A stretch of DNA of 64,000 bases from Flavobacteriia bacterium 40-80 (lineage in GTDB: Bacteria > Bacteroidota > Bacteroidia > Flavobacteriales_D > Crocinitomicaceae): NCBI GenBank assembly GCA_001899145.1, contig MKVF01000022.1, positions 1 to 64,000 on the forward strand. The letters run 5' to 3'. Positions 1 to 64,000 of this stretch are shown in pieces. A program made the position numbers and the translations under genes. The notes below the pieces were generated by a model. It ran no database searches and was not told where the DNA came from. It saw only the letters and a list, made by a program, of their open reading frames with translations. Position 1 is the first letter of the stretch, and each line of letters starts with the position of its first letter.

Positions 1-1003
1 CATTAATGATGTGCTGAACCGTTCGTTTCAGGATATGTATCCCGACAGGCCAATGTACCTGGAAATTGCATTTGGTGAATCGAACAAGAAAGTGGAAAAT
101 TTGTATATTTACAAGGAAGTGGTAAAAACAAGCAATGTGGTAGAGACAACACATCTGGTAGCGAAGGGAGATTATCGTTATGGCTATCAAGGTTCTGAGC
201 GTGACGACCAAGTAAAAGGCAGAGGAAATAGCTACACAACGGAGTTCCGCCAGTACGACCCGAGGTTAGGGCGTTGGTTGACGATTGACCCTGAGGCAGA
301 CAATATAGTTGATGAATCACCATATAATGGTATGGGAAATAATCCTATCGTTTATAATGATCCAGATGGGGACTGTCCTTGGTGTGCTTTAATTGATTAT
401 GCATGGCAAGTAGGAAGTAATTTAATTGAAGGGAAATCCGCATATGATGCTTTTATAGGAGATGTAGATTTTGTTTCTGTTGCGGTAAGCGCTATTCCTG
501 GTGGTAAAGGTATAATGAAAGGTACTAAGTTAATTGGAGAAGGATATACGCTTATTACTAACACAACTCTAAATAAAGGAGTAGAAGTAAAATCAAAAAA
601 AGAAATAATATTAGGTGGAACATCGAAGTATATTTCAAGTAAGGCAGTAACACAGCTTAAAAAAGTGAGTTCTGATAAAATGGTGAAAAAGGTGACATCA
701 AAAATGCAGAAACTTTCTAAAAAAGTAAATAATCAGGAAGCTAAACTTAAGAGAAAACCTAATCATGAAGGAACTAAAAAGAAAATTGATGTTTTAGGTT
801 CTAAGCTAGATGAAACCAGAAAGCAAGAAGTAGCAGTAAAAACACTTAATAAAGCTTTTGGTAAACTTGATGAAAAGGGATGGGAAGCTGTTCAAACGAA
901 CATAGAGAAAGGAGTAGAAACAACTTTGAAAGAAGCAAGTGAAAGTAGTAATAATGGTGATAAAAATCAGAATAATAGACCTTATCCCGTTCCTAGATTT
1001 TAG
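1..1003 (+). CDS. RHS repeat-associated core domain protein, C-terminal part (polymorphic toxin), 5' partial
   Basis: The reading frame is open to the left window edge (codons from base 2), so this is the 3' end of a larger RHS/YD-repeat gene. The conserved core is visible: YRYGYQGSERDDQ, then RQYDPRLGRWLTIDPEAD, then a YNGMGNNPIVYNDPDGD motif ending near base 369. In RHS proteins this core closes the shell and is followed by a variable C-terminal toxin tip. Here the tip is about 210 residues, rich in Lys, with a short apolar stretch (FVSVAVSAIPGGKG) and a probable coiled-coil region, ending in PYPVPRF. I recognise no catalytic motif in it. Base composition falls sharply after the core (36 G/C in 241-300, 16 in 541-600), typical of exchangeable tips. 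The toxic function is inferred from the family, not seen. Confidence 0.85.
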   Translation, partial: INDVLNRSFQDMYPDRPMYLEIAFGESNKKVENLYIYKEVVKTSNVVETTHLVAKGDYRYGYQGSERDDQVKGRGNSYTTEFRQYDPRLGRWLTIDPEADNIVDESPYNGMGNNPIVYNDPDGDCPWCALIDYAWQVGSNLIEGKSAYDAFIGDVDFVSVAVSAIPGGKGIMKGTKLIGEGYTLITNTTLNKGVEVKSKKEIILGGTSKYISSKAVTQLKKVSSDKMVKKVTSKMQKLSKKVNNQEAKLKRKPNHEGTKKKIDVLGSKLDETRKQEVAVKTLNKAFGKLDEKGWEAVQTNIEKGVETTLKEASESSNNGDKNQNNRPYPVPRF

Positions 1004-1006
1004 AAA

Positions 1007-1630
1007 ATGAAAAAAAAAGTATATCCATATTTAATTGTAGGTTTATTTATCTGTTCATTTGTAGGTTACGGACTTTATAATAAAGCGCAAATTAATCATA
1101 ATAAACAAAATGTATTAGCGTACGCCTTTGAAAGGAAAGGTCACCAAATGGGTAGATACGTGCCTCAATGGAAGTTTGTATACATTTATAAAGATAAACC
1201 TTATTTCGCTTTTATTTCTGGTGAACAATTTGGATATGGTAGTTGTTATGAACTGATTATTAACAAAAGCAAACCTAATAGACATAATGATTTAAATCCT
1301 CGGGAATATGAAGACACTAAAAGTGTTATTGTTTTCTTTGGATTAGATTTCAAAAAAGGAGATTACTTAAAGGTTTTTGAAAATGGTCAGGTAATTCGAG
1401 AATTTCCTATTGATAAAGATTTTGGCATAGAATTACCTTTAAGGGAGAAATATTATATCGAATTATATCGGGGGAAAAAATCTTATGCAAGATATGAATT
1501 TACTTTTTCTATTCCTTCCTTACAAAAATGCTATCCAATAGAGTTGGTATCTCCAGCAAAGAAAGTAAAGAAAATGATTTATTTCAATGAACAAGGGTTA
1601 TTTTCTGTAAAAGAAAATGATTTAGATTAG
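1007..1630 (+). CDS. Small membrane-anchored protein, candidate immunity or accessory protein of the RHS toxin
   Basis: This 207-residue protein is of unknown family. It begins with KKK and one hydrophobic helix (about residues 6-24), so it is an inner-membrane anchor or an uncleaved export signal, followed by about 180 residues rich in aromatic and basic residues with likely beta structure (KFVYIYKDKPYFAFISG). Only three bases separate it from the RHS stop codon, and it shares the AT-rich composition of the RHS tip, so the two are probably co-transcribed and were probably acquired together. Position directly behind a polymorphic toxin is where immunity genes usually lie, but nothing in the sequence proves this. 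There is no clear Shine-Dalgarno sequence, which is common in this phylum. Confidence 0.55.
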   Translation: MKKKVYPYLIVGLFICSFVGYGLYNKAQINHNKQNVLAYAFERKGHQMGRYVPQWKFVYIYKDKPYFAFISGEQFGYGSCYELIINKSKPNRHNDLNPREYEDTKSVIVFFGLDFKKGDYLKVFENGQVIREFPIDKDFGIELPLREKYYIELYRGKKSYARYEFTFSIPSLQKCYPIELVSPAKKVKKMIYFNEQGLFSVKENDLD

Positions 1631-2027
1631 GAGGCAACCGGGCAACCTCTAAGATTTTCTCAGAAAAGGGGGTAATGTCGCCAATGTGTTGATATGAATA
1701 ACTAAAAATTTAAGTGCCTTATGTTTAAACGATTACTTTTTATTAAAATTAAAAAATACTAAAAAATAAGTCAAGGTATTCCTTCAGGAATACTTTTTTT
1801 GTTCTTAGAAACGTTTAAAATAAGAAAAGTTGTATGTCGTGTATTCAATGTGTTGATGATCCAGCTGCGGTTGAGTATCAAATCATCTGCTGCTTTTTTT
1901 GTCCTGCTTTTTGTATGGAGCACAGTTTAAATATTCTATTTTAACTGTGAATCGCATTATAATCTATTCGAACAGAAGTGTGTAAAATTTGTATCTTTAC
2001 AAGGAGCTTATACACAAGTAATCAACA
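1631..2027. other. Gene-free stretch of 397 bases between the RHS locus and the spoIID-like gene
   Basis: I see no convincing gene. It holds a terminator hairpin (1773-1800), two copies of the 12-mer CAATGTGTTGAT (1682-1693 and 1846-1857), an imperfect inverted repeat CACAGTT...AACTGTG (1921-1949), and a promoter-like TATCTTTA on the plus strand at about 1992 that would point into the 3' end of the convergent gene. It looks like a boundary with remnants of rearrangement. Confidence 0.5.
1773..1800 (+). terminator. Rho-independent terminator downstream of the RHS pair
   Basis: A perfect 7-bp stem GTATTCC / GGAATAC encloses a TTCA loop and is followed at once by seven T. It lies about 140 bases after the last gene of the RHS pair and is oriented to end its transcript. 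Confidence 0.75.
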
Positions 2028-3230
2028 TCAAAAATTTTCCAGCTGCTCCTTAAAATCAGAAGTGTACCTGAAAAAATCTTCATCCTCCAGACTGACAATT
2101 TGTGCACCCGGAAAATAATAGATCGCGATCTGGCGGAAATTATACTGATAATACGCCATTTTCATGGCTCCTTCCTGGCACAACCCTACTCCGTGGCCAT
2201 AGCCGCGCCCTGTTAAGAGGACATCCGTTCCATCCGGAGAAACATTGAAAAAAGTTGACCGCAACCCAAAGTTAATCCGGATATCCCGTAAGGGAATTCC
2301 TAATACCGCACTTTGATAAAAGGCCATCCGGTCCGGTTGGTTAAAGGTGAAGATCAGCGGACCGAAAACTGTATCATTGATCGGATAATTGTATTTCTTT
2401 ACCAGAAAATCAGCCCATTCCTGCTGCGGGATCCGTTTTTCCCAAACGGCCTGTTTCGTATAAATGCAAAAGGTATCCCTGAACGAATTCAGATAAGGAA
2501 CATTGTTGTTCCAGACATATTGCGCTTCTGAGGTTTGTCCCCCGCAGTTCGCATGAAAATAAGCATCGATCAAATGACCGTGGTCATCTTTCATCACTAA
2601 ATTCCCGGTCTCCTTTACCGCCTGCTCTATGGATGGAGTAAAACGCATCATGCTGTGATACGCCTGGCAGTGAACCCGGTCACAAAGAGAAAAGCCCTCT
2701 TCTGCATGCTTATTAAAATACTTATACAAGTACGTTCTGGATATCAACGCCTGAACCTTATAATACTCCAGCTCCTTTCCTCCTCCTCCTTCCGATTCAA
2801 CCACTCCGGCTAGGTAATTACTGATATCTACAAGATTGACAATTGTTAATGATCCCTTGTCTGCAAAAATTTCAAAGTCATTCTGATACTTTCTGGTTTT
2901 GGATTTTGGTTCGGTCACCTGAACAGAGATATTATTATTCAGCTGATTTTCAACCAGACGGATCTTGCTGAACTTTCCAACAGTTTGGTAATTGTATTTC
3001 AGCTCTACCAAATTATCAGGCGTGACAGACAGCTGGGCAGACTCATTCGGAAGAATAGCGGCTACAAAGCCGGTGTCATTATAAATGCTGTAGCTTCCTT
3101 TATCGTAATCAAAAATAACCTTTTTAGCAGCATAATCACGGAAAATGCCGATACGGAGCTGTTGGCCGTAAGCCGCGCAGCAACAAACGAAGACAATCAG
3201 AAAACTCCAGATGTATTTTGTACCTTTCAA
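2028..3230 (-). CDS. SpoIID/LytB domain protein, exported
   Basis: This 400-residue protein starts with a signal peptide (about residues 1-22, ending AAYGQ), so it is exported to the periplasm. The SpoIID/LytB domain fills roughly residues 130-380, with the typical segments AGVVESEGGG, CDRVHCQAYH, YFHANCGGQTSEAQYVW and GRGYGHGVGLCQEGAMKMA. SpoIID is a lytic transglycosylase acting on denuded glycan strands during sporulation. This organism is not expected to sporulate, so the Bacteroidota homologues probably trim peptidoglycan in growth or division (inference). Its start overlaps the lpxB stop by four bases, making it the last gene of a surE-membrane protein-lpxB-spoIID operon devoted partly to the envelope. 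Confidence 0.85.
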   Translation of the reverse strand: MKGTKYIWSFLIVFVCCCAAYGQQLRIGIFRDYAAKKVIFDYDKGSYSIYNDTGFVAAILPNESAQLSVTPDNLVELKYNYQTVGKFSKIRLVENQLNNNISVQVTEPKSKTRKYQNDFEIFADKGSLTIVNLVDISNYLAGVVESEGGGGKELEYYKVQALISRTYLYKYFNKHAEEGFSLCDRVHCQAYHSMMRFTPSIEQAVKETGNLVMKDDHGHLIDAYFHANCGGQTSEAQYVWNNNVPYLNSFRDTFCIYTKQAVWEKRIPQQEWADFLVKKYNYPINDTVFGPLIFTFNQPDRMAFYQSAVLGIPLRDIRINFGLRSTFFNVSPDGTDVLLTGRGYGHGVGLCQEGAMKMAYYQYNFRQIAIYYFPGAQIVSLEDEDFFRYTSDFKEQLENF

Positions 3231-4351
3231 TATAATTGTGCGACTATTTTTTCAGCGGCTTTTTTGCTCGCTCCACCCGTTCCCAATGATTTAATCAACT
3301 GATCGTATTTCTCTTCCAGCTGTTTTCTGCCCGGTGTTCCCTGCTCCAGCTTTTTCAATTCTTCCGTAATTTTTTCAGGATTACAATCATCCTGAATCAG
3401 CTCTTTCACCACTTCTTCATCCATGATCAGATTTACCAGGGAAATATAATTTACCTTGATCAGCGATTTCGCGATCCGGTAGGAAAGCGGATTCCCTATA
3501 TAGCAAACTACTTCCGGAACACGAAACAAAGCCGTTTCAAGCGTTGCCGTTCCTGAGGTAACAATTCCTAAACTCGCATTGTCTAACAGTGAATATGTTT
3601 CTCCGAAAACAATAGAGCAATTTTCTGAAATAAATGAATTGTAATAAGATGCGTCTATCGCCGGCGCTCCGGCAATCACCACCTGGTAATCCGGAAAATT
3701 TTTTGCTGCTTCCAGCATGACAGGCAGCTTTTTGGAGATTTCCTGCTTTCTGCTGCCCGGAAGAACCGCTAAAATTCTTTTACCGGAAAGTGAATGCTTT
3801 TTTCGGAAGTCTTCCTTTGGTTGCGCTTTAAACTTCTCAATGGCATCCAGCAATGGATGTCCCACATATTCCACCGGATAATCAAATTTTTTATAAAAAT
3901 CTGTTTCAAAAGGCAGGATCGTCAGCATTACATCCACACTTTCCCGGATCTTATACACTCTTTTCTGCTTCCACGCCCAGATTTGCGGCGAAATGTAATA
4001 AACTACCCTGATTCCTTTTTTCTTTGCCCATTCTGCAATGCGCAGGTTAAATCCGGGGTAATCTATCAATACCAGGATATCCGGGTTAAAGGCTTCTATG
4101 TCTTTTTTACAAAAAGAAATATTTCCCAGAATGGTTTTGAGATTCAACAACACTTCCACGAATCCCATAAACGCGAGGTCCTTGATGTGCTTTACCGGAG
4201 TTCCCAGCTCCTTGCTCATCAGATCTCCGCCCCAAAAACGATACATTGCCTGCGGTAAAAGCCGTACGAGCTCATGCGCCAGATTTGCTCCGTGCAGATC
4301 TCCCGATGCTTCGCCGGCTATAAGATATATTTTCGGTGGTTTCGCCGTCAT
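3227..4351 (-). CDS. lpxB: Lipid-A-disaccharide synthase
   Basis: LpxB condenses UDP-2,3-diacylglucosamine with lipid X to form the beta-1,6 disaccharide of lipid A, at the inner membrane. The protein is 374 residues, normal for the family. Typical GT19 segments are visible: AGEASGDLHGANLA near the N-terminus, LVLIDYPGFNLRIA, VGHPLLD, LPGSRKQEI and the C-terminal SGTATLETAL. Its start codon directly abuts the stop of the upstream small membrane-protein gene and its stop overlaps the spoIID-like start by four bases, so it is translated within a tight operon. Start choice is firm because MTAKPPKIYLIAGEASGD gives the usual N-terminus. Confidence 0.95.
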   Translation of the reverse strand: MTAKPPKIYLIAGEASGDLHGANLAHELVRLLPQAMYRFWGGDLMSKELGTPVKHIKDLAFMGFVEVLLNLKTILGNISFCKKDIEAFNPDILVLIDYPGFNLRIAEWAKKKGIRVVYYISPQIWAWKQKRVYKIRESVDVMLTILPFETDFYKKFDYPVEYVGHPLLDAIEKFKAQPKEDFRKKHSLSGKRILAVLPGSRKQEISKKLPVMLEAAKNFPDYQVVIAGAPAIDASYYNSFISENCSIVFGETYSLLDNASLGIVTSGTATLETALFRVPEVVCYIGNPLSYRIAKSLIKVNYISLVNLIMDEEVVKELIQDDCNPEKITEELKKLEQGTPGRKQLEEKYDQLIKSLGTGGASKKAAEKIVAQLY

Positions 4352-4654
4352 TTACAATGCATATTTGATAATCATCACTACTATAAAATTAATGATAGTC
4401 GCATAAATCACGCCATAGCCCAGATTCCACTTTTCTTTTTTCAAAAAACGGTGAAACCAGAAAAGGTTCGGAATGGATGCCAGCGAAAGCACCTGCGCCT
4501 GAACAGCGTGATAAAACGTCAGGTTATGCCAGATCGCCGTATTTCCGCGGAAATAATATAAAATCAATGCAACGACAGGAATCGCTGCAGTAATCGTTAA
4601 TATTCCTATTATCAACCCGATAGTGTGTTGTTTACTCCAAAAATTTCTTCTCAT
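4352..4654 (-). CDS. Small integral membrane protein of unknown function
   Basis: A 100-residue protein with three likely transmembrane helices (about residues 12-33, 52-66 and 80-99) and a basic loop (RFLKKEKW) between the last two. I do not recognise a family. It sits between surE and lpxB with four bases and zero bases of spacing, so it is certainly part of that operon. Because its neighbour makes lipid A, an envelope role is possible but unproven. Confidence 0.75.
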   Translation of the reverse strand: MRRNFWSKQHTIGLIIGILTITAAIPVVALILYYFRGNTAIWHNLTFYHAVQAQVLSLASIPNLFWFHRFLKKEKWNLGYGVIYATIINFIVVMIIKYAL

Positions 4655-4658
4655 AATT

Positions 4659-5426
4659 TTAAAAATCCCAGTTATTAATTTCCGATATCAGGTGATAGGC
4701 CGTCATATCAAAATGAATCGGAACGACGCTCGCATAATGTTTTTTCAGCGCATACAAATCCGTATCTTCTCCCAAATCACGGTTTTCAAATTCACCTGCC
4801 AGCCAGTAATATTTACGTCCGTGCTGGTCTTTGCGTTCGTTCAATTCATCTTTCCAGTAGGCTTTTGCTGCACGGCACACTTTAATTCCTTTCAGCTTTT
4901 CAGCAGGAATGTCCGGAATATTTACATTCAGGCACAAACCTTCCGGTAATTTTGACGACAGCATTTTCTGAATGACCTGTCTCACCACCACTTTTGAGCC
5001 TTCAAAATCTGCTTTTGCTTCAAAGCTGTCCAAAGAAAACCCAACAGAGGGAATACCTTCTATGGCTCCTTCCACCGCTGCAGACATTGTGCCCGAATAT
5101 AATACGCTGATACTTGTATTTGCTCCGTGATTAATTCCCGAAACAACCAGATCCGGCTTTCTTTCCTTCAGAAAGTGCCGCGCCATTTTAATGCAATCCA
5201 CAGGCGTTCCGGTACACGAATAAGCCTGATAATCCGGATAAAGTCCCGATTCATCCAGGCGAATGATGTTGTTTACTGTTATGGCATGCCCCATTCCGGA
5301 TTGTGGTTTGTCTGGTGCAATGATCAGTAAATCGCCAAATTCAGCAGCCACTTTAATAAGCGCTTTTATACCTTTTGAGGAAATACCATCATCATTGGTT
5401 ACAACAATCAGCGGTTTTTCAGCCAT
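4659..5426 (-). CDS. surE: 5'-nucleotidase SurE
   Basis: SurE is a metal-dependent survival phosphatase that removes phosphate from nucleoside 5'/3'-monophosphates and, in some species, short polyphosphate. The 255-residue protein has the family signature from the start: VTNDDGISSKGI (the metal-binding Asp pair), PQSGMGHAITV, and VSGINHGANTSISVLYSGT with the metal-ligand Asn. It is the first gene of the operon. A promoter-like TAATTTCG lies about 20 bases upstream on the minus strand, a variant of the Bacteroidota -7 element. Confidence 0.95.
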   Translation of the reverse strand: MAEKPLIVVTNDDGISSKGIKALIKVAAEFGDLLIIAPDKPQSGMGHAITVNNIIRLDESGLYPDYQAYSCTGTPVDCIKMARHFLKERKPDLVVSGINHGANTSISVLYSGTMSAAVEGAIEGIPSVGFSLDSFEAKADFEGSKVVVRQVIQKMLSSKLPEGLCLNVNIPDIPAEKLKGIKVCRAAKAYWKDELNERKDQHGRKYYWLAGEFENRDLGEDTDLYALKKHYASVVPIHFDMTAYHLISEINNWDF

Positions 5427-5594
5427 TGGAAATTGGTTTTAACTTCCTGCGAAATTAGTGAAAAAAGCGGTTTTTTCTATTTAATTTTCTCTAAGTTAAA
5501 CCACCGAAGCTGATTTAAGGTCGCCGATCAGAGCATTTTTCAAAACCGGATTCTTAATTATTCCTGAAAATCTTTTTGCTGCATCGGAACCTTC

Positions 5595-7181
5595 TTATAC
5601 CGGAGAAACTTTTACTTCTCTCCATTTTTCGTAACGATTTTTCATTGCAGGAAATAATAAAATAATCAGGATCATAAGAACACTCAGAATCATCATATAT
5701 TCATAATAATCCATTCCTGTTCTAATTTGAGCTTGTTTCATTACCTCCTGATAAAATGTCTTTATTCCCGCTTTATCCGGATTTGTCATCAGCCCTTTTT
5801 CAGCAAGCATATAAGCTCTGGATCTAAGCTCCTGACGTATTACCGGATTATCTGCAGTAAGATGATCACGAAATACCTGAAAATGCTTACTCTTATGACC
5901 AAGCTCAAAATAATTAATAATAGCAATAGACGACGTAAATCCTAAGAATCGAACAGCAAGGCAAATAGCCGCAGCGGAAATACTGTAAATTTCCTTTACC
6001 GTAGAGATAACAAACAAAATAGCAGGAACCATTATCAGTCCCGTTCCTATTCCGTGCGCAATCAAAGGAGTCCAGTAAAGTGTCTCATTTCCTGTGTTTT
6101 CAAAACGAAAAAACATCAGGTAGTGAAAAAGAAAAAGAAATGTAAATCCGGTAATCCAGATATATTTTACGGGAACATTTTTTAGCGTCCAGATCCCGGC
6201 CAGAGATACTCCGATAATAATTCCCGCAATATCAAAAATACTCAGATAAGACAAATGTTCAGGATCCAATCCGAAGATCGTTGAAAAATGCTGGTTGGAA
6301 AGCTGAATCGAAAACCGTTCAATATACATAATATACAGGACCAATATTCCCATCCAGAAGCGACGGCTTTTAAACACATCCAGTTTAATATACATCCTTT
6401 TCAGGTGTTTCTGTCGAAACTTAAACAGAAAAAAGAAAAGCAAAATCACCAGCAGACACAGACGAATCTGTTCATCAGAAAACCAGTAACGTTCCTGCCC
6501 GTAAACGGCCATATAGCCAATGGAGATGAAGATGCCTCCGTAAAAAATAAAGCTTGGCCAGTCAAGGGAGTAAAGCGGATAAGGACGGACATGTCTGAAA
6601 TTTTTCATAAACAGGACGATCATAAATAATCCGGGAAGAAAACTAAATCCGGAAAAAGCATACAGCTGCTTAAAATTTATGTCATCCAGAAAGGAAGCAA
6701 AGACCAGATTATTAAATGGTGAGCTCACCAAAAGCAATCCAAAAAAGACAGAATAGCTGGTAACCTTGGCTCTGGAACTCTCAATACGTGAAAAAATCAT
6801 TGACATAGATAAGTTTACAGCACTCGCAAACAGCATTCCCTGAATAAAACGAAGAGGAAATACCCAGTTAATATCTGTAATACAATACATCAGAATGCAG
6901 TTAAGAATCTGCAGTCCGTGAAACAGAATATAATAGGTCTTTATGGGGAAAAATAAAAAAAACCGGCGTTCCAGAATATAAAAGCCGACAAATCCTGCGT
7001 AGAACAACACGATCAAAAATTGTGCATCATTCGGCTGACAACCGTAATATCCTGCTGTCGCATTGCTGTTTATTCCCGGAAGAAAAAAGAGCATCATACT
7101 CGGCATCAGGCAGCTGAAAAGTATTAAGCGGATAAGCCACTCCGGTACCCAGCTGTGGAACGATTTGGATAATTCTATCAT
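5595..7181 (-). CDS. MFS drug-efflux transporter, DHA2 (EmrB-like) type
   Basis: A very hydrophobic protein of about 528 residues with roughly 14 membrane helices, matching the 14-helix DHA2 proton-driven drug exporters. The family-typical basic loop after helix 2/3 is weak, and a large soluble loop before the last helix (HKSKHFQVFRDHLTADNP onwards) is the kind seen in Bacteroidota members. I chose the ATG at 7181 (MIELSKSF), one base after the stop of the hlyD gene; an ATG eight codons upstream (7205) lies inside hlyD and is less likely. With the upstream HlyD adaptor and TolC channel it should form a tripartite pump. The substrate is not visible. Confidence 0.85.
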   Translation of the reverse strand: MIELSKSFHSWVPEWLIRLILFSCLMPSMMLFFLPGINSNATAGYYGCQPNDAQFLIVLFYAGFVGFYILERRFFLFFPIKTYYILFHGLQILNCILMYCITDINWVFPLRFIQGMLFASAVNLSMSMIFSRIESSRAKVTSYSVFFGLLLVSSPFNNLVFASFLDDINFKQLYAFSGFSFLPGLFMIVLFMKNFRHVRPYPLYSLDWPSFIFYGGIFISIGYMAVYGQERYWFSDEQIRLCLLVILLFFFLFKFRQKHLKRMYIKLDVFKSRRFWMGILVLYIMYIERFSIQLSNQHFSTIFGLDPEHLSYLSIFDIAGIIIGVSLAGIWTLKNVPVKYIWITGFTFLFLFHYLMFFRFENTGNETLYWTPLIAHGIGTGLIMVPAILFVISTVKEIYSISAAAICLAVRFLGFTSSIAIINYFELGHKSKHFQVFRDHLTADNPVIRQELRSRAYMLAEKGLMTNPDKAGIKTFYQEVMKQAQIRTGMDYYEYMMILSVLMILIILLFPAMKNRYEKWREVKVSPV

Positions 7182-7182
7182 A

Positions 7183-8244
7183 TTAGTTTTTTGGGATCCA
7201 CACATTCACGTTCATCCCTGAACGAAGATACGTTCTGGCAGTTTTATCGTCCAGTTCAATTCTTACAGGAATGCGCTGAACAATTTTTACATAATTTCCT
7301 GTAGCATTGTCCGGAGGAAGAAGACTGAAAGCAGAACCTGTTGCCGGAGCGATAGAAATGACTTTTCCGGTAAATGTTTTATCGGGAAAGGCATCTGCAA
7401 CCACTTTTACTTTATCATTGAGCTGAATATTACGTATCTGTGTTTCTTTGTAATTGGCAATAATCCATGTCGGTGTTTCGTCATTGACAATAAAGCCCAA
7501 GACTTCTCCCGGATTAATCATCTGGCCTGCTTCAATACTCCGCTTACCCATTCTTCCATTATAAGGAGCTGTAATAACAGTATAGGAAACATCCAGATTT
7601 TTTCTTCCAAGCAATGCGGACAGTCTTTTTTTCTCTGCTTCTACTACTTGCTTTTTCACTTCAATATCTTCGGACTCTGCTTTTCCTGCCAGAAGCTCTT
7701 GCTCTAATGAAGACAATTCACTTTTCATTACTTCCAGCTCAGATTGTACCATTTCCAGCTTCTGTGCAGTAGAAGACTGTTGATCATGCAGGTATTTGTA
7801 ACGTTCAAATTCCAGATTCTGCTTCCATACTTTCGCTGTCTGAGCGCTTATTTTCTTCTCCAGCGCATCATTTTTACGACTCTGAATATCTTTTTGACTG
7901 TTCAGTACAGCTATATTGGCATCTTCTCTGTCAATCAACGCTTGTTGCTGCTTTTCTTCATAAAGATATTCTCTGGAATCAACCAGCAGCAGGGTATCTC
8001 CCTTTTTAACCTCCTGGTTATCATTATACCTTACTTCTACAATAAATCCACCCACCCGTGAAATAACCGGATTTATATATTCTGAAACTTGCGCATCATT
8101 GGTATATTCATAATTTATATTCTCGAACAATTTTCTTATTCCCCATCCAATTAAAATGAGTACTACAAGAAAAGCAAACCAGTTGGTAAGTTTCGTAATC
8201 TGCTGGTCGCTCAATGTCCATTTCCAGCTTCTTCTCTTCTTCAT
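7183..8244 (-). CDS. HlyD/EmrA-family membrane fusion protein (efflux adaptor)
   Basis: This 353-residue protein bridges the inner-membrane exporter and the TolC channel. It has a short cytoplasmic N-terminus, one transmembrane helix (about residues 20-40), the split biotinyl-lipoyl domain (VISRVGGFIVEVRYNDNQEV and, later, TAPYNGRMGKRSIEAGQMI) separated by a long coiled-coil hairpin rich in Glu, Lys and Gln (about residues 95-215), and a beta-barrel domain ending PVRIELDD. The arrangement is that of EmrA. It overlaps the tolC-like stop by four bases, and the MFS gene begins one base after its stop. Confidence 0.92.
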   Translation of the reverse strand: MKKRRSWKWTLSDQQITKLTNWFAFLVVLILIGWGIRKLFENINYEYTNDAQVSEYINPVISRVGGFIVEVRYNDNQEVKKGDTLLLVDSREYLYEEKQQQALIDREDANIAVLNSQKDIQSRKNDALEKKISAQTAKVWKQNLEFERYKYLHDQQSSTAQKLEMVQSELEVMKSELSSLEQELLAGKAESEDIEVKKQVVEAEKKRLSALLGRKNLDVSYTVITAPYNGRMGKRSIEAGQMINPGEVLGFIVNDETPTWIIANYKETQIRNIQLNDKVKVVADAFPDKTFTGKVISIAPATGSAFSLLPPDNATGNYVKIVQRIPVRIELDDKTARTYLRSGMNVNVWIPKN

Positions 8245-9542
8245 AAAGATCCTTTTAAAAATTCAATTTGGTAATAGTATTGTAATTGATTCATTTTTGC
8301 TGTTTCCAGCTCAAATATGGATTTCAGATAATTCATATTTGCATCTAACAAATCGGTAATCAGTGCTGTTGACTGAAAGTAATTATCTTTAATAATCCGC
8401 AGATTTTCTTGTGTCAGTGCTATGTTTTTTTCACAGATACCGCGTTTTACAGTTGCTTCTTCGTACTGCAGACTCGCATTCAGCAACTCGTTTTTCAAAT
8501 GATCCTCTTCATTTAGATGTGCTTCTTCTTCTTTTAACTGCTCCAATTTCGCCTTTTCCATTTGCGGCTTGTTCAGATACCAGTTAGAAATTGGAATTCT
8601 TAACTTCAATCCAACGATTCCTAACGTATACCAGGAAGCATTATAGGGATATAGAAAAATCTGTGGATTGGCAAATGTGAAAGAGCCTTCCAGACTCAGC
8701 TGAGGCATAAATTGAGCTCGCTGTTTTTTTACGTCCAGCATACTCAGTTTTTCCATGAGTTCTGATTTTCTCAAAGAGAAAGCATTTTCACTGGCTGAAA
8801 GAAAGCTGTTTTCAAATGTTTCTGTTCTGGCTTGTTCCTGAACGATCATTGGGAAAATTATTTTACTGTTTTCAGAGCCAATAATCAACTGTATTTTCTG
8901 ACTTAACCGTTTGATATCATTTTCAATCTCCACAAGCAAATATTCCCGTTTTGAGAGCTCTAATTCGATACGAAGAACATCACTGTGCAATACAACACCA
9001 CTTTTATATAGATCAGAAATTTCTTTAAGTTGCTGTTTCTGGTCATCAATATCTTCTTTAATAACATTTCGGAAAATATATGCCCTGTAAAGCTCTAAAA
9101 AGGCAAAACAAGCTGTAAGTTTAGTCTGCGCAACGGTTTCCTGCAACTTCACTTCTGAAAGTTCATCACGGATCTGCTTGTCACGGATCTGCAATTCATT
9201 CTGACTGCCTTTATACAGATTCAGATAAAAATCTGCTCCCGTATTATACAAAAAGTGAATAACATCATGCTGTGAAGGTGTATGAAATAACCCGTTATCA
9301 TAAATCGGCATGTTCGTTGCGTAATCTGCACTTGCCCGTCCGGAAATCTGAGGCAGACGATTGTATTTTGCGGCCTGGAGATCGAATTCACTTCCTTTTT
9401 TGTCCAATGTGCTTATTTTTACTTCTCTGCTGTTGGATGCTGCCAGCTGAAAGATATCTTCTAATGTATATTTGAGAGTATCCTGACAAAAGACATGTCC
9501 GCAATAGACGAATAAAAAAGCACTTAAGTGTTTGATGTTCAC
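8241..9542 (-). CDS. TolC-family outer-membrane efflux channel
   Basis: A 433-residue protein with an N-terminal export signal (to about residue 19) and two copies of the OEP repeat: long amphipathic helices with the start of each half at TLEDIFQLAASNSREVKIS and at AFSLRKSELMEK. The length and helical pattern fit TolC-like channels that carry the exported substrate through the outer membrane. It is the first gene of the efflux operon and is preceded by a TACCTTTG promoter element at 9571-9578. The opposite side of that 113-base gap holds the AraC regulator, which is the obvious candidate controller. Confidence 0.92.
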   Translation of the reverse strand: MNIKHLSAFLFVYCGHVFCQDTLKYTLEDIFQLAASNSREVKISTLDKKGSEFDLQAAKYNRLPQISGRASADYATNMPIYDNGLFHTPSQHDVIHFLYNTGADFYLNLYKGSQNELQIRDKQIRDELSEVKLQETVAQTKLTACFAFLELYRAYIFRNVIKEDIDDQKQQLKEISDLYKSGVVLHSDVLRIELELSKREYLLVEIENDIKRLSQKIQLIIGSENSKIIFPMIVQEQARTETFENSFLSASENAFSLRKSELMEKLSMLDVKKQRAQFMPQLSLEGSFTFANPQIFLYPYNASWYTLGIVGLKLRIPISNWYLNKPQMEKAKLEQLKEEEAHLNEEDHLKNELLNASLQYEEATVKRGICEKNIALTQENLRIIKDNYFQSTALITDLLDANMNYLKSIFELETAKMNQLQYYYQIEFLKGSL

Positions 9543-9570
9543 GATTGAATGGTGTGTTTATTTATTAGGA

Positions 9571-9651
9571 CAAAGGTAATGGCAGGCAAGCCGAACCTAT
9601 TTTGTTTAAATAGTCAATTATTTATTCATTCCAGCCATTTTTATATTTTTG
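9571..9651. promoter_or_regulatory. Divergent promoter region of the efflux operon and its AraC regulator
   Basis: Two Bacteroidota -7 elements (TAnnTTTG) face away from each other: TACCTTTG on the minus strand at 9571-9578 for the tolC-like gene, and TATTTTTG on the plus strand at 9644-9651, ending only four bases before the regulator ATG. I find no TTG at the usual distance for either. The regulator transcript should be leaderless or nearly so. Confidence 0.55.
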
Positions 9652-9655
9652 AAAC

Positions 9656-10453
9656 ATGAGATTAACAGAACGGCTTCCTGATATTGAAGAACAACCGGAT
9701 GGGATTTATGTCATTCATGAAAAATTTGAGCGTTTTATCAATTTACACCAGCACTCTAAGTGGCAGCTAAGCTATATTGAAGGAGGAGTGGCAAACATTA
9801 CAATTGAGAATACAACGTACGTTGTTCCTTCTCATTATTTTTTCTGGATTCCGGCAGGAGTTCCTCATATACTACGAGTAAGTCAGCGTGCGACCAGTAT
9901 CTGCTCTATGTATTTCGGACTGACACAGAAAGATACGCAATCCTGTTTTCATAAGCTGGGTATTTATCCTGCAAATGAATTGATTATACAAATGATAAAG
10001 TTTACCGAGAAATGGAGCGAAGAAATGATTCTGCCTTCGGATGAACGTTATCAGTTTATGAGGGCAATGCTGCAGGTCATTATTCCTCTGGCAGAAAATA
10101 CTGTTCCGATTGTGCTGCCGATTACCGGAAATGAACGATTAAAAAAAATTCTTGATTACCTCAGCGATAATATAGATAAGCCCCTCACATTAAAATCAGT
10201 CAGTAAACAGTTTAATTCAAGTGAACGGACACTATCCCGTTTTTTTCAGACAGAGCTAAAAATGTCTTTTCTTCAATATCTGAAACATTTACGGATTATT
10301 AAAGCGATTGATTTTCTTCAAAAAACAAATCTTTCTCTATCTGAAATAGCAGATAATATAGGTTATGATACTTTGGGGGCTTTCAGCAATACTTTTTATG
10401 AAATCACCAGAATGCGGCCTTCCGAAATGCGAAAGAATTTTTACCGGTCGTAA
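9656..10453 (+). CDS. AraC-family transcriptional regulator
   Basis: A 265-residue regulator with an N-terminal cupin-like sensing domain (residues about 20-100, including LHQHSKWQLSYIEGG and FFWIPAGVPHILRV) and a C-terminal double helix-turn-helix domain (about 165-262: LTLKSVSKQFNSSERTLSRF and LSEIADNIGYDTLGAFSNTF, then the family-typical TRMRPSEMRK). It is divergent from the three-gene efflux operon and most likely activates or represses it in response to a small molecule. The ligand is unknown. Its ATG follows the -7 element by four bases. Confidence 0.92.
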   Translation: MRLTERLPDIEEQPDGIYVIHEKFERFINLHQHSKWQLSYIEGGVANITIENTTYVVPSHYFFWIPAGVPHILRVSQRATSICSMYFGLTQKDTQSCFHKLGIYPANELIIQMIKFTEKWSEEMILPSDERYQFMRAMLQVIIPLAENTVPIVLPITGNERLKKILDYLSDNIDKPLTLKSVSKQFNSSERTLSRFFQTELKMSFLQYLKHLRIIKAIDFLQKTNLSLSEIADNIGYDTLGAFSNTFYEITRMRPSEMRKNFYRS

Positions 10454-10476
10454 GAGTATTACTAACACTGCAGTCT

Positions 10477-12129
10477 CTATTTGCGATTTGATACTACCAG
10501 TTCGTCAAACATCCACCAGGGATTTATCAAAAATTTCGACCAGTGCTTTCTTGCCTGCTTATCAATATCCGCAAACAATTGTTTTTGCCGTTGGAGACGA
10601 GGCTCATAAAATAAATCACTTTCAGTTGACTGATTGTCCTGTTTACGCTTCTCTATTTGCTGAAGACTGTTACAGATTTTGTGATAATACACAATAAAGT
10701 TGGCGCACGTCGTAATTTGCCCGGCAGTAATGACATCCCGGATTTTTTCTTTTCCCTGGCTGTTCAGCGGAACCCAAAGCGTCGTTTTCATTTTTGATGC
10801 GGACGTACAAATGTTCCGGATCAGATCGGTCGGTTCATTTATTCCCAGCTCATAAAAAGAAATCCGGGATAAATTGACCATCTTATCTTCCGGTTCAGCG
10901 TGTTTCAGCTGGTAAATTGCCGTCATAAAGCATTTATGAATATGCTCTCTGCTTCCAAATAAATTCTGGTAATTTTTTCGCCGCAAATGTTTCATAAACA
11001 CACTTCCGACCAGCAGCCCGACAGAGTTCACGCGATTAGCAAACAGCTCAGCGACAGCATTGGGAGTAAGAACATTCATCCTATTGATCTTCCCTATTCC
11101 GACCTCATTGGTATTGGCAGTCTTTTTTATAAGCCGCTTTGCATACGAAAGCAGCAGTGTTGCAAGAATAAATAGTGTGAGCAACACAGAAATTGTAATC
11201 AATGCAGCCTTATTTTCCTGAATGTGGCGAATAAAAAGCATTCCCACCAAAAGAATATTGGTCATCCAGATAAAACGGTATATTTTTATCATGCTTGTAT
11301 TTCCAATAACCGGGATTCTTTTTTCTTTAGACGGCTCATATCCGGAAATATTCGGTGATGATACATCTACCACCATTATGAGATCCAGCATTTCATTCTG
11401 TTTCCGCTGATTGTCATATAACAAAACAGAATCAATTCCCTGATTGTCAACAATACCGCCATCCATCAGGCTGACAATCGTATTTTTTTCATACCGTTGA
11501 ATTACAGATGCTGCTTTCACATAAGGGCTGATATCAACGCTTACAGGTTCAAATCCTCCCGGGAAACATGAGGACGCTGCTAAAGGAATCCCAAGTGGCA
11601 TTGATTCGATCAGCTGCTTGTCTAATTTGTAAAAATGATTTCCGATCCGGTGGCGTAATTCCGCTGTTTGTGCAATGAAACGAAACGGTGTTCCTGTATT
11701 AAATTCAGTGGCGTTGATACATGTAAACTCCAGATGTGTATCGTATTCTCCATTCTCTCCTTTCTTAGGGAGAATAGATTCAAATTTCTTGTTGTTAAAT
11801 AGTTTTTCGTTGTAAACGGCTGCAAATCCTTCGATCAGACTGTTTTTCGATTCCGGATTTACAAAATTGCAGATTCCTTCATTCACAAGATCTTCTTCCG
11901 TTAGGAATACATACAGTCTTTGAAAATAGTAATGAAAGTCTTCGTCCTGTTTAGCCGATTGTGCGTATGAAATACCTGTAATACTACCTCCGGATACTGT
12001 TGACAGTGCTTTTACTTGTTTTAAAAGTGACTTTCCGCCGGATTCAATAAAGTTCATATAACTTAGAGCACCCAGACTGTAAGCTGCTGCCCGATATCCA
12101 CCGCCGGACATGGTTATTCCGATTTTCAT
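10477..12129 (-). CDS. Patatin-like phospholipase family protein with a transmembrane hairpin
   Basis: This 550-residue protein has the patatin fold signatures: the oxyanion Gly-rich loop at the very N-terminus (ITMSGGGYRAAAYSLGALSYM), the nucleophile serine motif STVSGGSITG, and the catalytic Asp in LMDGGIVDNQG. Patatin-like enzymes hydrolyse acyl chains from phospholipids. Two adjacent hydrophobic helices (about residues 283-300 and 308-328) follow the catalytic half, then a soluble C-terminal region of more than 200 residues that I do not recognise. The protein lacks a signal peptide, so the catalytic part should be cytosolic and tethered to the inner membrane. It converges with the AraC gene and is otherwise isolated. 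Confidence 0.82.
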   Translation of the reverse strand: MKIGITMSGGGYRAAAYSLGALSYMNFIESGGKSLLKQVKALSTVSGGSITGISYAQSAKQDEDFHYYFQRLYVFLTEEDLVNEGICNFVNPESKNSLIEGFAAVYNEKLFNNKKFESILPKKGENGEYDTHLEFTCINATEFNTGTPFRFIAQTAELRHRIGNHFYKLDKQLIESMPLGIPLAASSCFPGGFEPVSVDISPYVKAASVIQRYEKNTIVSLMDGGIVDNQGIDSVLLYDNQRKQNEMLDLIMVVDVSSPNISGYEPSKEKRIPVIGNTSMIKIYRFIWMTNILLVGMLFIRHIQENKAALITISVLLTLFILATLLLSYAKRLIKKTANTNEVGIGKINRMNVLTPNAVAELFANRVNSVGLLVGSVFMKHLRRKNYQNLFGSREHIHKCFMTAIYQLKHAEPEDKMVNLSRISFYELGINEPTDLIRNICTSASKMKTTLWVPLNSQGKEKIRDVITAGQITTCANFIVYYHKICNSLQQIEKRKQDNQSTESDLFYEPRLQRQKQLFADIDKQARKHWSKFLINPWWMFDELVVSNRK

Positions 12130-12335
12130 ACTGTTTTAGTTTTCAATTACTGATTCAATCAGAAGATTAGTGTTTCAAAGTACTAAAATGCAAAAAGATG
12201 TCCAAAAAAGGAAAAGACCGTATCATTTTATGGAGTGTGGAAATAAACTATTTATAAATAATTTTATCCCTCTTACCTTAATATTCGGCTTTGTTTTCCG
12301 ATTTTGAACACCTTCAAAATTATAGCTGCCGGATT

Positions 12336-13106
12336 TTATTTCAGAAAATCTTCCGGTTGAATGGCTTGTCCAGTAACAGACAGATTTCCTTTTAAATCTT
12401 CAAAGATTTTATACATCATTAAAGTGGATGTTGTTCCGATACCGGAATAGGTTTCATCTACAATGTACATATAATTAGTTCCTTCAACAATCTGTTTTGC
12501 CTGATAGAGAGGAGTTCTTCTAAATCCATGATTATTAGGCAATACTTTGTAAAACAGATGTATATTCATGTTTTCTTTTGAAAAGCCAGACCATCCTCCG
12601 GATTTAGCGCTCATACTATTCACATTTTCCATCAGAAGCAATTTCCATTGTTTTCTGGGATGTAAGCTCGCAGGCGTAAAAGAAGCGATGAAAAATTGCT
12701 CGTGCAGGACATTCAATCTCGCATAAGCCTCATAAGTCCCTCCTATTATTCTTCCATATTTTTCGTTGAATATCTCCCGTTCAATGGGTGTTAATGGTAC
12801 AACCGAAATAAATTCGTTATTGTGATATAATTTTGTAATCCCTTCCAGCTTTGCTTCACATTCCGGATGAACAATTCTGGAAATCTCAATTGCATAAACA
12901 TCCATGTAATCTTGCTCTCCTACAATTTTTCCCAAAGCAATAAAAGTAAAAAACTCTATACCTATCCTGGTTTTCTGGCTTACTACAACTGGAGCATAGG
13001 AAACACCTATTAATCCTTGTAGTGCTTCATTGAACACTTTTTCATCTTCTTGATTCACCGGTCTTACTACCGCTTTGGATTGAATTTTTTCTGCTGAATT
13101 ACTCAT
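12336..13106 (-). CDS. Uncharacterised protein
   Basis: About 256 residues with no signal peptide, no membrane segment and no motif I recognise. It has a mixed alpha/beta look with several aromatic-rich strands (RIGIEFFTFIALGKI, YEAYARLNVLHEQFFIASF). I start it at ATG 13106 (MSNSAEKIQ). The frame continues 23 codons upstream, but that extension runs through a TATATTTG promoter element at 13173-13180, so it cannot be translated from that promoter. It stands alone between the patatin-like gene and purM, divergent from purM. Confidence 0.7.
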   Translation of the reverse strand: MSNSAEKIQSKAVVRPVNQEDEKVFNEALQGLIGVSYAPVVVSQKTRIGIEFFTFIALGKIVGEQDYMDVYAIEISRIVHPECEAKLEGITKLYHNNEFISVVPLTPIEREIFNEKYGRIIGGTYEAYARLNVLHEQFFIASFTPASLHPRKQWKLLLMENVNSMSAKSGGWSGFSKENMNIHLFYKVLPNNHGFRRTPLYQAKQIVEGTNYMYIVDETYSGIGTTSTLMMYKIFEDLKGNLSVTGQAIQPEDFLK

Positions 13107-13172
13107 AAAATAATAGTTTTTAGTTTTCCTATACTCATAAAGCTTTTCTGGTTCCGCTTTACCGGAATAGGG

Positions 13173-13180
13173 CAAATATA
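13173..13180 (-). promoter_or_regulatory. -7 promoter element (TATATTTG) of the uncharacterised gene
   Basis: An exact match to TAnnTTTG on the minus strand, about 65 bases before the chosen ATG at 13106. No TTG stands at the usual distance upstream. It decides the start by ruling out the longer reading frame. Confidence 0.5.
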
Positions 13181-13377
13181 ACCCCTATCCTATCCGTAAA
13201 AGAGAGTATAAATACCATTTTTACCCGGTACAAATACCTGATTAGCTTTATCAGGAAAAACACCTGTTTTTCCGCTGAAGTCCTTTGTATATCATCTGGC
13301 AGCAGAGGTTTCAGCGATTCCAATATACACTCATTTGGGACCGCAGAAATTCGTTTCCTTCTTTCACGCTAAAATTC

Positions 13378-13385
13378 TATCTTTG
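13378..13385 (+). promoter_or_regulatory. purM: -7 promoter element (TATCTTTG) of purM
   Basis: TATCTTTG matches TAnnTTTG and lies 19 bases before the ATG at 13405. It also falls inside the 40-codon upstream extension of the frame, which argues that the extension is not translated. No clear TTG lies 17-23 bases upstream. Confidence 0.55.
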
Positions 13386-13404
13386 CAACATCTTATTAAT
13401 TCTT

Positions 13405-14571
13405 ATGTCTGATACTCGATACAATTTACGCGGTGTTTCTGCCGGAAAAGAAGAAGTACATAACGCTATAAAAAACGTGGATAAAGGATTGTTTCCGAAA
13501 GCATTTTGTAAAATCGTTCCCGATACACTGACCGGAGATGAAAATTATTGTGTAGTAATGCATGCGGACGGAGCAGGGACAAAGTCTTCTCTAGCGTATG
13601 CTTACTGGAAAGAAACCGGTGATGTATCTGTCTGGAAAGGAATTGCTCAGGATGCTTTGATCATGAACATTGATGATTTGTTATGTGTCGGTGCAACGGA
13701 TAATATCCTGCTGTCCTCAACGATCGGAAGAAATAAGAATCTGATTCCGGGAGAAGTGATCTCGGAAATCATTAACGGAACGGAAGAATTATTAAGCGAA
13801 TTACGTAAACAAGGCATCGGAATTAACTCAACTGGGGGTGAAACAGCAGATGTAGGCGACCTTGTAAGAACGATCATCGTAGACTCTACTGTTGTTGCAC
13901 GCATGAAGCGCAGCGAGGTGATCTCCAACCATAACATCCAACCGGGAGACGTGATCATCGGTCTGGCTTCTTTCGGACAGGCAAATTATGAAACAGCTTA
14001 CAACGGCGGAATGGGAAGCAACGGGCTGACCTCTGCCCGACACGATGTTTTCAATAAAGCAATTGCTGAAAAATATCCTGAAACATTTGATGCAGCCGTT
14101 CCTTCGGAACTGGTTTACTCAGGAAATTATCACCTGACAGATCAGCCGGAAGGATTACCTGTAACAGTAGGAAAGCTGGTTCTCTCTCCGACAAGAACGT
14201 ATGCTCCGATCATTAAACAAATTCTGGAAGAGCACCGTTCTGAAATTCACGGAATGGTACATTGTTCCGGAGGCGCTCAGACAAAAGTGCTTCACTTTGT
14301 GGATAACGTACATATTATCAAAGATAATCTGTTTGAAATTCCGCCATTATTTAAAATCATTCAGGAAGAATCCGGAACAGAATGGAAGGAAATGTACAAA
14401 GTTTTCAATATGGGTCACCGTATGGAAATCTATGTAAAACCGGAGCTAGCAGAAGAAATCATTGCTATTTCCAACTCTTTTGGTGTAGATGCCCGGATTG
14501 TTGGACGAGTGGAAACTTCTGAAAATAAAAAACTTACAATTACATCTCCTTACGGGGTTTTTGAATACTGA
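13405..14571 (+). CDS. purM: Phosphoribosylformylglycinamidine cyclo-ligase (AIR synthase), Bacteroidota type
   Basis: PurM closes the imidazole ring of AIR from FGAM with ATP, the fifth step of purine synthesis. At 388 residues it has the start MSDTRYNLRGVSAGKEEVH and the long, divergent form used in Bacteroidota, with HADGAGTKSSLAYAYWKETG, ALIMNIDDLLCVGA, STGGETADVGDLVRTI, NGGMGSNGLTSARHD and HGMVHCSGGAQTKVL in place of the HGxxHITGGG motif of other PurM proteins. I chose ATG 13405; the 40-residue upstream extension has unrelated composition and contains the promoter. Some databases call this form AIR synthase-related, so the exact reaction rests on family knowledge. Confidence 0.9.
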   Translation: MSDTRYNLRGVSAGKEEVHNAIKNVDKGLFPKAFCKIVPDTLTGDENYCVVMHADGAGTKSSLAYAYWKETGDVSVWKGIAQDALIMNIDDLLCVGATDNILLSSTIGRNKNLIPGEVISEIINGTEELLSELRKQGIGINSTGGETADVGDLVRTIIVDSTVVARMKRSEVISNHNIQPGDVIIGLASFGQANYETAYNGGMGSNGLTSARHDVFNKAIAEKYPETFDAAVPSELVYSGNYHLTDQPEGLPVTVGKLVLSPTRTYAPIIKQILEEHRSEIHGMVHCSGGAQTKVLHFVDNVHIIKDNLFEIPPLFKIIQEESGTEWKEMYKVFNMGHRMEIYVKPELAEEIIAISNSFGVDARIVGRVETSENKKLTITSPYGVFEY

Positions 14572-14681
14572 CGGGTCAGTCAGACAGAAGATTCTGAGAA
14601 GAAAGACATAAGACTATATTCATCTGTTGCCTTTCATCTTACGTCTGTTGTCTAATGTCTTATCACATATACATCTGAAAA

Positions 14682-15764
14682 ATGCAGGATTTATTGCAAA
14701 AATTACAAGCGATCGAATATCGTTTCACTGAAGTCGGCAATCTGATTGTCGATCCGGATATCATTGCGGATATGCAGCGGTATGTGAAGCTGAATAAAGA
14801 ATATAAAGATCTGGAAGAGATAGTAGCCGTTTATAAAGAATACCGTAATGTTATTTCCAATATCAACAGCTCAAAAGAACTGCTGGAAACAGAAACGGAT
14901 CCTGAAATGCGGGAAATGGCAAAAACGGAAATTCAGGAGCTGGAAGATAAAAAGCCGGAACTGGAGGAGCAGATTAAAATGCTGCTGATTCCAAAAGATC
15001 CGGAAGATGATAAAAATGCCATTATGGAACTGCGCGCCGGAACCGGCGGAGACGAAGCCTGTATTTTCGTAGAAGACTGTTTCCGTATGTACACCATGTA
15101 TTTCAAGGAAAAAGGATGGGAATATGAAGTATTGAATTCTTCGGAAGGAGGAACGAAAGGATATAAGGAAATTTCAATGGAAGTCCGGGGTGAAGGTATT
15201 TACGGAACATTAAAATTTGAATCCGGAGTTCACCGCGTGCAACGTGTTCCTGAAACAGAATCTCAGGGACGTGTACACACATCTGCAATTACCGTGGCTG
15301 TACTTCCGGAAGCAGAAGAAGTTGACTTTGAACTGAATATGGGAGACGTAAGAAAGGATACTTTCCGTGCTTCCGGTGCCGGTGGTCAGCACATCAACAA
15401 AACAGAGTCCGCTATTCGTCTGACACACATTCCTACCGGATTAGTCGTTGAATGTCAGGACGGTCGTTCGCAGCATAAAAATCTGGAAAAGGCAATATCC
15501 GTGCTTCGTTCACGTTTATACCAGCTGGAATTGGACAGGGTGCAGCAGGAACGTGCCGCTCAGCGTAAAACACTTGTTTCTACGGGAGATCGTTCTGCAA
15601 AAATCCGGACCTATAATTATCCGCAGGGACGTATCACCGATCATAGAATCAATAAAACGATCTATAATCTGGGAGCGTTCATGAACGGAGATTTACAAGA
15701 CATGATTGATTCATTAAAGATGGCGGAGAATGCGGAGAAAATGAAGGGAGAAGCTGCTGTCTGA
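14682..15764 (+). CDS. prfA: Peptide chain release factor 1
   Basis: RF1 reads UAA and UAG in the ribosomal A site and triggers hydrolysis of peptidyl-tRNA. The 360-residue protein has the catalytic GGQ motif at residues 234-236 (GAGGQHINKTESAIR) and the stop-codon-reading PxT-type motif as PET at about 190-192 (VPETESQGRVHTSA); the PxT form marks RF1, not RF2. The N-terminal helical domain and the C-terminal RTYNYPQGRITDHR segment are complete. No programmed frameshift is present. It follows purM by 110 bases of short-period, TCTT-rich intergenic sequence. Confidence 0.97.
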   Translation: MQDLLQKLQAIEYRFTEVGNLIVDPDIIADMQRYVKLNKEYKDLEEIVAVYKEYRNVISNINSSKELLETETDPEMREMAKTEIQELEDKKPELEEQIKMLLIPKDPEDDKNAIMELRAGTGGDEACIFVEDCFRMYTMYFKEKGWEYEVLNSSEGGTKGYKEISMEVRGEGIYGTLKFESGVHRVQRVPETESQGRVHTSAITVAVLPEAEEVDFELNMGDVRKDTFRASGAGGQHINKTESAIRLTHIPTGLVVECQDGRSQHKNLEKAISVLRSRLYQLELDRVQQERAAQRKTLVSTGDRSAKIRTYNYPQGRITDHRINKTIYNLGAFMNGDLQDMIDSLKMAENAEKMKGEAAV

Positions 15765-15786
15765 TAACATAGATTAAAATGATTTT

Positions 15787-18099
15787 ATGAAAATAATTTT
15801 CTCCTTTTTACTGGCACTGACAGCCAGCATCAGCTTTGCACAGCAGAAATATACCATCAGCGGAAAAATAAAAGATTTTAAAAACGGTGAAGAGATTATC
15901 GGGGCAAGCGTAAAAACTTCAGATAATCAGTTTGGGGCCGTTACCAACGAATATGGTTTTTACTCCCTGACGCTTCCCGAAGGAAACTATACGATCGTTA
16001 TTTCCTACTTCGGATATGAGGAAATCCGTTTTGACGTGGTTTTAAATCAGAATATTTCAAAAGATGCGCAGCTCAGAGACGAAAGCAATCAACTGGAAGA
16101 AGTTGTTGTAAAATCGACAAAGACGAACGACAACATCAAGAACACCGAAATGGGTGTAGAACGTATCAACCCGAAAGAGATTGAACGTATTCCTGTGCTT
16201 TTGGGAGAAAAAGACATCGTAAAAACCATGCAGCTGTTGCCGGGAGTGAAAAGTGCGGGTGAAGGCAGCTCCGGCTTTTACGTACGCGGCGGAGCAGCAG
16301 ACCAGAACCTCATCCTTTTAGATGAAGCCGTTGTTTACAATGCGTCGCACCTGTTGGGATTCTTTTCCACATTTAACTCGGATGCGATCAAAGATGTGAC
16401 GCTTTTCAAAGGAAATCAGCCTTCCAATTACGGAGGAAGATTAGCTTCCGTGATGGATATTAAAATGAAAGACGGAAATAACAAGCGGTTCAACGTGGGC
16501 GGAGGAATCGGCTTAATTGCCTCGCGTTTAAGCGTGGAAGGCCCGATCGTAAAAGAAAAAGGGTCCTTTCTTATTTCGGGAAGAAGAACGTATGCCGATT
16601 TATTTCTGAAAGCCACAAAAGATTACAAAAAGACGACTCTTTATTTCTATGACCTCAACCTGAAAGCCAATTACAATATCAGCAAGAAAGACCGTATTTA
16701 CCTGTCCGGCTATTTCGGGCGTGATGTGCTCGGCTTTGATAATCTGTTTGGTCTGAACTGGGGAAATGCAACCGGAACATTGCGCTGGAACAGAATTATT
16801 TCCGATAAATTATTTTCTAACACTTCTGTTGTTTACAGCTCGTATGATTACAGCTTTAAAATTTCAGCAAACGACTTGTCGTTCAAAATCCTTTCTAAGA
16901 TCAATGATATTAATCTGAAACAGGATTTTCAATGGTTCATCAACAATAATCACAAGCTGAAATTTGGTGTTAACGCTGTTCATCACCAGGTTTTGCCGGG
17001 ACAGCTGGAATCGGAATCAGATTTGATCCAGGTAAAGAAACTCCCGAAATCACCGAGCCTTGAATTAGCCGCTTATGTCACTAACGATCACCAAATCACT
17101 AAAAAGCTGAGCGCAACTTACGGTGTCCGCTTTACCACACTTTCCGTTCTCGGAAACGGCAGTAATTTTTACACCTACAATTCCAGCGGAGCAGTAGCTG
17201 GTTCCAGAACATATAACAACTGGCAATTTGCCAAAACGTATTTTAATGTGGAACCACGGGCAGCATTATCGTTTGCTTATAATGAAACTTCTTCCATCAA
17301 GGCAGCTTATGCACGAAACGTACAAAATATGCACACGTTATCCAATTCAACGTCTGCAAGTCCTACGGATGTAATTTTATTCTCTTCCATTAATATTAAG
17401 CCGGAAGTTGCAGATCAGGTGTCTTTAGGCTGGTTCAAAAACTTCAAAGACGGCGCCTACGAGCTGAATGTGGAAACGTATTACAAATCCATGCTGAATC
17501 AAATTGACTACCGTAACGGTGCCGATATCAGCTCCAATGAATATCTGGAAGGGCAGTTATTATATGGAATCGGTCGTGCATATGGTCTGGAGCTGATTTT
17601 CAGAAAAAAACAGGGGAAATTAACGGGCTGGGTCTCTTATACGCTTTCCAAAACCGAGCGCAAGATCGATCAGATCAACAACGGAAACTGGTACAATGCC
17701 AAACAGGACAGAACACATGATTTGTCTGTTGTTGCCATGTATGAAATCAATAAAAAACTTTCACTTTCTGCATTGTTCGTCTTTTACACCGGAAATGCAG
17801 TTACCTTCCCTACGGGAAAATACGTTGTCAACGGACAAACCCATTTTTCCTATACGGAAAGGAATGCGGACAGAATGCCGAATTACCACCGCCTGGATAT
17901 CGGCTTGACATGGTACACTAAAAATACGGCTAAGTTCGAATCCAGCTGGAACTTCTCGATTTACAATGTCTATGGCCGTCAAAATGCCTATACTATTACC
18001 TTCCGGGAGAATAAAGACAACCCGAATCAAACAGAGGCCGTACGAACAGCTCTTTTCCGGTTCGTTCCTTCTGTAACGTATAATTTTAAATTCAAATAA
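15787..18099 (+). CDS. TonB-dependent outer-membrane receptor with N-terminal carboxypeptidase-like domain
   Basis: A 770-residue outer-membrane transporter. A signal peptide (about residues 1-19, ASISFAQ) is followed by a CarboxypepD_reg-like beta-sandwich (about 22-105: KYTISGKIKDF, GASVKTSDNQFGAVTNEYGF), a plug domain (about 115-225: VKTMQLLPGVKSAGEGSSGF, YVRGGAADQNLILLDEAVVY) and a beta-barrel ending in FVPSVTYNFKFK with a C-terminal aromatic-rich strand. It is somewhat shorter than SusC and lacks the SusC-specific motifs. The next gene, one base away, encodes a DUF4249 lipoprotein, a pairing common in Bacteroidota. The substrate cannot be told. Confidence 0.93.
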   Translation: MKIIFSFLLALTASISFAQQKYTISGKIKDFKNGEEIIGASVKTSDNQFGAVTNEYGFYSLTLPEGNYTIVISYFGYEEIRFDVVLNQNISKDAQLRDESNQLEEVVVKSTKTNDNIKNTEMGVERINPKEIERIPVLLGEKDIVKTMQLLPGVKSAGEGSSGFYVRGGAADQNLILLDEAVVYNASHLLGFFSTFNSDAIKDVTLFKGNQPSNYGGRLASVMDIKMKDGNNKRFNVGGGIGLIASRLSVEGPIVKEKGSFLISGRRTYADLFLKATKDYKKTTLYFYDLNLKANYNISKKDRIYLSGYFGRDVLGFDNLFGLNWGNATGTLRWNRIISDKLFSNTSVVYSSYDYSFKISANDLSFKILSKINDINLKQDFQWFINNNHKLKFGVNAVHHQVLPGQLESESDLIQVKKLPKSPSLELAAYVTNDHQITKKLSATYGVRFTTLSVLGNGSNFYTYNSSGAVAGSRTYNNWQFAKTYFNVEPRAALSFAYNETSSIKAAYARNVQNMHTLSNSTSASPTDVILFSSINIKPEVADQVSLGWFKNFKDGAYELNVETYYKSMLNQIDYRNGADISSNEYLEGQLLYGIGRAYGLELIFRKKQGKLTGWVSYTLSKTERKIDQINNGNWYNAKQDRTHDLSVVAMYEINKKLSLSALFVFYTGNAVTFPTGKYVVNGQTHFSYTERNADRMPNYHRLDIGLTWYTKNTAKFESSWNFSIYNVYGRQNAYTITFRENKDNPNQTEAVRTALFRFVPSVTYNFKFK

Positions 18100-18100
18100 C

Positions 18101-18883
18101 ATGAAAACAAAGCAATTGTTTAAAATCACCGGTGTTATTTTTCTTTTTCTCGGATTAATCTCCTGTGAAAAAGTGATTGATTTAAAGTTAAAAACGGACG
18201 AGCAGCGCATTGTCGTTGAAGGTTATATCACAAAGGGAGAAACAACGCACCAGGTACATATAACCAAAACGCTGAATTTTAATGAAACTGCTGCATACCC
18301 GCCTGTGGAAGATGCAATCGTTACCATCATTGATAATGAAGGAAATGCCGGTGTCTTCACACATACCGGAAATGGTATCTATGAAATTCAGGGATATGCT
18401 GCTGTTATCGGAAGGACATACACACTTAAAATCCTTTCAGGAGGAGTAACGTATGAAGCTAAAAGCACAATGCCTTCGGAAGTGCTGCTGGATGATATTT
18501 TTATTCTGACTTATGATCTGGGCGGTACGCAGGTAAAGGTACCGATTCCACTATATGTGGACATTGCCGGAGAGAAAAATTACTACCTTTTTGAGCCTTC
18601 TGTCAACGGGGAAAAGAAAGGCGGAATCAGGCTTCTGGATGATCAGTACATGGACGGTCTGTCCAATGAAAGACCGGTGTTTATTTCAGATCTGAAAGTT
18701 GGAGATACATTGAAAATCGTTATGCACTGCATTGACTATAATGCTTATAAATATTTGTTCACGCTGGATCAGAATACAGGAAGTGTTGCTGCTCCGGCCA
18801 ATCCGGAATCTAATTTTGGAAACAGCGCATTAGGTTATTTCTCTGCAAGGGTGACCAGCGAAAAAAAGGTAATTGTACAATAG
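18101..18883 (+). CDS. DUF4249 family lipoprotein
   Basis: A 260-residue surface or periplasmic lipoprotein with a signal peptide and lipobox LISC (lipidated Cys at about residue 22) followed by EKVIDLKL. The start of the mature part fits DUF4249: VVEGYITKGETTHQVHITKT, then an Ig-like fold with VEDAIVTIIDNEGNAG and YTLKILSGGVTYEAKSTMP. It is coupled to the TonB receptor, starting one base after its stop, so the two probably work together in uptake at the outer membrane. It is on the short side for the family, but the frame shows no sign of truncation. Confidence 0.88.
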   Translation: MKTKQLFKITGVIFLFLGLISCEKVIDLKLKTDEQRIVVEGYITKGETTHQVHITKTLNFNETAAYPPVEDAIVTIIDNEGNAGVFTHTGNGIYEIQGYAAVIGRTYTLKILSGGVTYEAKSTMPSEVLLDDIFILTYDLGGTQVKVPIPLYVDIAGEKNYYLFEPSVNGEKKGGIRLLDDQYMDGLSNERPVFISDLKVGDTLKIVMHCIDYNAYKYLFTLDQNTGSVAAPANPESNFGNSALGYFSARVTSEKKVIVQ

Positions 18884-18886
18884 ATT

Positions 18887-19711
18887 ATGACAAGAGAGGA
18901 GCTTATTCAGCAGATCAAAGCAAAAAAATCGTTCTTATGCGTCGGCTTAGATACGGACCTGTCCAAAATTCCGGCTCATTTACTGGAAACAGAAGACCCT
19001 ATTTTCGAATTCAATAAAGCGATTATTGATGCAACAAAAGAATTTGCAGTTGCTTATAAGCCGAATATCGCTTTTTATGAACGCTATGGAGTAAAAGGAT
19101 GGCAATCACTTGAAAAAACGCTGGATTACATTCCGAAAGAATGCTTTACAATTGCAGATGCAAAACGCGGAGATATCGGAAATACTTCCGGTTATTATGC
19201 CGAAACGTTTTTCAACACATTCCCTTTTGATTCCGTAACTGTTGCTCCCTATATGGGCAGCGACAGCGTAAAGCCTTATTTGCAGTTTAAAGACAAATGG
19301 GTTATTTTACTTGCTTTAACTTCCAACGAAGGAGCGAAAGATTTTCAGTTTTTTGAGAACAAGGAAGGGAAGAAACTGTTCGAACAAGTGCTGGAAACAT
19401 CCGCAACATGGGGAACAACAGAAAATATGATGTACGTTGTTGGAGCAACAAGAGCAGAAGGCATCGGAGAAGTACGGCAGGTTGTTCCGGATCATTTCTT
19501 TTTAGTTCCCGGCGTGGGTGCTCAGGGCGGCTCACTGGAAGATGTTGTAAAATATGGCTTCAACAGAGATTGCGGGCTTTTGGTAAACAGCTCCCGTGGA
19601 ATTATCTATGCTTCCGGCGGGAGTGATTTCGCTGAAAAAGCAAAGATTGCAGCACAGGATATTCAACAACAAATGGAGCAGCTTTTAAATGCAAAAGGAT
19701 TTATTGGATAG
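18887..19711 (+). CDS. pyrF: Orotidine 5'-phosphate decarboxylase, type 2
   Basis: PyrF decarboxylates OMP to UMP, the last step of pyrimidine synthesis. The 274-residue protein is the longer subfamily 2 form. The active-site segment [11 protein letters not shown] carries the Asp-Lys catalytic array, with [14 protein letters not shown] at the N-terminus, [24 protein letters not shown] and the phosphate-gripping [11 protein letters not shown] near the C-terminus. It begins three bases after the DUF4249 stop, so it is transcribed with the TonB receptor pair, although there is no obvious functional link. Confidence 0.95.
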
Positions 19712-19788
19712 TTTTAGAACTACCTCTGTTTTTGATTAACTTTTGTTATAAATTCTTTTACTATACCTTATACAATTAATTTTTAAAA

Positions 19789-21000
19789 TTAGAATATAGC
19801 GCATATATTCCATATCTTATTAATCATTATAAAAAGACTAATAATAGTCATTACAATTGTTGCTATATTCATATACAACTTTAATTCTGAAACCTCTTTT
19901 TTCTTTTCTTCTTCGCTCAAATCCTTATATACTTCAGATACCGCGGCTTCAATGTATTCTTTTCTTCCCAAAAGAGAAATTAATAACAAAAAGAAAGAAG
20001 CCAAAACAAATTTTTCAATCCAATGTAATTGACTTGTTATCGCTCTTAGATTAAAGGCATTTGTATTAAAAATCAACTGTAATACGAATAGGACAAACAA
20101 GAAGAACAATATATTCTGTATCCAATTGAATATTAATTTATTCCTTTTCCTCTCCTCCCTTTTTTCCTGTTCTTTCTGTATTTTTTTAGTAAAAGGAATA
20201 TAGGTTATATTCATATTAAGAACTTGCTTATTCTCAATAATAAATAAGTCTCCGGGAATTTTTTTCTTTATGAATTTATCTTGAAATTTAAATTGAGGGT
20301 CTTTCAAATAATTATATTTTTCAACATCAATAAGATATATTTTATCTAATTGATGAGGATCTTTGGAGTCAAGCTCGTAATCTGCAATATAACCAGAATA
20401 CATTTTGGATGCTCCATTTTGGGAAACAAGGATATCAGCATAAGATATCATTACTTTATTGATTTTATAATCATCTCTTTGATTACTTTCAATTTCTATG
20501 CTTGTATTATTAACTTCTTCCTTTACATTTCTGTATTTTTGAAATTGCTGGATTTCACCACTCAATACATAATACCAATGGTTACGAAATCTTAGTATTT
20601 TTAAATATATATCGGCTTTTGTTTTTCGTATTAGATAATTAATGCCTATTCCACTTAATCCTGCCAATAAAGCCATCAATAATGTATAACAAACATAAAT
20701 ATGAAGTTGACTATTGATAAAATATTTAGCTTTACAATAATTATCAAAGCCTCCCGATAATTCATGAAAAACCTCTAATGAAGTTAAAACATCAAACTGA
20801 TCATCATAACAATCATAAAGGAATAAACCGATGGATTGAACTATAACTCCTGGTATAACGGCATAAAAAGCTAAACGTAATAAAGGTATTTTAGTAGTGA
20901 ACTGTTTTGAGAATTCACCAGTGTAATAAAACCTTAGGAATATCAAACCTGGTAAAAAGACATTTAAGAATAGTAGTATAAGGCTAACAGTGATATTCAT
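19789..21000 (-). CDS. Multi-pass membrane protein of unknown function
   Basis: A 403-residue protein with three likely N-terminal helices (about 3-22, 43-63 and 100-122), a soluble middle part (about 135-280) with predicted beta strands (MISYADILVSQNGASKMYSGYIADYELD cut into several), a highly charged stretch (QKEQEKREERKRNK) and three C-terminal helices (about 298-318, 332-350 and 380-400). The pattern resembles DUF6338-like proteins, but I cannot assign it safely. It is four bases downstream of another small membrane protein, and both genes are clearly more AT-rich than their neighbours, which suggests transfer. Confidence 0.7.
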   Translation of the reverse strand: MNITVSLILLFLNVFLPGLIFLRFYYTGEFSKQFTTKIPLLRLAFYAVIPGVIVQSIGLFLYDCYDDQFDVLTSLEVFHELSGGFDNYCKAKYFINSQLHIYVCYTLLMALLAGLSGIGINYLIRKTKADIYLKILRFRNHWYYVLSGEIQQFQKYRNVKEEVNNTSIEIESNQRDDYKINKVMISYADILVSQNGASKMYSGYIADYELDSKDPHQLDKIYLIDVEKYNYLKDPQFKFQDKFIKKKIPGDLFIIENKQVLNMNITYIPFTKKIQKEQEKREERKRNKLIFNWIQNILFFLFVLFVLQLIFNTNAFNLRAITSQLHWIEKFVLASFFLLLISLLGRKEYIEAAVSEVYKDLSEEEKKKEVSELKLYMNIATIVMTIISLFIMINKIWNICAIF

Positions 21001-21004
21001 CTAA

Positions 21005-21256
21005 TTATCCACTAACTTCATCTAACTTTTCCCAGCTCCCTGTCTGATGGTAATGGTTAACCGCTTCCCTCAGTTTTATCCGCTGTTTTGGGTTACTTAA
21101 GATCTTTTTCCCTTCCTCAGAAATAATATCAGAGGAAGTACTTTTTTTCAAGTCATTTATGAATCGGGAAATTATAATCCATAAAAAAGCTAAACCAATA
21201 ATTGTTGCAATTCCTATTATAAAGTCTCTCCCGATATTTTTACTGTTTGAACTCAT
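21005..21256 (-). CDS. Small single-pass membrane protein
   Basis: About 83 residues: a short N-terminus (MSSNSKNIGRD), one transmembrane helix (FIIGIATIIGLAFLWIIISRF) and a cytoplasmic tail ending in a short helical, basic segment (NPKQRIKLREAVNHYHQTGSW). The family is unknown. I start it at ATG 21256: an upstream in-frame ATG at 21274 overlaps the promoter element TATATTTG (21264-21271) and should not be in the transcript. It precedes the 403-residue membrane protein by four bases, so the two probably form a two-protein membrane unit. Confidence 0.65.
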   Translation of the reverse strand: MSSNSKNIGRDFIIGIATIIGLAFLWIIISRFINDLKKSTSSDIISEEGKKILSNPKQRIKLREAVNHYHQTGSWEKLDEVSG

Positions 21257-21263
21257 AACATAA

Positions 21264-21271
21264 CAAATATA
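21264..21271 (-). promoter_or_regulatory. -7 promoter element (TATATTTG) of the AT-rich membrane-protein pair
   Basis: An exact TAnnTTTG match on the minus strand, ending seven bases before the ATG at 21256. The transcript should have almost no leader. No TTG is found at the usual distance upstream. Confidence 0.5.
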
Positions 21272-21384
21272 CAAAATAAATCGAAGACGATATCCTATTG
21301 GACACTTCTAAATTTTTATTGTTTTGTGAATTATCCACTCATTTATTTCCAAGTTCAAGTGGAAGAAGCCGACTAAAAGCGGCT

Positions 21385-21419
21385 TTTGTCTTATATGTAA
21401 ACTTTTGTCATTATTTTTG
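21385..21419 (+). promoter_or_regulatory. Promoter of the secreted repeat protein
   Basis: TTTG at 21385-21388, then 23 bases, then TATTTTTG at 21412-21419 match the Bacteroidota -33/-7 pattern. It lies 44 bases before the ATG at 21464. A 6-bp hairpin (AAGCCG/CGGCTT, 21366-21385) overlaps the -33 end. Confidence 0.55.
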
Positions 21420-21463
21420 TTTAGCACAGTTCTTGCCGTATGGTAAGCCGGAATTCAGACAAA

Positions 21464-22537
21464 ATGAAAAAGTTTTTATCCTTATTATTTTTATTTACAG
21501 CACTTTATGCTGAATCACAAATTCTTCCTTTTCAGGATTATACTGACTTTTTGAAAGTCTTTTACAAAGGACAGGCAAGACAGCTGGAGCTTCAGCGCGT
21601 GAATTCGTATGTTTTCGGAGATCATATTCTTGCTTATCTTGACAACAGAAATGATCTTCGCTATTACGACGGCGAAAACATTCGTACAGCGACCAACATG
21701 ATCGTTAACTATAAAGTTTCAGACACTTATCTTGCTTATAAAATCTCCAACGGGCTTTTTTATATTGAAAACGGACAACCGAGAAACTTATGTATGTTCA
21801 CCGGAAATTTTATCGTAAAAGATTCCCTGATCCTGTTCGAAGACACACAGTATAATACCTGGAATGTTGTTCATAAAGGCCGTGTCCGTCCGCTGTACCA
21901 ATCTACCGGAACGCTGGCTTCTCCCGCTTATGTCGGCGAAAATATTATCGCTTTCAAAGACAACGGAGATGTTTATCGTATCTTTCATAACGGAACTGTT
22001 TATGAATTTGGTGTCTGGATGTCTCCTATCGAATTCGCTGTCGGAACTGATATCGCCTGCTTTAACGATCCGACAATGAATTCATTTGCGGTATTTGAAA
22101 AGGGCGAATTTATGGATGTGGAACCGCAATTTGCAAAGTCTTATAAATCAGGAAGAGATTTTATTGTTTATCAGGACATTAATGGTAACCTGATGTATTA
22201 TTCCAAAGGAAAAAAACAAGAGCTTTCGGCTTTTCCCACTTCCTACGATGTAATTGACGATGCGATTATTTTTACGGAAAATAATTACAGCTATACGTTT
22301 TATCAGGGAGAAAGAAAGTTGTTATGTAACTACATTCCTAAAGATTACCTGCTGAAAAATAAGGTCATCTGCTTTAGAAATATCATGGGCGGTGTAAGCG
22401 CTTTTGTGGACGGAAAAGTGGTGGAGCTGACCACACAGCAGGATTCGGAATATGTTATCTCAGGGAATTACGTAATGGTCTCTTTATTCAATCGTTCGTA
22501 TCTGATTTACGCTGACGGAAAGATCTATAATTTTTAA
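21464..22537 (+). CDS. Exported repeat protein of unknown function, probable beta-propeller
   Basis: About 357 residues with a signal peptide (MKKFLSLLFLFTALYAESQ). The mature part is made of loosely repeated units of about 40-50 residues built on an 'aromatic-x-G' hairpin: LRYYDGENIR, LFYIENGQPR, WNVVHKGRVR, VYRIFHNGTVYEFG, MYYSKGKKQEL, YTFYQGERKL, SAFVDGKVVEL and LIYADGKIYNF. This spacing suggests a beta-propeller of six to eight blades, located in the periplasm or at the surface. No catalytic residues stand out. I chose ATG 21464 because the signal peptide begins there; the frame has an earlier ATG eight codons upstream. It converges on lysC with two bases between stops and no visible terminator. 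Confidence 0.75.
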   Translation: MKKFLSLLFLFTALYAESQILPFQDYTDFLKVFYKGQARQLELQRVNSYVFGDHILAYLDNRNDLRYYDGENIRTATNMIVNYKVSDTYLAYKISNGLFYIENGQPRNLCMFTGNFIVKDSLILFEDTQYNTWNVVHKGRVRPLYQSTGTLASPAYVGENIIAFKDNGDVYRIFHNGTVYEFGVWMSPIEFAVGTDIACFNDPTMNSFAVFEKGEFMDVEPQFAKSYKSGRDFIVYQDINGNLMYYSKGKKQELSAFPTSYDVIDDAIIFTENNYSYTFYQGERKLLCNYIPKDYLLKNKVICFRNIMGGVSAFVDGKVVELTTQQDSEYVISGNYVMVSLFNRSYLIYADGKIYNF

Positions 22538-22539
22538 TC

Positions 22540-23799
22540 CTATTTCAGCACCAGCCGTATTGTCTGCCTGTCCGTCTGGGACATCAGCTGCTGTTTTCCT
22601 CCCGTTATTTCTTTTATGATCTCCTCATTATAATGACGGATCGTGACTAATTCCAGGTTTTCATTATAACGAACCTTAAATTCCCTGGATAATGCCGCTA
22701 TCAGCTTTTCAAGCTGTATTTTTTCCGCATCCGCTAAAAATGAAAAACTGACTGCCGAGTTTTGCATCAGGTTGATTGTTACATTCTCTTCCGTAAGGCA
22801 GCGGAAAATTTTCTGTAGGCTGCTTTCCGCTATAAATGAAAAGTCGGTCGGCATAACCGAAATAAGCAGCTGGTTCTTCTTAAAAATATACGACGGTATT
22901 TTATTGTCGTTCTCTGTATTTTCCTGAATAATGGTTCCTTCCGCACCCGGATTCAGAAATGATTTCACATATAACGGAATGGATTTATTCTGCAGGGGTT
23001 TGATCGTTTTCGGATGAATCACCGAAGCGCCATAATAAGCTAATTCTATGGCTTCTTTAAACGAAATCTGATCCAGCTTAACCGTATTTCGGAAGTATTT
23101 CGGATCCGCATTCAACATTCCCGGCACATCTTTCCAGATAGTAACCTTTTCAGCATCCGTACAGAAAGCAAAAATAGCCGCCGTGTAATCAGAACCTTCT
23201 CTTCCCAGCGTTGTTGTAAAATATTCCGGCGTGTGTCCTACAAACCCTTGTGTCACTATAATGTTGTTCGGGTGATCATTCACATAATTCCGAATGAGGC
23301 GTTCAGTTGCTTCCCAATCGACATTTCCATTCCGAAACGTTCTGTCTGTACGCACTAATTTTCGTGCATCACTCCACACAGCATCAAAACCACACTCCTG
23401 AAGATATGCTGTTATTATTTTCGTGCTGATGACCTCTCCCAAGCTGACGATCTGGTCGTATTCATAATCAAAGTTATCTGAGAAGTTTTTCTGGAATTTT
23501 CCATTAATTTCTGCGATAATTCCTTCTATTTTCGATCTTATCCCTTCGGATTTCATTCCAAATAAGTCATCAATTATTGCATAATGCTTCGCTGCCAGCT
23601 CTTCGAGTGTTTCGGAAAAAAGAGCTTCGTTCCTCTGCTGCCAGGATTTAATGATCACTTCCAGCGCGTTCGTTGTTTTGTCCATTGCGGACACTACAAT
23701 GATGAGGCGGCCTGATCCGTGATTTTTTAAGATCTCAGCCACATTTTTAACCGCCTGCGCATTTTTAACAGAAGCACCGCCAAATTTGAAAACCTGCAT
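22540..23799 (-). CDS. lysC: Aspartate kinase
   Basis: Aspartokinase phosphorylates aspartate, the first step toward lysine, threonine, methionine and diaminopimelate. The 419-residue protein starts with the kinase signature MQVFKFGGASVKNAQAV, and continues with VVSAMDKTTNALE, VTQGFVGHTPEYFTTTLGREGSDYTAA (cut here: GREGSDYTA is the nucleotide/substrate motif) and VTIWKDVPGMLNADP. The C-terminal third (from about residue 300) has ACT-domain character, the site of feedback control in this family. It is monofunctional, with no homoserine dehydrogenase domain. A TACATTTG -7 element lies at 23825-23832. Confidence 0.93.
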   Translation of the reverse strand: MQVFKFGGASVKNAQAVKNVAEILKNHGSGRLIIVVSAMDKTTNALEVIIKSWQQRNEALFSETLEELAAKHYAIIDDLFGMKSEGIRSKIEGIIAEINGKFQKNFSDNFDYEYDQIVSLGEVISTKIITAYLQECGFDAVWSDARKLVRTDRTFRNGNVDWEATERLIRNYVNDHPNNIIVTQGFVGHTPEYFTTTLGREGSDYTAAIFAFCTDAEKVTIWKDVPGMLNADPKYFRNTVKLDQISFKEAIELAYYGASVIHPKTIKPLQNKSIPLYVKSFLNPGAEGTIIQENTENDNKIPSYIFKKNQLLISVMPTDFSFIAESSLQKIFRCLTEENVTINLMQNSAVSFSFLADAEKIQLEKLIAALSREFKVRYNENLELVTIRHYNEEIIKEITGGKQQLMSQTDRQTIRLVLK

Positions 23800-23824
23800 G
23801 TCTTTTATCCGTTTTTATATCAGG

Positions 23825-23832
23825 CAAATGTA
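23825..23832 (-). promoter_or_regulatory. lysC: -7 promoter element (TACATTTG) of lysC
   Basis: An exact TAnnTTTG match on the minus strand, 25 bases before the lysC ATG. The heptanucleotide array begins about 66 bases further upstream with respect to lysC. Confidence 0.5.
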
Positions 23833-23898
23833 ATAAAATTGAAGATTAGAGATGGAAGATTGGAAAATTGAAGGTTACAGATTGCAAATTCTCTCCCC

Positions 23899-23987
23899 AT
23901 TCAGTATTCAGTATTCAGTATTCAGTATTCAGTATTCAGTATTCAGTATTCAGTATTCAGTATTCAGTATTCAGTATTCAGTATTCA
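23899..23987. repeat. Heptanucleotide tandem repeat, (ATTCAGT)12 plus ATTCA
   Basis: Twelve perfect, uninterrupted copies of ATTCAGT (23899-23982) followed by a partial ATTCA. It lies between the divergent lysC and asnS genes, 99 bases from the lysC ATG and 92 bases from the asnS ATG. Perfect identity of all copies means the array is young or kept uniform by slippage. The bases before it (23840-23898) are a purine-rich, short-period GAAGATT/GGAAGATT-like sequence. Confidence 0.98.
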
Positions 23988-24032
23988 AAATTAACAATCC
24001 ACCGTATCTAAAACCATCGCCGTTCTATTTCT

Positions 24033-24062
24033 TTGGCAATATTCCTAATATTTGTATTTTCG
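24033..24062 (+). promoter_or_regulatory. asnS: Probable promoter of asnS
   Basis: TTG at 24033-24035, a 19-base spacer, and TATTTTCG at 24055-24062 fit the Bacteroidota pattern with one deviation (TTCG for TTTG). The ATG follows 17 bases later. The tandem repeat ends 45 bases upstream of the -33 element. Confidence 0.45.
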
Positions 24063-24079
24063 CACTTTATTAGTCAGAC

Positions 24080-25531
24080 ATGAAGAGAATTAAAATTGCA
24101 GACATTTTAAAAACCGCAACGGTTGGTCAGGAGTTAAATGTAAAAGGTTGGGTAAGAGCATTCAGAAGTAATCGTTTCATCCAGCTGAATGATGGTTCAA
24201 CTATCAATAATTTACAGGCAGTTGTTGATTTTGAGAAGTTTGATGAAGCTTTATTAAAGAAAATCACAACAGGAGCAGCAATTTCTCTTACAGGCAAAAT
24301 AGTGGCATCGGAAGGTTCCGGGCAGGCTATTGAGCTATTCGTGGAAACAATTGAAATTCTGGGCGAAGCAAATCCGGATGATGTTCAAAAAACGGTTATG
24401 CAGCCTAAAAAACACAGTCTTGAATTTTTACGGGAGCAAGCACATTTACGTTTTAGAACAAACCTGTTCGGAACGGTTTTCAGAGTAAGACACGCTGTTG
24501 CCTACTCTATCCATAAATTTTTCAATGACAGAGGTTTCTTCTATCTGCATACACCAATTATTACCGGTTCGGATGCAGAAGGTGCAGGAGAAATGTTCCA
24601 TGTAACGAACTTTAATCTGGATAATATCCCGAAAAACGAAGACGGTACTGTAAATTATAAAGATGATTTCTTCGAAAAGCCAGTAAATCTTACTGTCTCC
24701 GGCCAGCTGGAAGCAGAATTAGGGGCAATGGCACTCGGTCAGGTTTATACATTCGGGCCAACATTCCGTGCAGAAAATTCAAATACTTCCCGCCACCTTG
24801 CAGAATTCTGGATGATTGAGCCGGAAGTTGCTTTCAGCGATCTGAACGACAATATGGATCTGGCAGAGGCAATGCTGAAATATATCTGTCAGTACGTAAT
24901 GGAAAATTGTCCGGATGATATTGCTTTTCTGAATGAAAGAGAAAAAGCAGAGCAAACACAAAAACCGGCTAGTGAACGCAGCGAACTGACTTTGATCGAA
25001 AGATTAAATTTCGTGATTAACAACGACTTTAAACGCATTACTTACACCGAAGCTATCAATGTACTGGTAAATTCTGCTCATTACAAAAAGAAAAAATTCA
25101 AGTACGATGTCAGCTGGGGAACAGATCTTCAATCTGAGCACGAACGCTATTTAGTGGAAAAAGAATTCAACTCTCCGGTGATCATCACTAATTATCCGGC
25201 ATCTTTCAAAGCTTTCTATATGCGCCGTGATGACAACTGCGAGGCTGGTAAAGAAACCGTTGCAGCAATGGATATTTTATTCCCGGGAATAGGAGAAATG
25301 GTCGGAGGCTCTCAACGTGAAGAACGTTTGGATGTGCTGAAAGAAAAATGTGCGGCATTTGGGATTCATGAAGAAGATCTGTGGTGGTATCTGGATACAC
25401 GGAAATTCGGAACGGCTCCACACGCAGGTTTCGGGCTTGGCTTTGAAAGAATGGTGATGTTCGTAACAGGAATGACAAACATCAGGGATGTGATTCCTTT
25501 CCCGAGAACTCCGGGAAATGCGGAATTTTAA
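24080..25531 (+). CDS. asnS: Asparaginyl-tRNA synthetase
   Basis: AsnRS charges tRNA-Asn with asparagine in the cytosol. The 483-residue protein has an OB-fold anticodon-binding domain (about residues 15-105, [20 protein letters not shown]) and a class II catalytic core with motif 2 ([20 protein letters not shown]) and motif 3 ([20 protein letters not shown]) and a C-terminal end [12 protein letters not shown]. The GTAPHAGFG and the FRAENSNT signatures favour AsnRS over AspRS; insertion length and absence of a GAD domain agree. A strong terminator follows. Confidence 0.96.
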
Positions 25532-25555
25532 TTAAAAGACGATTTTGATACAAAT

Positions 25556-25586
25556 AAAAAAGCAACTGAAATTCAGTTGCTTTTTG
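25556..25586. terminator. Bidirectional terminator between asnS and the luxR-like locus
   Basis: A long hairpin AAAAAGCAACTGAA / TTCAGTTGCTTTTT flanked by A and T runs. It can end transcripts from asnS (plus) and from the convergent regulator (minus). Confidence 0.85.
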
Positions 25587-25685
25587 TTTTCCTTTCCCCT
25601 TTTGAGCAAATAGTGGTTAACAAGGAAACGGTTTGCAAAGTTAGGGGTGCAAACCCTTATTTAAAATCCCCCAAACGGGTGGTTT

Positions 25686-26459
25686 TTAATTAATTATTCC
25701 CCATTTAACACATTTTACGATAACTTCTTCAATAGAATTTACCTCTGCTTTTTTCAGAATATTCTTCCGGTGAGATTTTACCGTTTCTTTGGAGATAAAT
25801 AACTGTTCTGCAATTTCTTTATAACTAAATCCATTCGAAAATCCTTTGATCACTTCCCGTTCGCGACTTGTAAAAAGAATCATATCCGGAGATTTATTTT
25901 CGAGTTTTTCCAGGGAAACATCAAATATGGAATCCCTTCCGTTCATTCCGATCAAAGACGCTTTGTAGTTATTTTCTTTTGTCAGATGATCAATCCGGGT
26001 ATGAATGTTCAGTCCTTTTGAAAAATTTTTCCGTTCGTCCAACGTTAATACTACCGTCTGGTGATTGACCAATACATAATTCCCATTTGCATTCCTCATC
26101 CGGTAATTATAGCTCATTTTATAGTTCAGCATTTATTCCGGCCCCAATTCATTGTAAAACATGGAAAGCAGCTTTGCATCTGCTTTGGCAATAAATTCCA
26201 AATCATCCGGATGAATCAGTGAAAAGATCGCGTCCAGTGTTATATTCTCCGGAAATATCCCATGTATTTTTTCAAAATCTCCAACGATATTTGAAATACT
26301 CAGCTCATGAATATCTAAGATGAAAGAGTAAAAAGATCCAACATTTGTGATCCCGGATAATATCTCTGAAATATTTTTATTCGGTAAGTGGGTAGGCGAT
26401 GTTTCCTTTAAAAAGGAATTCCAAACATTACGTAAGGACATGATATTCTTATCATTCAT
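25686..26459 (-). pseudogene. PAS-LuxR type transcriptional regulator split by an in-frame stop codon
   Basis: Two frames that abut in the same reading frame on the minus strand together make one normal PAS-LuxR regulator of about 257 codons. The first part (26459 to 26136, 108 residues) ends in LIHPDDLEFIAKADAKLLSM and FYNELGPE; a TAA stop (26135-26133) follows, and the next codon is ATG (26132), continuing LNYKMSYNYRMRNANGNYVL, the second half of the PAS fold. The C-terminus is a complete LuxR helix-turn-helix (SREREVIKGFSNGFSYKEIA, then FISKETVKSHRKNILKKAEV). One base change of the stop restores the whole. Either this is a recent nonsense mutation or the two halves are made separately by reinitiation at the ATG directly after the stop. 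A sequencing error cannot be excluded. Confidence 0.75.
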
Positions 26460-26465
26460 ATATTC

Positions 26466-28196
26466 TCAATAGATAGTGGTGTTTCTAAGGTCTTTAATTT
26501 CTAATTGTAAATTCTCTTTTTCGTTCCAGCGGTTAATTCCGATAGAATACACAATATCAACTGGCTTTGCTTCTTCAATTTCGTTGAATTTTTCGTTGAA
26601 ATTAAATGCAATTCCTTCTATTCTTATCGGTTTCCCTTTTTGCTGAAAATCAAATTTATAATGTTCTCCTTTGAGGATTCTGTAATCCGAAATAAAAACA
26701 TTTCTGGTGACAAAAACAGGGCGCATATTTTCAGGCCCAAAAGGTTCCATCTGCTGTAAAATTCTGATAAATTTCGGTAAGCGGCCCTGTCCCGGATCCG
26801 TCGCAGCATAGATATTATCAAAGTCGATTTCAAGGTCAATTTCAATTCTCGGAGAACAGTCCTGCGCCTGAAAAACGAACTCCAAAGCACTGTCGAAGCT
26901 TTGCTTGAAAAGCTCTAACCGCTCTTCTTCTATTGTTAATCCACAAGCAAAAGCATGTCCTCCGAATTGTACCACGTGCTCTTCACACTTTGAGAGAATA
27001 TCATATAAGTTGATCTGTGGAATGCTTCTTCCCGAACCTGTTAACACTCCGTTCGATTTCGTAAACACGATGGACGGACGGTTATTTTTTTCTACCAGCC
27101 TGGAGGCAACAATTCCAATCACACCTTTTGACCAGGTATCGTTATAAACCACATTGGAAAACTGTTGTCCGGTGTCGCTGAGCATTTCCTGAATTGCTTC
27201 AAAAGTGATCTGTTGATCCAGGAATCTCCGTTCTTTATTCAATTCGTTAATCTGCTGGACTTTCTGTTCTATTTCATACAGATCATCACTTGTAAATAAT
27301 TCAACAATTTGTGCCGCGTGTTGAATGCGCCCGGCAGCATTGATCCGCGGGGCAATCGAAAAAACAATATCACTCAGCTGAACAGGGTAATTCTTATTTG
27401 CCTGCCGGAACATCAGGTCAATAACAGTACTCTTTTTCTGATTGATCTGCTCCATACCGTAAAAGCAAAATATTCTGTTTTCTCCCGTAACCGGAACAAT
27501 ATCCGCTGCGATGGACAAGGTCAGCAAATCAAGATTTTCAATTAATTCCTGCGAATTCCAGCTGTTTGCTACAAAAACACCCTGTAAAAACTTAAAAGTA
27601 ACACCACATCCGGACAATTCCTTATACGGGTAAGGACAGTCTTTTTGTTTGGGATTCAGAATGATGGCATCCGGAGTAATTTCTCCCGGTTCATGATGGT
27701 CGCAGATGATCACATCCATTCCCAGCTTCTTTGCAAGAGCGATCTCCCCTACTGATTTTATCCCGCAATCCAGGGTAAACAATAAAGAAGCTCCTTCTTC
27801 ATAAATCTGGTCAATCGCGTTGCTGTTCACTCCATATCCTTCCGAAAACCGGTCGGGAATGTAAAAATCAATATTCGGATAGTATCTTCTTGCTGCGTTC
27901 AGAAACAAAGAAACAGCCGTTGTACCGTCCACATCATAATCTCCGTAAATGACAATCTTTTCTCCTCTTTCTATTGCGTGATTAAACCGTATAACTGCCT
28001 TTTCCATATCTTTCATCAGAAAAGGATCATGCAGTTCTGTCAGTTTGGGACGAAAATAACGCTGTGCTTCATCAAATGTGTGAATATTTCTCTGAACAAG
28101 TAATGTGGCCAATACCGGATCAATCTGCAGCTGATTTTGCAAATCCCGGATAATAACCGGATCAGGTATGCTTTTTAATTCCCATGCTGTTGCCAT
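26466..28196 (-). CDS. recJ: Single-stranded-DNA-specific exonuclease RecJ
   Basis: RecJ degrades single-stranded DNA 5' to 3' in recombination, mismatch and base-excision repair. The 576-residue protein has the DHH phosphoesterase motifs: IVIYGDYDVDGTTAVSLF, then LLFTLDCGI, then VIICDHHEPGE, the DHHA1 part with the GSGRSIPQINLY-type segment and HAFACGLTIEEE (GGHAFACG metal/DNA motif), and a C-terminal OB-fold (about 460-570). Length and domain order are normal. Its stop and the adjacent regulator are on the same strand with six bases between, so the broken regulator may be co-transcribed with recJ. Confidence 0.95.
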   Translation of the reverse strand: MATAWELKSIPDPVIIRDLQNQLQIDPVLATLLVQRNIHTFDEAQRYFRPKLTELHDPFLMKDMEKAVIRFNHAIERGEKIVIYGDYDVDGTTAVSLFLNAARRYYPNIDFYIPDRFSEGYGVNSNAIDQIYEEGASLLFTLDCGIKSVGEIALAKKLGMDVIICDHHEPGEITPDAIILNPKQKDCPYPYKELSGCGVTFKFLQGVFVANSWNSQELIENLDLLTLSIAADIVPVTGENRIFCFYGMEQINQKKSTVIDLMFRQANKNYPVQLSDIVFSIAPRINAAGRIQHAAQIVELFTSDDLYEIEQKVQQINELNKERRFLDQQITFEAIQEMLSDTGQQFSNVVYNDTWSKGVIGIVASRLVEKNNRPSIVFTKSNGVLTGSGRSIPQINLYDILSKCEEHVVQFGGHAFACGLTIEEERLELFKQSFDSALEFVFQAQDCSPRIEIDLEIDFDNIYAATDPGQGRLPKFIRILQQMEPFGPENMRPVFVTRNVFISDYRILKGEHYKFDFQQKGKPIRIEGIAFNFNEKFNEIEEAKPVDIVYSIGINRWNEKENLQLEIKDLRNTTIY

Positions 28197-28418
28197 TCTG
28201 ATGAATTTAATAGTTCAATAGTTCCTGTTAATTTAATAAAAGAAACACACTAAAGCAAGCAATATGTGTGCCTTGTTTTTAAATTATTTTAATTTGTTCA
28301 GGGATATATAATCATGAAGACGCTTTTTGGGTGAAATCTTTTCTTTGAATTATAGATTGACGATATTATATCAGGCGAAATCCTGATTTTTACATCAGTA
28401 ACTAATCAGAAACAGATA

Positions 28419-29366
28419 TTAACAGCTTCCGAATTCAGCAAGGATCTTTTCCGCGAGCACTTTACTCAGTCTATAGTAGCTCTCCGCCGTCCATCCGCCA
28501 ACATGCGGAGATAAGATAACTTTCTTATTTTCCAGTAATTTCCTGAACGTATCAGGAACGCCTGCTCCGTCAAACATATTTTCAAAGCTTGATTTTTCGA
28601 ACTCCAAAACGTCCAGGCACGCACCAAGAATTTTGCCTTCTTCGATTGCCTGCAGCAAGTCGGCTATGCTCACGATCTTCCCTCGGGAAAGATTAATAAG
28701 GTAAACCGGTTTTTTAAACTTGTTGAAAAAAGATTCGGAACCCCAGAACAAGGTTTCTTTATTTTGCGGAATGTGAAAGCTGACAATATCTGCTTTTTCA
28801 AAAAGTTCTTTCAGCGAAGTTTCCCTGATTCGTTCCGTCCCGAAATTTTGTTTGTATTTATCGTAAGCAAGAATTTCACAGTCAAAGCCACTGAGCAATT
28901 TCGCAAACTGGCTTCCGTTATTTCCATATCCGATAATTCCGACTGTCTTTCCTGCAATCTCATGTCCCCGGTTGCCTTCTCTGTCCCAAATCCCTTTTCT
29001 TACCTCCGTATCTGCTTTCAGCAATTGATTGAACAATGCCAGCAACATTCCCAGCGCATGTTCCGCAACAGCATTCCTGTTTCCTTCCGGAGAGTTGAAA
29101 AGAGTTATATTCTGCTGTTCGCAATAAGCAACGTCGATATTTTCCATTCCCGCACCGGAACGTGCAATAAATTTCAATTCCGGAGCATGCTTCAAAAAAG
29201 CTTCATTCATCGGGATCCGTGAACGAATCACGATTCCCTGAGCATTTTTTGCCAGTTCCGGAAGCTGCTCAACAGGTATTCCGGTTCCATCTATACAATG
29301 ATAGCCGTTTGCTGTGAGTTCCTGCTCTAAAACGGGATGTATCTCATCAATAAACAATACATTCAT
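28419..29366 (-). CDS. D-isomer specific 2-hydroxyacid dehydrogenase (SerA-like)
   Basis: A 315-residue NAD-dependent dehydrogenase. The Rossmann motif is TVGIIGYGNNGSQFAKLL (GxGxxG-like with Asp35-equivalent in LAYDKY), and the catalytic residues are in LINLSRGKIVSIADLL (Arg), GACLDVLEFE (Glu) and LSPHVGGWT (His). The RSGAGMENID substrate loop is typical of the phosphoglycerate dehydrogenase/hydroxypyruvate reductase group. It lacks the C-terminal ACT domain of many SerA proteins, so the substrate (3-phosphoglycerate or another 2-hydroxyacid) is uncertain. It begins one base after mgtE ends and is expressed with it. Confidence 0.85.
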   Translation of the reverse strand: MNVLFIDEIHPVLEQELTANGYHCIDGTGIPVEQLPELAKNAQGIVIRSRIPMNEAFLKHAPELKFIARSGAGMENIDVAYCEQQNITLFNSPEGNRNAVAEHALGMLLALFNQLLKADTEVRKGIWDREGNRGHEIAGKTVGIIGYGNNGSQFAKLLSGFDCEILAYDKYKQNFGTERIRETSLKELFEKADIVSFHIPQNKETLFWGSESFFNKFKKPVYLINLSRGKIVSIADLLQAIEEGKILGACLDVLEFEKSSFENMFDGAGVPDTFRKLLENKKVILSPHVGGWTAESYYRLSKVLAEKILAEFGSC

Positions 29367-29367
29367 A

Positions 29368-30717
29368 TCAGATTCCGATTAAAAGAGTACCTACCGTAAA
29401 GTAGATGAACAACCCGATAATATCGTTCAGTGTTGTCACGAACGGGCCTGTCGCCAATGCAGGATCGATTTTGTACTTGTTGAGAACCAACGGAACAAAA
29501 GAACCCGCAACCGCAGCGAAAATAATTACGATCAACAAGGATAAGCTCACTGTTATCCCAAGCTGGAAATTGGATAGTACGGTTGCGATTCCAAGAATTA
29601 TGGAAGAGCAGATAACTCCGTTAAGCAAGCCGACAAGCGCCTCTTTCAAAAGTTTTCCGGAAATGTTGGAAAAATCCGCTCCTTTCGCAAGTGACTGAAC
29701 AACAATCGCAGAAGACTGTACTCCTACATTTCCTCCCATCGCCGTGATCAGCGGAATAAAAAATGCCAGCGCGGGAATCTTTCCTATATTGATTTCATAA
29801 TTAGAGATCACATGGGCGCTGAATGTTCCTCCGAGCATTCCGATAAAAAGCCACAGCAGGCGGGCACGGGACGTTTTCCAGATAGAAGATTGTGGCTCTA
29901 CGTTTTCCGATAAACCGGATGCCATCTGGAAGTCTTTGTCTGCCTCTTCCTTGATGATGTCCACTACGTCATCAATGGTAATTCGACCTACCAGCTTATT
30001 CTGAAAGTCAACAACAGGAATAGCGACCAAACCATATTTTTCCATCACTTTCGCAACTGTTTCCGAAGAATCCGTGGTCTTCACAGAGATTACGTTCTTG
30101 GAATTATACAATTCGCTTACTTTCGTTTTCGGCTTTGCAAAAAGCAGAGACTTCAGGGAAAGCACTCCCATTAATTTATTTTGCAGGTCTACCACATAAA
30201 TGGTGTACACTTTTTCAACATCTTTTGCCTGACGGCGCAGCTCCACAAGACAGCGGTCCACCGGCCAATCCACTCTTGCCTGAATGAACTCTTTCTGCAT
30301 CAAACCTCCGGCAGTATTGTCGTCGTAATTTAAAAGGTCAACAATGTCCTCCGCGGCATCGTCATCTTCCATGTGGGAAATGACTTCCTGGATCTTGTGA
30401 TCTTCAAATTCCCCAAGGATATCCGCAGCATCATCCGAATCCAGATTTTCAAGCTGCTCGGCAATTTCTTTACTGGTAAGCTTACTGATAAAGCGGTCGC
30501 GGACATGCTCTTCAAATTCCATCAGAACATCTGCCTGCGTATCCTCATTCAGACAGTAGTAAACATACTTTGCCTGGTCGATGTCCAACCCTTCAAGAAT
30601 GTCCGCAATATCTGCAAAGTGAAGACACTCCAGGTTTTCTTCGATCCAAAGAGCATCATCATTTTGAATTGCCAGAAGCAATTCTTCCATGTATTCTTTT
30701 GTCTTCTTAAATTGCAT
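29368..30717 (-). CDS. mgtE: Magnesium transporter MgtE
   Basis: MgtE is a homodimeric Mg2+ channel in the inner membrane gated by cytosolic magnesium. The 449-residue protein has the N-terminal superhelical domain (residues about 20-130, ending HMEDDDAAEDIVDLL, acidic), two CBS domains (about 135-255: KVYTIYVVDLQNKLMGVLSL, KYGLVAIPVVDFQNKLVGRI, then TIDDVVDIIKEEADKD), the plug helix and five membrane helices with PLITAMGGNVGVQSSAIVVQ and the final ITALNDIIGLF-like segment TTLNDIIGLFIYF. The acidic N-domain senses Mg2+. It heads an operon with the dehydrogenase. Confidence 0.95.
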   Translation of the reverse strand: MQFKKTKEYMEELLLAIQNDDALWIEENLECLHFADIADILEGLDIDQAKYVYYCLNEDTQADVLMEFEEHVRDRFISKLTSKEIAEQLENLDSDDAADILGEFEDHKIQEVISHMEDDDAAEDIVDLLNYDDNTAGGLMQKEFIQARVDWPVDRCLVELRRQAKDVEKVYTIYVVDLQNKLMGVLSLKSLLFAKPKTKVSELYNSKNVISVKTTDSSETVAKVMEKYGLVAIPVVDFQNKLVGRITIDDVVDIIKEEADKDFQMASGLSENVEPQSSIWKTSRARLLWLFIGMLGGTFSAHVISNYEINIGKIPALAFFIPLITAMGGNVGVQSSAIVVQSLAKGADFSNISGKLLKEALVGLLNGVICSSIILGIATVLSNFQLGITVSLSLLIVIIFAAVAGSFVPLVLNKYKIDPALATGPFVTTLNDIIGLFIYFTVGTLLIGI

Positions 30718-30721
30718 GGTG

Positions 30722-30749
30722 CAAAAGTAGAAAAACTATCCCAAAGCAA
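30722..30749 (-). promoter_or_regulatory. mgtE: Promoter of mgtE
   Basis: Reading the minus strand: TTG (30749-30747), a 17-base spacer, and TACTTTTG (30729-30722), ending four bases before the mgtE ATG at 30717. The transcript should start at or within a few bases of the start codon. I see no Mg2+ riboswitch in this 161-base gap. Confidence 0.6.
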
Positions 30750-30878
30750 CATAACAAGGGTTTTAAGTTTTGTTATTATTTCAATCCGCTTTTTTTAAAG
30801 CAGACATAACAAAACATTTCTTTTTGCAATATGAAGAAATATTCACAACTTTAAGCGATCACAAATAGTTCGTCTCCA

Positions 30879-31850
30879 GTGAAAGATAAAATCACCGGTT
30901 TTTTTCATGAGCTGGGCTTATTCAGCCCATTGGATTTTACGGATCCTGTTACTTATTTCATTCCCGGATTTATCCTGCTCATCGTATCGGAAGTATTCTT
31001 TTTTCAATTGCCAAAGAAATTGTTTACCCGGAAAATGGTCCGGGACGGAGCTTCGAGCATTGGCTTAGGAATCGGGGCGGTAATTCTGGATTTCGGAATG
31101 AAAGCTATTTCTCTGTCTTACTTCTTCTGGATTTACAATCATTTCCGCCTGACGGATGTTTTCGGAATAGCTGATTTCAACGATTTTTTTACCTGGAAAT
31201 GGCATGTTGAGCACTGGTGGCTGTGGTTGCTGGTTTTGATCGTTCAGGATTTCGGATTTTACTGGCATCACCGGTTAAGTCACAAAGTAAGATTATTCTG
31301 GACAGGCCATGTCAATCACCATTCGGCAACGAACCTGAGCTTTGCCATTGCCTTACGGCAGGGCTGGTTTGAAATCATTTACCGGGATATCTGGTATATT
31401 CCGTTTATTATCATCGGTTTTCATCCGATTATGATCGCAATGATGCATCAGTTCAATCTGATTTACCAGTTCTGGCCGCATACCGACTGGATCGGAAAGC
31501 TTGGTTGGTTTGACAAGGTATTTAATTCTCCTTCTAACCATCGTGTACATCATTCTTCAAATCTTAAGGAAATGGATAAAAATTACGGTGGAATCTTCAT
31601 GATCTGGGATCACCTTTTCGGAACCTACAAAAGCGAAGAGAGGCATGTGAAAAACTACGGAATCTTGCACAACATCTCCACGCATAATGTTTTTCATATC
31701 GTCTTTGATGAATTTTCAACAATGATCAGAGATGTAAAAAAAGCACCTGATCTCAGGTCGAAGCTGAGCTATATCTTTAATGCTCCCGGCTGGAAACACC
31801 AAGGGAAAGACGAGCGTATAAGTACACTTCAGAACGAGTTAAAAGAATGA
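30879..31850 (+). CDS. Fatty-acid hydroxylase / sterol desaturase family membrane protein
   Basis: A 323-residue membrane-bound di-iron oxygenase. Hydrophobic helices are present at about residues 25-48, 63-92 and 108-128, and the three His boxes are clear: WHHRLSH, HVNHHSATN and NHRVHHSSN, which bind the iron pair on the cytosolic face. Family members hydroxylate or desaturate sterols, carotenoids or fatty acids. The substrate here cannot be inferred from the neighbours (mtnB and mgtE). It starts 161 bases from the divergent mgtE. Confidence 0.88.
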   Translation: MKDKITGFFHELGLFSPLDFTDPVTYFIPGFILLIVSEVFFFQLPKKLFTRKMVRDGASSIGLGIGAVILDFGMKAISLSYFFWIYNHFRLTDVFGIADFNDFFTWKWHVEHWWLWLLVLIVQDFGFYWHHRLSHKVRLFWTGHVNHHSATNLSFAIALRQGWFEIIYRDIWYIPFIIIGFHPIMIAMMHQFNLIYQFWPHTDWIGKLGWFDKVFNSPSNHRVHHSSNLKEMDKNYGGIFMIWDHLFGTYKSEERHVKNYGILHNISTHNVFHIVFDEFSTMIRDVKKAPDLRSKLSYIFNAPGWKHQGKDERISTLQNELKE

Positions 31851-31900
31851 ATTATTCCCGGAATCTTACCTGAAGCGGTCTCTTTTTCATTCCAATTTCC

Positions 31901-31908
31901 TATTTTTG
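31901..31908 (+). promoter_or_regulatory. -7 promoter element (TATTTTTG) of the mtnB-like gene
   Basis: An exact TAnnTTTG match. It overlaps a possible TTG start at 31906, so that start cannot be used from this promoter; the ATG at 31930 follows 21 bases later. Confidence 0.5.
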
Positions 31909-31929
31909 AATTATCCGAAAAAACCCAAA

Positions 31930-32538
31930 ATGGCAGATATCGCATTAGAAATGGCAGAAACGATCCGTGCTTACCACGCCAAAGGCTGGTCGCCGGCAAC
32001 GTCCACAAATTATTCTTACCGGGATTCCGCGAACGACAAAATCATTAATGTTTCCCGCTCCGGAATTGACAAATCATTCTTCCGTGCGGAAGATTTTATG
32101 TGTGTGGATTTTGAAGGAAAGCCTGCTTTCGGGTACGAATCTATCCGCCCATCTGCCGAAACACTGATTCATTGTATTATTTATCAGCTGTTTCCTTCCT
32201 CGACTGTCATCCTGCATAGCCATTCCAAGTACAGTGTACTGATGTCACAGCTTGTAGATAAAAGTATTTCTTTCAAAGGTTATGAAATTCAGAAGGGCTT
32301 CAAAGGTCAGACCACACATGAGGCAACTGTTACTGTTCCGGTAATCAATAATTCACAGGATATGATTGTCTTTTCCGAATGGATGAAAGCACGGGAAACG
32401 GAACTGAATCACCATTGTTTTATTATCCGGAACCACGGAACGTATGCCTGGGGCGATAATTTATTCGAAGCAAAAAGACATCTGGAAACACTGGAATACC
32501 TTCTGGAAGTGGAGTTTATGAAGCGGTGTGTGAAATAG
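31930..32538 (+). CDS. mtnB: Methylthioribulose-1-phosphate dehydratase (class II aldolase family)
   Basis: MtnB dehydrates methylthioribulose-1-phosphate in the methionine salvage pathway. The 202-residue class II aldolase-fold protein has the zinc ligands in HSHSKYSVL and NHGTYAWG, the Ser/Thr phosphate loop SRSGIDKSFFRAEDF, PSAETLIHCIIYQLFP, and the MtnB-like segment GYEIQKGFKGQTTHE. Those last two segments match MtnB rather than fuculose- or ribulose-phosphate aldolases. No other salvage genes are in the window, so the assignment rests on the sequence. Start at ATG 31930 (MADIALEM), decided by the promoter. Confidence 0.82.
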   Translation: MADIALEMAETIRAYHAKGWSPATSTNYSYRDSANDKIINVSRSGIDKSFFRAEDFMCVDFEGKPAFGYESIRPSAETLIHCIIYQLFPSSTVILHSHSKYSVLMSQLVDKSISFKGYEIQKGFKGQTTHEATVTVPVINNSQDMIVFSEWMKARETELNHHCFIIRNHGTYAWGDNLFEAKRHLETLEYLLEVEFMKRCVK

Positions 32539-32725
32539 AATAGATAATAGATTGATAGAAGCAAGACGCCAGACTTTTTGAAGTCTCCCGTTCTGAGCAC
32601 ATTTAGTTGTCATTACAAACTCTTTTATCTTTTTCCTGACAATGAATCTCTCTCAAATTGAGGATAAAATAGCTATTGCTTTCGCTGGTAACCACTATAA
32701 TTTTTAATTTCGCAAAAAATAAAAA

Positions 32726-34012
32726 ATGAACCCGGAAATAGAATTTGCCTCACAGCAAGAGATTCAGGAATATCAGTCCGAAAGACTAAAAGAACAGCTG
32801 GCGTATCTGGCAAATTATTCGCCGTATTACAAACGGCGTTTTTCTGAATTGGGCATTGATATAAAATCCGTTCATTCTATCTCCGATTTAGCAAAGCTTC
32901 CGTTAACTACAAAAGCGGAATTACAGGAATTCAATGATGATTTTTTCTGTGTTCCGAAATCCCGGATTGTGGATATCACTACCACTTCGGGAACCCTAGG
33001 AAGTCCCGTTACGTTCGGTTTAACGGAAAATGATCTGGACCGTCTGGCACATAATGAAGCAATCTCTTTTGCATGTTCCGGAATAAAAAAAGGTGATGTG
33101 GTTCAGATTATGACAACATTAGACCGCCGGTTTATGGCAGGAATGGCCTACTTTTTAGGTTTACGGAAACTAGGGGCAACGGCTATCCGAACAGGAGCAG
33201 GAATTCCTGAGCTGCAATGGGATTCCATTTTAAAGTATCACCCGAAATACCTCATCGCCGTTCCTTCTTTTTTATTGAAAATGATTCAGTACGCAGAAGC
33301 AAATGGTATTGATTACAACGCTTCCGGTGTGGAAGGTGTTATTTGTATAGGTGAAGCGCTCCGGAAAGAAAATTTAGAGCCGAGTGATCTGGCAAAAACC
33401 ATTACCAATAAATGGAACATCAAATTATATTCTACGTACGCGTCCACTGAGATGAGCACCGCCTTTAATGAGTGTGAGCATCAAAATGGCGGACACCATC
33501 ATCCGGAGCTGATCATTACAGAGATTCTGGATGAGAATAACCTTCCGGTACAAGATGGCGAAGCTGGTGAATTGATTATTACAACTTTAGGTGTCGAAGG
33601 ATTGCCTTTACTCCGCTTCAAAACCGGAGACATCGTCCGGGCATACTACGGAACCTGTGCCTGTGGAAGGAACACAATGCGCCTTGGCCCCGTGCTTGGA
33701 AGAAAGCAGCATATGATAAAATACAAGGGAACAACCGTTTATCCTCCGGCAATGCACGATCTGCTGAACTGTTTCGAAGAAATTTCCTGCCATCAGATCA
33801 TTGTCAACTCTGACGAATACGGCATGGATGCGATAACACTTAAAATCGGTGCAAAAAGCATTTCTAATGATCTGCTGACAAAAATCAAAGATCACTTCCG
33901 GGCGAAAATACGTGTAACGCCAACTATTGAATTTGTAGAAATAGAAAAACTGATGAAAGAGGTTTTTCCGCCGATGAGCCGGAAACCTGTTTTATTTATT
34001 GACAGAAGATAA
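32726..34012 (+). CDS. Phenylacetate-CoA ligase family adenylate-forming enzyme (PaaK-like)
   Basis: A 428-residue ANL-superfamily enzyme that activates a carboxylic acid with ATP and transfers it to CoA. The phosphate loop is TTSGTLGSPVTFG, followed by YSTYASTEMSTAFNECEHQNGGHHHPE, RFKTGDIVRAYYGTCACGRN (Asp in the adenine/ribose motif, with a zinc-like Cys pair) and a small C-terminal lid domain from about residue 325. It matches the PaaK group in length and motif. No phenylacetate degradation genes are nearby, and homologues in this phylum often have unknown acyl substrates. A TAATTTCG -7-like element lies about 20 bases upstream. Confidence 0.85.
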   Translation: MNPEIEFASQQEIQEYQSERLKEQLAYLANYSPYYKRRFSELGIDIKSVHSISDLAKLPLTTKAELQEFNDDFFCVPKSRIVDITTTSGTLGSPVTFGLTENDLDRLAHNEAISFACSGIKKGDVVQIMTTLDRRFMAGMAYFLGLRKLGATAIRTGAGIPELQWDSILKYHPKYLIAVPSFLLKMIQYAEANGIDYNASGVEGVICIGEALRKENLEPSDLAKTITNKWNIKLYSTYASTEMSTAFNECEHQNGGHHHPELIITEILDENNLPVQDGEAGELIITTLGVEGLPLLRFKTGDIVRAYYGTCACGRNTMRLGPVLGRKQHMIKYKGTTVYPPAMHDLLNCFEEISCHQIIVNSDEYGMDAITLKIGAKSISNDLLTKIKDHFRAKIRVTPTIEFVEIEKLMKEVFPPMSRKPVLFIDRR

Positions 34013-34078
34013 ATTCCGCTCAGGCATTACAACTAATTCATCTTTTTTCTTAATTTAAAAGGAAACTGATTTTCAGCT

Positions 34079-36385
34079 ATGTTAAAAACAGACGATCCGG
34101 CAGCCCTCTGCCTCCGGTATATTCACCAGACAAACCGTTCTATTTTCCTGACAGGAAAAGCAGGGACCGGAAAAACAACGCTCTTGCGCCGTATTATTGA
34201 GGAATCGCATAAGCAAACAATTGTTGTCGCCCCTACGGGGATCGCAGCCTTAAATGCCGGCGGAACGACCATTCATTCCATGTTTTACCTTCCGTTCGCC
34301 ACTTTTATTCCTGATTACAGCAATGCTTCTACGGAGCACTTTTCCGGAGCAGTTAAGCTTGAAACAAGAAATTCGCTTATCAAGCATTTTGTATATAATA
34401 AAAACAAACGGAAGCTGCTCCAGAACCTGGAGCTTCTGATCATTGATGAGGTGTCCATGCTTCGTGCTGATGTGCTGGATGCGATCGACTGGGCGTTGCG
34501 CCATACCCGAAAAGTAAATGCTCCATTCGGAGGTGCGCAGATGTTATTTATAGGAGATCTGCTTCAGCTTCCTCCTGTTTACAAGCCGGAAGAATGGAAT
34601 TACCTGAAGAATTATTATCGTGGTATTCATTTCTTTAATGCACTTGCCTTACAGCATGAGCCTCCTGTTTACATTGAGCTGGAAAAAATTTACCGTCAAT
34701 CAGATCAAAAGTTCATTTCTGTTTTGAATGAGCTGCGAAACAATCAGCTGAGCTCTGACAGCTTATCTTTCCTCAACAGCTATGTTCAGGCTGATTTCAA
34801 CGCTAAGCCTGATGATAATTATATTACATTGACCACGCATAACCGAAAAGCAGACACCATGAATGCCGAAGCACTGGCAGAATTGAACACGGCGCCGAAG
34901 GTCTTCAAAGCCATTATCAGCGGAAACTTTCCGGAAAGCATTTATCCCGTGGATGTGGAGCTGACGTTAAAGCCAGGTGCACAGGTAATGTTCATTAAAA
35001 ATGACCTTTCCTATGAAAAGCGGTATTTTAACGGAAAAATCGGCGTGCTGGAATCCTTTTCTGACGGTGAGATTCTTGTCCGATTTCCGTCGGAAAATAA
35101 GGTAATAAAAGTAGATAAGTACGAGTGGGAAAACATTTCTTACGAGCTTAACGAGAATACAAATGAGATTGAAGAAAAAGTGCTGGGCACTTTCGTCCAT
35201 TATCCGTTGAAGCTCGCCTGGGCAATTACCATTCATAAAAGTCAGGGACTGACATTTGACAAGGCAATTCTTGATGTTTCACAAGTGTTCGCACCCGGAC
35301 AGGCTTATGTCGCTCTTTCCCGTCTCCGGTCGGTGGACGGATTGGTTCTGAAAACACCTTTTAAAATCAACGGTATTACCAATGATGTGGATGTTATTCA
35401 ATATGCCCGCTCCAAAGCTTCGCTGGAAGACCTGAACGCACAGCTGGAAGGTTCCGTGCTAAATTACATGCGGGACACTTTAGTCCGTACCTTTGAATGG
35501 AACGAGCTGGAAGAGATCTGGCGCAAACACAACGCTTCCTACATTATCGCTGCTTCCAAATCAGAAAAAGCAAAAAACAGAACCTGGTCCGAAACGCAAT
35601 TCATGAATGTAAAAGCGATTGTGGACGTTGCGAAAAAGTTTATCGTCCAGATTGATAAAATCTTCACACAGCCGCAGATCAACCTGCATTTTGTAAATGA
35701 ACGCCTGGAAAAAGCGTACGGTCATTTTTACAAACAGCTGGATGATTTGATTTACAGTGTTTTGAAAAAAAGATATGAGTTGTCCACTGTAAAGAAAGTG
35801 AAAGAATACCAAACTGAATTAGAAGAAATTGACGACAAGCAGATAGAAATTATGCTTCGTCTGAAACGTGTAAAAAACCTTTTTCAGGCGATCGTTTCCG
35901 GGCAGGAAATCAGCAAGGCGGACATTCTTACTCAGGACATTCAGGAATATCGCAAATCTAAATTTCTCAGCATCCAGGCCGAAAAACAGTCCGGTAAATC
36001 CACACTGGATTTTGACACAATTCATAAGGAAGAAGAGTTGACGATCAATAAATTACTGAAAAATATTAAGAAAGAAAACGAGAAAGTAAAAACAGAAAAA
36101 ATTCCTTCTCATCTCATAACGCTGGAATCTTTCCGAAAAGGAAAGACAACCGAAGAAATTGCGCAGGAGCGAATGCTTAACGTAGATACGATTACATCTC
36201 ATCTTACCAAGCTGATCGCTCTGAACGAGCTGTCGGTGGAAGATGTTTTTTCAGAAGAGCAACTACAAAAACTGAAACAACTCTTTGAGAAAAGTGATGA
36301 GCTGACACTTTCTCAGATGAAAGAACAGACCGGGGATGATTTTTCCTGGGAAGAACTAAGGATGTATCGTGCGGGGTTGATTTAA
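34079..36385 (+). CDS. PIF1/RecD-type superfamily 1B helicase with C-terminal HTH domain
   Basis: A 768-residue DNA helicase. The ATPase core fills residues about 1-430: Walker A GKAGTGKTTLL, motif Ia PTGIAALNAGGTTIHSMF, Walker B LLIIDEVSMLRAD, motif III GDLLQLPPV, and the C-terminal SF1B motifs AWAITIHKSQGLTFD and VALSRLRSVDGL. After a charged helical middle (about 470-660) comes a C-terminal helix-turn-helix of the RQC/HTH_40 kind (LESFRKGKTTEEIAQERMLN, then VDTITSHLTKLIALNELS). PIF1-like helicases unwind 5'-3', often G-quadruplexes and forked DNA. It stands alone. Confidence 0.9.
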   Translation: MLKTDDPAALCLRYIHQTNRSIFLTGKAGTGKTTLLRRIIEESHKQTIVVAPTGIAALNAGGTTIHSMFYLPFATFIPDYSNASTEHFSGAVKLETRNSLIKHFVYNKNKRKLLQNLELLIIDEVSMLRADVLDAIDWALRHTRKVNAPFGGAQMLFIGDLLQLPPVYKPEEWNYLKNYYRGIHFFNALALQHEPPVYIELEKIYRQSDQKFISVLNELRNNQLSSDSLSFLNSYVQADFNAKPDDNYITLTTHNRKADTMNAEALAELNTAPKVFKAIISGNFPESIYPVDVELTLKPGAQVMFIKNDLSYEKRYFNGKIGVLESFSDGEILVRFPSENKVIKVDKYEWENISYELNENTNEIEEKVLGTFVHYPLKLAWAITIHKSQGLTFDKAILDVSQVFAPGQAYVALSRLRSVDGLVLKTPFKINGITNDVDVIQYARSKASLEDLNAQLEGSVLNYMRDTLVRTFEWNELEEIWRKHNASYIIAASKSEKAKNRTWSETQFMNVKAIVDVAKKFIVQIDKIFTQPQINLHFVNERLEKAYGHFYKQLDDLIYSVLKKRYELSTVKKVKEYQTELEEIDDKQIEIMLRLKRVKNLFQAIVSGQEISKADILTQDIQEYRKSKFLSIQAEKQSGKSTLDFDTIHKEEELTINKLLKNIKKENEKVKTEKIPSHLITLESFRKGKTTEEIAQERMLNVDTITSHLTKLIALNELSVEDVFSEEQLQKLKQLFEKSDELTLSQMKEQTGDDFSWEELRMYRAGLI

Positions 36386-36424
36386 GGTGGAAATTGAAAA
36401 TTGGAAAAACAGGTTTCTAATAAC

Positions 36425-36907
36425 TTACTTCATTACCGTTTTCCCGTCTTTTTGCTGAAAGCAAACTTTTTTCTGGAGGTTTTCTTTACTTCTGTTTTCA
36501 GGCTCTATTGCCGGATAAATTTCCGCGATGTATTTATCTCCGCAGCCTGATTTTTTAAAATAGACAACATTATCATCGTTAATCTGGTTATTTTTCTTTA
36601 GGAGAGCCAAAAACAAATTCAGGTTTTCCAATTCGTATTTTACCTCTTTATCAATTTTTTCTTTCCAGTCATTCCCGTATTTCTTTTGCAGCTTTTCGTA
36701 GGTGGCATTATTATTTTTGGAAATAGAATCTAATTGCGACTCTCTTTTGAAAGCAACGTATTCATATTTTATTTTGAATTTCTTCCCTGCAATCTCCTGC
36801 GCATTGCGCACAATAAAGGCCTTGGGCCTTCCCGTTTCTATAATAGTGTTTTGTGAAAACCCGGTGTGAACTGCAAAAAAAACGATCAGGTAAAAAAAGT
36901 GTTTCAT
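36425..36907 (-). CDS. Small exported protein of unknown function
   Basis: A 160-residue protein with a signal peptide (MKHFFYLIVFFAVHTGFSQ). The mature part is basic and helical, with a coiled-coil-like stretch (KNNNATYEKLQKKYGNDWKE), and two Cys residues (about positions 119 and 148: SGCGDK and KVCFQQ) that could form a disulfide in the periplasm. I know no family. It follows the T9SS metalloprotease gene on the same strand after 48 bases that contain a GC-rich hairpin, so it may be only partly co-transcribed. Confidence 0.6.
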   Translation of the reverse strand: MKHFFYLIVFFAVHTGFSQNTIIETGRPKAFIVRNAQEIAGKKFKIKYEYVAFKRESQLDSISKNNNATYEKLQKKYGNDWKEKIDKEVKYELENLNLFLALLKKNNQINDDNVVYFKKSGCGDKYIAEIYPAIEPENRSKENLQKKVCFQQKDGKTVMK

Positions 36908-36920
36908 AATCTGCCAAGAA

Positions 36921-36942
36921 AAGCCGCCGACAGTTGTCGGCG
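36921..36942 (-). terminator. GC-rich hairpin after the metalloprotease gene, possible terminator
   Basis: CGCCGACA / TGTCGGCG with a two-base centre (36925-36942), followed on the minus strand by GGCTTTTCTT. It may end the metalloprotease transcript before the small exported-protein gene, or attenuate it. Confidence 0.5.
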
Positions 36943-36955
36943 ATGAGATGAATGA

Positions 36956-39121
36956 TTAATTTTTTATAAGCTTATAAACTGATTTCTGATTGTTGATAAC
37001 CGTTTCAAAAAAGTAAACTCCAGTATCCAGCCTCGAAATATCAATTACAGCATCAGAGCTGATATTTTTAGTTTCCTCCATCACCAGCTTTCCGGAAGCA
37101 TTATAAATGCGGAAACCACTGATATAGTCAAACGTGTTAAAGTTAACCGTGATTAATCCATTGGAAGGATTCGGATATAATGAAAAATCAGTAGCTGTCA
37201 GATTATCTGTTCCCAGCTCACTCGCAACAATTTTAAACAACCGGTCGGAGATATCAAAAAATGTTTCATTCTCACTGCTAATTAAAATAATCGCTTTTGT
37301 CGTATTTACATTCGGAACTGTAATTTCTTCTGATCCGTCATTTGGAGTGCTTTCAATTAATGTTGTAAATGTTAAACCGCCATCTACAGAAATGGAAATT
37401 TTCACATTTTCACAAGAAACCGGTTCAACATCTGTATTTGCAACGTTCCAGGTTACGGTAGGTGTTGTCAGTCCCGTCCAGGTTACACTCGCCAGGTTCG
37501 GATAGGTCACTACAAACGGCCCTGCGCTTGCAGTGGCAGAGAGCGTCACATCCTGATATTCTGTACAGCCACCGTTTTCCGCATTGTCTCTTACCGTAAC
37601 ACGGAATTTATACGTCCGCGTTTTTGTTGATAAACGTTCCCAGGCATAAGAGCTGGACAGCTGATTGGAGATTGATGGGAAATACCGTACCGGAGAACCG
37701 GCCGGGCTGTAAGAGCGAAAGCTGGGCCCTTTTACGGCTGTTGCCTGCGGAGCCTGCTGCGTAATCTCTTTGTCCATTTGTTCCCAGCAGTAAGTCAGGT
37801 TGTCTCCGTCAGCATCTGTTGCCATTGCTTTAAGCATAAAAGGAGTTCCTGCCGGAATAGTGACAGAGCCTGTTGTTCCCGAAATAGCCGGAGCAACATT
37901 ATTTAAAGGGCTTTTTACCGCACAAGTGTGGGAAGAAGTACTGATTTCTATCCCTATTTCCTGAAGGGAGATCGCGTGAAAATAATCATTGGAATTTGAC
38001 TGTACATTTGGCGAGCAAATTCCCGCATACGACATAATAGTAGAACCACTTCCCGGCTCCATCGCCGTAGGACTATTTCTATTGCCGTCGCAAGAATTAT
38101 TGAAAGTATGATTCGCTCCGAACTGATGCCCCATTTCGTGAGCAACATAATCAATATCAAAAGCATCGCCGACAGGAGCTCCGCTTCCTGTGACACCTCC
38201 GGCTTTCATAGAATTGCTGCAAACACACCCTAAATTTGCCAGTCCTCCCGAGTTTGTTCCGAAAACATGTCCGATATCATAATTAGAAACGCCTATTACA
38301 TTGTTGATATTAGTTGGATTTTCATCTATCATTTCATCCGGGTTACCATTGGAATAAGGGTCTGTAGAAGCATTTGTGTAAATAATCTGGTCATTATTCG
38401 CGATCATGGTCATCGTTATGGCCAGATCCCGTTCGTAGATGCCGTTCACACGATTCATGGTTGTTACCTGCGCTGCCAGCGCCTTGGCAACTGTTCCTCC
38501 CTGAAAAGCAGTATATTCGCCTGTCGCGGCAATTGCTACTCTGTATGTCCTTAATTCACAGGATTGTACTGCTTTTGACTGAAAAACATCTTCCACCGCT
38601 AAATTACTTTCCCCTTTCTGATGGCAGGAAAAGTTTTTCTCCGTGATCAATTCACTTTTTTTGTATAGAACATAGTTATTTTGCAGTGATTGAGTAAAAA
38701 CGGAAGGATCTATAAAAATTGTTTCTTGTCCCGGTTGTAAAATCATCGCTCTGAAATAGTCCGGGCCAATATCCACTTTTGCTTTTCGTTTCGATCCATC
38801 CATGGCATATCCGTCATAAGCGCGAATTTCCGTGTATTTATCCATCAGCTCTCCGCTCATGGTCGTATTGATAGTTAATTTGAAATCAACAAATTCCTTA
38901 TCTCCGACAGGAAGGGAAATTACAAAACCTCCGTTTGGATTGCTTTTAACCAGGTTTTTAAACGCTATAATATCAAAGTAAAAGAAATTATTTGAAGTGG
39001 TTTTTATCTGGTAACCTTTTTCAGCAGTTGCAGCAGGGAGAGATGTTTTCCACAGGTTAATCTGTGAGAATCCTGTATTTCCAATAAAAAATAAAGAAAT
39101 AAGGAAGATAAATTTTCTCAT
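36956..39121 (-). CDS. Secreted reprolysin-like metalloprotease with T9SS sorting domain
   Basis: A 721-residue secreted zinc protease. After the signal peptide (MRKFIFLISLFFIGNTGFSQ) comes a propeptide of about 170 residues, a metzincin domain with the zinc motif HEMGHQFGANH (about residues 326-336) and a downstream Met-turn candidate (STIMSYAGIC), then two beta-sandwich domains (Ig/fibronectin-like, about 400-620) and a C-terminal type A T9SS sorting domain (FSLYPNPSNGLITVNFN, LDTGVYFFETVINNQKSVYK) ending in KLIKN. It is therefore exported through the type IX system and anchored or released. The frame extends 16 codons further upstream, but the signal peptide fixes the start at 39121. Confidence 0.92.
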   Translation of the reverse strand: MRKFIFLISLFFIGNTGFSQINLWKTSLPAATAEKGYQIKTTSNNFFYFDIIAFKNLVKSNPNGGFVISLPVGDKEFVDFKLTINTTMSGELMDKYTEIRAYDGYAMDGSKRKAKVDIGPDYFRAMILQPGQETIFIDPSVFTQSLQNNYVLYKKSELITEKNFSCHQKGESNLAVEDVFQSKAVQSCELRTYRVAIAATGEYTAFQGGTVAKALAAQVTTMNRVNGIYERDLAITMTMIANNDQIIYTNASTDPYSNGNPDEMIDENPTNINNVIGVSNYDIGHVFGTNSGGLANLGCVCSNSMKAGGVTGSGAPVGDAFDIDYVAHEMGHQFGANHTFNNSCDGNRNSPTAMEPGSGSTIMSYAGICSPNVQSNSNDYFHAISLQEIGIEISTSSHTCAVKSPLNNVAPAISGTTGSVTIPAGTPFMLKAMATDADGDNLTYCWEQMDKEITQQAPQATAVKGPSFRSYSPAGSPVRYFPSISNQLSSSYAWERLSTKTRTYKFRVTVRDNAENGGCTEYQDVTLSATASAGPFVVTYPNLASVTWTGLTTPTVTWNVANTDVEPVSCENVKISISVDGGLTFTTLIESTPNDGSEEITVPNVNTTKAIILISSENETFFDISDRLFKIVASELGTDNLTATDFSLYPNPSNGLITVNFNTFDYISGFRIYNASGKLVMEETKNISSDAVIDISRLDTGVYFFETVINNQKSVYKLIKN

Positions 39122-39294
39122 ATTGTGTATAATTTCCGGAAAAGTACAAAAAAAATTTTCTCCTGTCATTTTCCGGAATTTTTAATACTTTTTTCAGGTA
39201 CACAATAAAAACAACAACACAAACAAAATCAATCAATTAAACTAAATATAATATACTACAGGCTGAATATTAATTTATTATATTCTTTGTCAAT

Positions 39295-39870
39295 TTAAAA
39301 TTCCCTTCGCAATACATCAAACAATTTGGAAACAGGCAAACCCATTACATTGAAATAAGAACCTTCGATGGAAGAAATTCCGGTATAGCCTATCCATTCC
39401 TGGATTCCGTAGGAACCTGCTTTATCAAATGGTTTATACTTATCCACATAATAACTGATCTGTTCTTCTGTCAAATGTTTGAAGAATACGTTGGTTGTGT
39501 CTGAAAAAGAAATCGTTTTTTTTATTGTCATCAGACACACACCTGTAATGACCTCATGCTGTTTTCCGGATAATTTATGCAGCATTTCCACAGCATGTTC
39601 CCGGTCTTTTGGTTTGCCCAGAATTTCATTTTCGCAAACGACCAGCGTATCCGAAGTAATGACCAGCTCCTCTTCATCCATAAATGGAATGTGAGCTTTT
39701 CCCTTTTCTACCGCTAAAAATTCAGGAACCTCACGGGAAGGCATTGCCAAGGAAAAAGTTTCTTCCGTTTCAATCACTCTTACTTCAAATGAAATATCAA
39801 GCCCTTTCAGGAGCTCCTGTCTTCTCGGAGATTTAGATCCTAAAATAATTTTATACGGTAATGATAACAT
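39295..39870 (-). CDS. maf: Maf-like nucleoside triphosphate pyrophosphatase
   Basis: Maf hydrolyses dTTP/UTP or modified nucleotides to monophosphates, a house-cleaning role also linked to septum formation. The 191-residue protein has the signature SKSPRRQELL near the N-terminus, the ITSDTLVVCENEILGKPKD segment with the metal-ligand Asp, and DKAGSYGIQEWIGYTGISSI near the C-terminus. It starts two bases after the ferritin stop and is co-transcribed with it. Confidence 0.93.
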   Translation of the reverse strand: MLSLPYKIILGSKSPRRQELLKGLDISFEVRVIETEETFSLAMPSREVPEFLAVEKGKAHIPFMDEEELVITSDTLVVCENEILGKPKDREHAVEMLHKLSGKQHEVITGVCLMTIKKTISFSDTTNVFFKHLTEEQISYYVDKYKPFDKAGSYGIQEWIGYTGISSIEGSYFNVMGLPVSKLFDVLRREF

Positions 39871-39872
39871 TT

Positions 39873-40394
39873 TTATTTTCCGGAACCGGTTGAATTATAT
39901 CTTGTTTTTATCTGAGAATTTTCCAAATCTCTGTCTAACAGGTACATTCCGCCTTTATCTTTACCTATCAGTTTGATTTTATCCAGGATCGTACGCGCCT
40001 GCGCTTCTTCTTCCAATTGCTCGGAAACATACCATTGGATAAAATTATGCGTTGTATAATCCTTTTCTTCCAGGCAGATATCCACCAGATTATTAATGCT
40101 CTCTGTCACACCTATTTCGTGCTCCAAAAGTGTTTCAAATACATTTTCCAGGCTTTCATGCTCACTTGCCGGCTTATCTATAGAAGGAATCATCGCTTTG
40201 CCTCCACGTTCATTAATAAAATGGATCAGTTTCAGCATGTGCACTCTTTCTTCATCCGACTGACTGTAAAAAAAGATAGCCGAACCGTTTAACCCGTTTG
40301 TTTCTGCCCATGAAGCCATCGCCAGATATAATTGAGAAGAAGCACATTCTTTTTGCACCTGATCATTTAACGCTTTTTCTACTCTTGCATTCAT
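39873..40394 (-). CDS. ftnA: Ferritin, non-heme iron storage
   Basis: A 173-residue bacterial ferritin subunit that forms 24-mers and oxidises Fe2+ to store it as ferric mineral. The four-helix bundle with ferroxidase ligands is recognisable: ASSQLYLAMASWAETNGL, FFYSQSDEERVHMLKLIHF (Glu and His ligands), HEIGVTESINNLVD and FIQWYVSEQLEEEAQARTI. The C-terminal tail (YLLDRDLENSQIKTRYNSTG) is longer than in some homologues. A -7 element TAACTTTG lies 15 bases upstream. I see no obvious Fur box. Confidence 0.93.
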   Translation of the reverse strand: MNARVEKALNDQVQKECASSQLYLAMASWAETNGLNGSAIFFYSQSDEERVHMLKLIHFINERGGKAMIPSIDKPASEHESLENVFETLLEHEIGVTESINNLVDICLEEKDYTTHNFIQWYVSEQLEEEAQARTILDKIKLIGKDKGGMYLLDRDLENSQIKTRYNSTGSGK

Positions 40395-40409
40395 AATCCT
40401 ATTTTTTTA

Positions 40410-40417
40410 CAAAGTTA
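40410..40417 (-). promoter_or_regulatory. -7 promoter element (TAACTTTG) of the ferritin-maf operon
   Basis: An exact TAnnTTTG match on the minus strand, 15 bases before the ferritin ATG. No TTG is found 17-23 bases upstream. Confidence 0.5.
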
Positions 40418-40507
40418 ATACTAATAAGTCCATTGATGGTTAATTTTTGTTGTATTTTAGCGAAAGGGAATAACCTCTAAACGAAACTCCCAAACAGAAT
40501 TAAATCA

Positions 40508-42649
40508 ATGTCCAGAAAGAAAGATAAGAAAAAATCCTCGAAAGGAAAAAATAAAGGAAACCTGACCCACATCATCAAACGTTTATTTGACAAAAATCCG
40601 ACAGCAATCCTAAGCCACAAGCAGATTTGCGATGAACTCGCAATTAAAGATAAAGAATTGCGGAAATCGGTTTTTCATATTCTTGAAAACCTCATCAACA
40701 GCGAATATCTGAGAGAAGTCGGCCATGGTATTTACAAAAAAAACCAACATTCAAAAGTATATGAAGGTGAGCTGGAAACGACCAGCCGCGGTTCCGGTTA
40801 TGTGATGGTGGATGAGCTGGAGAGTGATATATTCATTCACCAGAAAAACCTCAACAATGCTCTAAACGGAGATATTGTCAAAGTAGCACTGAACAGCAGA
40901 AGCACTTCCAAAAAGCCGGAAGGAGAAATTCTGGAAGTTTTAAAAAGGGAACGTACCCAATTTGTAGGAACGATTCAGCTGCACGATAATTTTGCCTTTT
41001 TCGTCTCGGATAATCCGCGTAATAAAGTAGATATCTACATTCCAAAAGAAAAAATAAATGGTGCTCTGGATGCCGATAAAGTGCTTGTAAAAATCACTGC
41101 GTGGCCAAAAAATAAGGAAAAACCTTTTGGAGAAGTCGTTGAAGTTCTGAAATCCAATTCAGCAAATGATAATGAAGTTATTTCTATTCTCGTAAATCAC
41201 GGAATTGAATTTAAGTTTCCAAAAGAAGTTATAGAAGAAGCTGAAAAAATAGGAATGGATCTTGATCCGGAAGAAGTGAAAAAACGCCGTGATTTCAGGG
41301 ATATACTCACATTTACCATAGATCCTGTAGATGCCAAGGATTTCGATGACGCGCTTTCTTTAAGACAGCTGGAAAACGGACATTATGAAGTAGGTGTTCA
41401 TATTGCGGACGTTTCTCATTATGTCCGTCCCGGAACAGCTATGGACAAAGAAGCTCTGAAACGTTCCAATTCTGTTTATCTTGTTGACCGTGTTATCCCG
41501 ATGCTTCCCGAACAATTATCCAACATGGCGTGCTCGCTGCGCCCGAATGAGGATAAATACAGTTTTTCCGCCGTTTTTGAAATTGACGAAAAAGGAAATA
41601 TACATCATGAATGGTTCGGTAAAACCGTTATTCATTCCGACAGAAGATTTACCTATGAAGAAGCACAGGAAATCATCGAGGGAAAAACGGATCCGTTAGA
41701 AAAAGAAATTCTTTTCTTAGATAAAATCGCAAAAACTTATAGAGAAAAGCGAATTAAAAAAGGGGCTATCAGCTTTGAATCCGAAGAAATGCGCTTTGAG
41801 CTGGACAAACAGGGGAATCCTGTTAGGACTTACGTTAAGATATCAAAAGACGCCAATAAGCTGATAGAAGAATTCATGCTCCTGGCTAACAAGAAAGTGG
41901 CTGAATTTATAGGAAAACGTAAAAAAGGAGAAGATTTTATACCTTTCATCTACAGAACGCACGACAAGCCGAGCATGGAAAAAATAATGCTCTTCCGTAC
42001 CTTCATTGATAAATTCGGTTACGACATTGATTTTACACATCCCGACCAGATTGCAATGGCCATGAATAAGCTTCTGGATGATATCCGCTACAAAAACGAA
42101 GCAGGAATTATACAAACCATGGCGATCCGTTCCATGGCAAAAGCCGTTTACGAAACGAGAAACATCGGACATTACGGACTCTCTTTTGAATTTTATACGC
42201 ACTTTACTTCTCCGATACGGCGTTATGCAGATCTGATCGTCCACCGTATTTTATTCAATGAATTACACAACGTTTCTCATAAATACGGAAGTGAACTGGA
42301 CGATATGGCTAAACGTATTTCCCGCAATGAACGCAAAGCAGTGGAAGCAGAAAGAGATTCCAATAAATACTTCCAGGTTTTATTAATGAAAGATAAAGTA
42401 GGCCAGACTTTCGACGGAATTGTTTCAGGTCTGGCAGAATTCGGAATGTTCGTAAAACTTACAGAAAACCATTGTGAAGGAATGGTGCCGCTGAACGAAA
42501 TTCCCGGAGATCGTTTTTACTTTGATGCTGATAATTACAGAATCATAGGAGCAAAAACGGAAGAAGAGTACAATTTCGGAGATGCTGTAAAAATTCGTGT
42601 AAAAGAAGTGGATACTATTAAGAAACAGATCAACCTGGAAATTGTCTGA
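40508..42649 (+). CDS. rnr: Ribonuclease R
   Basis: RNase R is a 3'-5' exoribonuclease able to degrade structured RNA. The 713-residue protein has a basic N-terminus (MSRKKDKKKSSKGKNKGN), a winged-helix (about 20-75), cold-shock domains (about 80-225), the RNB catalytic domain with the four Asp cluster in DPVDAKDFDDALSL, VGVHIADVSHYVRP, and a C-terminal S1 domain (GQTFDGIVSGLAEFGMFVKL). Domain order and length are normal for the RNR family. It is monocistronic and divergent from ferritin. Confidence 0.95.
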   Translation: MSRKKDKKKSSKGKNKGNLTHIIKRLFDKNPTAILSHKQICDELAIKDKELRKSVFHILENLINSEYLREVGHGIYKKNQHSKVYEGELETTSRGSGYVMVDELESDIFIHQKNLNNALNGDIVKVALNSRSTSKKPEGEILEVLKRERTQFVGTIQLHDNFAFFVSDNPRNKVDIYIPKEKINGALDADKVLVKITAWPKNKEKPFGEVVEVLKSNSANDNEVISILVNHGIEFKFPKEVIEEAEKIGMDLDPEEVKKRRDFRDILTFTIDPVDAKDFDDALSLRQLENGHYEVGVHIADVSHYVRPGTAMDKEALKRSNSVYLVDRVIPMLPEQLSNMACSLRPNEDKYSFSAVFEIDEKGNIHHEWFGKTVIHSDRRFTYEEAQEIIEGKTDPLEKEILFLDKIAKTYREKRIKKGAISFESEEMRFELDKQGNPVRTYVKISKDANKLIEEFMLLANKKVAEFIGKRKKGEDFIPFIYRTHDKPSMEKIMLFRTFIDKFGYDIDFTHPDQIAMAMNKLLDDIRYKNEAGIIQTMAIRSMAKAVYETRNIGHYGLSFEFYTHFTSPIRRYADLIVHRILFNELHNVSHKYGSELDDMAKRISRNERKAVEAERDSNKYFQVLLMKDKVGQTFDGIVSGLAEFGMFVKLTENHCEGMVPLNEIPGDRFYFDADNYRIIGAKTEEEYNFGDAVKIRVKEVDTIKKQINLEIV

Positions 42650-42682
42650 TAATTACATAAAATCAAGTCTTAATTCTGAACT

Positions 42683-43432
42683 TTAAAGAAGATTGATCTT
42701 ATTCGTCAGCTCTTCTTTATAAGAAGCTCCTATCGGCAGCGTACGCTTATCATCTTCCAAGGTAAGATTAGGGAATTCTATGGAAGATATTTTATCTATA
42801 CGAACAATATAAGAACGATGAATACGGATAAAATTAAACCGTTCCAGCTTGGATTCTATTTCTTTCATTGTCGAATGAATTGTATAACGCTTATCAATGG
42901 TATTGATAGAAACATAGTCTTTCAGCGCTTCAACAAAATAAATGTCTTTCGTGTGGATTTTCACTATTTTGTTTGAAACTTTTACGAAAATGAAATCATC
43001 GGAAAAAGCGGCTGAATAAGGCCGTTCCGGTGACTCCAGAAGAATTCCTTTTTCAATATCTTTTTTGTGCTTGTATAGAGCCATCTGGATAGTTGAATTC
43101 AGGTCGTCTTCCTTCACCGGTTTGATAAGATAACCATACGGTTCTGCCTTTTTTGCCTTTTCAAACGTCGGCTGATCAGAAAAAGCCGAAAGAAAAATAA
43201 CAGGTATGGAATAAAGCTCCTTAATAATCAAAGCAAGCTCTATTCCCGAAATTTTTCCCTTTATCCGGATATCCATTAAAATCAGGTCAGGCGTTTTTTT
43301 TGTCAGAAAATCCAGCACATCATCTGCAGATGATAAGGTACCGATGACATCATAATTAAAATTTTTTAAAGTCAACTCTACATCCTTTGCAATTATCAAC
43401 TCATCCTCAACTATTAATATTTTTCCTCCCAT
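42683..43432 (-). CDS. LytTR-type response regulator
   Basis: A 249-residue two-component regulator. The receiver domain (about residues 4-120) has VEDE at 8-11, the phosphorylated Asp at 54 (LILMDIRIKG), Ser/Thr in LSAFS and Lys in LIKPVKEDD. The C-terminal LytTR DNA-binding domain (about 150-249) has IYFVEALKDYVSI and FIRIHRSYIVRIDKISSIE. It is an orphan: no histidine kinase is adjacent. LytTR proteins bind direct repeats and can bend DNA; the target is unknown. Upstream is the 595-base AT-rich gap. Confidence 0.93.
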   Translation of the reverse strand: MGGKILIVEDELIIAKDVELTLKNFNYDVIGTLSSADDVLDFLTKKTPDLILMDIRIKGKISGIELALIIKELYSIPVIFLSAFSDQPTFEKAKKAEPYGYLIKPVKEDDLNSTIQMALYKHKKDIEKGILLESPERPYSAAFSDDFIFVKVSNKIVKIHTKDIYFVEALKDYVSINTIDKRYTIHSTMKEIESKLERFNFIRIHRSYIVRIDKISSIEFPNLTLEDDKRTLPIGASYKEELTNKINLL

Positions 43433-44027
43433 GTTTTACAAATGTTGCATTAGCTGTATTTAGACTTTTTGGACAAATCGAAGGTAGATATTTTTTTTAA
43501 ATGGAGCAAGCCGGATTTTTTAAGGCCATTAATAAAAGAAAAATAAATTAAATTTTTAAAATCCTTTTTATTCTTATTATTTAAGGTTGTGAATAGGTGA
43601 ATTAAAAATTTTCAAAAAACTTGCTTTTATCAATTTTCAAAAAAACTCTTCTATTTGCTAACACATAAATTACATTCTAATTATTGATAATCAGTATATT
43701 TAATTGTTATTAACAAATAGATTCTTTTTGTTAATGTTTATAAAAAGAAACAATAAAATATTTTAATTCTGTTTAAATCATGACTGATATCTTTACCCGA
43801 TTAATGAAAAGTTTTGATTGCGATTTTAAATTATTATTACATATAGATTAATTTTCTTCTTAAGCAAGAATTACTTTTGACTTCTTATTAGCATTTATTA
43901 AAAATTCCATGTTTGAAACTAAAAAAATAAAGCGCTAATTTTTAATCAGTTGGACAATATGTTAAACTTATACTGTTAATACTTTGTTCAAATTATTTAA
44001 ACGCGTTAATTTTGGACAAAAAAAGCT
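43433..44027. other. AT-rich gene-free stretch of 595 bases
   Basis: The largest gap in the window. It has no open frame worth calling and no DnaA-box TTATCCACA. It holds short repeats (AATTTTCAAAAAA occurs twice near 43607 and 43630; TTATTAACAAATAG / TTGTTAATG near 43710-43740) and ends in the rpiB promoter (43983-44014). The left part must hold the regulatory region of the LytTR regulator. It may also hold a small RNA, but nothing in the sequence shows it. Confidence 0.5.
43983..44014 (+). promoter_or_regulatory. rpiB: Promoter of rpiB
   Basis: TTTG at 43983-43986, a spacer of 20 bases, and TAATTTTG at 44007-44014 form a textbook Bacteroidota promoter. The ATG at 44028 follows after 13 bases. 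Confidence 0.65.
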
Positions 44028-44471
44028 ATGAATTTGTCAAAAGTAATTCCGATAGGTTGTGACCATGCAGGTTTTGAACTGAAACAATCAATTATAAAAT
44101 ATTTACAGTCAAAAGGATACGAAGTTATTGACAAAGGTTGTTATTCAGAAGAGAGTATAGATTATGCAGATTACGCGCATCCTGTAGCTTTATATGTAGA
44201 AGGAAATCCGGGCGTAAAAGGAATTCTTTTATGTGGAAGCGGAAATGGAATTAACATGACTGCCAACAAGCACCAAGGTATCAGAAGCGCTTTGTGCTGG
44301 ACAATGGAAATAGCAAAATTAGCCCGTGAACATAACGACGCTAACATATTAACATTACCTGCTCGATTCATTACAGAGCAGGAGGCTTTGGACATGATTG
44401 ATGTATTTTTTAATACGGAATTTGAAGGAGGAAGACACCAGCGAAGAATAGAGAAAATACCTTGCTGTTAA
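44028..44471 (+). CDS. rpiB: Ribose-5-phosphate isomerase B
   Basis: RpiB interconverts ribose-5-phosphate and ribulose-5-phosphate in the pentose phosphate pathway. The 147-residue protein has the N-terminal IPIGCDHAGFELKQSI, the DYADYAHP segment with the active-site region, LLCGSGNGINMTANKHQGIR (cut: CGSGNGINM with the catalytic Cys) and HNDANILTLPAR. It is complete and ends in RIEKIPCC. A terminator follows, and the convergent TlpA-like gene stop overlaps its T run. Confidence 0.95.
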   Translation: MNLSKVIPIGCDHAGFELKQSIIKYLQSKGYEVIDKGCYSEESIDYADYAHPVALYVEGNPGVKGILLCGSGNGINMTANKHQGIRSALCWTMEIAKLAREHNDANILTLPARFITEQEALDMIDVFFNTEFEGGRHQRRIEKIPCC

Positions 44472-44495
44472 TAAGTCTCCGTTATAAATTGTAAG

Positions 44496-44518
44496 TCCCT
44501 CCGCAAGAGGGATTTTTT
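44496..44518 (+). terminator. Terminator of rpiB
   Basis: TCCCTC / GAGGGA with a CGCAA loop, followed by six T. It overlaps the stop codon of the convergent TlpA-like gene. Confidence 0.8.
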
Positions 44519-45692
44519 ATTTTAATAACTCCCTGATTTTTCCTTCGAGCTCTTCTTTGAACCGGTCGTAAAGTATTCCCGTTGCCGGACCATTGAAGCC
44601 GGTATAGATTTCCTGAATTTTTCCGTTCTTATCAATAAGGAAAGAGGTAGGATAACTTCCGAAATTATCGATCATGGGAAATTTTTTCATAACGTTTTCT
44701 TTTTCCGCTTTTCCTCCTATCAGGAACTGTAAGCTGATATTTTTTCTGGCTTTGAACCCCTGAACACGTTTCTGCTGTTCTATTTCGTTATTTGTAGCTT
44801 CAAAAGAAACACAGATGATTTCTATACCTGGAAATTTTTTCTGTAGCTCATTGAAATAATTTACTTCATCTACACAGTTAGGACACCACGTACCAAAAAT
44901 ACTGACGATCGTTACTTTATTTTCAGTCAGCTTTTTGAAATTCTGCAGTTTTCCGTATTCATCTTTTAAGTCCAGCTGAAAGGGTTTTTCATTCACTGCT
45001 TTTGTCAATATCTTTCCATCCGGGAGCTGAAAATCAGCATCTCTAACAGCTTCAATCGTAATGTTATTTGTTTTTACTCCGCTGATCCTTCCTTTTAAGG
45101 TATCATTTTCTATTTTACCTTTTAAGTAAAAAAGAGAATTACCGCTGAAAGAGCTTAAAAAGAAATTTTCACCATTAACGGATCCTTCCAGGTAACGGTA
45201 ATCACCACTTTTTGTTCTTATGGTTGCATATAAGTTTTGTTCTTTTTGCCTGAAAATAATAATAGCATCATTTTCACCTGTTTCCCGTTTGATAACAGCT
45301 TTCCAGCTGCCATTCACATTGGCTGACCGGTTGTTTCCAAAAGGATTGGAATGAAGTGTGGCTTTAACAGGCCTTTTTTTCACAGGATCACTTTCATAAT
45401 TTACCCAATAGCCCGTCAGATTATTATTACTTCCTTTTGTAAAAACAATTTCTGCATTGTAGTCTATGAACTTATAATAGGTTGAATCATTAGCAATTTT
45501 AGAAGGTTTTAATTGTATGGTTTCTTCCGCATTTTTAATGTTCAGGTATTTTTCACCATTTTTTTCCTCGAAGGAAATCCGTGCAGGGATCCATTCCTCT
45601 ATGTCATTTTGAATATATAAATCCCAGTTTTCTTTTTGTTGTGCCATTGAAATAAAAGGAATAAGAATTGACCCTAAAAGTGCCTTTTTCAT
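44517..45692 (-). CDS. Exported TlpA-like thioredoxin-fold protein
   Basis: A 391-residue protein with a signal peptide (MKKALLGSILIPFISMAQQ) and a C-terminal TlpA/AhpC-TSA-type thioredoxin domain (about 255-391) with the redox motif WCPNC (FGTWCPNCVDEVNYFNEL) and the cis-Pro region SYPTSFLIDKNGKI. The first 240 residues form beta-rich regions, probably one or two lipocalin-like domains, of unknown use. Such proteins usually reduce or re-oxidise disulfides in the periplasm. The frame extends 38 codons upstream, overlapping the divergent sigma gene; the signal peptide and a TAAATTTG promoter element at 45734-45741 fix the start at 45692. Confidence 0.88.
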   Translation of the reverse strand: MKKALLGSILIPFISMAQQKENWDLYIQNDIEEWIPARISFEEKNGEKYLNIKNAEETIQLKPSKIANDSTYYKFIDYNAEIVFTKGSNNNLTGYWVNYESDPVKKRPVKATLHSNPFGNNRSANVNGSWKAVIKRETGENDAIIIFRQKEQNLYATIRTKSGDYRYLEGSVNGENFFLSSFSGNSLFYLKGKIENDTLKGRISGVKTNNITIEAVRDADFQLPDGKILTKAVNEKPFQLDLKDEYGKLQNFKKLTENKVTIVSIFGTWCPNCVDEVNYFNELQKKFPGIEIICVSFEATNNEIEQQKRVQGFKARKNISLQFLIGGKAEKENVMKKFPMIDNFGSYPTSFLIDKNGKIQEIYTGFNGPATGILYDRFKEELEGKIRELLK

Positions 45693-45733
45693 AAAATGAT
45701 TTGTTTTTAAATACAATAATGCAACTTTTTTGC

Positions 45734-45741
45734 CAAATTTA
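45734..45741 (-). promoter_or_regulatory. -7 promoter element (TAAATTTG) of the TlpA-like gene
   Basis: An exact TAnnTTTG match on the minus strand in the 67-base gap shared with the divergent ECF sigma gene, about 40 bases before the TlpA ATG. Both promoters must be squeezed into this gap. Confidence 0.5.
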
Positions 45742-45759
45742 GAGTCTATTGTATTGGTT

Positions 45760-46296
45760 ATGGATGATAAAACCTTAATTGCCGGGTGTGTTAAGGGAGA
45801 TGCCAAAGCTCAAAAAGCGTTGTTTGATAAATATGCTTCAAAAATGTTGGTGGTCTGTTTACGCTATTTTCCCAATAAAATGGAGGCGGAAGATATTTTA
45901 CAGGACGGATTTGTAAAAATTTTCCACAAAATAGTTGATTTTAAAGAAGATGGATCTTTTGAAGGCTGGATAAGACGAATATTTGTCAATACAGCTTTAG
46001 ATGAGCTTCGGAAAAGAAAATCCATTTTTGAAGAAAAGGATGTGAGTGAATTTTCCTATAAGATCACTAATAATCAAAGTACAGATGGTGATCTGAGAGC
46101 AGACGATTTATTGAAAATGGTTCAGACGCTTCCGGATGGTTACCGGATTGTCTTTAACATGTTTGCTATAGAAGGATATTCACATAAGGAAATAGCTGAA
46201 ATTCTCAATATTTCCGAAAACACTTCCAAATCACAATTTTTCAGAGCGAAAGCACTTTTAAGAACACAATTAGAAAAAATTGATTTTGAGAGATAA
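45760..46296 (+). CDS. ECF-type RNA polymerase sigma factor
   Basis: A 178-residue sigma-70 family protein of the extracytoplasmic-function type. Region 2 is at about residues 10-85 (ALFDKYASKMLVVCLRYF, EAEDILQDGFVKIF, then GWIRRIFVNTALDELRKRK) and region 4 at about 118-175 (LPDGYRIVFNMFAIEGYSHK, EIAEILNISENTSKSQFFRA). It directs RNA polymerase to a small set of promoters. I start it at ATG 45760. Its 3' end overlaps the next gene by 11 bases, so the two are translationally coupled, as is usual for a sigma factor and its membrane anti-sigma. Confidence 0.93.
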   Translation: MDDKTLIAGCVKGDAKAQKALFDKYASKMLVVCLRYFPNKMEAEDILQDGFVKIFHKIVDFKEDGSFEGWIRRIFVNTALDELRKRKSIFEEKDVSEFSYKITNNQSTDGDLRADDLLKMVQTLPDGYRIVFNMFAIEGYSHKEIAEILNISENTSKSQFFRAKALLRTQLEKIDFER

Positions 46297-47191
46297 AGAT
46301 TACATAGAAGAACTTTTTTCCAGGTCACTTGGTGAGCACCAGACAGGTGTACGGCCGGAGATCTGGTCTGCCATTCAGTCAAAAATGGCAGCTGCTTCTG
46401 TTGCATCGACTGCTGCGACAACTGCTTCTAAATCCTTATTGGTAAAAGGTATAATAGGTTTGGGTTCCCTGGCAGTGATAGGTATAGGTTCTTACATTTA
46501 TTTTAATAATAATGAGAATTCCATTTCCGGCAAGCAGGTTCATGAAAATGAAAAGCAGGTAATTTCTTCTGAAGATCCTGCTGTTAAGGATGAAAATACA
46601 ATACAATCGGATAATACATCTTCCGGGGAATCAGTAAAAGAAGATCGTCATCTTACTTATTTTCCTCCGGTTGTTACTAAAGAGTTTTCAAATAGCAATA
46701 CTACAGCTCACACTTCTACTTTAGAAAACAAAGTTGAAAATCCTGAAGCACCTGTCCAATCGGGTGTTTCGGTTTCCAACGAAGAAATAAAAAAAGAGCT
46801 TGGTGTTGCTAAAGAAGAAATAAAACAGGTTGTTTCACCCGGAACGTCTAAAGAACCGGTGAATACCACAACTGCAACTACCACCGGAAAATCAAAACAA
46901 GGTTATGTAAGACCGTGGAATGTTGCTAATGTGTTCACACCGAACAATGATGGAATAAATGACTTTTTCTTCCTGGAAACGGGAGGAGAGCTGAAAGAAT
47001 TTTCCATTACAATTTTAGATAAAGATAATAAAGTGGTTTACCGCTCGGAAGATACCAGATTCAAATGGGACGGTACAAATTACCTGACCGGAGAAAAGGT
47101 TCCGGATGGTAATTACTCTTATATTATATATGCTGTTGATCTGAATGGTGAGCTAATCAAGCAGTTTAATCTACTATACATCACCAAATAG
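46286..47191 (+). CDS. Putative anti-sigma factor with gliding-motility-type C-terminal domain (CHU_C-like)
   Basis: About 301 residues: a cytosolic N-terminus (about 1-45, RDKDYIEELFSRSLGEH and VRPEIWSAIQSKM) of the form seen in membrane anti-sigma factors, one transmembrane helix (about 52-74, VKGIIGLGSLAVIGIGSYIYF cut here), a Ser/Thr/Glu-rich spacer of about 130 residues, and a C-terminal domain of about 90 residues beginning NVFTPNNDGINDFF with VYRSEDTRFKWDGTN and GNYSYIIYAVD. That last part matches the gliding-motility/T9SS type B sorting domain (CHU_C). There is no ATG; TTG 46286 (or 46280) is the likely start, overlapping the sigma gene. Calling it anti-sigma is inference from coupling and topology. 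Confidence 0.78.
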   Translation: MRDKDYIEELFSRSLGEHQTGVRPEIWSAIQSKMAAASVASTAATTASKSLLVKGIIGLGSLAVIGIGSYIYFNNNENSISGKQVHENEKQVISSEDPAVKDENTIQSDNTSSGESVKEDRHLTYFPPVVTKEFSNSNTTAHTSTLENKVENPEAPVQSGVSVSNEEIKKELGVAKEEIKQVVSPGTSKEPVNTTTATTTGKSKQGYVRPWNVANVFTPNNDGINDFFFLETGGELKEFSITILDKDNKVVYRSEDTRFKWDGTNYLTGEKVPDGNYSYIIYAVDLNGELIKQFNLLYITK

Positions 47192-47196
47192 AAAGC

Positions 47197-47226
47197 AAAG
47201 CCGTTGTCACCAGCAACGGCTTTTTT
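47197..47226 (+). terminator. Terminator of the sigma/anti-sigma operon
   Basis: A stem AAAGCCGTTG / CAACGGCTTT around TCACCAG, followed by T residues, directly after the stop codon. Confidence 0.85.
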
Positions 47227-47315
47227 GTTTTAGTCCCCGGAATATTTTAATCCTGAGTCAATTTTAAGAAACCGAAATTGATAGATCTGTGCTTCTGTTT
47301 TTAATATCTGGAAAT

Positions 47316-47345
47316 AAAAAAACCGTTACTGAAAAGTAACGGTTT
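47316..47345 (-). terminator. Terminator of tRNA-Cys (and of the gltX-folB operon)
   Basis: On the minus strand AAAACCGTTACT, a TTTC loop, AGTAACGGTTTT and a T run follow the encoded CCA end of the tRNA directly. A strong intrinsic terminator. Confidence 0.85.
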
Positions 47346-47420
47346 TGGAGGTCTCGAGCGGATTCGAACCGCTGTAACCGGTTTTGCAGACCGGTGCCTA
47401 AGCCTCTCGGCCACGAGACC
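47346..47420 (-). tRNA. tRNA-Cys (anticodon GCA)
   Basis: The minus strand reads GGTCTCG TG, a D arm GCC...GGC, the anticodon stem CCGGT / ACCGG around CTGCAAA (anticodon GCA), a T arm AGCGG TTCGAAT CCGCT and the closing CGAGACC with discriminator T followed by an encoded CCA. All four stems pair. It lies 43 bases downstream of the folB stop on the same strand and may be transcribed with gltX-folB. Confidence 0.95.
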
Positions 47421-47463
47421 ATTGTGGTGCAAAAATAGCAATAAAATGAATTATACCAACAGA

Positions 47464-47829
47464 TCAGGTAAAACTTTCTTCAATTTCAATAGAAACGTAT
47501 TTTACATCGCCGTTAATCGGAGGACAGATCTTTTTAATTAAAACACTGACCTGATGAAGCTTGTTCACCTCTTTTTCCAAGCGGTCAACAATTCTTTTTC
47601 CAACAGTTTCTATTAATTTGGAAGGAACTGCCATCTCTTCCTCAACGATTCTGTTAACAATCACATAATCAATTGTTTTTCTCAAATCGTCTTCTATTGC
47701 TGCTGCTGTAAAATCAGTAATCATTCTGACATCCACTTCATAGTTGCCCCCAATCTTTGTCTCTTCAGGAAGACAACCATGAAATGAATATGTTTTTATT
47801 CCGATAACTTCTATAGTATGCTTTGCCAT
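47464..47829 (-). CDS. folB: Dihydroneopterin aldolase
   Basis: FolB cleaves dihydroneopterin to 6-hydroxymethyl-dihydropterin in folate synthesis. The 121-residue protein has the family pattern IEVIGIKTYSFHGCLPEE (Gly-Cys-x-x-Glu), the long beta-alpha fold with IDYVIVNRIVEEEM, PSKLIETVGKRIVDRL and the catalytic Lys region VLIKKICPPINGDV. Its ATG overlaps the gltX stop by one base (TAATG), so translation is coupled. Confidence 0.92.
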   Translation of the reverse strand: MAKHTIEVIGIKTYSFHGCLPEETKIGGNYEVDVRMITDFTAAAIEDDLRKTIDYVIVNRIVEEEMAVPSKLIETVGKRIVDRLEKEVNKLHQVSVLIKKICPPINGDVKYVSIEIEESFT

Positions 47830-49340
47830 TAATGTGCAGATTTCAACCCGGAATCAATACGGTTCAGGCATTCTTCTTTCCCTAAGAATTCGGAAATTTC
47901 AAACATATTTGGCCCCGCTGCAGCACCTGTGATCAGATATCTGTATAAGGGAAGCACCTGTCCGATTCCCAAAGATTTTTCAGTGATGAACTCTTTAAAC
48001 TTAGCTTCTAAATGAGCTGCTGTAAAATCCGTTTCATTTTCTAAAACAGCTTTCCATTCGGTCATTAGCTGAGGAGCATCTTCCTTCCATTTTTTGCTGA
48101 TAATGTTGAAATCGTATTCTTCCGGAGTATAAAGAAGATAACTTCCTTCCACAGCAATATCTTTTACGAAAGTAGCTCTGTCTTTAACCAGGTGGCAAAC
48201 TGTTTCTAACTTCTCTAAAGACAAATGGGAATTTGTTATGTTTTTCAATTCTTTTGCCAGCTCTTCGTCAGAAGTATGACGTAGATATTGTTGCTGGTAC
48301 CATTTTGTCTTATCAGCATCGAACTTAGCGCCGGCCTTCCCTACTCTTTCAATAGTAAACGCTTCTTCCAGCTCTTTCATGCTGAACAATTCCTGATTGG
48401 TTCCGGGGTTCCATCCCAAAAACGCTAACATATTGACAAAGGCTTCCGGGAAATAACCTTCTTCACGGTAACCGGTATATTTTTCTCCTTCTGCAGTGTA
48501 CCAGTCCAGCGGGAAAACAGGAAAACCTAAACGGTCACCGTCCCTTTTGGAAAGCTTTCCGTTTCCGTCAGGACGCAGCAATAACGGTAAGTGAGCAAAG
48601 TTCGGAACATCCCAGCCAAATGCTTCGTACAACAATATGTGCATCGGAGCAGAAGGAAGCCATTCCTCTCCGCGGATTACATGCGTAATTTTCATCAAAT
48701 GGTCGTCAACGATATTCGCCAGGTGATAAGTAGGCATACCATCTGATTTGAATAACACCTTATCATCCAGATTATTTGTATTGACAGAAACCCACCCACG
48801 GATCATATCTTCAAACCGTACATCCTGATTACGAGGCATTTTCATGCGGATCACGTACGGATCTCCGTTTTCTATTTTTCTTTTTACTTCATCTGCCGGC
48901 AATGTCAGTGAATTTTTCATGGACATACGCGTAACTGTATTGTATTGCCAGTTCGGCATACCCATTTGTTTGGCAGCTTCTCTTACAGCATCCAGCTCTT
49001 CCGCCGTATCGAAAGCATAATATGCTTTGTCATTTTCTACCAGCTCTTCCGCATAAGGACGATACATCGGTTTACGCTCAGACTGAACATACGGGCCGTA
49101 TTCGCCGCCGATTCCCGGTCCTTCTGTCGGAAGGATTCCGCACCAGGTCAACGCTTCCATGATGTATTCCTGTGCTCCGGGAACAAAACGTGTCTGATCG
49201 GTATCTTCAATACGAATCAGAAAAGTTCCGTTATTTTTCTTCGCAAATAAATAGTTGTATAATGCTGTTCTTACTCCACCCATGTGCAAAGGGCCTGTCG
49301 GTGACGGAGCAAATCGAACACGTACCTTACTTTCTGACAT
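47829..49340 (-). CDS. gltX: Glutamyl-tRNA synthetase
   Basis: GluRS attaches glutamate to tRNA-Glu. The 503-residue class I enzyme has the HIGH-type motif in RFAPSPTGPLHMGGVRTAL, the KMSKS-type motif as KLSKRDGD, EDTDQTRFV, the HVIRGEEWLPSAPMH segment and a C-terminal anticodon-binding helical domain. No split or truncation. It heads an operon with folB and possibly tRNA-Cys. A promoter TTG-20-TAAATTTG lies upstream. Confidence 0.96.
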   Translation of the reverse strand: MSESKVRVRFAPSPTGPLHMGGVRTALYNYLFAKKNNGTFLIRIEDTDQTRFVPGAQEYIMEALTWCGILPTEGPGIGGEYGPYVQSERKPMYRPYAEELVENDKAYYAFDTAEELDAVREAAKQMGMPNWQYNTVTRMSMKNSLTLPADEVKRKIENGDPYVIRMKMPRNQDVRFEDMIRGWVSVNTNNLDDKVLFKSDGMPTYHLANIVDDHLMKITHVIRGEEWLPSAPMHILLYEAFGWDVPNFAHLPLLLRPDGNGKLSKRDGDRLGFPVFPLDWYTAEGEKYTGYREEGYFPEAFVNMLAFLGWNPGTNQELFSMKELEEAFTIERVGKAGAKFDADKTKWYQQQYLRHTSDEELAKELKNITNSHLSLEKLETVCHLVKDRATFVKDIAVEGSYLLYTPEEYDFNIISKKWKEDAPQLMTEWKAVLENETDFTAAHLEAKFKEFITEKSLGIGQVLPLYRYLITGAAAGPNMFEISEFLGKEECLNRIDSGLKSAH

Positions 49341-49357
49341 TGTCTTTATATTTTGGG

Positions 49358-49388
49358 CAAATTTACGCTATCGTCCCTTCAAATACAA
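49358..49388 (-). promoter_or_regulatory. gltX: Promoter of gltX
   Basis: On the minus strand TTG (49388-49386), 20 bases, TAAATTTG (49365-49358), then 17 bases to the ATG. This is a full match to the Bacteroidota pattern. Confidence 0.65.
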
Positions 49389-49422
49389 TCCTTAACCTAT
49401 TTTTTAGTATTGTTTTTGTTCA

Positions 49423-49446
49423 TTTAACCTAACTTAGTAGGTTAAA
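49423..49446. promoter_or_regulatory. Palindrome TTTAACCTA-6-TAGGTTAAA, possible operator
   Basis: A perfect 9-bp inverted repeat with a 6-base centre, ending 13 bases before the DUF4175 ATG. A third copy of the half site (TTAACCTA) lies at 49392-49399. It has no T run, so it does not look like a terminator. It could be an operator for a dimeric regulator of the DUF4175 operon. Confidence 0.45.
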
Positions 49447-49459
49447 CTTTATTTCGTAT

Positions 49460-52400
49460 ATGAATGCTTACGAACATTTATTAAATCATATTGATGCTTT
49501 TATCCGGAAATACTATAAAAACCGGATGATAAAAGGTGCTATTTTGTTCGGTACTTTTTCGCTGATTTTGTTTTTGAGTGTCATCACGCTGGAGTTTTTC
49601 GGAAGATTTTCCTCTTCCGTCCGCCTTTCTTTATTGTTGCTTTTTATTTTTGGAACAACAGCTTTACTGGTTTATTATGTCCTGATCCCTTTTTCTAAAA
49701 TTTTATCTTTTGGAAAACGGATTTCAAGAGAGCAGGCCGCGAAGATCATCGGGAATTTCTTTCCTGAAGTTTCCGACCGTTTATCCAATACATTACAGTT
49801 AGGAAGGGAAACAGATGAGAATCACCCTAACTTTGAGCTGATCCGTGCAAGTGTGAATCAACGGTCGAAACAGCTTTCCGTATTCAATTTTCCTTCAGTG
49901 ATTGATTTGAAGGCGAATATGAAATATGCGAAGTATTTTGCCTTGCCCCTTTTATTGTTTCTGGCAATTCTTATTTTCAATCCTTCCTTTATAAAAGATT
50001 CTACCGGGCGTGTAATCGCTTACGATAAAGAATTTGAAAAGCCGAAAGCATTTGAGTTTTTTCTCCTGAATAAAGAATTTATTATCAGCGAAGGAGAGGA
50101 TTACCAGCTGGAGGTGGAATTGAAAGGAAAAACCCTGCCGGAAAATGTATTTGTAAAATCCCCGCTTGGCTCCTACCAGATGCAGAAAACGGCTAAGAAT
50201 AAATTCCTCTATACATTTAATAAAGTAACCAAATCGTTCAGCTTCCAGTTTGAAGCAAATAATGAGTCTTCTTCCGTTTTTGAAATCAAAGTAATTCCGA
50301 ACGCTGTGATGGGCAAATTTAATGCGAAGATCATCTATCCCGGATATTTGGGAAAAGAGCCGGAGTTAATCTCTAATGCCGCTGATCTGACGATTCCGGA
50401 AGGTTCCGTTGTGGAGTGGGACGTATATTCTAAAAATACAAAGCAGCTGCGGTTTAGATTCAGCGATACCACTTTCACGTTTGACCAGGCAGGATTTCGG
50501 TTCAAAAAGAAATTCAGGGAATCCACACCGCTTTTTATTGCGCTTAAAAACGAGCAGACGAATAAGTCCGATTCTTTGAACTATTTCGTAAACGTTATTA
50601 AAGACCTGCATCCAACTATTTCGGTGGAAGAAAAAACAGATTCCATTTCTTCTGCCATCCGTTTTTTTGAAGGGAAAATTGCGGATGATTATGGTTTGAC
50701 ATCCCTGACATTTTTCTACGAGATCAAATCCAGGAACGGGAAGATCAGAAAAAAATCACAACCGGTTCTGAAACCATCAGGAACGGCTTTCTCTTTTAAC
50801 TACGCGTTTGATTTCAGAAGCGATTCCCTGAATGTAGAAGACGAGATCGATTATTATTTTGTTGTGTATGATAACGACGGTGTGAACGGTTCAAAAGCAA
50901 CCAGGAGCCAGACTTTTTCCTACAAGCTTCCTTCAAAAGAAGAGCTGATCGACCAGCGGAACGAATCCATTGATAACGCGAAAAAAGATATTCAGGAGCT
51001 GATGAAGGACGTTCAGCAGTTCAATAAAAACGTGGAGCAGTTGAAAAAAGAATCACTGAACTCAAAATCCAACTCCTGGAATAACCTGAATAAAGTTCAA
51101 CAACTGCAACAACAACAGGAATCTCTGCAGCAACAGTTACAGCAACTGCAAAATTCCCTGAATGAAAGCATGGATGAGAAAAATTCCTTGTTGGAAATCA
51201 GTCCCGAATTGCAGGAAAAATATGATTTGCTCCAGGATCTTCTACAGCAGGTGATGGACAAAGAAATGATGGATCTGCTGAAAGAGATGGAAGATCTGCT
51301 GAAGCAGAACAACAAAAATCAGTTTGACCAGAAATTGAACCAGTTCGATCAGAAATCCCAGGATTTGAATAAGCAGCTGGACCGTTCCCTGGAGCTGCTG
51401 AAAAAGACGCAGGTGAATGAATTGATGAATGACCTTGAAAAAAGCCTGGAAGACCTTGCGAAAGAACAGGATGAGCTGAGAGAGAAAACAGACAAGAACA
51501 GCTTGTCCAAAGAAGATGCTTTAAAACAGCAAAAAGATATAGAAGATAAGTTCAACCAGCTGAAAGAGGACATGAAACGTCTGGAAGATCTGAACAAAGA
51601 CCTTAAGCGACCTTACGACCTGGATCAGTTCGATAAAGTGAAAGAGGAAATAAGTGATGAATTAAAGCAGGCATCGGAAAACCTTCAGAAAGGAAAAAAT
51701 CAGAAAGCGTCCTCTAATCAGAAATCCGCTTCTGATAAAATGAAGGAAATGTCTTCTTCAATGGATGGGATGCAGCAGCAGGCCAATTCAAAACAAAATG
51801 AAGAAGATATGCAATTGCTGCGTGTTATCCTGAAGAATCTGGTTGCAGCCAGTCTGGAGCAGGAATCGATTATGAATGATGTCGCGAAGGTTAACCTGAA
51901 TGATCCGTATTTTAATGTTCTGGCGAGAGACGAACGCAAATTAGCGGATAAATCAAAATCGATCATTGATTCCCTGATAGAGCTTTCCAAGCGACAGCCG
52001 CAAACAGCTTCTTTTATTGATAAGGAAGTGGCTTCGCTGACCAATGCGCAGAACCAGGCGATAAAAGCATTTGGAGAAAGAAATAAGAGAAATGTCGGTG
52101 TTCAGTCTCAATTTGTAATGACATCGTATAATAACCTTGCTCTCTTGCTGAATGAAAGCTTGCAACAAATGCAGTCACAAATGAATCAGCAAAGTGGTTC
52201 AAAAGGTTCTTGTGACAATCCTTCTTCCGGCAAAAGCGGAAAGCCCGGAAGTGCTGGTGAAGGGGAAGACGGAGACTTTAAGGAACAATTGAAAAAGCAG
52301 CTGGAAAAAATGAAGCAAGGCCAGAACCCGGGAGGGAAAAGCCCTGGAAAAACAGGTGAAGGAACTGAAGGAATGCCGGGTGAAGGCGGTATGCCTTCCT

Positions 52401-52816
52401 CAGAGATTGTAAAGATGATTGCACAGCAACGAGCGCTTCGTCAGCAGCTGGAAAAAATGAGACAAGAGCTGAATAAAGATGGAAAAGGAACCGGAAATTC
52501 GTTGAATCCACTGATTAATGAGCTGGAGAAACAGGAAAAGGATTTGTTGAATAAGCGTATAGGAAGAGATCAGATCAACCGTCAGCAGGAGATTTTGACG
52601 CGATTACTGGAGTCGGAGAAAGCTCTTCGGGAAAGAGGCTTAGATGATAAGAGGGAAAGTAAATCCGGAAAAACTTACAATTTAGGTAACCAAAATCGGA
52701 TTGATGAGTATAATAGACAAAAACTACATCAATTGGAATTGTTCCGTACAATCGATCCGGTTTATTCAAAATACTATCTGGATAAGGCATCGGAATATTT
52801 CAATCGACAATTATGA
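49460..52816 (+). CDS. DUF4175 family membrane protein with long coiled coils
   Basis: A 1118-residue protein of unknown function found across Bacteroidota. It has two N-terminal helices (about 22-45 and 50-76), a third (about 155-172), then a periplasmic region with two or more beta-sandwich-like parts (about 190-480) and, from about 490, hundreds of residues of Gln/Lys/Glu-rich coiled coil (QQLQQLQNSLNESMDEKN), a Gly/Ser-rich flexible stretch (KSGKPGSAGEGEDGD) and a final helical part. It is the first gene of a run with an RsbW-like ATPase (seven bases on), ybeY and mnmG. Its role is unknown; a large envelope structural protein is likely. Confidence 0.85.
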   Translation: MNAYEHLLNHIDAFIRKYYKNRMIKGAILFGTFSLILFLSVITLEFFGRFSSSVRLSLLLLFIFGTTALLVYYVLIPFSKILSFGKRISREQAAKIIGNFFPEVSDRLSNTLQLGRETDENHPNFELIRASVNQRSKQLSVFNFPSVIDLKANMKYAKYFALPLLLFLAILIFNPSFIKDSTGRVIAYDKEFEKPKAFEFFLLNKEFIISEGEDYQLEVELKGKTLPENVFVKSPLGSYQMQKTAKNKFLYTFNKVTKSFSFQFEANNESSSVFEIKVIPNAVMGKFNAKIIYPGYLGKEPELISNAADLTIPEGSVVEWDVYSKNTKQLRFRFSDTTFTFDQAGFRFKKKFRESTPLFIALKNEQTNKSDSLNYFVNVIKDLHPTISVEEKTDSISSAIRFFEGKIADDYGLTSLTFFYEIKSRNGKIRKKSQPVLKPSGTAFSFNYAFDFRSDSLNVEDEIDYYFVVYDNDGVNGSKATRSQTFSYKLPSKEELIDQRNESIDNAKKDIQELMKDVQQFNKNVEQLKKESLNSKSNSWNNLNKVQQLQQQQESLQQQLQQLQNSLNESMDEKNSLLEISPELQEKYDLLQDLLQQVMDKEMMDLLKEMEDLLKQNNKNQFDQKLNQFDQKSQDLNKQLDRSLELLKKTQVNELMNDLEKSLEDLAKEQDELREKTDKNSLSKEDALKQQKDIEDKFNQLKEDMKRLEDLNKDLKRPYDLDQFDKVKEEISDELKQASENLQKGKNQKASSNQKSASDKMKEMSSSMDGMQQQANSKQNEEDMQLLRVILKNLVAASLEQESIMNDVAKVNLNDPYFNVLARDERKLADKSKSIIDSLIELSKRQPQTASFIDKEVASLTNAQNQAIKAFGERNKRNVGVQSQFVMTSYNNLALLLNESLQQMQSQMNQQSGSKGSCDNPSSGKSGKPGSAGEGEDGDFKEQLKKQLEKMKQGQNPGGKSPGKTGEGTEGMPGEGGMPSSEIVKMIAQQRALRQQLEKMRQELNKDGKGTGNSLNPLINELEKQEKDLLNKRIGRDQINRQQEILTRLLESEKALRERGLDDKRESKSGKTYNLGNQNRIDEYNRQKLHQLELFRTIDPVYSKYYLDKASEYFNRQL

Positions 52817-52823
52817 TTGGACA

Positions 52824-53222
52824 ATGGTTATTGAAAATTTGAATGTGTCTTCCAGTTTGAATAAGATATCAGATGTTGAAACGCTGATTGAGAGAGTTTG
52901 CTCTTCTTTATCCGTTAATGACGATATATATGGCAATATTCTGATCTCTGTTACGGAAGCATTTAATAACGCTGTGATTCATGGAAACCGGAACAACGAA
53001 ACCTTACCTGTTTTAATAGACGTAGAACAAAAAGATAATTCGGTTTTCTTCAGAGTCACAGATTCAGGAAACGGTTTTGATTATAATAACCTTCCCGACC
53101 CAACAGCACCTGAAAATATAGAGAACGAATGCGGAAGAGGCATTTTCCTTATACGGAATTTAGCGGATGCTGTTGATTTTAATGAATCAGGAAACTCTAT
53201 TGAAATTGGGTTTACACTGTAA
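52824..53222 (+). CDS. RsbW-like anti-sigma regulatory ATPase / serine kinase (HATPase_c_2)
   Basis: A 132-residue GHKL-fold protein. The N-box is SVTEAFNNAVIHGN (Glu and Asn for Mg-ATP), and the G-boxes are FRVTDSGNGFDYN and NECGRGIFLIRNLAD. Such proteins phosphorylate STAS-domain anti-anti-sigma factors and bind sigma factors. No STAS partner or PP2C phosphatase is in the window, so it may act on a target elsewhere. The frame extends 41 codons back into DUF4175; I start at ATG 52824, seven bases after the DUF4175 stop. It overlaps ybeY by one base. Confidence 0.88.
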   Translation: MVIENLNVSSSLNKISDVETLIERVCSSLSVNDDIYGNILISVTEAFNNAVIHGNRNNETLPVLIDVEQKDNSVFFRVTDSGNGFDYNNLPDPTAPENIENECGRGIFLIRNLADAVDFNESGNSIEIGFTL

Positions 53223-53641
53223 TGATTGACTTTAATTTTGAAAATATTGATCCGATTGAATTAGATTTTGATCGGATTTCTGATTGGATTTCACAAATTG
53301 TTTCACGTGAAACAAAATCGTTGGGAGACCTTACTTATATCTTTTGTGACGATGAGTATATTCTGGATGTTAACCGGCAATATTTGGATCACGATTATTA
53401 TACGGACATTATCACCTTTGATTATTCTGAAGGAGGTGTTGTTTCCGGGGATTTATTCATTTCACTTGACACCGTTCGCTCCAACTCGGAGCTTTTTTCC
53501 ACTCCTTTTCTTCAGGAATTACACAGGGTGATTATTCACGGAGTGCTTCATCTGTGCGGATATAAAGACAAGTCAGAAGAAGATGAACGCCTGATGAGAG
53601 AAAAGGAAAATGAAGCTTTGCGTTTCATTAACATGGTTTAG
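53222..53641 (+). CDS. ybeY: Endoribonuclease YbeY (rRNA maturation factor)
   Basis: YbeY is a metal-dependent endoribonuclease needed for 16S rRNA 3' maturation and ribosome quality control. The 139-residue protein has the N-terminal fold and the zinc region RVIIHGVLHLCGYKDKSEED. The first two His ligands are present, but the third position of the usual HGxLHLxGYDH has Lys-Asp-Lys, a form I recall from other Bacteroidota. A perfect parS site lies within this coding sequence (53299-53314). It begins on the last base of the RsbW-like stop. Confidence 0.9.
   Translation: MIDFNFENIDPIELDFDRISDWISQIVSRETKSLGDLTYIFCDDEYILDVNRQYLDHDYYTDIITFDYSEGGVVSGDLFISLDTVRSNSELFSTPFLQELHRVIIHGVLHLCGYKDKSEEDERLMREKENEALRFINMV
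53299..53314. promoter_or_regulatory. parS: parS centromere site inside ybeY
   Basis: TGTTTCACGTGAAACA, a perfect 16-bp palindrome, matches the ParB (Spo0J) binding consensus TGTTNCACGTGAAACA. It lies inside the ybeY coding sequence. Such a match by chance in 64 kb is very unlikely, and two more sites lie within 2.3 kb. Confidence 0.92.
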
Positions 53642-53677
53642 GCCCTGGTTTCTTAATTTTGTAATCAGTTTTAATAT

Positions 53678-53693
53678 TGTTTCACGTGAAACA
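53678..53693. promoter_or_regulatory. parS: parS centromere site upstream of mnmG
   Basis: A second perfect TGTTTCACGTGAAACA, eight bases before the mnmG ATG, in the 60-base gap after ybeY. ParB spreading from here could also affect transcription of mnmG. Confidence 0.93.
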
Positions 53694-53701
53694 TTCTTTC
53701 G

Positions 53702-55573
53702 ATGTTAGATAAGTTTGATGTTATAGTTGTGGGTGGCGGACATGCGGGATGTGAAGCTGCAAATGCAGCTGCGAAGCTGGGTTCAAGAACGCTTTTGATT
53801 ACAATGAATATGAATGTCATTGCTCAGATGAGCTGTAATCCTGCGATGGGCGGTGTTGCAAAAGGACAGATTGTTCGTGAAATTGATGCGTTGGGAGGCG
53901 GTTCGGGAATCGTTTCGGATTTGTCTGCGATACAGTTCCGGATGCTGAACCTTTCAAAAGGACCTGCCATGTGGTCACCGAGAACGCAAAACGATCGTAT
54001 GCGCTTTGCTGAAGAATGGCGTTTGTTGCTGGAGCGAAACCCGAATGTGGAATTCTGGCAGGATACAGTGACAGGACTGATTGTTGAGGATGGGAAAGTT
54101 GCCGGTGTGAAAACCCAGTTAGGAATTGATATTTATGCAGAAGCGGTTGTCCTGACGAATGGTACTTTTTTGAATGGTCTGATTCATATTGGGGAGAAAC
54201 AGTTCGGAGGCGGAAGGATTGGCGAGAAAAACGCGAAAGGAATAACAGAAGATTTGGTACAACTCGGCTTTGAAGCCGGAAGAATGAAAACGGGAACTCC
54301 TCCCCGCTTGGATGGCCGTTCTCTGGACTATTCTAAAATGGAGATTCAGGACGGAGATGTTTTTCCCGGAAAATTCTCTTACGGAGACACTCCTTATCTG
54401 AAACACCAGCGCCCATGCCATATTACTTATACGAATGAAGCAACACATGATATTTTAAGAAGTGGATTTGATCGTTCTCCGATGTTTAACGGGGCAATTC
54501 AATCCCGCGGACCGAGATACTGCCCTTCTATTGAAGATAAAATCAATCGTTTTGCTGAACGAGAAAGACACCAGCTTTTTGTAGAGCCGGAAGGATGGAA
54601 TACCGTTGAAATTTATGTGAACGGATTCAGTACTTCTCTTCCGGAGGAAATTCAGCTGAAAGCATTGAAGTCTGTTCCCGGATTTGAAAATGTAAAAATG
54701 TTTCGCCCGGGCTATGCCATCGAATACGACTATTTTCCTCCTACTCAGCTGAAGCATACACTGGAAACAAAGCTGGTGGAGAACCTTTATTTTGCCGGGC
54801 AGATTAACGGAACGACAGGATATGAAGAGGCCGCCTGCCAGGGTTTAATGGCGGGAATTAATGCAGCACGGAAAGTTCAGGAAAAGGATCCTTTTATTCT
54901 GATGCGCTCACAGGCATATATCGGGGTGTTAATTGACGACCTGATCACAAAAGGCACGAAAGAACCTTACCGTATGTTTACTTCAAGAGCGGAATACCGG
55001 ATTCTTTTGCGCCAGGATAATGCCGATCTGCGACTGACTCCTTTAGCACATGCGATAGGATTGGTGACAAACGAAGAATTAAAACGAACGGAAGATAAAT
55101 CCCAATCCGTGGAACAGTTCAAAGAAGCCTTGAAAACAATCGGGATCAAACCGGAAAAGGCAAATCCAATTCTGGAGGAAAAAGAATCTTCTCCCCTTTC
55201 TCAGCAGGTAAAAGCTACATCTGTTATTACACGGCCAAATATTTACCTGGAGGATCTCTGCAATATGTCCGATGAAATTGCTCAGCTGAAAGAATCATTC
55301 GCTGCTGTTCATCCGGATGTTCCAATGCAGACAGAAATTCAGCTGAAATACGAAGGATATATTCATCGGGAAGAAGAAATGGCGAACAAAATGAATCGCT
55401 TTGAAGATTTGAAAATCCCGGATGATATGGATTATGCTCAATTGAAATCAATATCTTTAGAAGCGAGAGAAAAGCTGAATACAATACGGCCCGCGACTGT
55501 CGGTCAGGCAACACGGATCAGTGGGATTTCGCCAAGCGATATTTCAGTATTATTAATTTATTTAGGAAAATAG
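53702..55573 (+). CDS. mnmG: tRNA uridine-5-carboxymethylaminomethyl modification enzyme MnmG (GidA)
   Basis: MnmG, with MnmE, builds the cmnm5 group on wobble uridine of several tRNAs. The 623-residue flavoprotein has the FAD motif [37 protein letters not shown], the [16 protein letters not shown] segment, [19 protein letters not shown], the [18 protein letters not shown] motif near the NAD/FAD site and the tRNA-binding C-terminus [18 protein letters not shown]. Complete and normal length. In many bacteria gidA lies by the replication origin, which fits the parS cluster here. Confidence 0.97.
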
Positions 55574-55587
55574 TTCCACGTGAAACA
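55572..55587. promoter_or_regulatory. parS: Near-consensus parS site across the mnmG stop and the methyltransferase start
   Basis: AGTTCCACGTGAAACA differs from TGTTNCACGTGAAACA only at the first base. It spans the last two bases of the mnmG TAG and contains the GTG start codon (55580) of the next gene. Confidence 0.75.
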
Positions 55588-56461
55588 ATCTGTAACTTTA
55601 GCTACGTGCCCTGTCTGTGACAGCTCTGATATTACAAATTCTATGAATGTCCGGGATCACATGATTACACAGGAGATTTTTACTGTTCAGAAATGTGGTA
55701 CGTGTGATTTTTATTTTACAAATCCCCGCCCGGCGGAAGAAATTATAGGAAATTACTATAAGAGCGAAGAATATGTTTCTCACTCGTCTTCCAACAAAGG
55801 AATCATCAACAAGCTGTACAATATTGTTCGCGGAATAACGCTAAAGCAAAAAAGAGCTGTTCTGGAGCAGCTGACAGATGGAAGAAGCCTGCTTGATATC
55901 GGTTGCGGAACAGGACATTTTCTGAATGAATGTAAAACAAACGGCTGGTCTGTTTTAGGTTTGGAGCCGGATGCAGATGCCCGTTCATTTACAAAAGAAA
56001 AATTTGGGATAGAAACGTTGCCTGTTGAAGAACTCTATGAACGCGAAAAGTCTTCGTTTGATGTGATTACCATGTGGCACGTTTTGGAACATGTGTATCA
56101 TTTGAAGAAAGATGTCCGGCAAATTTCCGGATTGATAAAGCCCGGCGGATTTTTGATTATTGCTGTTCCGAACAGAGAGTCCTGGGATGCCCGGAATTAT
56201 AAAGAGCTTTGGGCGGCGTATGATGTTCCCCGCCATCTATATCATTTCTCTGAGAAAAATGTGATTGAGCTGATGAAGCAGTTTGATCTGAAACACCAGA
56301 AAACACTTCCGATGAAATTTGACAGCTTTTATGTTTCGATGCTTTCTGAAAAATATAGGAAAGGATCTTTGTTCAAAGCGATGGTCAATGGATTTCGCTC
56401 TAACCTGAAAGCAAAATCCGGTTTTGGGTATAGTTCCCAGATTTACATCTTCAAAAAATAG
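55580..56461 (+). CDS. Class I SAM-dependent methyltransferase with N-terminal zinc-like knuckle
   Basis: A 293-residue methyltransferase. An N-terminal Cys pair region (TCPVCDSSDITNSM and KCGTCDFYFTNPRPAEE) is followed by the Rossmann-like domain (about 85-205) with the SAM motif SLLDIGCGTGHFLNE, DVITMWHVLEHV (motif IV) and GGFLIIAVPNRES. It resembles methyltransferases acting on lipids, polyketide or sugar substrates; the substrate is not visible. The GTG start at 55580 is required because the first Cys pair lies at residues 10-13, and this GTG is inside a parS-like site. It is six bases after mnmG. Confidence 0.87.
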   Translation: MKQSVTLATCPVCDSSDITNSMNVRDHMITQEIFTVQKCGTCDFYFTNPRPAEEIIGNYYKSEEYVSHSSSNKGIINKLYNIVRGITLKQKRAVLEQLTDGRSLLDIGCGTGHFLNECKTNGWSVLGLEPDADARSFTKEKFGIETLPVEELYEREKSSFDVITMWHVLEHVYHLKKDVRQISGLIKPGGFLIIAVPNRESWDARNYKELWAAYDVPRHLYHFSEKNVIELMKQFDLKHQKTLPMKFDSFYVSMLSEKYRKGSLFKAMVNGFRSNLKAKSGFGYSSQIYIFKK

Positions 56462-56485
56462 ATTTCTTACCCGTTTTTAATGGTG

Positions 56486-56520
56486 AAAACGCGTTTTAAG
56501 GCTTTTAGACGCGTTTTTTT
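56486..56520 (+). terminator. Terminator of the DUF4175-mnmG-methyltransferase run
   Basis: AAAACGCGT / ACGCGTTTT around a 14-base loop, followed by seven T, 25 bases after the methyltransferase stop. Confidence 0.75.
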
Positions 56521-56735
56521 GTTGCTGAAAAGGGAAACACCTTGCCTGTGTGGAGATCGTTAAATGCAGCGAGGCGATTTTTTGCACTTTTCAGGTGGTT
56601 TTTGTGTGATTTTTTAAAATGGATATTAGGGCATTATGATTTTAAGATATTAAGATGATAAGGTTCCTGGTTGTCTTCTGTTTTCTATAAGTCTTACCTC
56701 TTGCCTTTAAAAGTCTATCTTCTTGTATCTATCCT

Positions 56736-58658
56736 CTATTTCACCGGTTCTACCCAGTCACCGTATTTCTTTATAATATCAATCAGCGCTTCTACCGCTT
56801 TTTCTTCCGGTACGTTTTTCTCGATGATCTCTTTTTCTTTGTAAAGATGAATTTTTCCAGGTCCGGATCCTACGTACCCGTAATCCGCATCTGCCATTTC
56901 TCCGGGACCGTTTACGATACAACCCATAATTCCTATTTTCACTCCTTTCAGATGCGCTGTTTTTTCTCTTATTTTTTGAGTGGTTTCCTGCAAGTCGAAA
57001 AGCGTTCTTCCACAAGAAGGACAAGAGATGTATTCTGTTTTGGAGATCCGCGTCCGTGTCGCCTGAAGAATTCCGAAAGAAAGGTTCGTTTTAATTTGGG
57101 CGGAAGCAGCTCCGTCGATCCATATCCCGTCACCGAATCCGTCAATGAAATGATTTCCTGCCTCGCTTGCAATGTGCAGCTGGAAGCTTTCCGTATCTTT
57201 TTGAGAATTGTTAAAATATAAAATAACCGGATTCTCTATTTTAACACTATCCAAATATATTCTTGCATAACGGTAAACCTGCGTTTTATTGCTGAAAGTT
57301 GTTTTCAGGACAATGATCGCATTTGGGAAATCTTTAATAAGATCCAGATCACCTTCAATCGGGTCTGTTTCCAGGAAAAAAGACTGCTCCTTCCCTATTC
57401 CGTTCAGCTCCTGCGGCTTTAAATAAGGAATGAACTGTGGAGAGTCGTGATAATTTGTTTTCCAGTTCTCATAATCTGTCACGACAACCAATGTGCCTGG
57501 AATCGCAAAATCTAATTTATTTTTGCCAATATATAAATAATCAATCGCTTGATCCTGTATATTCCATTTGTCTAATTGCACGCTGTAATGGTAACCGTAG
57601 CTGAACAGATTTGCAGGAGTAATTGCAGTTTGTTCCGAAAGGTTCCCAACAACAACAGGAACGTGTTTTCCTCCGGTTTTATCAATTGAAAATGAATGTC
57701 TTCGTTCGTATCCGAAAGGGTTATAGCTGAGCTTTACAGGAAAATCGAATACAAATTCATTTTCGTGAAAATCGTATTTTTCAATCAGTTTCCGCGCGAC
57801 CGGCATTTCAAATTCCGGATCTTCTGTCAGAGAAACGCGGATAGTATCGCCCAAGCCGTCTTCCAGCAAAGCTCCGATCCCAACCGCGGACTTGATGCGC
57901 CCGTCCTCACCGTCGCCCGCTTCTGTTACTCCCAGATGCAGCGGATAATTCATGCTTTCTTTCATCATTTCCGCTACCAGCAAACGGTAAGCATACACCA
58001 TGATCAGCGTATTGGAAGCTTTCATGGAAATGACGATATCATGAAAATCGTTTTTTCGGCAGATGCGTAAAAACTCCATGGCAGATTCCACCATTCCTTC
58101 CGGAGTATCCCCGTATCTGCTTAAAATCCGGTCACTTAATGATCCGTGATTCGTCCCGATACGCATCGCCGTATGATGCGCTTTGCAGATCTGTATCAGC
58201 GGAGTGAATTTATCCTCTATCCGTTCAAGTTCTCTGGCATACGTTTCATCCGTAAAATTGATTTCTTCAAACTTCTTTTTGTCGGCATAATTTCCCGGGT
58301 TAACACGTACTTTTTCAATAAGCTTTGCCGCTATTTCCGCAGCGTTTGGCGTAAAATGAATGTCTGCTACCAAAGGAACCGTATAACCTCTTTTGTCGAG
58401 CGCTTCCCGGATGTTTTTAAGATTTTCCGCTTCTTTCTTGCTTGGCGCTGTCAGACGCACCAGCTCACAGCCCGCTTCGATCATCCGGATGGATTGTTCC
58501 ACGGAACCTTCCATATCCATTGTGTCGGTAGTCGTCATGGACTGAATCCGGACAGGATTTTTTCCTCCCATTTTCATTGTTCCAATGGTTACTTCTATCG
58601 TTTCAAACCGCTTACGGTTAAAAGGATCGACACAATACTTTTGCGAAATTTCAGACAT
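56736..58658 (-). CDS. ispG: 4-hydroxy-3-methylbut-2-en-1-yl diphosphate synthase (long form)
   Basis: IspG (GcpE) reduces MEcPP to HMBPP in the MEP isoprenoid pathway using a [4Fe-4S] cluster. The 640-residue protein is the long Bacteroidota/Chlamydia/plant type, with a TIM-barrel start (VTIGTMKMGGKNPVRIQSMT and LVADIHFTPNAAEIA), an inserted domain of about 250 residues (about 300-540), and the C-terminal iron-sulfur domain with CPSCGRTLFDLQ and KIGIMGCIVNGPGEMADAD. The three cluster Cys and the ligand Glu are present. It is monocistronic. Confidence 0.96.
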   Translation of the reverse strand: MSEISQKYCVDPFNRKRFETIEVTIGTMKMGGKNPVRIQSMTTTDTMDMEGSVEQSIRMIEAGCELVRLTAPSKKEAENLKNIREALDKRGYTVPLVADIHFTPNAAEIAAKLIEKVRVNPGNYADKKKFEEINFTDETYARELERIEDKFTPLIQICKAHHTAMRIGTNHGSLSDRILSRYGDTPEGMVESAMEFLRICRKNDFHDIVISMKASNTLIMVYAYRLLVAEMMKESMNYPLHLGVTEAGDGEDGRIKSAVGIGALLEDGLGDTIRVSLTEDPEFEMPVARKLIEKYDFHENEFVFDFPVKLSYNPFGYERRHSFSIDKTGGKHVPVVVGNLSEQTAITPANLFSYGYHYSVQLDKWNIQDQAIDYLYIGKNKLDFAIPGTLVVVTDYENWKTNYHDSPQFIPYLKPQELNGIGKEQSFFLETDPIEGDLDLIKDFPNAIIVLKTTFSNKTQVYRYARIYLDSVKIENPVILYFNNSQKDTESFQLHIASEAGNHFIDGFGDGIWIDGAASAQIKTNLSFGILQATRTRISKTEYISCPSCGRTLFDLQETTQKIREKTAHLKGVKIGIMGCIVNGPGEMADADYGYVGSGPGKIHLYKEKEIIEKNVPEEKAVEALIDIIKKYGDWVEPVK

Positions 58659-58757
58659 CAGCTTTACTTATGAGGAACAAATTTACAACTAAAAGCAGGC
58701 AATTATTCCTCCTTATTCTACAATTTTCCTAATATTAACGTTGAAAACTTATTTGTG

Positions 58758-59114
58758 ATGATTGATTTTAATGACGTCCGTTATTTTTGCCTGTCTTTGC
58801 CACATGTGACCGAAGATTTTCCGTTTGATGCCTCCACGCTGGCTTTTCGTGTGGGTGGAAAGATCTTCAGCCTCGCGGATGTGGATGAGGCTTCCTCCAT
58901 GAATTTAAAATGCGATCCGGAAAAAGCAGTTGATCTCCGGGAGCGACATCATTTTATCCTGCCGGGCTACCACATGAGCAAAAAACACTGGAATACAATC
59001 GTTTTTGATCCTGAATTATCCATGGATTTTCTGAAAGAATTAATCGTTCATTCGTATGAGCTGATTTTCAACAGCCTGACAAAAAAGCAAAAAGAAGAGC
59101 TTCTGAAAAATTAA
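58758..59114 (+). CDS. MmcQ/YjbR family DNA-binding-fold protein
   Basis: A 118-residue protein of the MmcQ/YjbR (CyaY-like DNA-binding fold) family: YFCLSLPHVTEDFPFD, LAFRVGGKIFSLADVD and FILPGYHMSKKHWNTIVFDP are the typical segments. The function of the family is poorly known. A GTG sits one codon upstream (58755); I prefer the ATG at 58758. It stands alone between ispG and the sulfatase. Confidence 0.85.
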   Translation: MIDFNDVRYFCLSLPHVTEDFPFDASTLAFRVGGKIFSLADVDEASSMNLKCDPEKAVDLRERHHFILPGYHMSKKHWNTIVFDPELSMDFLKELIVHSYELIFNSLTKKQKEELLKN

Positions 59115-59171
59115 AAACGTTATCGGAAAGGAGTGAATGCCAATGAAAAACAGGTAATAAGATCTATGTAA

Positions 59172-59202
59172 TTGAAGGATCTGAGTGAATTAGCTACTTT
59201 TG
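59172..59202 (+). promoter_or_regulatory. Promoter of the sulfatase-FGE operon
   Basis: TTG at 59172-59174, exactly 20 bases, TACTTTTG at 59195-59202, then five bases to the ATG at 59208. A full Bacteroidota promoter. The mRNA should be leaderless or nearly so. An in-frame TTG at 59172 that could be taken for a start is the -33 element. Confidence 0.75.
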
Positions 59203-59207
59203 TTATC

Positions 59208-60806
59208 ATGAAAAATACAGCTGTAAACTATTTTTTATTACCCATTCTGTTGATTTTGAGCATAAATGCTTTTGCTCAAAAAAAGAAATATTATCCTCCG
59301 GTTCCCATAGATACTGTTTTACAGAAAGGAAAGGAAATGTTCCTTTCAGGTCCGGCTGTCCCTAACAAGACAGGAAAAAATATTATTTTGATTGTCGCAG
59401 ACGATCTGGGCAAATACGATTTGTCCGTTTACGGAAACCCGTACATTAAAACACCACATATTGACCAGCTGGCAAACGAAGGAGTTCTGTTCAACAGCGG
59501 TTATGCCACAGCAGCGGTTTGCAGTCCTTCCAGAGCGGGATTCATGACCGGACGTTATCAGCAGCGGTTTGGCTATCATTTACAACCTCATCCACGATAT
59601 CCGAAAAATAAATTTGAGTTGTGGGCATTTAAAAACCTGATTAATACCAGTTATCTGAACCCGGAAAGCTATGGGCTTTATCCGGACAAGAACGAAAAAA
59701 ACATGGGATTGCCCGGCTCTGAAATTACCGTTTCGGAAATGCTAAAGCACAATGGCTATCGTACCGCCTGGATCGGAAAATGGCACTTAGGTTACAATGA
59801 GCCGCTTATACCAAAAAATTTCGGCTTCGATTACCGTTATGGCTGTTATGAAGCCTACACGCTTTTTGCGGATCCGAAGGACAAAACAATCGTTAACGCA
59901 CCGATAAAAGAATTTACAGATAAAGTCATCTGGAAAGGCGGAAGAAAAGGAGCGTGCGCCATTCGTGAAAATGAAGTGGAAATTGATGAAAAAGAATACA
60001 TTACCTATGCGTTTTTCAACCGGGCAAAACAATTTATTTCGGCTTCTTCCAGCCAGCCATTCTTTGTTTACCTTCCGGTTACCGCTCCACATACGCCGTA
60101 TCAGGCTCCGAAAGACATTTACGACCAGCTGAGCCATATTTCCGAACATAACAAACGGGTATATTATGCAATGGTTGTTGCGCTGGATAACGCCATAGGG
60201 GATTTGATCAGCTACCTGAAAGAAACAGGACAATATGAGAATACACTGATAATTTTCACGAGTGACAATGGCGCTGCGCTGTACAGTGAAACCGTGGACA
60301 ATAAACCGCTGAATGGCGGAAAAATGACACTGTTTGAAGGCGGAATCAATGTTCCGTTCATTATACACTGCAAATCATTGTTCCCGGAACCTTTAAAAAT
60401 CAACGCTCCGATAAGCCTGCTTGATGTTTTCCCAACGATTGCGGAAGCGGCAGGAGTAAATTTGCCCGGCGACCGGGAATATGACGGAATTTCACTTTTG
60501 AAATATAATTCTGATGAGCTCCTTTCAAAAGAAAGGGACAAATTCTACTGGTATTCGGATTATAATTCAGCTATTCGGATTGGTAACTACAAATTGATCG
60601 TCAATGATTTAGACAACACGGTTGATTTGTACAATCTCAAAGATGATCCGTATGAAAAAAACAATTTGTCTGCTGATCAGGCGGAAATCGAAAAATTGAA
60701 ATTCCTGCTGGAACATTGGAAAGCAATGATGCCCAAGCTGTATTGGCCCCGAATCATGAATTATGAAGTTGAGATTAACGGAAAAAAATACAGATGGGCC
60801 GTTTGA
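59208..60806 (+). CDS. Exported type I sulfatase
   Basis: A 532-residue arylsulfatase-family enzyme with a signal peptide (VNYFLLPILLILSINAFAQ). The metal ligands are in IILIVADDLGKYDLSVYG, and the sulfatase motif C-S-P-S-R is in AAVCSPSRAGFMTGR, with the Cys at residue 105 that must become formylglycine. Further motifs are GYRTAWIGKWHLG, PVTAPHTPYQAP and IIFTSDNGAALY. It likely removes sulfate from algal or other polysaccharides or glycolipids in the periplasm. Its 3' end overlaps the maturase gene by 13 bases. Confidence 0.93.
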   Translation: MKNTAVNYFLLPILLILSINAFAQKKKYYPPVPIDTVLQKGKEMFLSGPAVPNKTGKNIILIVADDLGKYDLSVYGNPYIKTPHIDQLANEGVLFNSGYATAAVCSPSRAGFMTGRYQQRFGYHLQPHPRYPKNKFELWAFKNLINTSYLNPESYGLYPDKNEKNMGLPGSEITVSEMLKHNGYRTAWIGKWHLGYNEPLIPKNFGFDYRYGCYEAYTLFADPKDKTIVNAPIKEFTDKVIWKGGRKGACAIRENEVEIDEKEYITYAFFNRAKQFISASSSQPFFVYLPVTAPHTPYQAPKDIYDQLSHISEHNKRVYYAMVVALDNAIGDLISYLKETGQYENTLIIFTSDNGAALYSETVDNKPLNGGKMTLFEGGINVPFIIHCKSLFPEPLKINAPISLLDVFPTIAEAAGVNLPGDREYDGISLLKYNSDELLSKERDKFYWYSDYNSAIRIGNYKLIVNDLDNTVDLYNLKDDPYEKNNLSADQAEIEKLKFLLEHWKAMMPKLYWPRIMNYEVEINGKKYRWAV

Positions 60807-61699
60807 AAACCGTTGTGTTGAGCCTGATGCTGTTGCCGTTTTATTTTTCTGCACAAAGAAAAGCAGTTCCTGCATTGACTGTAAATCCTTTAGTTTGGGT
60901 AAAAGGAGGAAAAATCACCATCGGAAATAAGGAACAACCCGATGCACAGCCGTTGTTTCGGACAAAGGTTACGGGGTTCTGGATGCAACAATATGAAGTT
61001 ACGAACAGGCAATTTTCGGAATTTGTAAAAAATACAGGTTATGTCACGCTTGCAGAAAGAAATGGAGGTTCGTATGTTTTTAATTCCTCTTTAGTAACAG
61101 ATTCCTTTACCCTTGCTGAAGCTCCGTGGTGGAGATTTGAGCCAGGTGCAGGCTGGAACCATCCCGAAGGAATGAGCTCATCCATTAATGGCAAAGAAAA
61201 TTTTCCGGTTGTCCACATTGCCTACGAAGATGCCTGCGCTTATTGTGAATGGCTGGGCATGCGCCTGCCAACGGAGGTTGAATGGGAATACGCAGCCAAA
61301 AAGAATGGCGATGTGACCGCTAAAAACATCTGGCAGGGAATTTTCCCTGATACTAATTGGGCAATAGACGGTTTTGAGGGGACAGCTCCCGTCGGAAGTT
61401 TCAAGCCTGGTAAATCAGGACTATATGATATGCAAGGGAACGTATGGGAATGGTGTCATGATCCTTATCATCAGAATGCGTATTATTTTGCCGGAAAATG
61501 GAAGGTCCTTTCTTATGAGCCGCTTGTGCCCGCTTATTATGATGAGTTTTCCCCGTTTGAGGAAACAAGAGTGATCCGGGGCGGATCGTTTTTATGTGCT
61601 GAAAATTATTGTAAAGGATACGAACCCGGCAGAAGAATGCGCTCTTCCGTAAATATGACATTTTCACATATCGGGTTCCGGTGCGTAAAAAGGAAGTGA
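60794..61699 (+). CDS. Formylglycine-generating enzyme (SUMF1-like), exported
   Basis: A 301-residue protein of the FGE-sulfatase family, which oxidises the sulfatase-motif Cys to formylglycine. The catalytic copper Cys pair is present: GGSFLCAENYC has Cys at residues 268 and 273, as in aerobic FGE. Other signature segments are YEVTNRQFSEFV, NFPVVHIAYEDACAYCEWLG, RLPTEVEWEYAAK and MQGNVWEWC. A signal peptide (TVVLSLMLLPFYFSAQ) suggests action outside the cytosol, on a sulfatase after export. It overlaps the sulfatase gene by 13 bases, so enzyme and maturase are made together. Confidence 0.9.
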   Translation: MGRLKTVVLSLMLLPFYFSAQRKAVPALTVNPLVWVKGGKITIGNKEQPDAQPLFRTKVTGFWMQQYEVTNRQFSEFVKNTGYVTLAERNGGSYVFNSSLVTDSFTLAEAPWWRFEPGAGWNHPEGMSSSINGKENFPVVHIAYEDACAYCEWLGMRLPTEVEWEYAAKKNGDVTAKNIWQGIFPDTNWAIDGFEGTAPVGSFKPGKSGLYDMQGNVWEWCHDPYHQNAYYFAGKWKVLSYEPLVPAYYDEFSPFEETRVIRGGSFLCAENYCKGYEPGRRMRSSVNMTFSHIGFRCVKRK

Positions 61700-61702
61700 A
61701 AT

Positions 61703-61710
61703 TATCTTTG
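61703..61710 (+). promoter_or_regulatory. -7 promoter element (TATCTTTG) of the S4-domain gene
   Basis: An exact TAnnTTTG match, 44 bases before the ATG at 61755. No TTG is found at the usual distance. Confidence 0.45.
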
Positions 61711-61754
61711 TACAAGCTCCCTTTTGCTTACCTTTAACAGGTGAAATTGACAAC

Positions 61755-62156
61755 ATGAGCATCAGAATTGATAAATATGTCTGGAGTGTGCGGCTGGCGA
61801 AAACACGTTCACAAGCGACCGAGCAGATCCAGAAAGGAAAAATAAAGCTGAACGGTTCACAGGTAAAGCCGTCACGGGATGTAAAGACCGGCGATGTGAT
61901 ACAGATAATAAAAAACACCGCCGTTTTTGAATATAAAATCAGGGATGTCCTGGATAAGCGCATCGGAGCGAAGCTCGTTGCCGATTACCTGATCGACGTG
62001 ACGAAACCGGAAGAAATAGAACGCTTTAAGACCTACATCGCAGCACAATCCACTTACCGTAACTATGGAACAGGCCGTCCAAATAAACATGACCGGAAAA
62101 ATATTGACGATTTTTTAATGTGGGACGATGGGTCTGAAGACGAAGAAGATTTGTAA
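61755..62156 (+). CDS. S4-domain RNA-binding protein (Hsp15/HslR-like)
   Basis: A 133-residue protein with an N-terminal S4 domain (about 3-65: RIDKYVWSVRLAKTRSQATE, QIQKGKIKLNGSQVKPSRDV) and a basic tail of about 65 residues. This matches Hsp15, which rescues stalled 50S subunits carrying peptidyl-tRNA. It ends DGSEDEEDL, an acidic tail not usual in E. coli HslR. It lies between the sulfatase operon and the aldehyde dehydrogenase. Confidence 0.88.
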   Translation: MSIRIDKYVWSVRLAKTRSQATEQIQKGKIKLNGSQVKPSRDVKTGDVIQIIKNTAVFEYKIRDVLDKRIGAKLVADYLIDVTKPEEIERFKTYIAAQSTYRNYGTGRPNKHDRKNIDDFLMWDDGSEDEEDL

Positions 62157-62193
62157 TTTAGCAGGCAGTAAAAATGAAAATAAAACCCTTACG

Positions 62194-63738
62194 ATGAGTA
62201 GTTTTAATTTAAACGAGATTTTAAAAGAATTAAATATTCCGTCACTTTCTTCAGGAGTAAGCACTGGTAATGAATGGATAAAAACATCCGGTAGCGTTAT
62301 CGAGTCTTATTCTCCGGCAGACGGAAAGCTGATCGCATCTGTTACAGGAGCAACAGCGGGAGATTATGAACAAGCAATAAAAAAAGCAGAAGAAGCTTTT
62401 AAGATATGGAGAACCGTCCCCGCTCCGAAACGAGGAGAGATCGTTCGCCAGTTCGGAGATTTGTTGCGTAAGCACAAAGATGCGTTAGGGAAGCTGGTGT
62501 CCTATGAAATGGGTAAATCCCTGCAGGAAGGCTGGGGAGAAGTGCAGGAAATGATCGACATCTGCGATTTTGCCGTAGGACTTTCCCGCCAGCTGTACGG
62601 TTTGACCATGCACTCGGAGCGTCCCGGACACAGAATGTACGAGCAATATCACCCGATCGGTATCGTGGGAATCATTTCCGCATTCAACTTCCCGGTTGCC
62701 GTTTGGTCATGGAATACCGCTTTAGCCTGGGTTTGCGGTGACGTTTGTGTGTGGAAGCCTTCAGAGAAGACTCCGATTACAGCGGTTGCCTGCCAGCGAA
62801 TCATAGCAGAAGTTTTAAAAGACAACAATTTACCGGAAGGAATCTCCGGATTGGTAATTGGTGATGCCGAAATCGGGAAATTAATGGCCAGTGACAAGCG
62901 CGTTCCGCTGGTTTCCGCGACAGGATCTACACGAATGGGAATTTCCGTGGCAGAAGCAGTAGCGAAACGTTTGGGTAAATCCTTGTTGGAATTAGGAGGA
63001 AACAACGCGATCATCATTACGCCGTCAGCAGATCTGAAAATGGTTGTTCCGGGAGCTGTATTCGGTGCGGTTGGAACCTGTGGTCAACGCTGTACATCTA
63101 CCCGACGCCTGATCATCCATGAATCCATTTTTGACAAAGTAAAAGAATCCGTTGCAAAAGCTTACGGACAGCTGAAAATCGGAAATCCGTTAGATATAAA
63201 TAACCACGTTGGCCCACTGATGGACAAAGCAGCAGTAGAAACATATTTAAAAGCACTGGATACGGCTAAGGCAGAAGGAGCTATTCCTGTGGTAGAAGGA
63301 GGAACTTTAGAAGGAGCTGGCTACGAATCCGGATGCTATGTGAAACCAGCGATTTTTGAAGCGAAAAACGACTATAAAATTGTTCAGACAGAAACATTTG
63401 CTCCGATTTTGTACCTGATTAAATACTCAGGAGAAGTGGAGAATGCGATTGAAATCCAGAACAATGTTCCACAAGGATTGTCTTCCGCGATCATGACAAA
63501 TAATCTGAAAGAAGCGGAGAAATTCCTTTCGTATGCAGGTTCAGACTGTGGTATCGCAAATGTGAACATTGGAACATCCGGAGCTGAGATCGGAGGGGCT
63601 TTCGGAGGAGAAAAAGAAACCGGCGGCGGCCGTGAATCAGGTTCAGATGCATGGAAAATCTATATGAGAAGACAAACCAATACGATCAATTATTCCGACA
63701 GTTTGCCATTGGCACAGGGAATTAAGTTTGATTTGTAA
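62194..63738 (+). CDS. Aldehyde dehydrogenase of the ALDH7 (alpha-aminoadipic semialdehyde dehydrogenase) type
   Basis: A 514-residue NAD-dependent aldehyde dehydrogenase. The catalytic Cys is in GTCGQRCTSTRRL, the general-base Glu in LLELGGNNAIII, the NAD motif in ATGSTRMGISVAEAVA, and the C-terminal GGGRESGSDAWKIYMRRQTN matches ALDH7 (antiquitin), which oxidises alpha-aminoadipate semialdehyde in lysine breakdown. Related aldehydes such as betaine aldehyde are also possible. The frame runs 22 codons further upstream into the S4 gene; I start at ATG 62194 (MSSFNLNEIL). Confidence 0.88.
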   Translation: MSSFNLNEILKELNIPSLSSGVSTGNEWIKTSGSVIESYSPADGKLIASVTGATAGDYEQAIKKAEEAFKIWRTVPAPKRGEIVRQFGDLLRKHKDALGKLVSYEMGKSLQEGWGEVQEMIDICDFAVGLSRQLYGLTMHSERPGHRMYEQYHPIGIVGIISAFNFPVAVWSWNTALAWVCGDVCVWKPSEKTPITAVACQRIIAEVLKDNNLPEGISGLVIGDAEIGKLMASDKRVPLVSATGSTRMGISVAEAVAKRLGKSLLELGGNNAIIITPSADLKMVVPGAVFGAVGTCGQRCTSTRRLIIHESIFDKVKESVAKAYGQLKIGNPLDINNHVGPLMDKAAVETYLKALDTAKAEGAIPVVEGGTLEGAGYESGCYVKPAIFEAKNDYKIVQTETFAPILYLIKYSGEVENAIEIQNNVPQGLSSAIMTNNLKEAEKFLSYAGSDCGIANVNIGTSGAEIGGAFGGEKETGGGRESGSDAWKIYMRRQTNTINYSDSLPLAQGIKFDL

Positions 63739-63761
63739 ATTGGAAAATAAATTAGAAAGAG

Positions 63762-63793
63762 AAGAAGGTCGGAATTTTCCGACCTTCTTTGTT
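63762..63793. terminator. Terminator between the aldehyde dehydrogenase and the convergent right-edge gene
   Basis: A stem AAGAAGGTCGGAA / TTCCGACCTTCTT with a two-base centre, followed by TTGTTTTG. It can end the aldehyde dehydrogenase transcript and, in part, the convergent one. Confidence 0.8.
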
Positions 63794-63813
63794 TTGTACC
63801 CTTTATTCATAAA

Positions 63814-64000
63814 TTATCTTTTTGTGATAATTTTTCTCTCCCATTTTGTATTGTTTGCCCCGTTGGGATAAGGCATTAAAGTTATTGCTGTGGCGGCTAA
63901 ATAATTGTTGTTTTCTGTTTTTAAAACATTAAAATCAAAGGAGTTTAAAGATATATTCTTCTGATTGGCTTTTTTATATATTCCAAAATTTGTAGAAATA
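63814..64000 (-). CDS. C-terminal end of an unknown protein, 5' partial at the right edge
   Basis: The minus strand has an open frame from the right edge to a TAA at 63814-63816, 61 codons. The end reads LAATAITLMPYPNGANNTKW then ERKIITKR. It has protein-like composition and converges on the terminator in the expected way. No family can be named from so short a piece. Confidence 0.55.
   Translation of the reverse strand, partial: ISTNFGIYKKANQKNISLNSFDFNVLKTENNNYLAATAITLMPYPNGANNTKWERKIITKR

Follow-up and report, generated by a model that had tools for sequence, protein, structure and literature searches.

An ECF sigma factor paired with a putative Dma-type anti-sigma factor that ends in a type IX secretion cargo tag

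To our knowledge, little is known about how Bacteroidota match the production of type IX secretion system (T9SS) cargo to its export. In Flavobacteriia bacterium 40-80 an ECF sigma factor gene is overlapped by a gene for a putative membrane-anchored anti-sigma factor whose outer end resembles the sorting tag of T9SS cargo, which raises the question of what such a tag does on a regulator. The locus lies in a stretch of 64,000 nucleotides (contig MKVF01000022.1, positions 1 to 64,000), analysed as a whole and called here the window. An earlier note on this DNA had proposed that the membrane protein senses T9SS state or cargo and releases the sigma factor; what the note observed is confirmed, and its interpretation is partly supported. 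The features are as follows.

45720..45747, forward strand: putative autoregulatory ECF promoter, TGCAAC-N18-GTCT (pattern match at 45721-45747)
45760..46296, forward strand: ECF sigma factor gene, 178 aa (Pfam Sigma70_r2 and Sigma70_r4_2)
46286..47191, forward strand: putative anti-sigma gene with T9SS tag, TTG start (46280 as alternative), overlapping the sigma gene
46292..46402, forward strand: cytosolic head with two predicted helices at residues 5-41, numbered from 46280 (AlphaFold2, low confidence)
46433..46507, forward strand: membrane helix, residues about 52-76 (AlphaFold2 and hydropathy)
46508..46909, forward strand: disordered periplasmic linker, residues 77-210 (AlphaFold2)
46919..47188, forward strand: type B T9SS sorting domain (CHU_C/TIGR04131) without RWG (profiles, AlphaFold2)

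The sigma ORF matches Sigma70_r2 with an E value of 4e-15 and Sigma70_r4_2 with 8e-18. Both ORFs are as originally described, with an overlap of 11 nt if the second gene starts at the TTG at 46286 and 17 nt if it starts at the TTG at 46280, which is also possible. Among 17 aligned homologous ORFs, whose starts were picked mechanically, 15 start at the position of 46286. The 67 nt between the sigma ATG and the start (45692) of a divergent thioredoxin-like gene contain the promoter. The neighbours are ordinary, with RpiB, RNase R, a response regulator and the thioredoxin-like gene on one flank and tRNA-Cys, FolB and GltX on the other. A PorP/SprF gene next door is usual for T9SS type B cargo though not universal; none adjoins the pair, the 7 neighbouring ORFs scanned having ordinary functions except for one without a match. 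SprA is encoded in the same genome.

The AlphaFold2 model of the second protein, built from 18 sequences, gives two head helices at residues 5-18 and 26-41 (pLDDT about 51-57) and a further helix at 55-76, modelled at low confidence; hydropathy places the membrane helix at 52-70. The linker of about 130 residues (77-210) has no structure in the model and is followed by a well-predicted beta-sandwich from about residue 211 to 303 (blocks at 86-96 from residue 221 on). CHU_C matches residues 214-285 with an E value of 5e-15 and 55.9 bits (cut-off 27) and TIGR04131 matches with 42.3 bits (cut-off 35), both matches ending about 13 positions before the profile end. About 50 residues precede the sole hydrophobic helix, as placed by hydropathy and AlphaFold2, unlike in an N-terminal Sec signal peptide. 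Of 37 proteins, 27 carry more positive charge on the N-side of the helix than on the C-side, 9 carry as much and 1 carries less, and K56, at the helix, is invariant across the 18 aligned sequences; an orientation with the head in and the tag out fits both. AlphaFold2, hydropathy and the charge bias thus agree with the proposed order of head, single helix, flexible spacer and C-terminal domain. No FecR or STN domain was matched in Pfam up to an E value of 1.

We searched 59 genomes for full-length homologues of the second gene. A sigma gene adjoins each of the 24 homologues examined in relatives, and in all 25 loci, window included, the gene immediately upstream is a sigma homologue (L023 is cut by a contig end). 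The sigma orthologues, 49-68 % identical, lie upstream of each full-length second-gene homologue checked. Within the family and order, 11 further loci have the same pair. A homologue standing without the sigma gene, on which the proposed pairing could have failed, was found neither there nor among the 24 relatives. Cultured relatives with the pair include Fluviicola chungangensis (L317) and Crocinitomix catalasitica (L330). Recurrence of the identical pair in 24 of 24 relatives rules out chance or artefact as its origin. Full-length matches occur in at least 32 of 295 genomes of the class; among the genomes listed with such a match, 25 fall outside the family of the window and belong to 9 families.

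A genome scan with the sigma alignment gave 589 relatives, of which the best 80 were retained. Among these 80, the sigma gene is followed by a tag-bearing anti-sigma gene in 36 cases, by one with another long tail in 15, by a short one in 25 and by none or a contig end in 4; contig ends cut L325 and L392 in the short class and L345 in the tag class. In the 36 tag-bearing loci the distance from sigma to anti-sigma gene ranges from -23 to +22 nt, the linker between helix and tag has at least 120 residues in every homologue, and 0-4 residues follow the tag in all 36, the cut L345 included. A PKD-like module precedes the tag, by eye, in many of the 11 further pair loci; Pfam confirms the module for L163 and L330. 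The tail labels are clustered on the sigma tree, with 8 changes compared to a mean of 41 after shuffling, and the window falls in a supported set of 24 tree rows, 23 of which are tag-bearing and 1 of which has no called partner.

The anti-sigma heads of the three classes are related. The head of the tag class aligns with that of the long class at an hhalign E value of 2e-11 and with that of the short class at 5e-12. With an HMM of the tag-class head, every one of the 15 long-class proteins outscores the best of the shuffled heads (at least 3.8 bits compared to 2.4), and 22 of 24 short-class proteins outscore theirs (5.2 bits), L347 and L379 falling below. Of 6 of the 15 long-class tails put to Pfam, 4 match an outer-membrane protein barrel over the cut-off, L366 matches weakly and L351 has no match; of two further long-tailed loci, L171 has a match and L168 none. 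The two short-class proteins put to Pfam gave no outer domain. This short class (L343, L347, L350 and others, from Mucilaginibacter, Pedobacter and Cytophagales) often has the same N18 promoter.

The predicted layout matches that of the Dma-type (dual membrane-spanning) anti-sigma factors of Bacteroidota, with the barrel apparently swapped for a cargo tag. In Dma2 the order of parts is described as head, transmembrane helix, disordered tether and terminal barrel (PMC13088901), and Dma1 was the subject of a PNAS 2024 paper cited in PMC12045153. Shared with Dma are the sigma gene next door, an N-terminal anti-sigma head (putative here), one transmembrane helix, a long disordered tether and a structured C-terminus. 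The likeness to Dma1 and Dma2 themselves is one of description, whereas the homology found here is to heads of barrel-tailed anti-sigma factors (the hhalign E value of 2e-11). The outer end of Dma is a beta-barrel and here it is a CHU_C beta-sandwich that mimics a T9SS type B tag; the Dma output is vesiculation and polysaccharide utilization locus (PUL) genes and here the predicted output is T9SS cargo. The adjacent sigma factor, of group ECF21 in Dma, is here an ECF factor by its Pfam regions 2 and 4. The earlier note could not name the device from known systems; it can now be placed in the Dma-type layout, the outer end of which varies between barrel, CHU_C and tails without a recognised domain. 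This suggests that Dma-type anti-sigma factors are a modular layout with an exchanged outer end (barrel, cargo tag, others).

The tag differs from cargo tags at a defined place. The RWG motif is present in 55 of 65 cargo tags compared to 0 of 66 anti-sigma tags; since three of the 65 rows (C57, C62 and C63) are second-family anti-sigma factors (L182, L170 and L178), all without RWG, the cargo fraction becomes 55 of 62. Position by position, the tryptophan is found in 56 of the 65 rows of the cargo set and none of the 66 anti-sigma tags, the arginine in 59 of 65 and 5 of 66, and the glycine preceding the last strand in 58 of 65 and 17 of 66. Most anti-sigma tags retain FTPNxDGxND, WxG, GxY and the last strand. 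In the tags of L013, L018 and L029 (3 of 18 aligned) TPNxDGxND is gone as well with the fold pattern retained, a further step away from cargo. As in T9SS type B cargo, PF13585/TIGR04131 stands at the C-terminus, with a PKD module before it in some members; cargo has an N-terminal signal peptide, whereas the anti-sigma factor has a cytosolic head and a membrane anchor and lacks RWG. The domain is thus of the T9SS/gliding type over both profile cut-offs, as first proposed, but it is not an ordinary export signal.

In F. johnsoniae five type B motifs are each reported to be required for export of an SprB-tag fusion (PMC12618676, the text of which does not give the motif letters), and we infer that RWG belongs to one of the five. 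We read the tag as a mimic of cargo that may be, or may formerly have been, recognised by the T9SS and would itself be poorly exported. The loss of RWG could also be a sign that the domain no longer takes part in the T9SS. Type B tags may accordingly have been repurposed for sensing, and the defined motif loss may mark a surface critical for export.

All 24 orthologous sigma genes, window included, have GCAAC upstream, and the spacer to the second element is 18 in the 19 sigma orthologues measured. Within the best 80 of 589 sigma relatives, the N18 arrangement is found in 34 of the 36 tag-bearing loci, and it also stands before related sigma genes whose anti-sigma factors have no CHU_C. In raw counts the pattern GCAACYTN{15,17}GTCT is not enriched (6 matches in the own genome compared to 15 for the backwards pattern, and 170 compared to 266 in 20 relatives), so the case for the promoter rests on the placement of the matches. 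Of the 170 matches 150 were considered, and those fetched were 30 automatic loci plus the sites with GCAACYT[TA], without most sigma self-promoters; at least 18 matches outside the 150 did not enter the analysis. Among 83 further pattern matches we analysed those with YT[TA] and the automatic loci, omitting a 28-nt site (G049:C58) that repeats another.

In the own genome 3 of the 6 matches are in promoter position, before the sigma gene and two CHU_C genes, and the other 3 are inside ORFs. One of these CHU_C targets (L047) has the 27-nt spacing and the other (L052) a 26-nt spacing; the latter probably answers to another sigma factor. For comparison, 44 CHU_C matches occur in this genome among about 3,000 genes, a gene number that is estimated. 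At the automatic loci, the pattern with the true spacer lies before a gene in 15 of 30 cases, and lengthening the spacer by 5 lowers this fraction to 2 of 30. Where the genome lacks the pair, the true pattern gives 5 of 30. An initial placement control gave 50 of 100 before a gene compared to 2 of 30 for the lengthened spacer, the 100 being partly preselected and the 30 not.

We considered one generic ECF promoter serving everything and rejected it on spacing and preceding base, which separate a 26-nt class from a class of 27-nt sites preceded by T (T-27), the form that belongs to the sigma factor under study. In genomes without a close pair 12 of 40 pattern sites are promoter-placed, 7 of the 12 before CHU_C genes, and 10 of the 12 are of the 26-nt class; the CHU_C genes behind such sites suggest that another sigma factor drives some cargo. 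This class is present in both genome sets and resembles the promoters of paralogous sigma genes (N17 in L177 and L182). Spacing alone is not diagnostic, since the paralogue L180 has a spacer of 18.

The T-27 sites before genes number 24 in 21 pair-bearing genomes (the own genome and 20 relatives) compared to 0 in 15 genomes without the pair, meaning genomes, mostly of other families, in which no close tag-bearing orthologue was found. Three of these (G045, G049, G038) have a related sigma factor with a barrel or long tail, and two others (G042, G058) are congeneric with G052, in which a diverged full-length match occurs. The 24 sites comprise 3 sigma genes (most sigma self-promoters were not fetched), 11 CHU_C cargo genes and 10 others. 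The 10 others among the 21 non-sigma targets, two of them cut by contig ends, have no recognised CHU_C and encode apparently secreted proteins. At equal rates, the chance that none of the 21 non-sigma targets falls in the set without the pair is about 1e-5, by a hand calculation that ignores genome size and kinship. The split by T and spacing was made after the data had been seen, and as a check we therefore ran it on 13 further genomes, all of them pair-bearing, with no new genome lacking the pair. The 20 sites found there, compared to 8 for the backwards pattern, stand before 9 sigma genes, 4 CHU_C cargo genes, 2 type A-like genes (by eye) and 1 other gene, with 1 free site without an ORF and 3 inside ORFs. 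One of the 4 CHU_C sites (L313) is flagged as inside an open frame because its own frame extends upstream.

Genes for T9SS type B cargo recur behind the predicted sigma promoter, mainly a single choice-of-anchor-L gene in each genome. All 10 target proteins tested contain a choice-of-anchor-L domain, and 9 of the 10 match TIGR04131, L145 falling below the cut-off; the tenth target, L047, is truncated in its locus, and its CHU_C assignment comes from the genome search. Among the matches listed, 14 of the 44 choice-of-anchor-L genes in 14 genomes begin behind a 27-nt site, and they are spread over 13 of the genomes, a fraction that is not an unbiased rate as these genomes were chosen mostly for an already known site. 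The fourteenth, G006, has a near-match only. The 14 sites are preceded by T in 11 cases and by A or C in L102, L134 and L145. One choice-of-anchor-L target (G010 C4, L104) has an end that resembles a type A tag. The occurrence of T-27 sites before type B cargo genes supports the T9SS link that the earlier note had suggested. T9SS machinery is not prominent among the targets, with one GldM-family gene and one PorP/SprF gene behind cargo targets. The former (L091:990-2744, reverse strand) follows a CHU_C cargo gene with a T-27 promoter at a distance of 106 nt, and the latter follows its cargo gene at 2 nt. Two families of small, secreted-looking proteins (120 and 148-149 aa) were also observed more than once behind GCAAC..GTCT sites, each in different genomes, one in L083 and L087 and the other in L064 and L136.

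The pairing, the predicted topology, the tag, the candidate promoter with the targets behind it and the loss of RWG are all read from sequence. Taken together, they make it somewhat probable that the pair is a trans-envelope anti-sigma switch tied to the T9SS. At rest, the short cytosolic head would tether the ECF sigma factor to the inner membrane. The long disordered linker would let the cargo-tag mimic reach, and presumably dock on, the outer-membrane T9SS (the ring, SprA or a PorP/SprF-type shuttle). PorP/SprF barrels are reported to bind type B tags (PMC9143113, PMC10202324), which makes such a barrel or the periplasmic ring the likeliest partner. The fate of the anti-sigma factor would depend on whether its tag is docked or has been displaced by genuine cargo, and regulated proteolysis is the likeliest way in which it would be disabled. 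Once free, the sigma factor would transcribe its own operon and a small gene set led by the choice-of-anchor-L type B cargo, matching the supply of cargo to the state of the exporter. The sign could go either way: a vacant receptor may trap the tag and trigger proteolysis, with cargo made when export is idle, or cargo may displace the tag.

A more specific form of the switch, which we put forward tentatively, is that the poorly exportable mimic competes with cargo for a receptor in the periplasm or outer membrane and that receptor occupancy sets sigma activity and through it cargo production. If true, this would be a homeostat in which the synthesis of cargo is tied to the capacity for its export, and the T9SS would have its own counterpart of FlgM-sigma28 with a Dma layout. 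Alternatively, the domain may have been borrowed as a stable Ig-like periplasmic sensor that is off the T9SS and reads some other envelope signal, cargo being merely the output. The complete absence of RWG from the 66 anti-sigma tags, the loss of the last-strand glycine from all but 17 of them with the fold core retained, and the three aligned tags without TPNxDGxND would all fit such a sensor, as would the Foldseek matches of the domain, which are to generic Ig/Fn3/FlgD-like folds, and the existence of related anti-sigma factors without a recognised outer domain. We nevertheless judge it rather unlikely, as the domain is always C-terminal as in cargo, keeps FTPNxDG, WxG, GxY and the last strand, follows a PKD module in some members as cargo tags do, and has T9SS cargo as its predicted output.

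Two other readings seem to us improbable. FlgM, the cytosolic anti-sigma factor of sigma28, is itself exported by the type III secretion system (T3SS), and by analogy the T9SS might pull the outer part of the protein through SprA after a cut at the inner membrane, so that export itself would free the sigma factor. An anti-sigma factor that has a secretion-substrate domain and is paired with a sigma factor predicted to drive later substrates follows the FlgM/sigma28 logic, and the domain is C-terminal, as an export signal requires; the loss of RWG from 66 of 66 tags speaks against it, if RWG is indeed among the five motifs each needed for export of the SprB-tag fusion (PMC12618676). Hardly more credible is a merely indirect cargo link, in which the sigma factor serves envelope homeostasis in general, as in Dma systems, and cargo genes are only one part of a wider surface programme. 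Such a programme could account for the 10 of 21 non-sigma T-27 targets that are other, apparently secreted proteins and for a promoter type common to related sigma genes with other anti-sigma tails, and Dma2 is reported to affect vesicles and PULs (PMC13088901). The recurrent target, however, is choice-of-anchor-L type B cargo, in genomes with a type B-tagged anti-sigma factor.

The favoured switch has partial counterparts in known systems. In FecR-type cell-surface signalling an inner-membrane anti-sigma factor reads an outer-membrane transport machine, using a FecR/STN domain and a TonB receptor; here there is neither, and the putative sensor is a cargo tag. With FlgM-sigma28 the pair shares an anti-sigma factor linked to a secretion system and a sigma factor predicted to make its substrates, but the proteins are unrelated. 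A T9SS example is PorA-PorXY-SigP of Porphyromonas gingivalis, in which a tag-bearing protein is described as acting upstream of the ECF sigma factor SigP, which serves the T9SS (PMC7712824, PMC8265659). PorA is described there as a separate surface protein acting via a two-component system, whereas here tag and anti-sigma head form one protein, and SigP is reported to regulate machinery genes such as porK-porV, whereas the targets predicted here are cargo. Among the titles and abstract openings listed from the openly licensed PMC literature, we found no earlier description of a sigma/anti-sigma pair with a T9SS type B tag. Since the sensor carries the tag of the cargo and the predicted output is cargo, a two-gene test is possible.

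A second, separate sigma clade is also followed by anti-sigma factors with CHU_C-like tails, in the own genome (G000:C4:125382, L177) and in L178, L182 and L170. Their tails are likewise without RWG; the match is weak in the own copy (PF13585 E value of 0.009, below the cut-off) and clear in L182 (40.7 bits). The L182 protein (L182:1663-3228, reverse strand) apparently has three tandem heads, a membrane helix, two PKD stretches and CHU_C, and might hold several sigma molecules.
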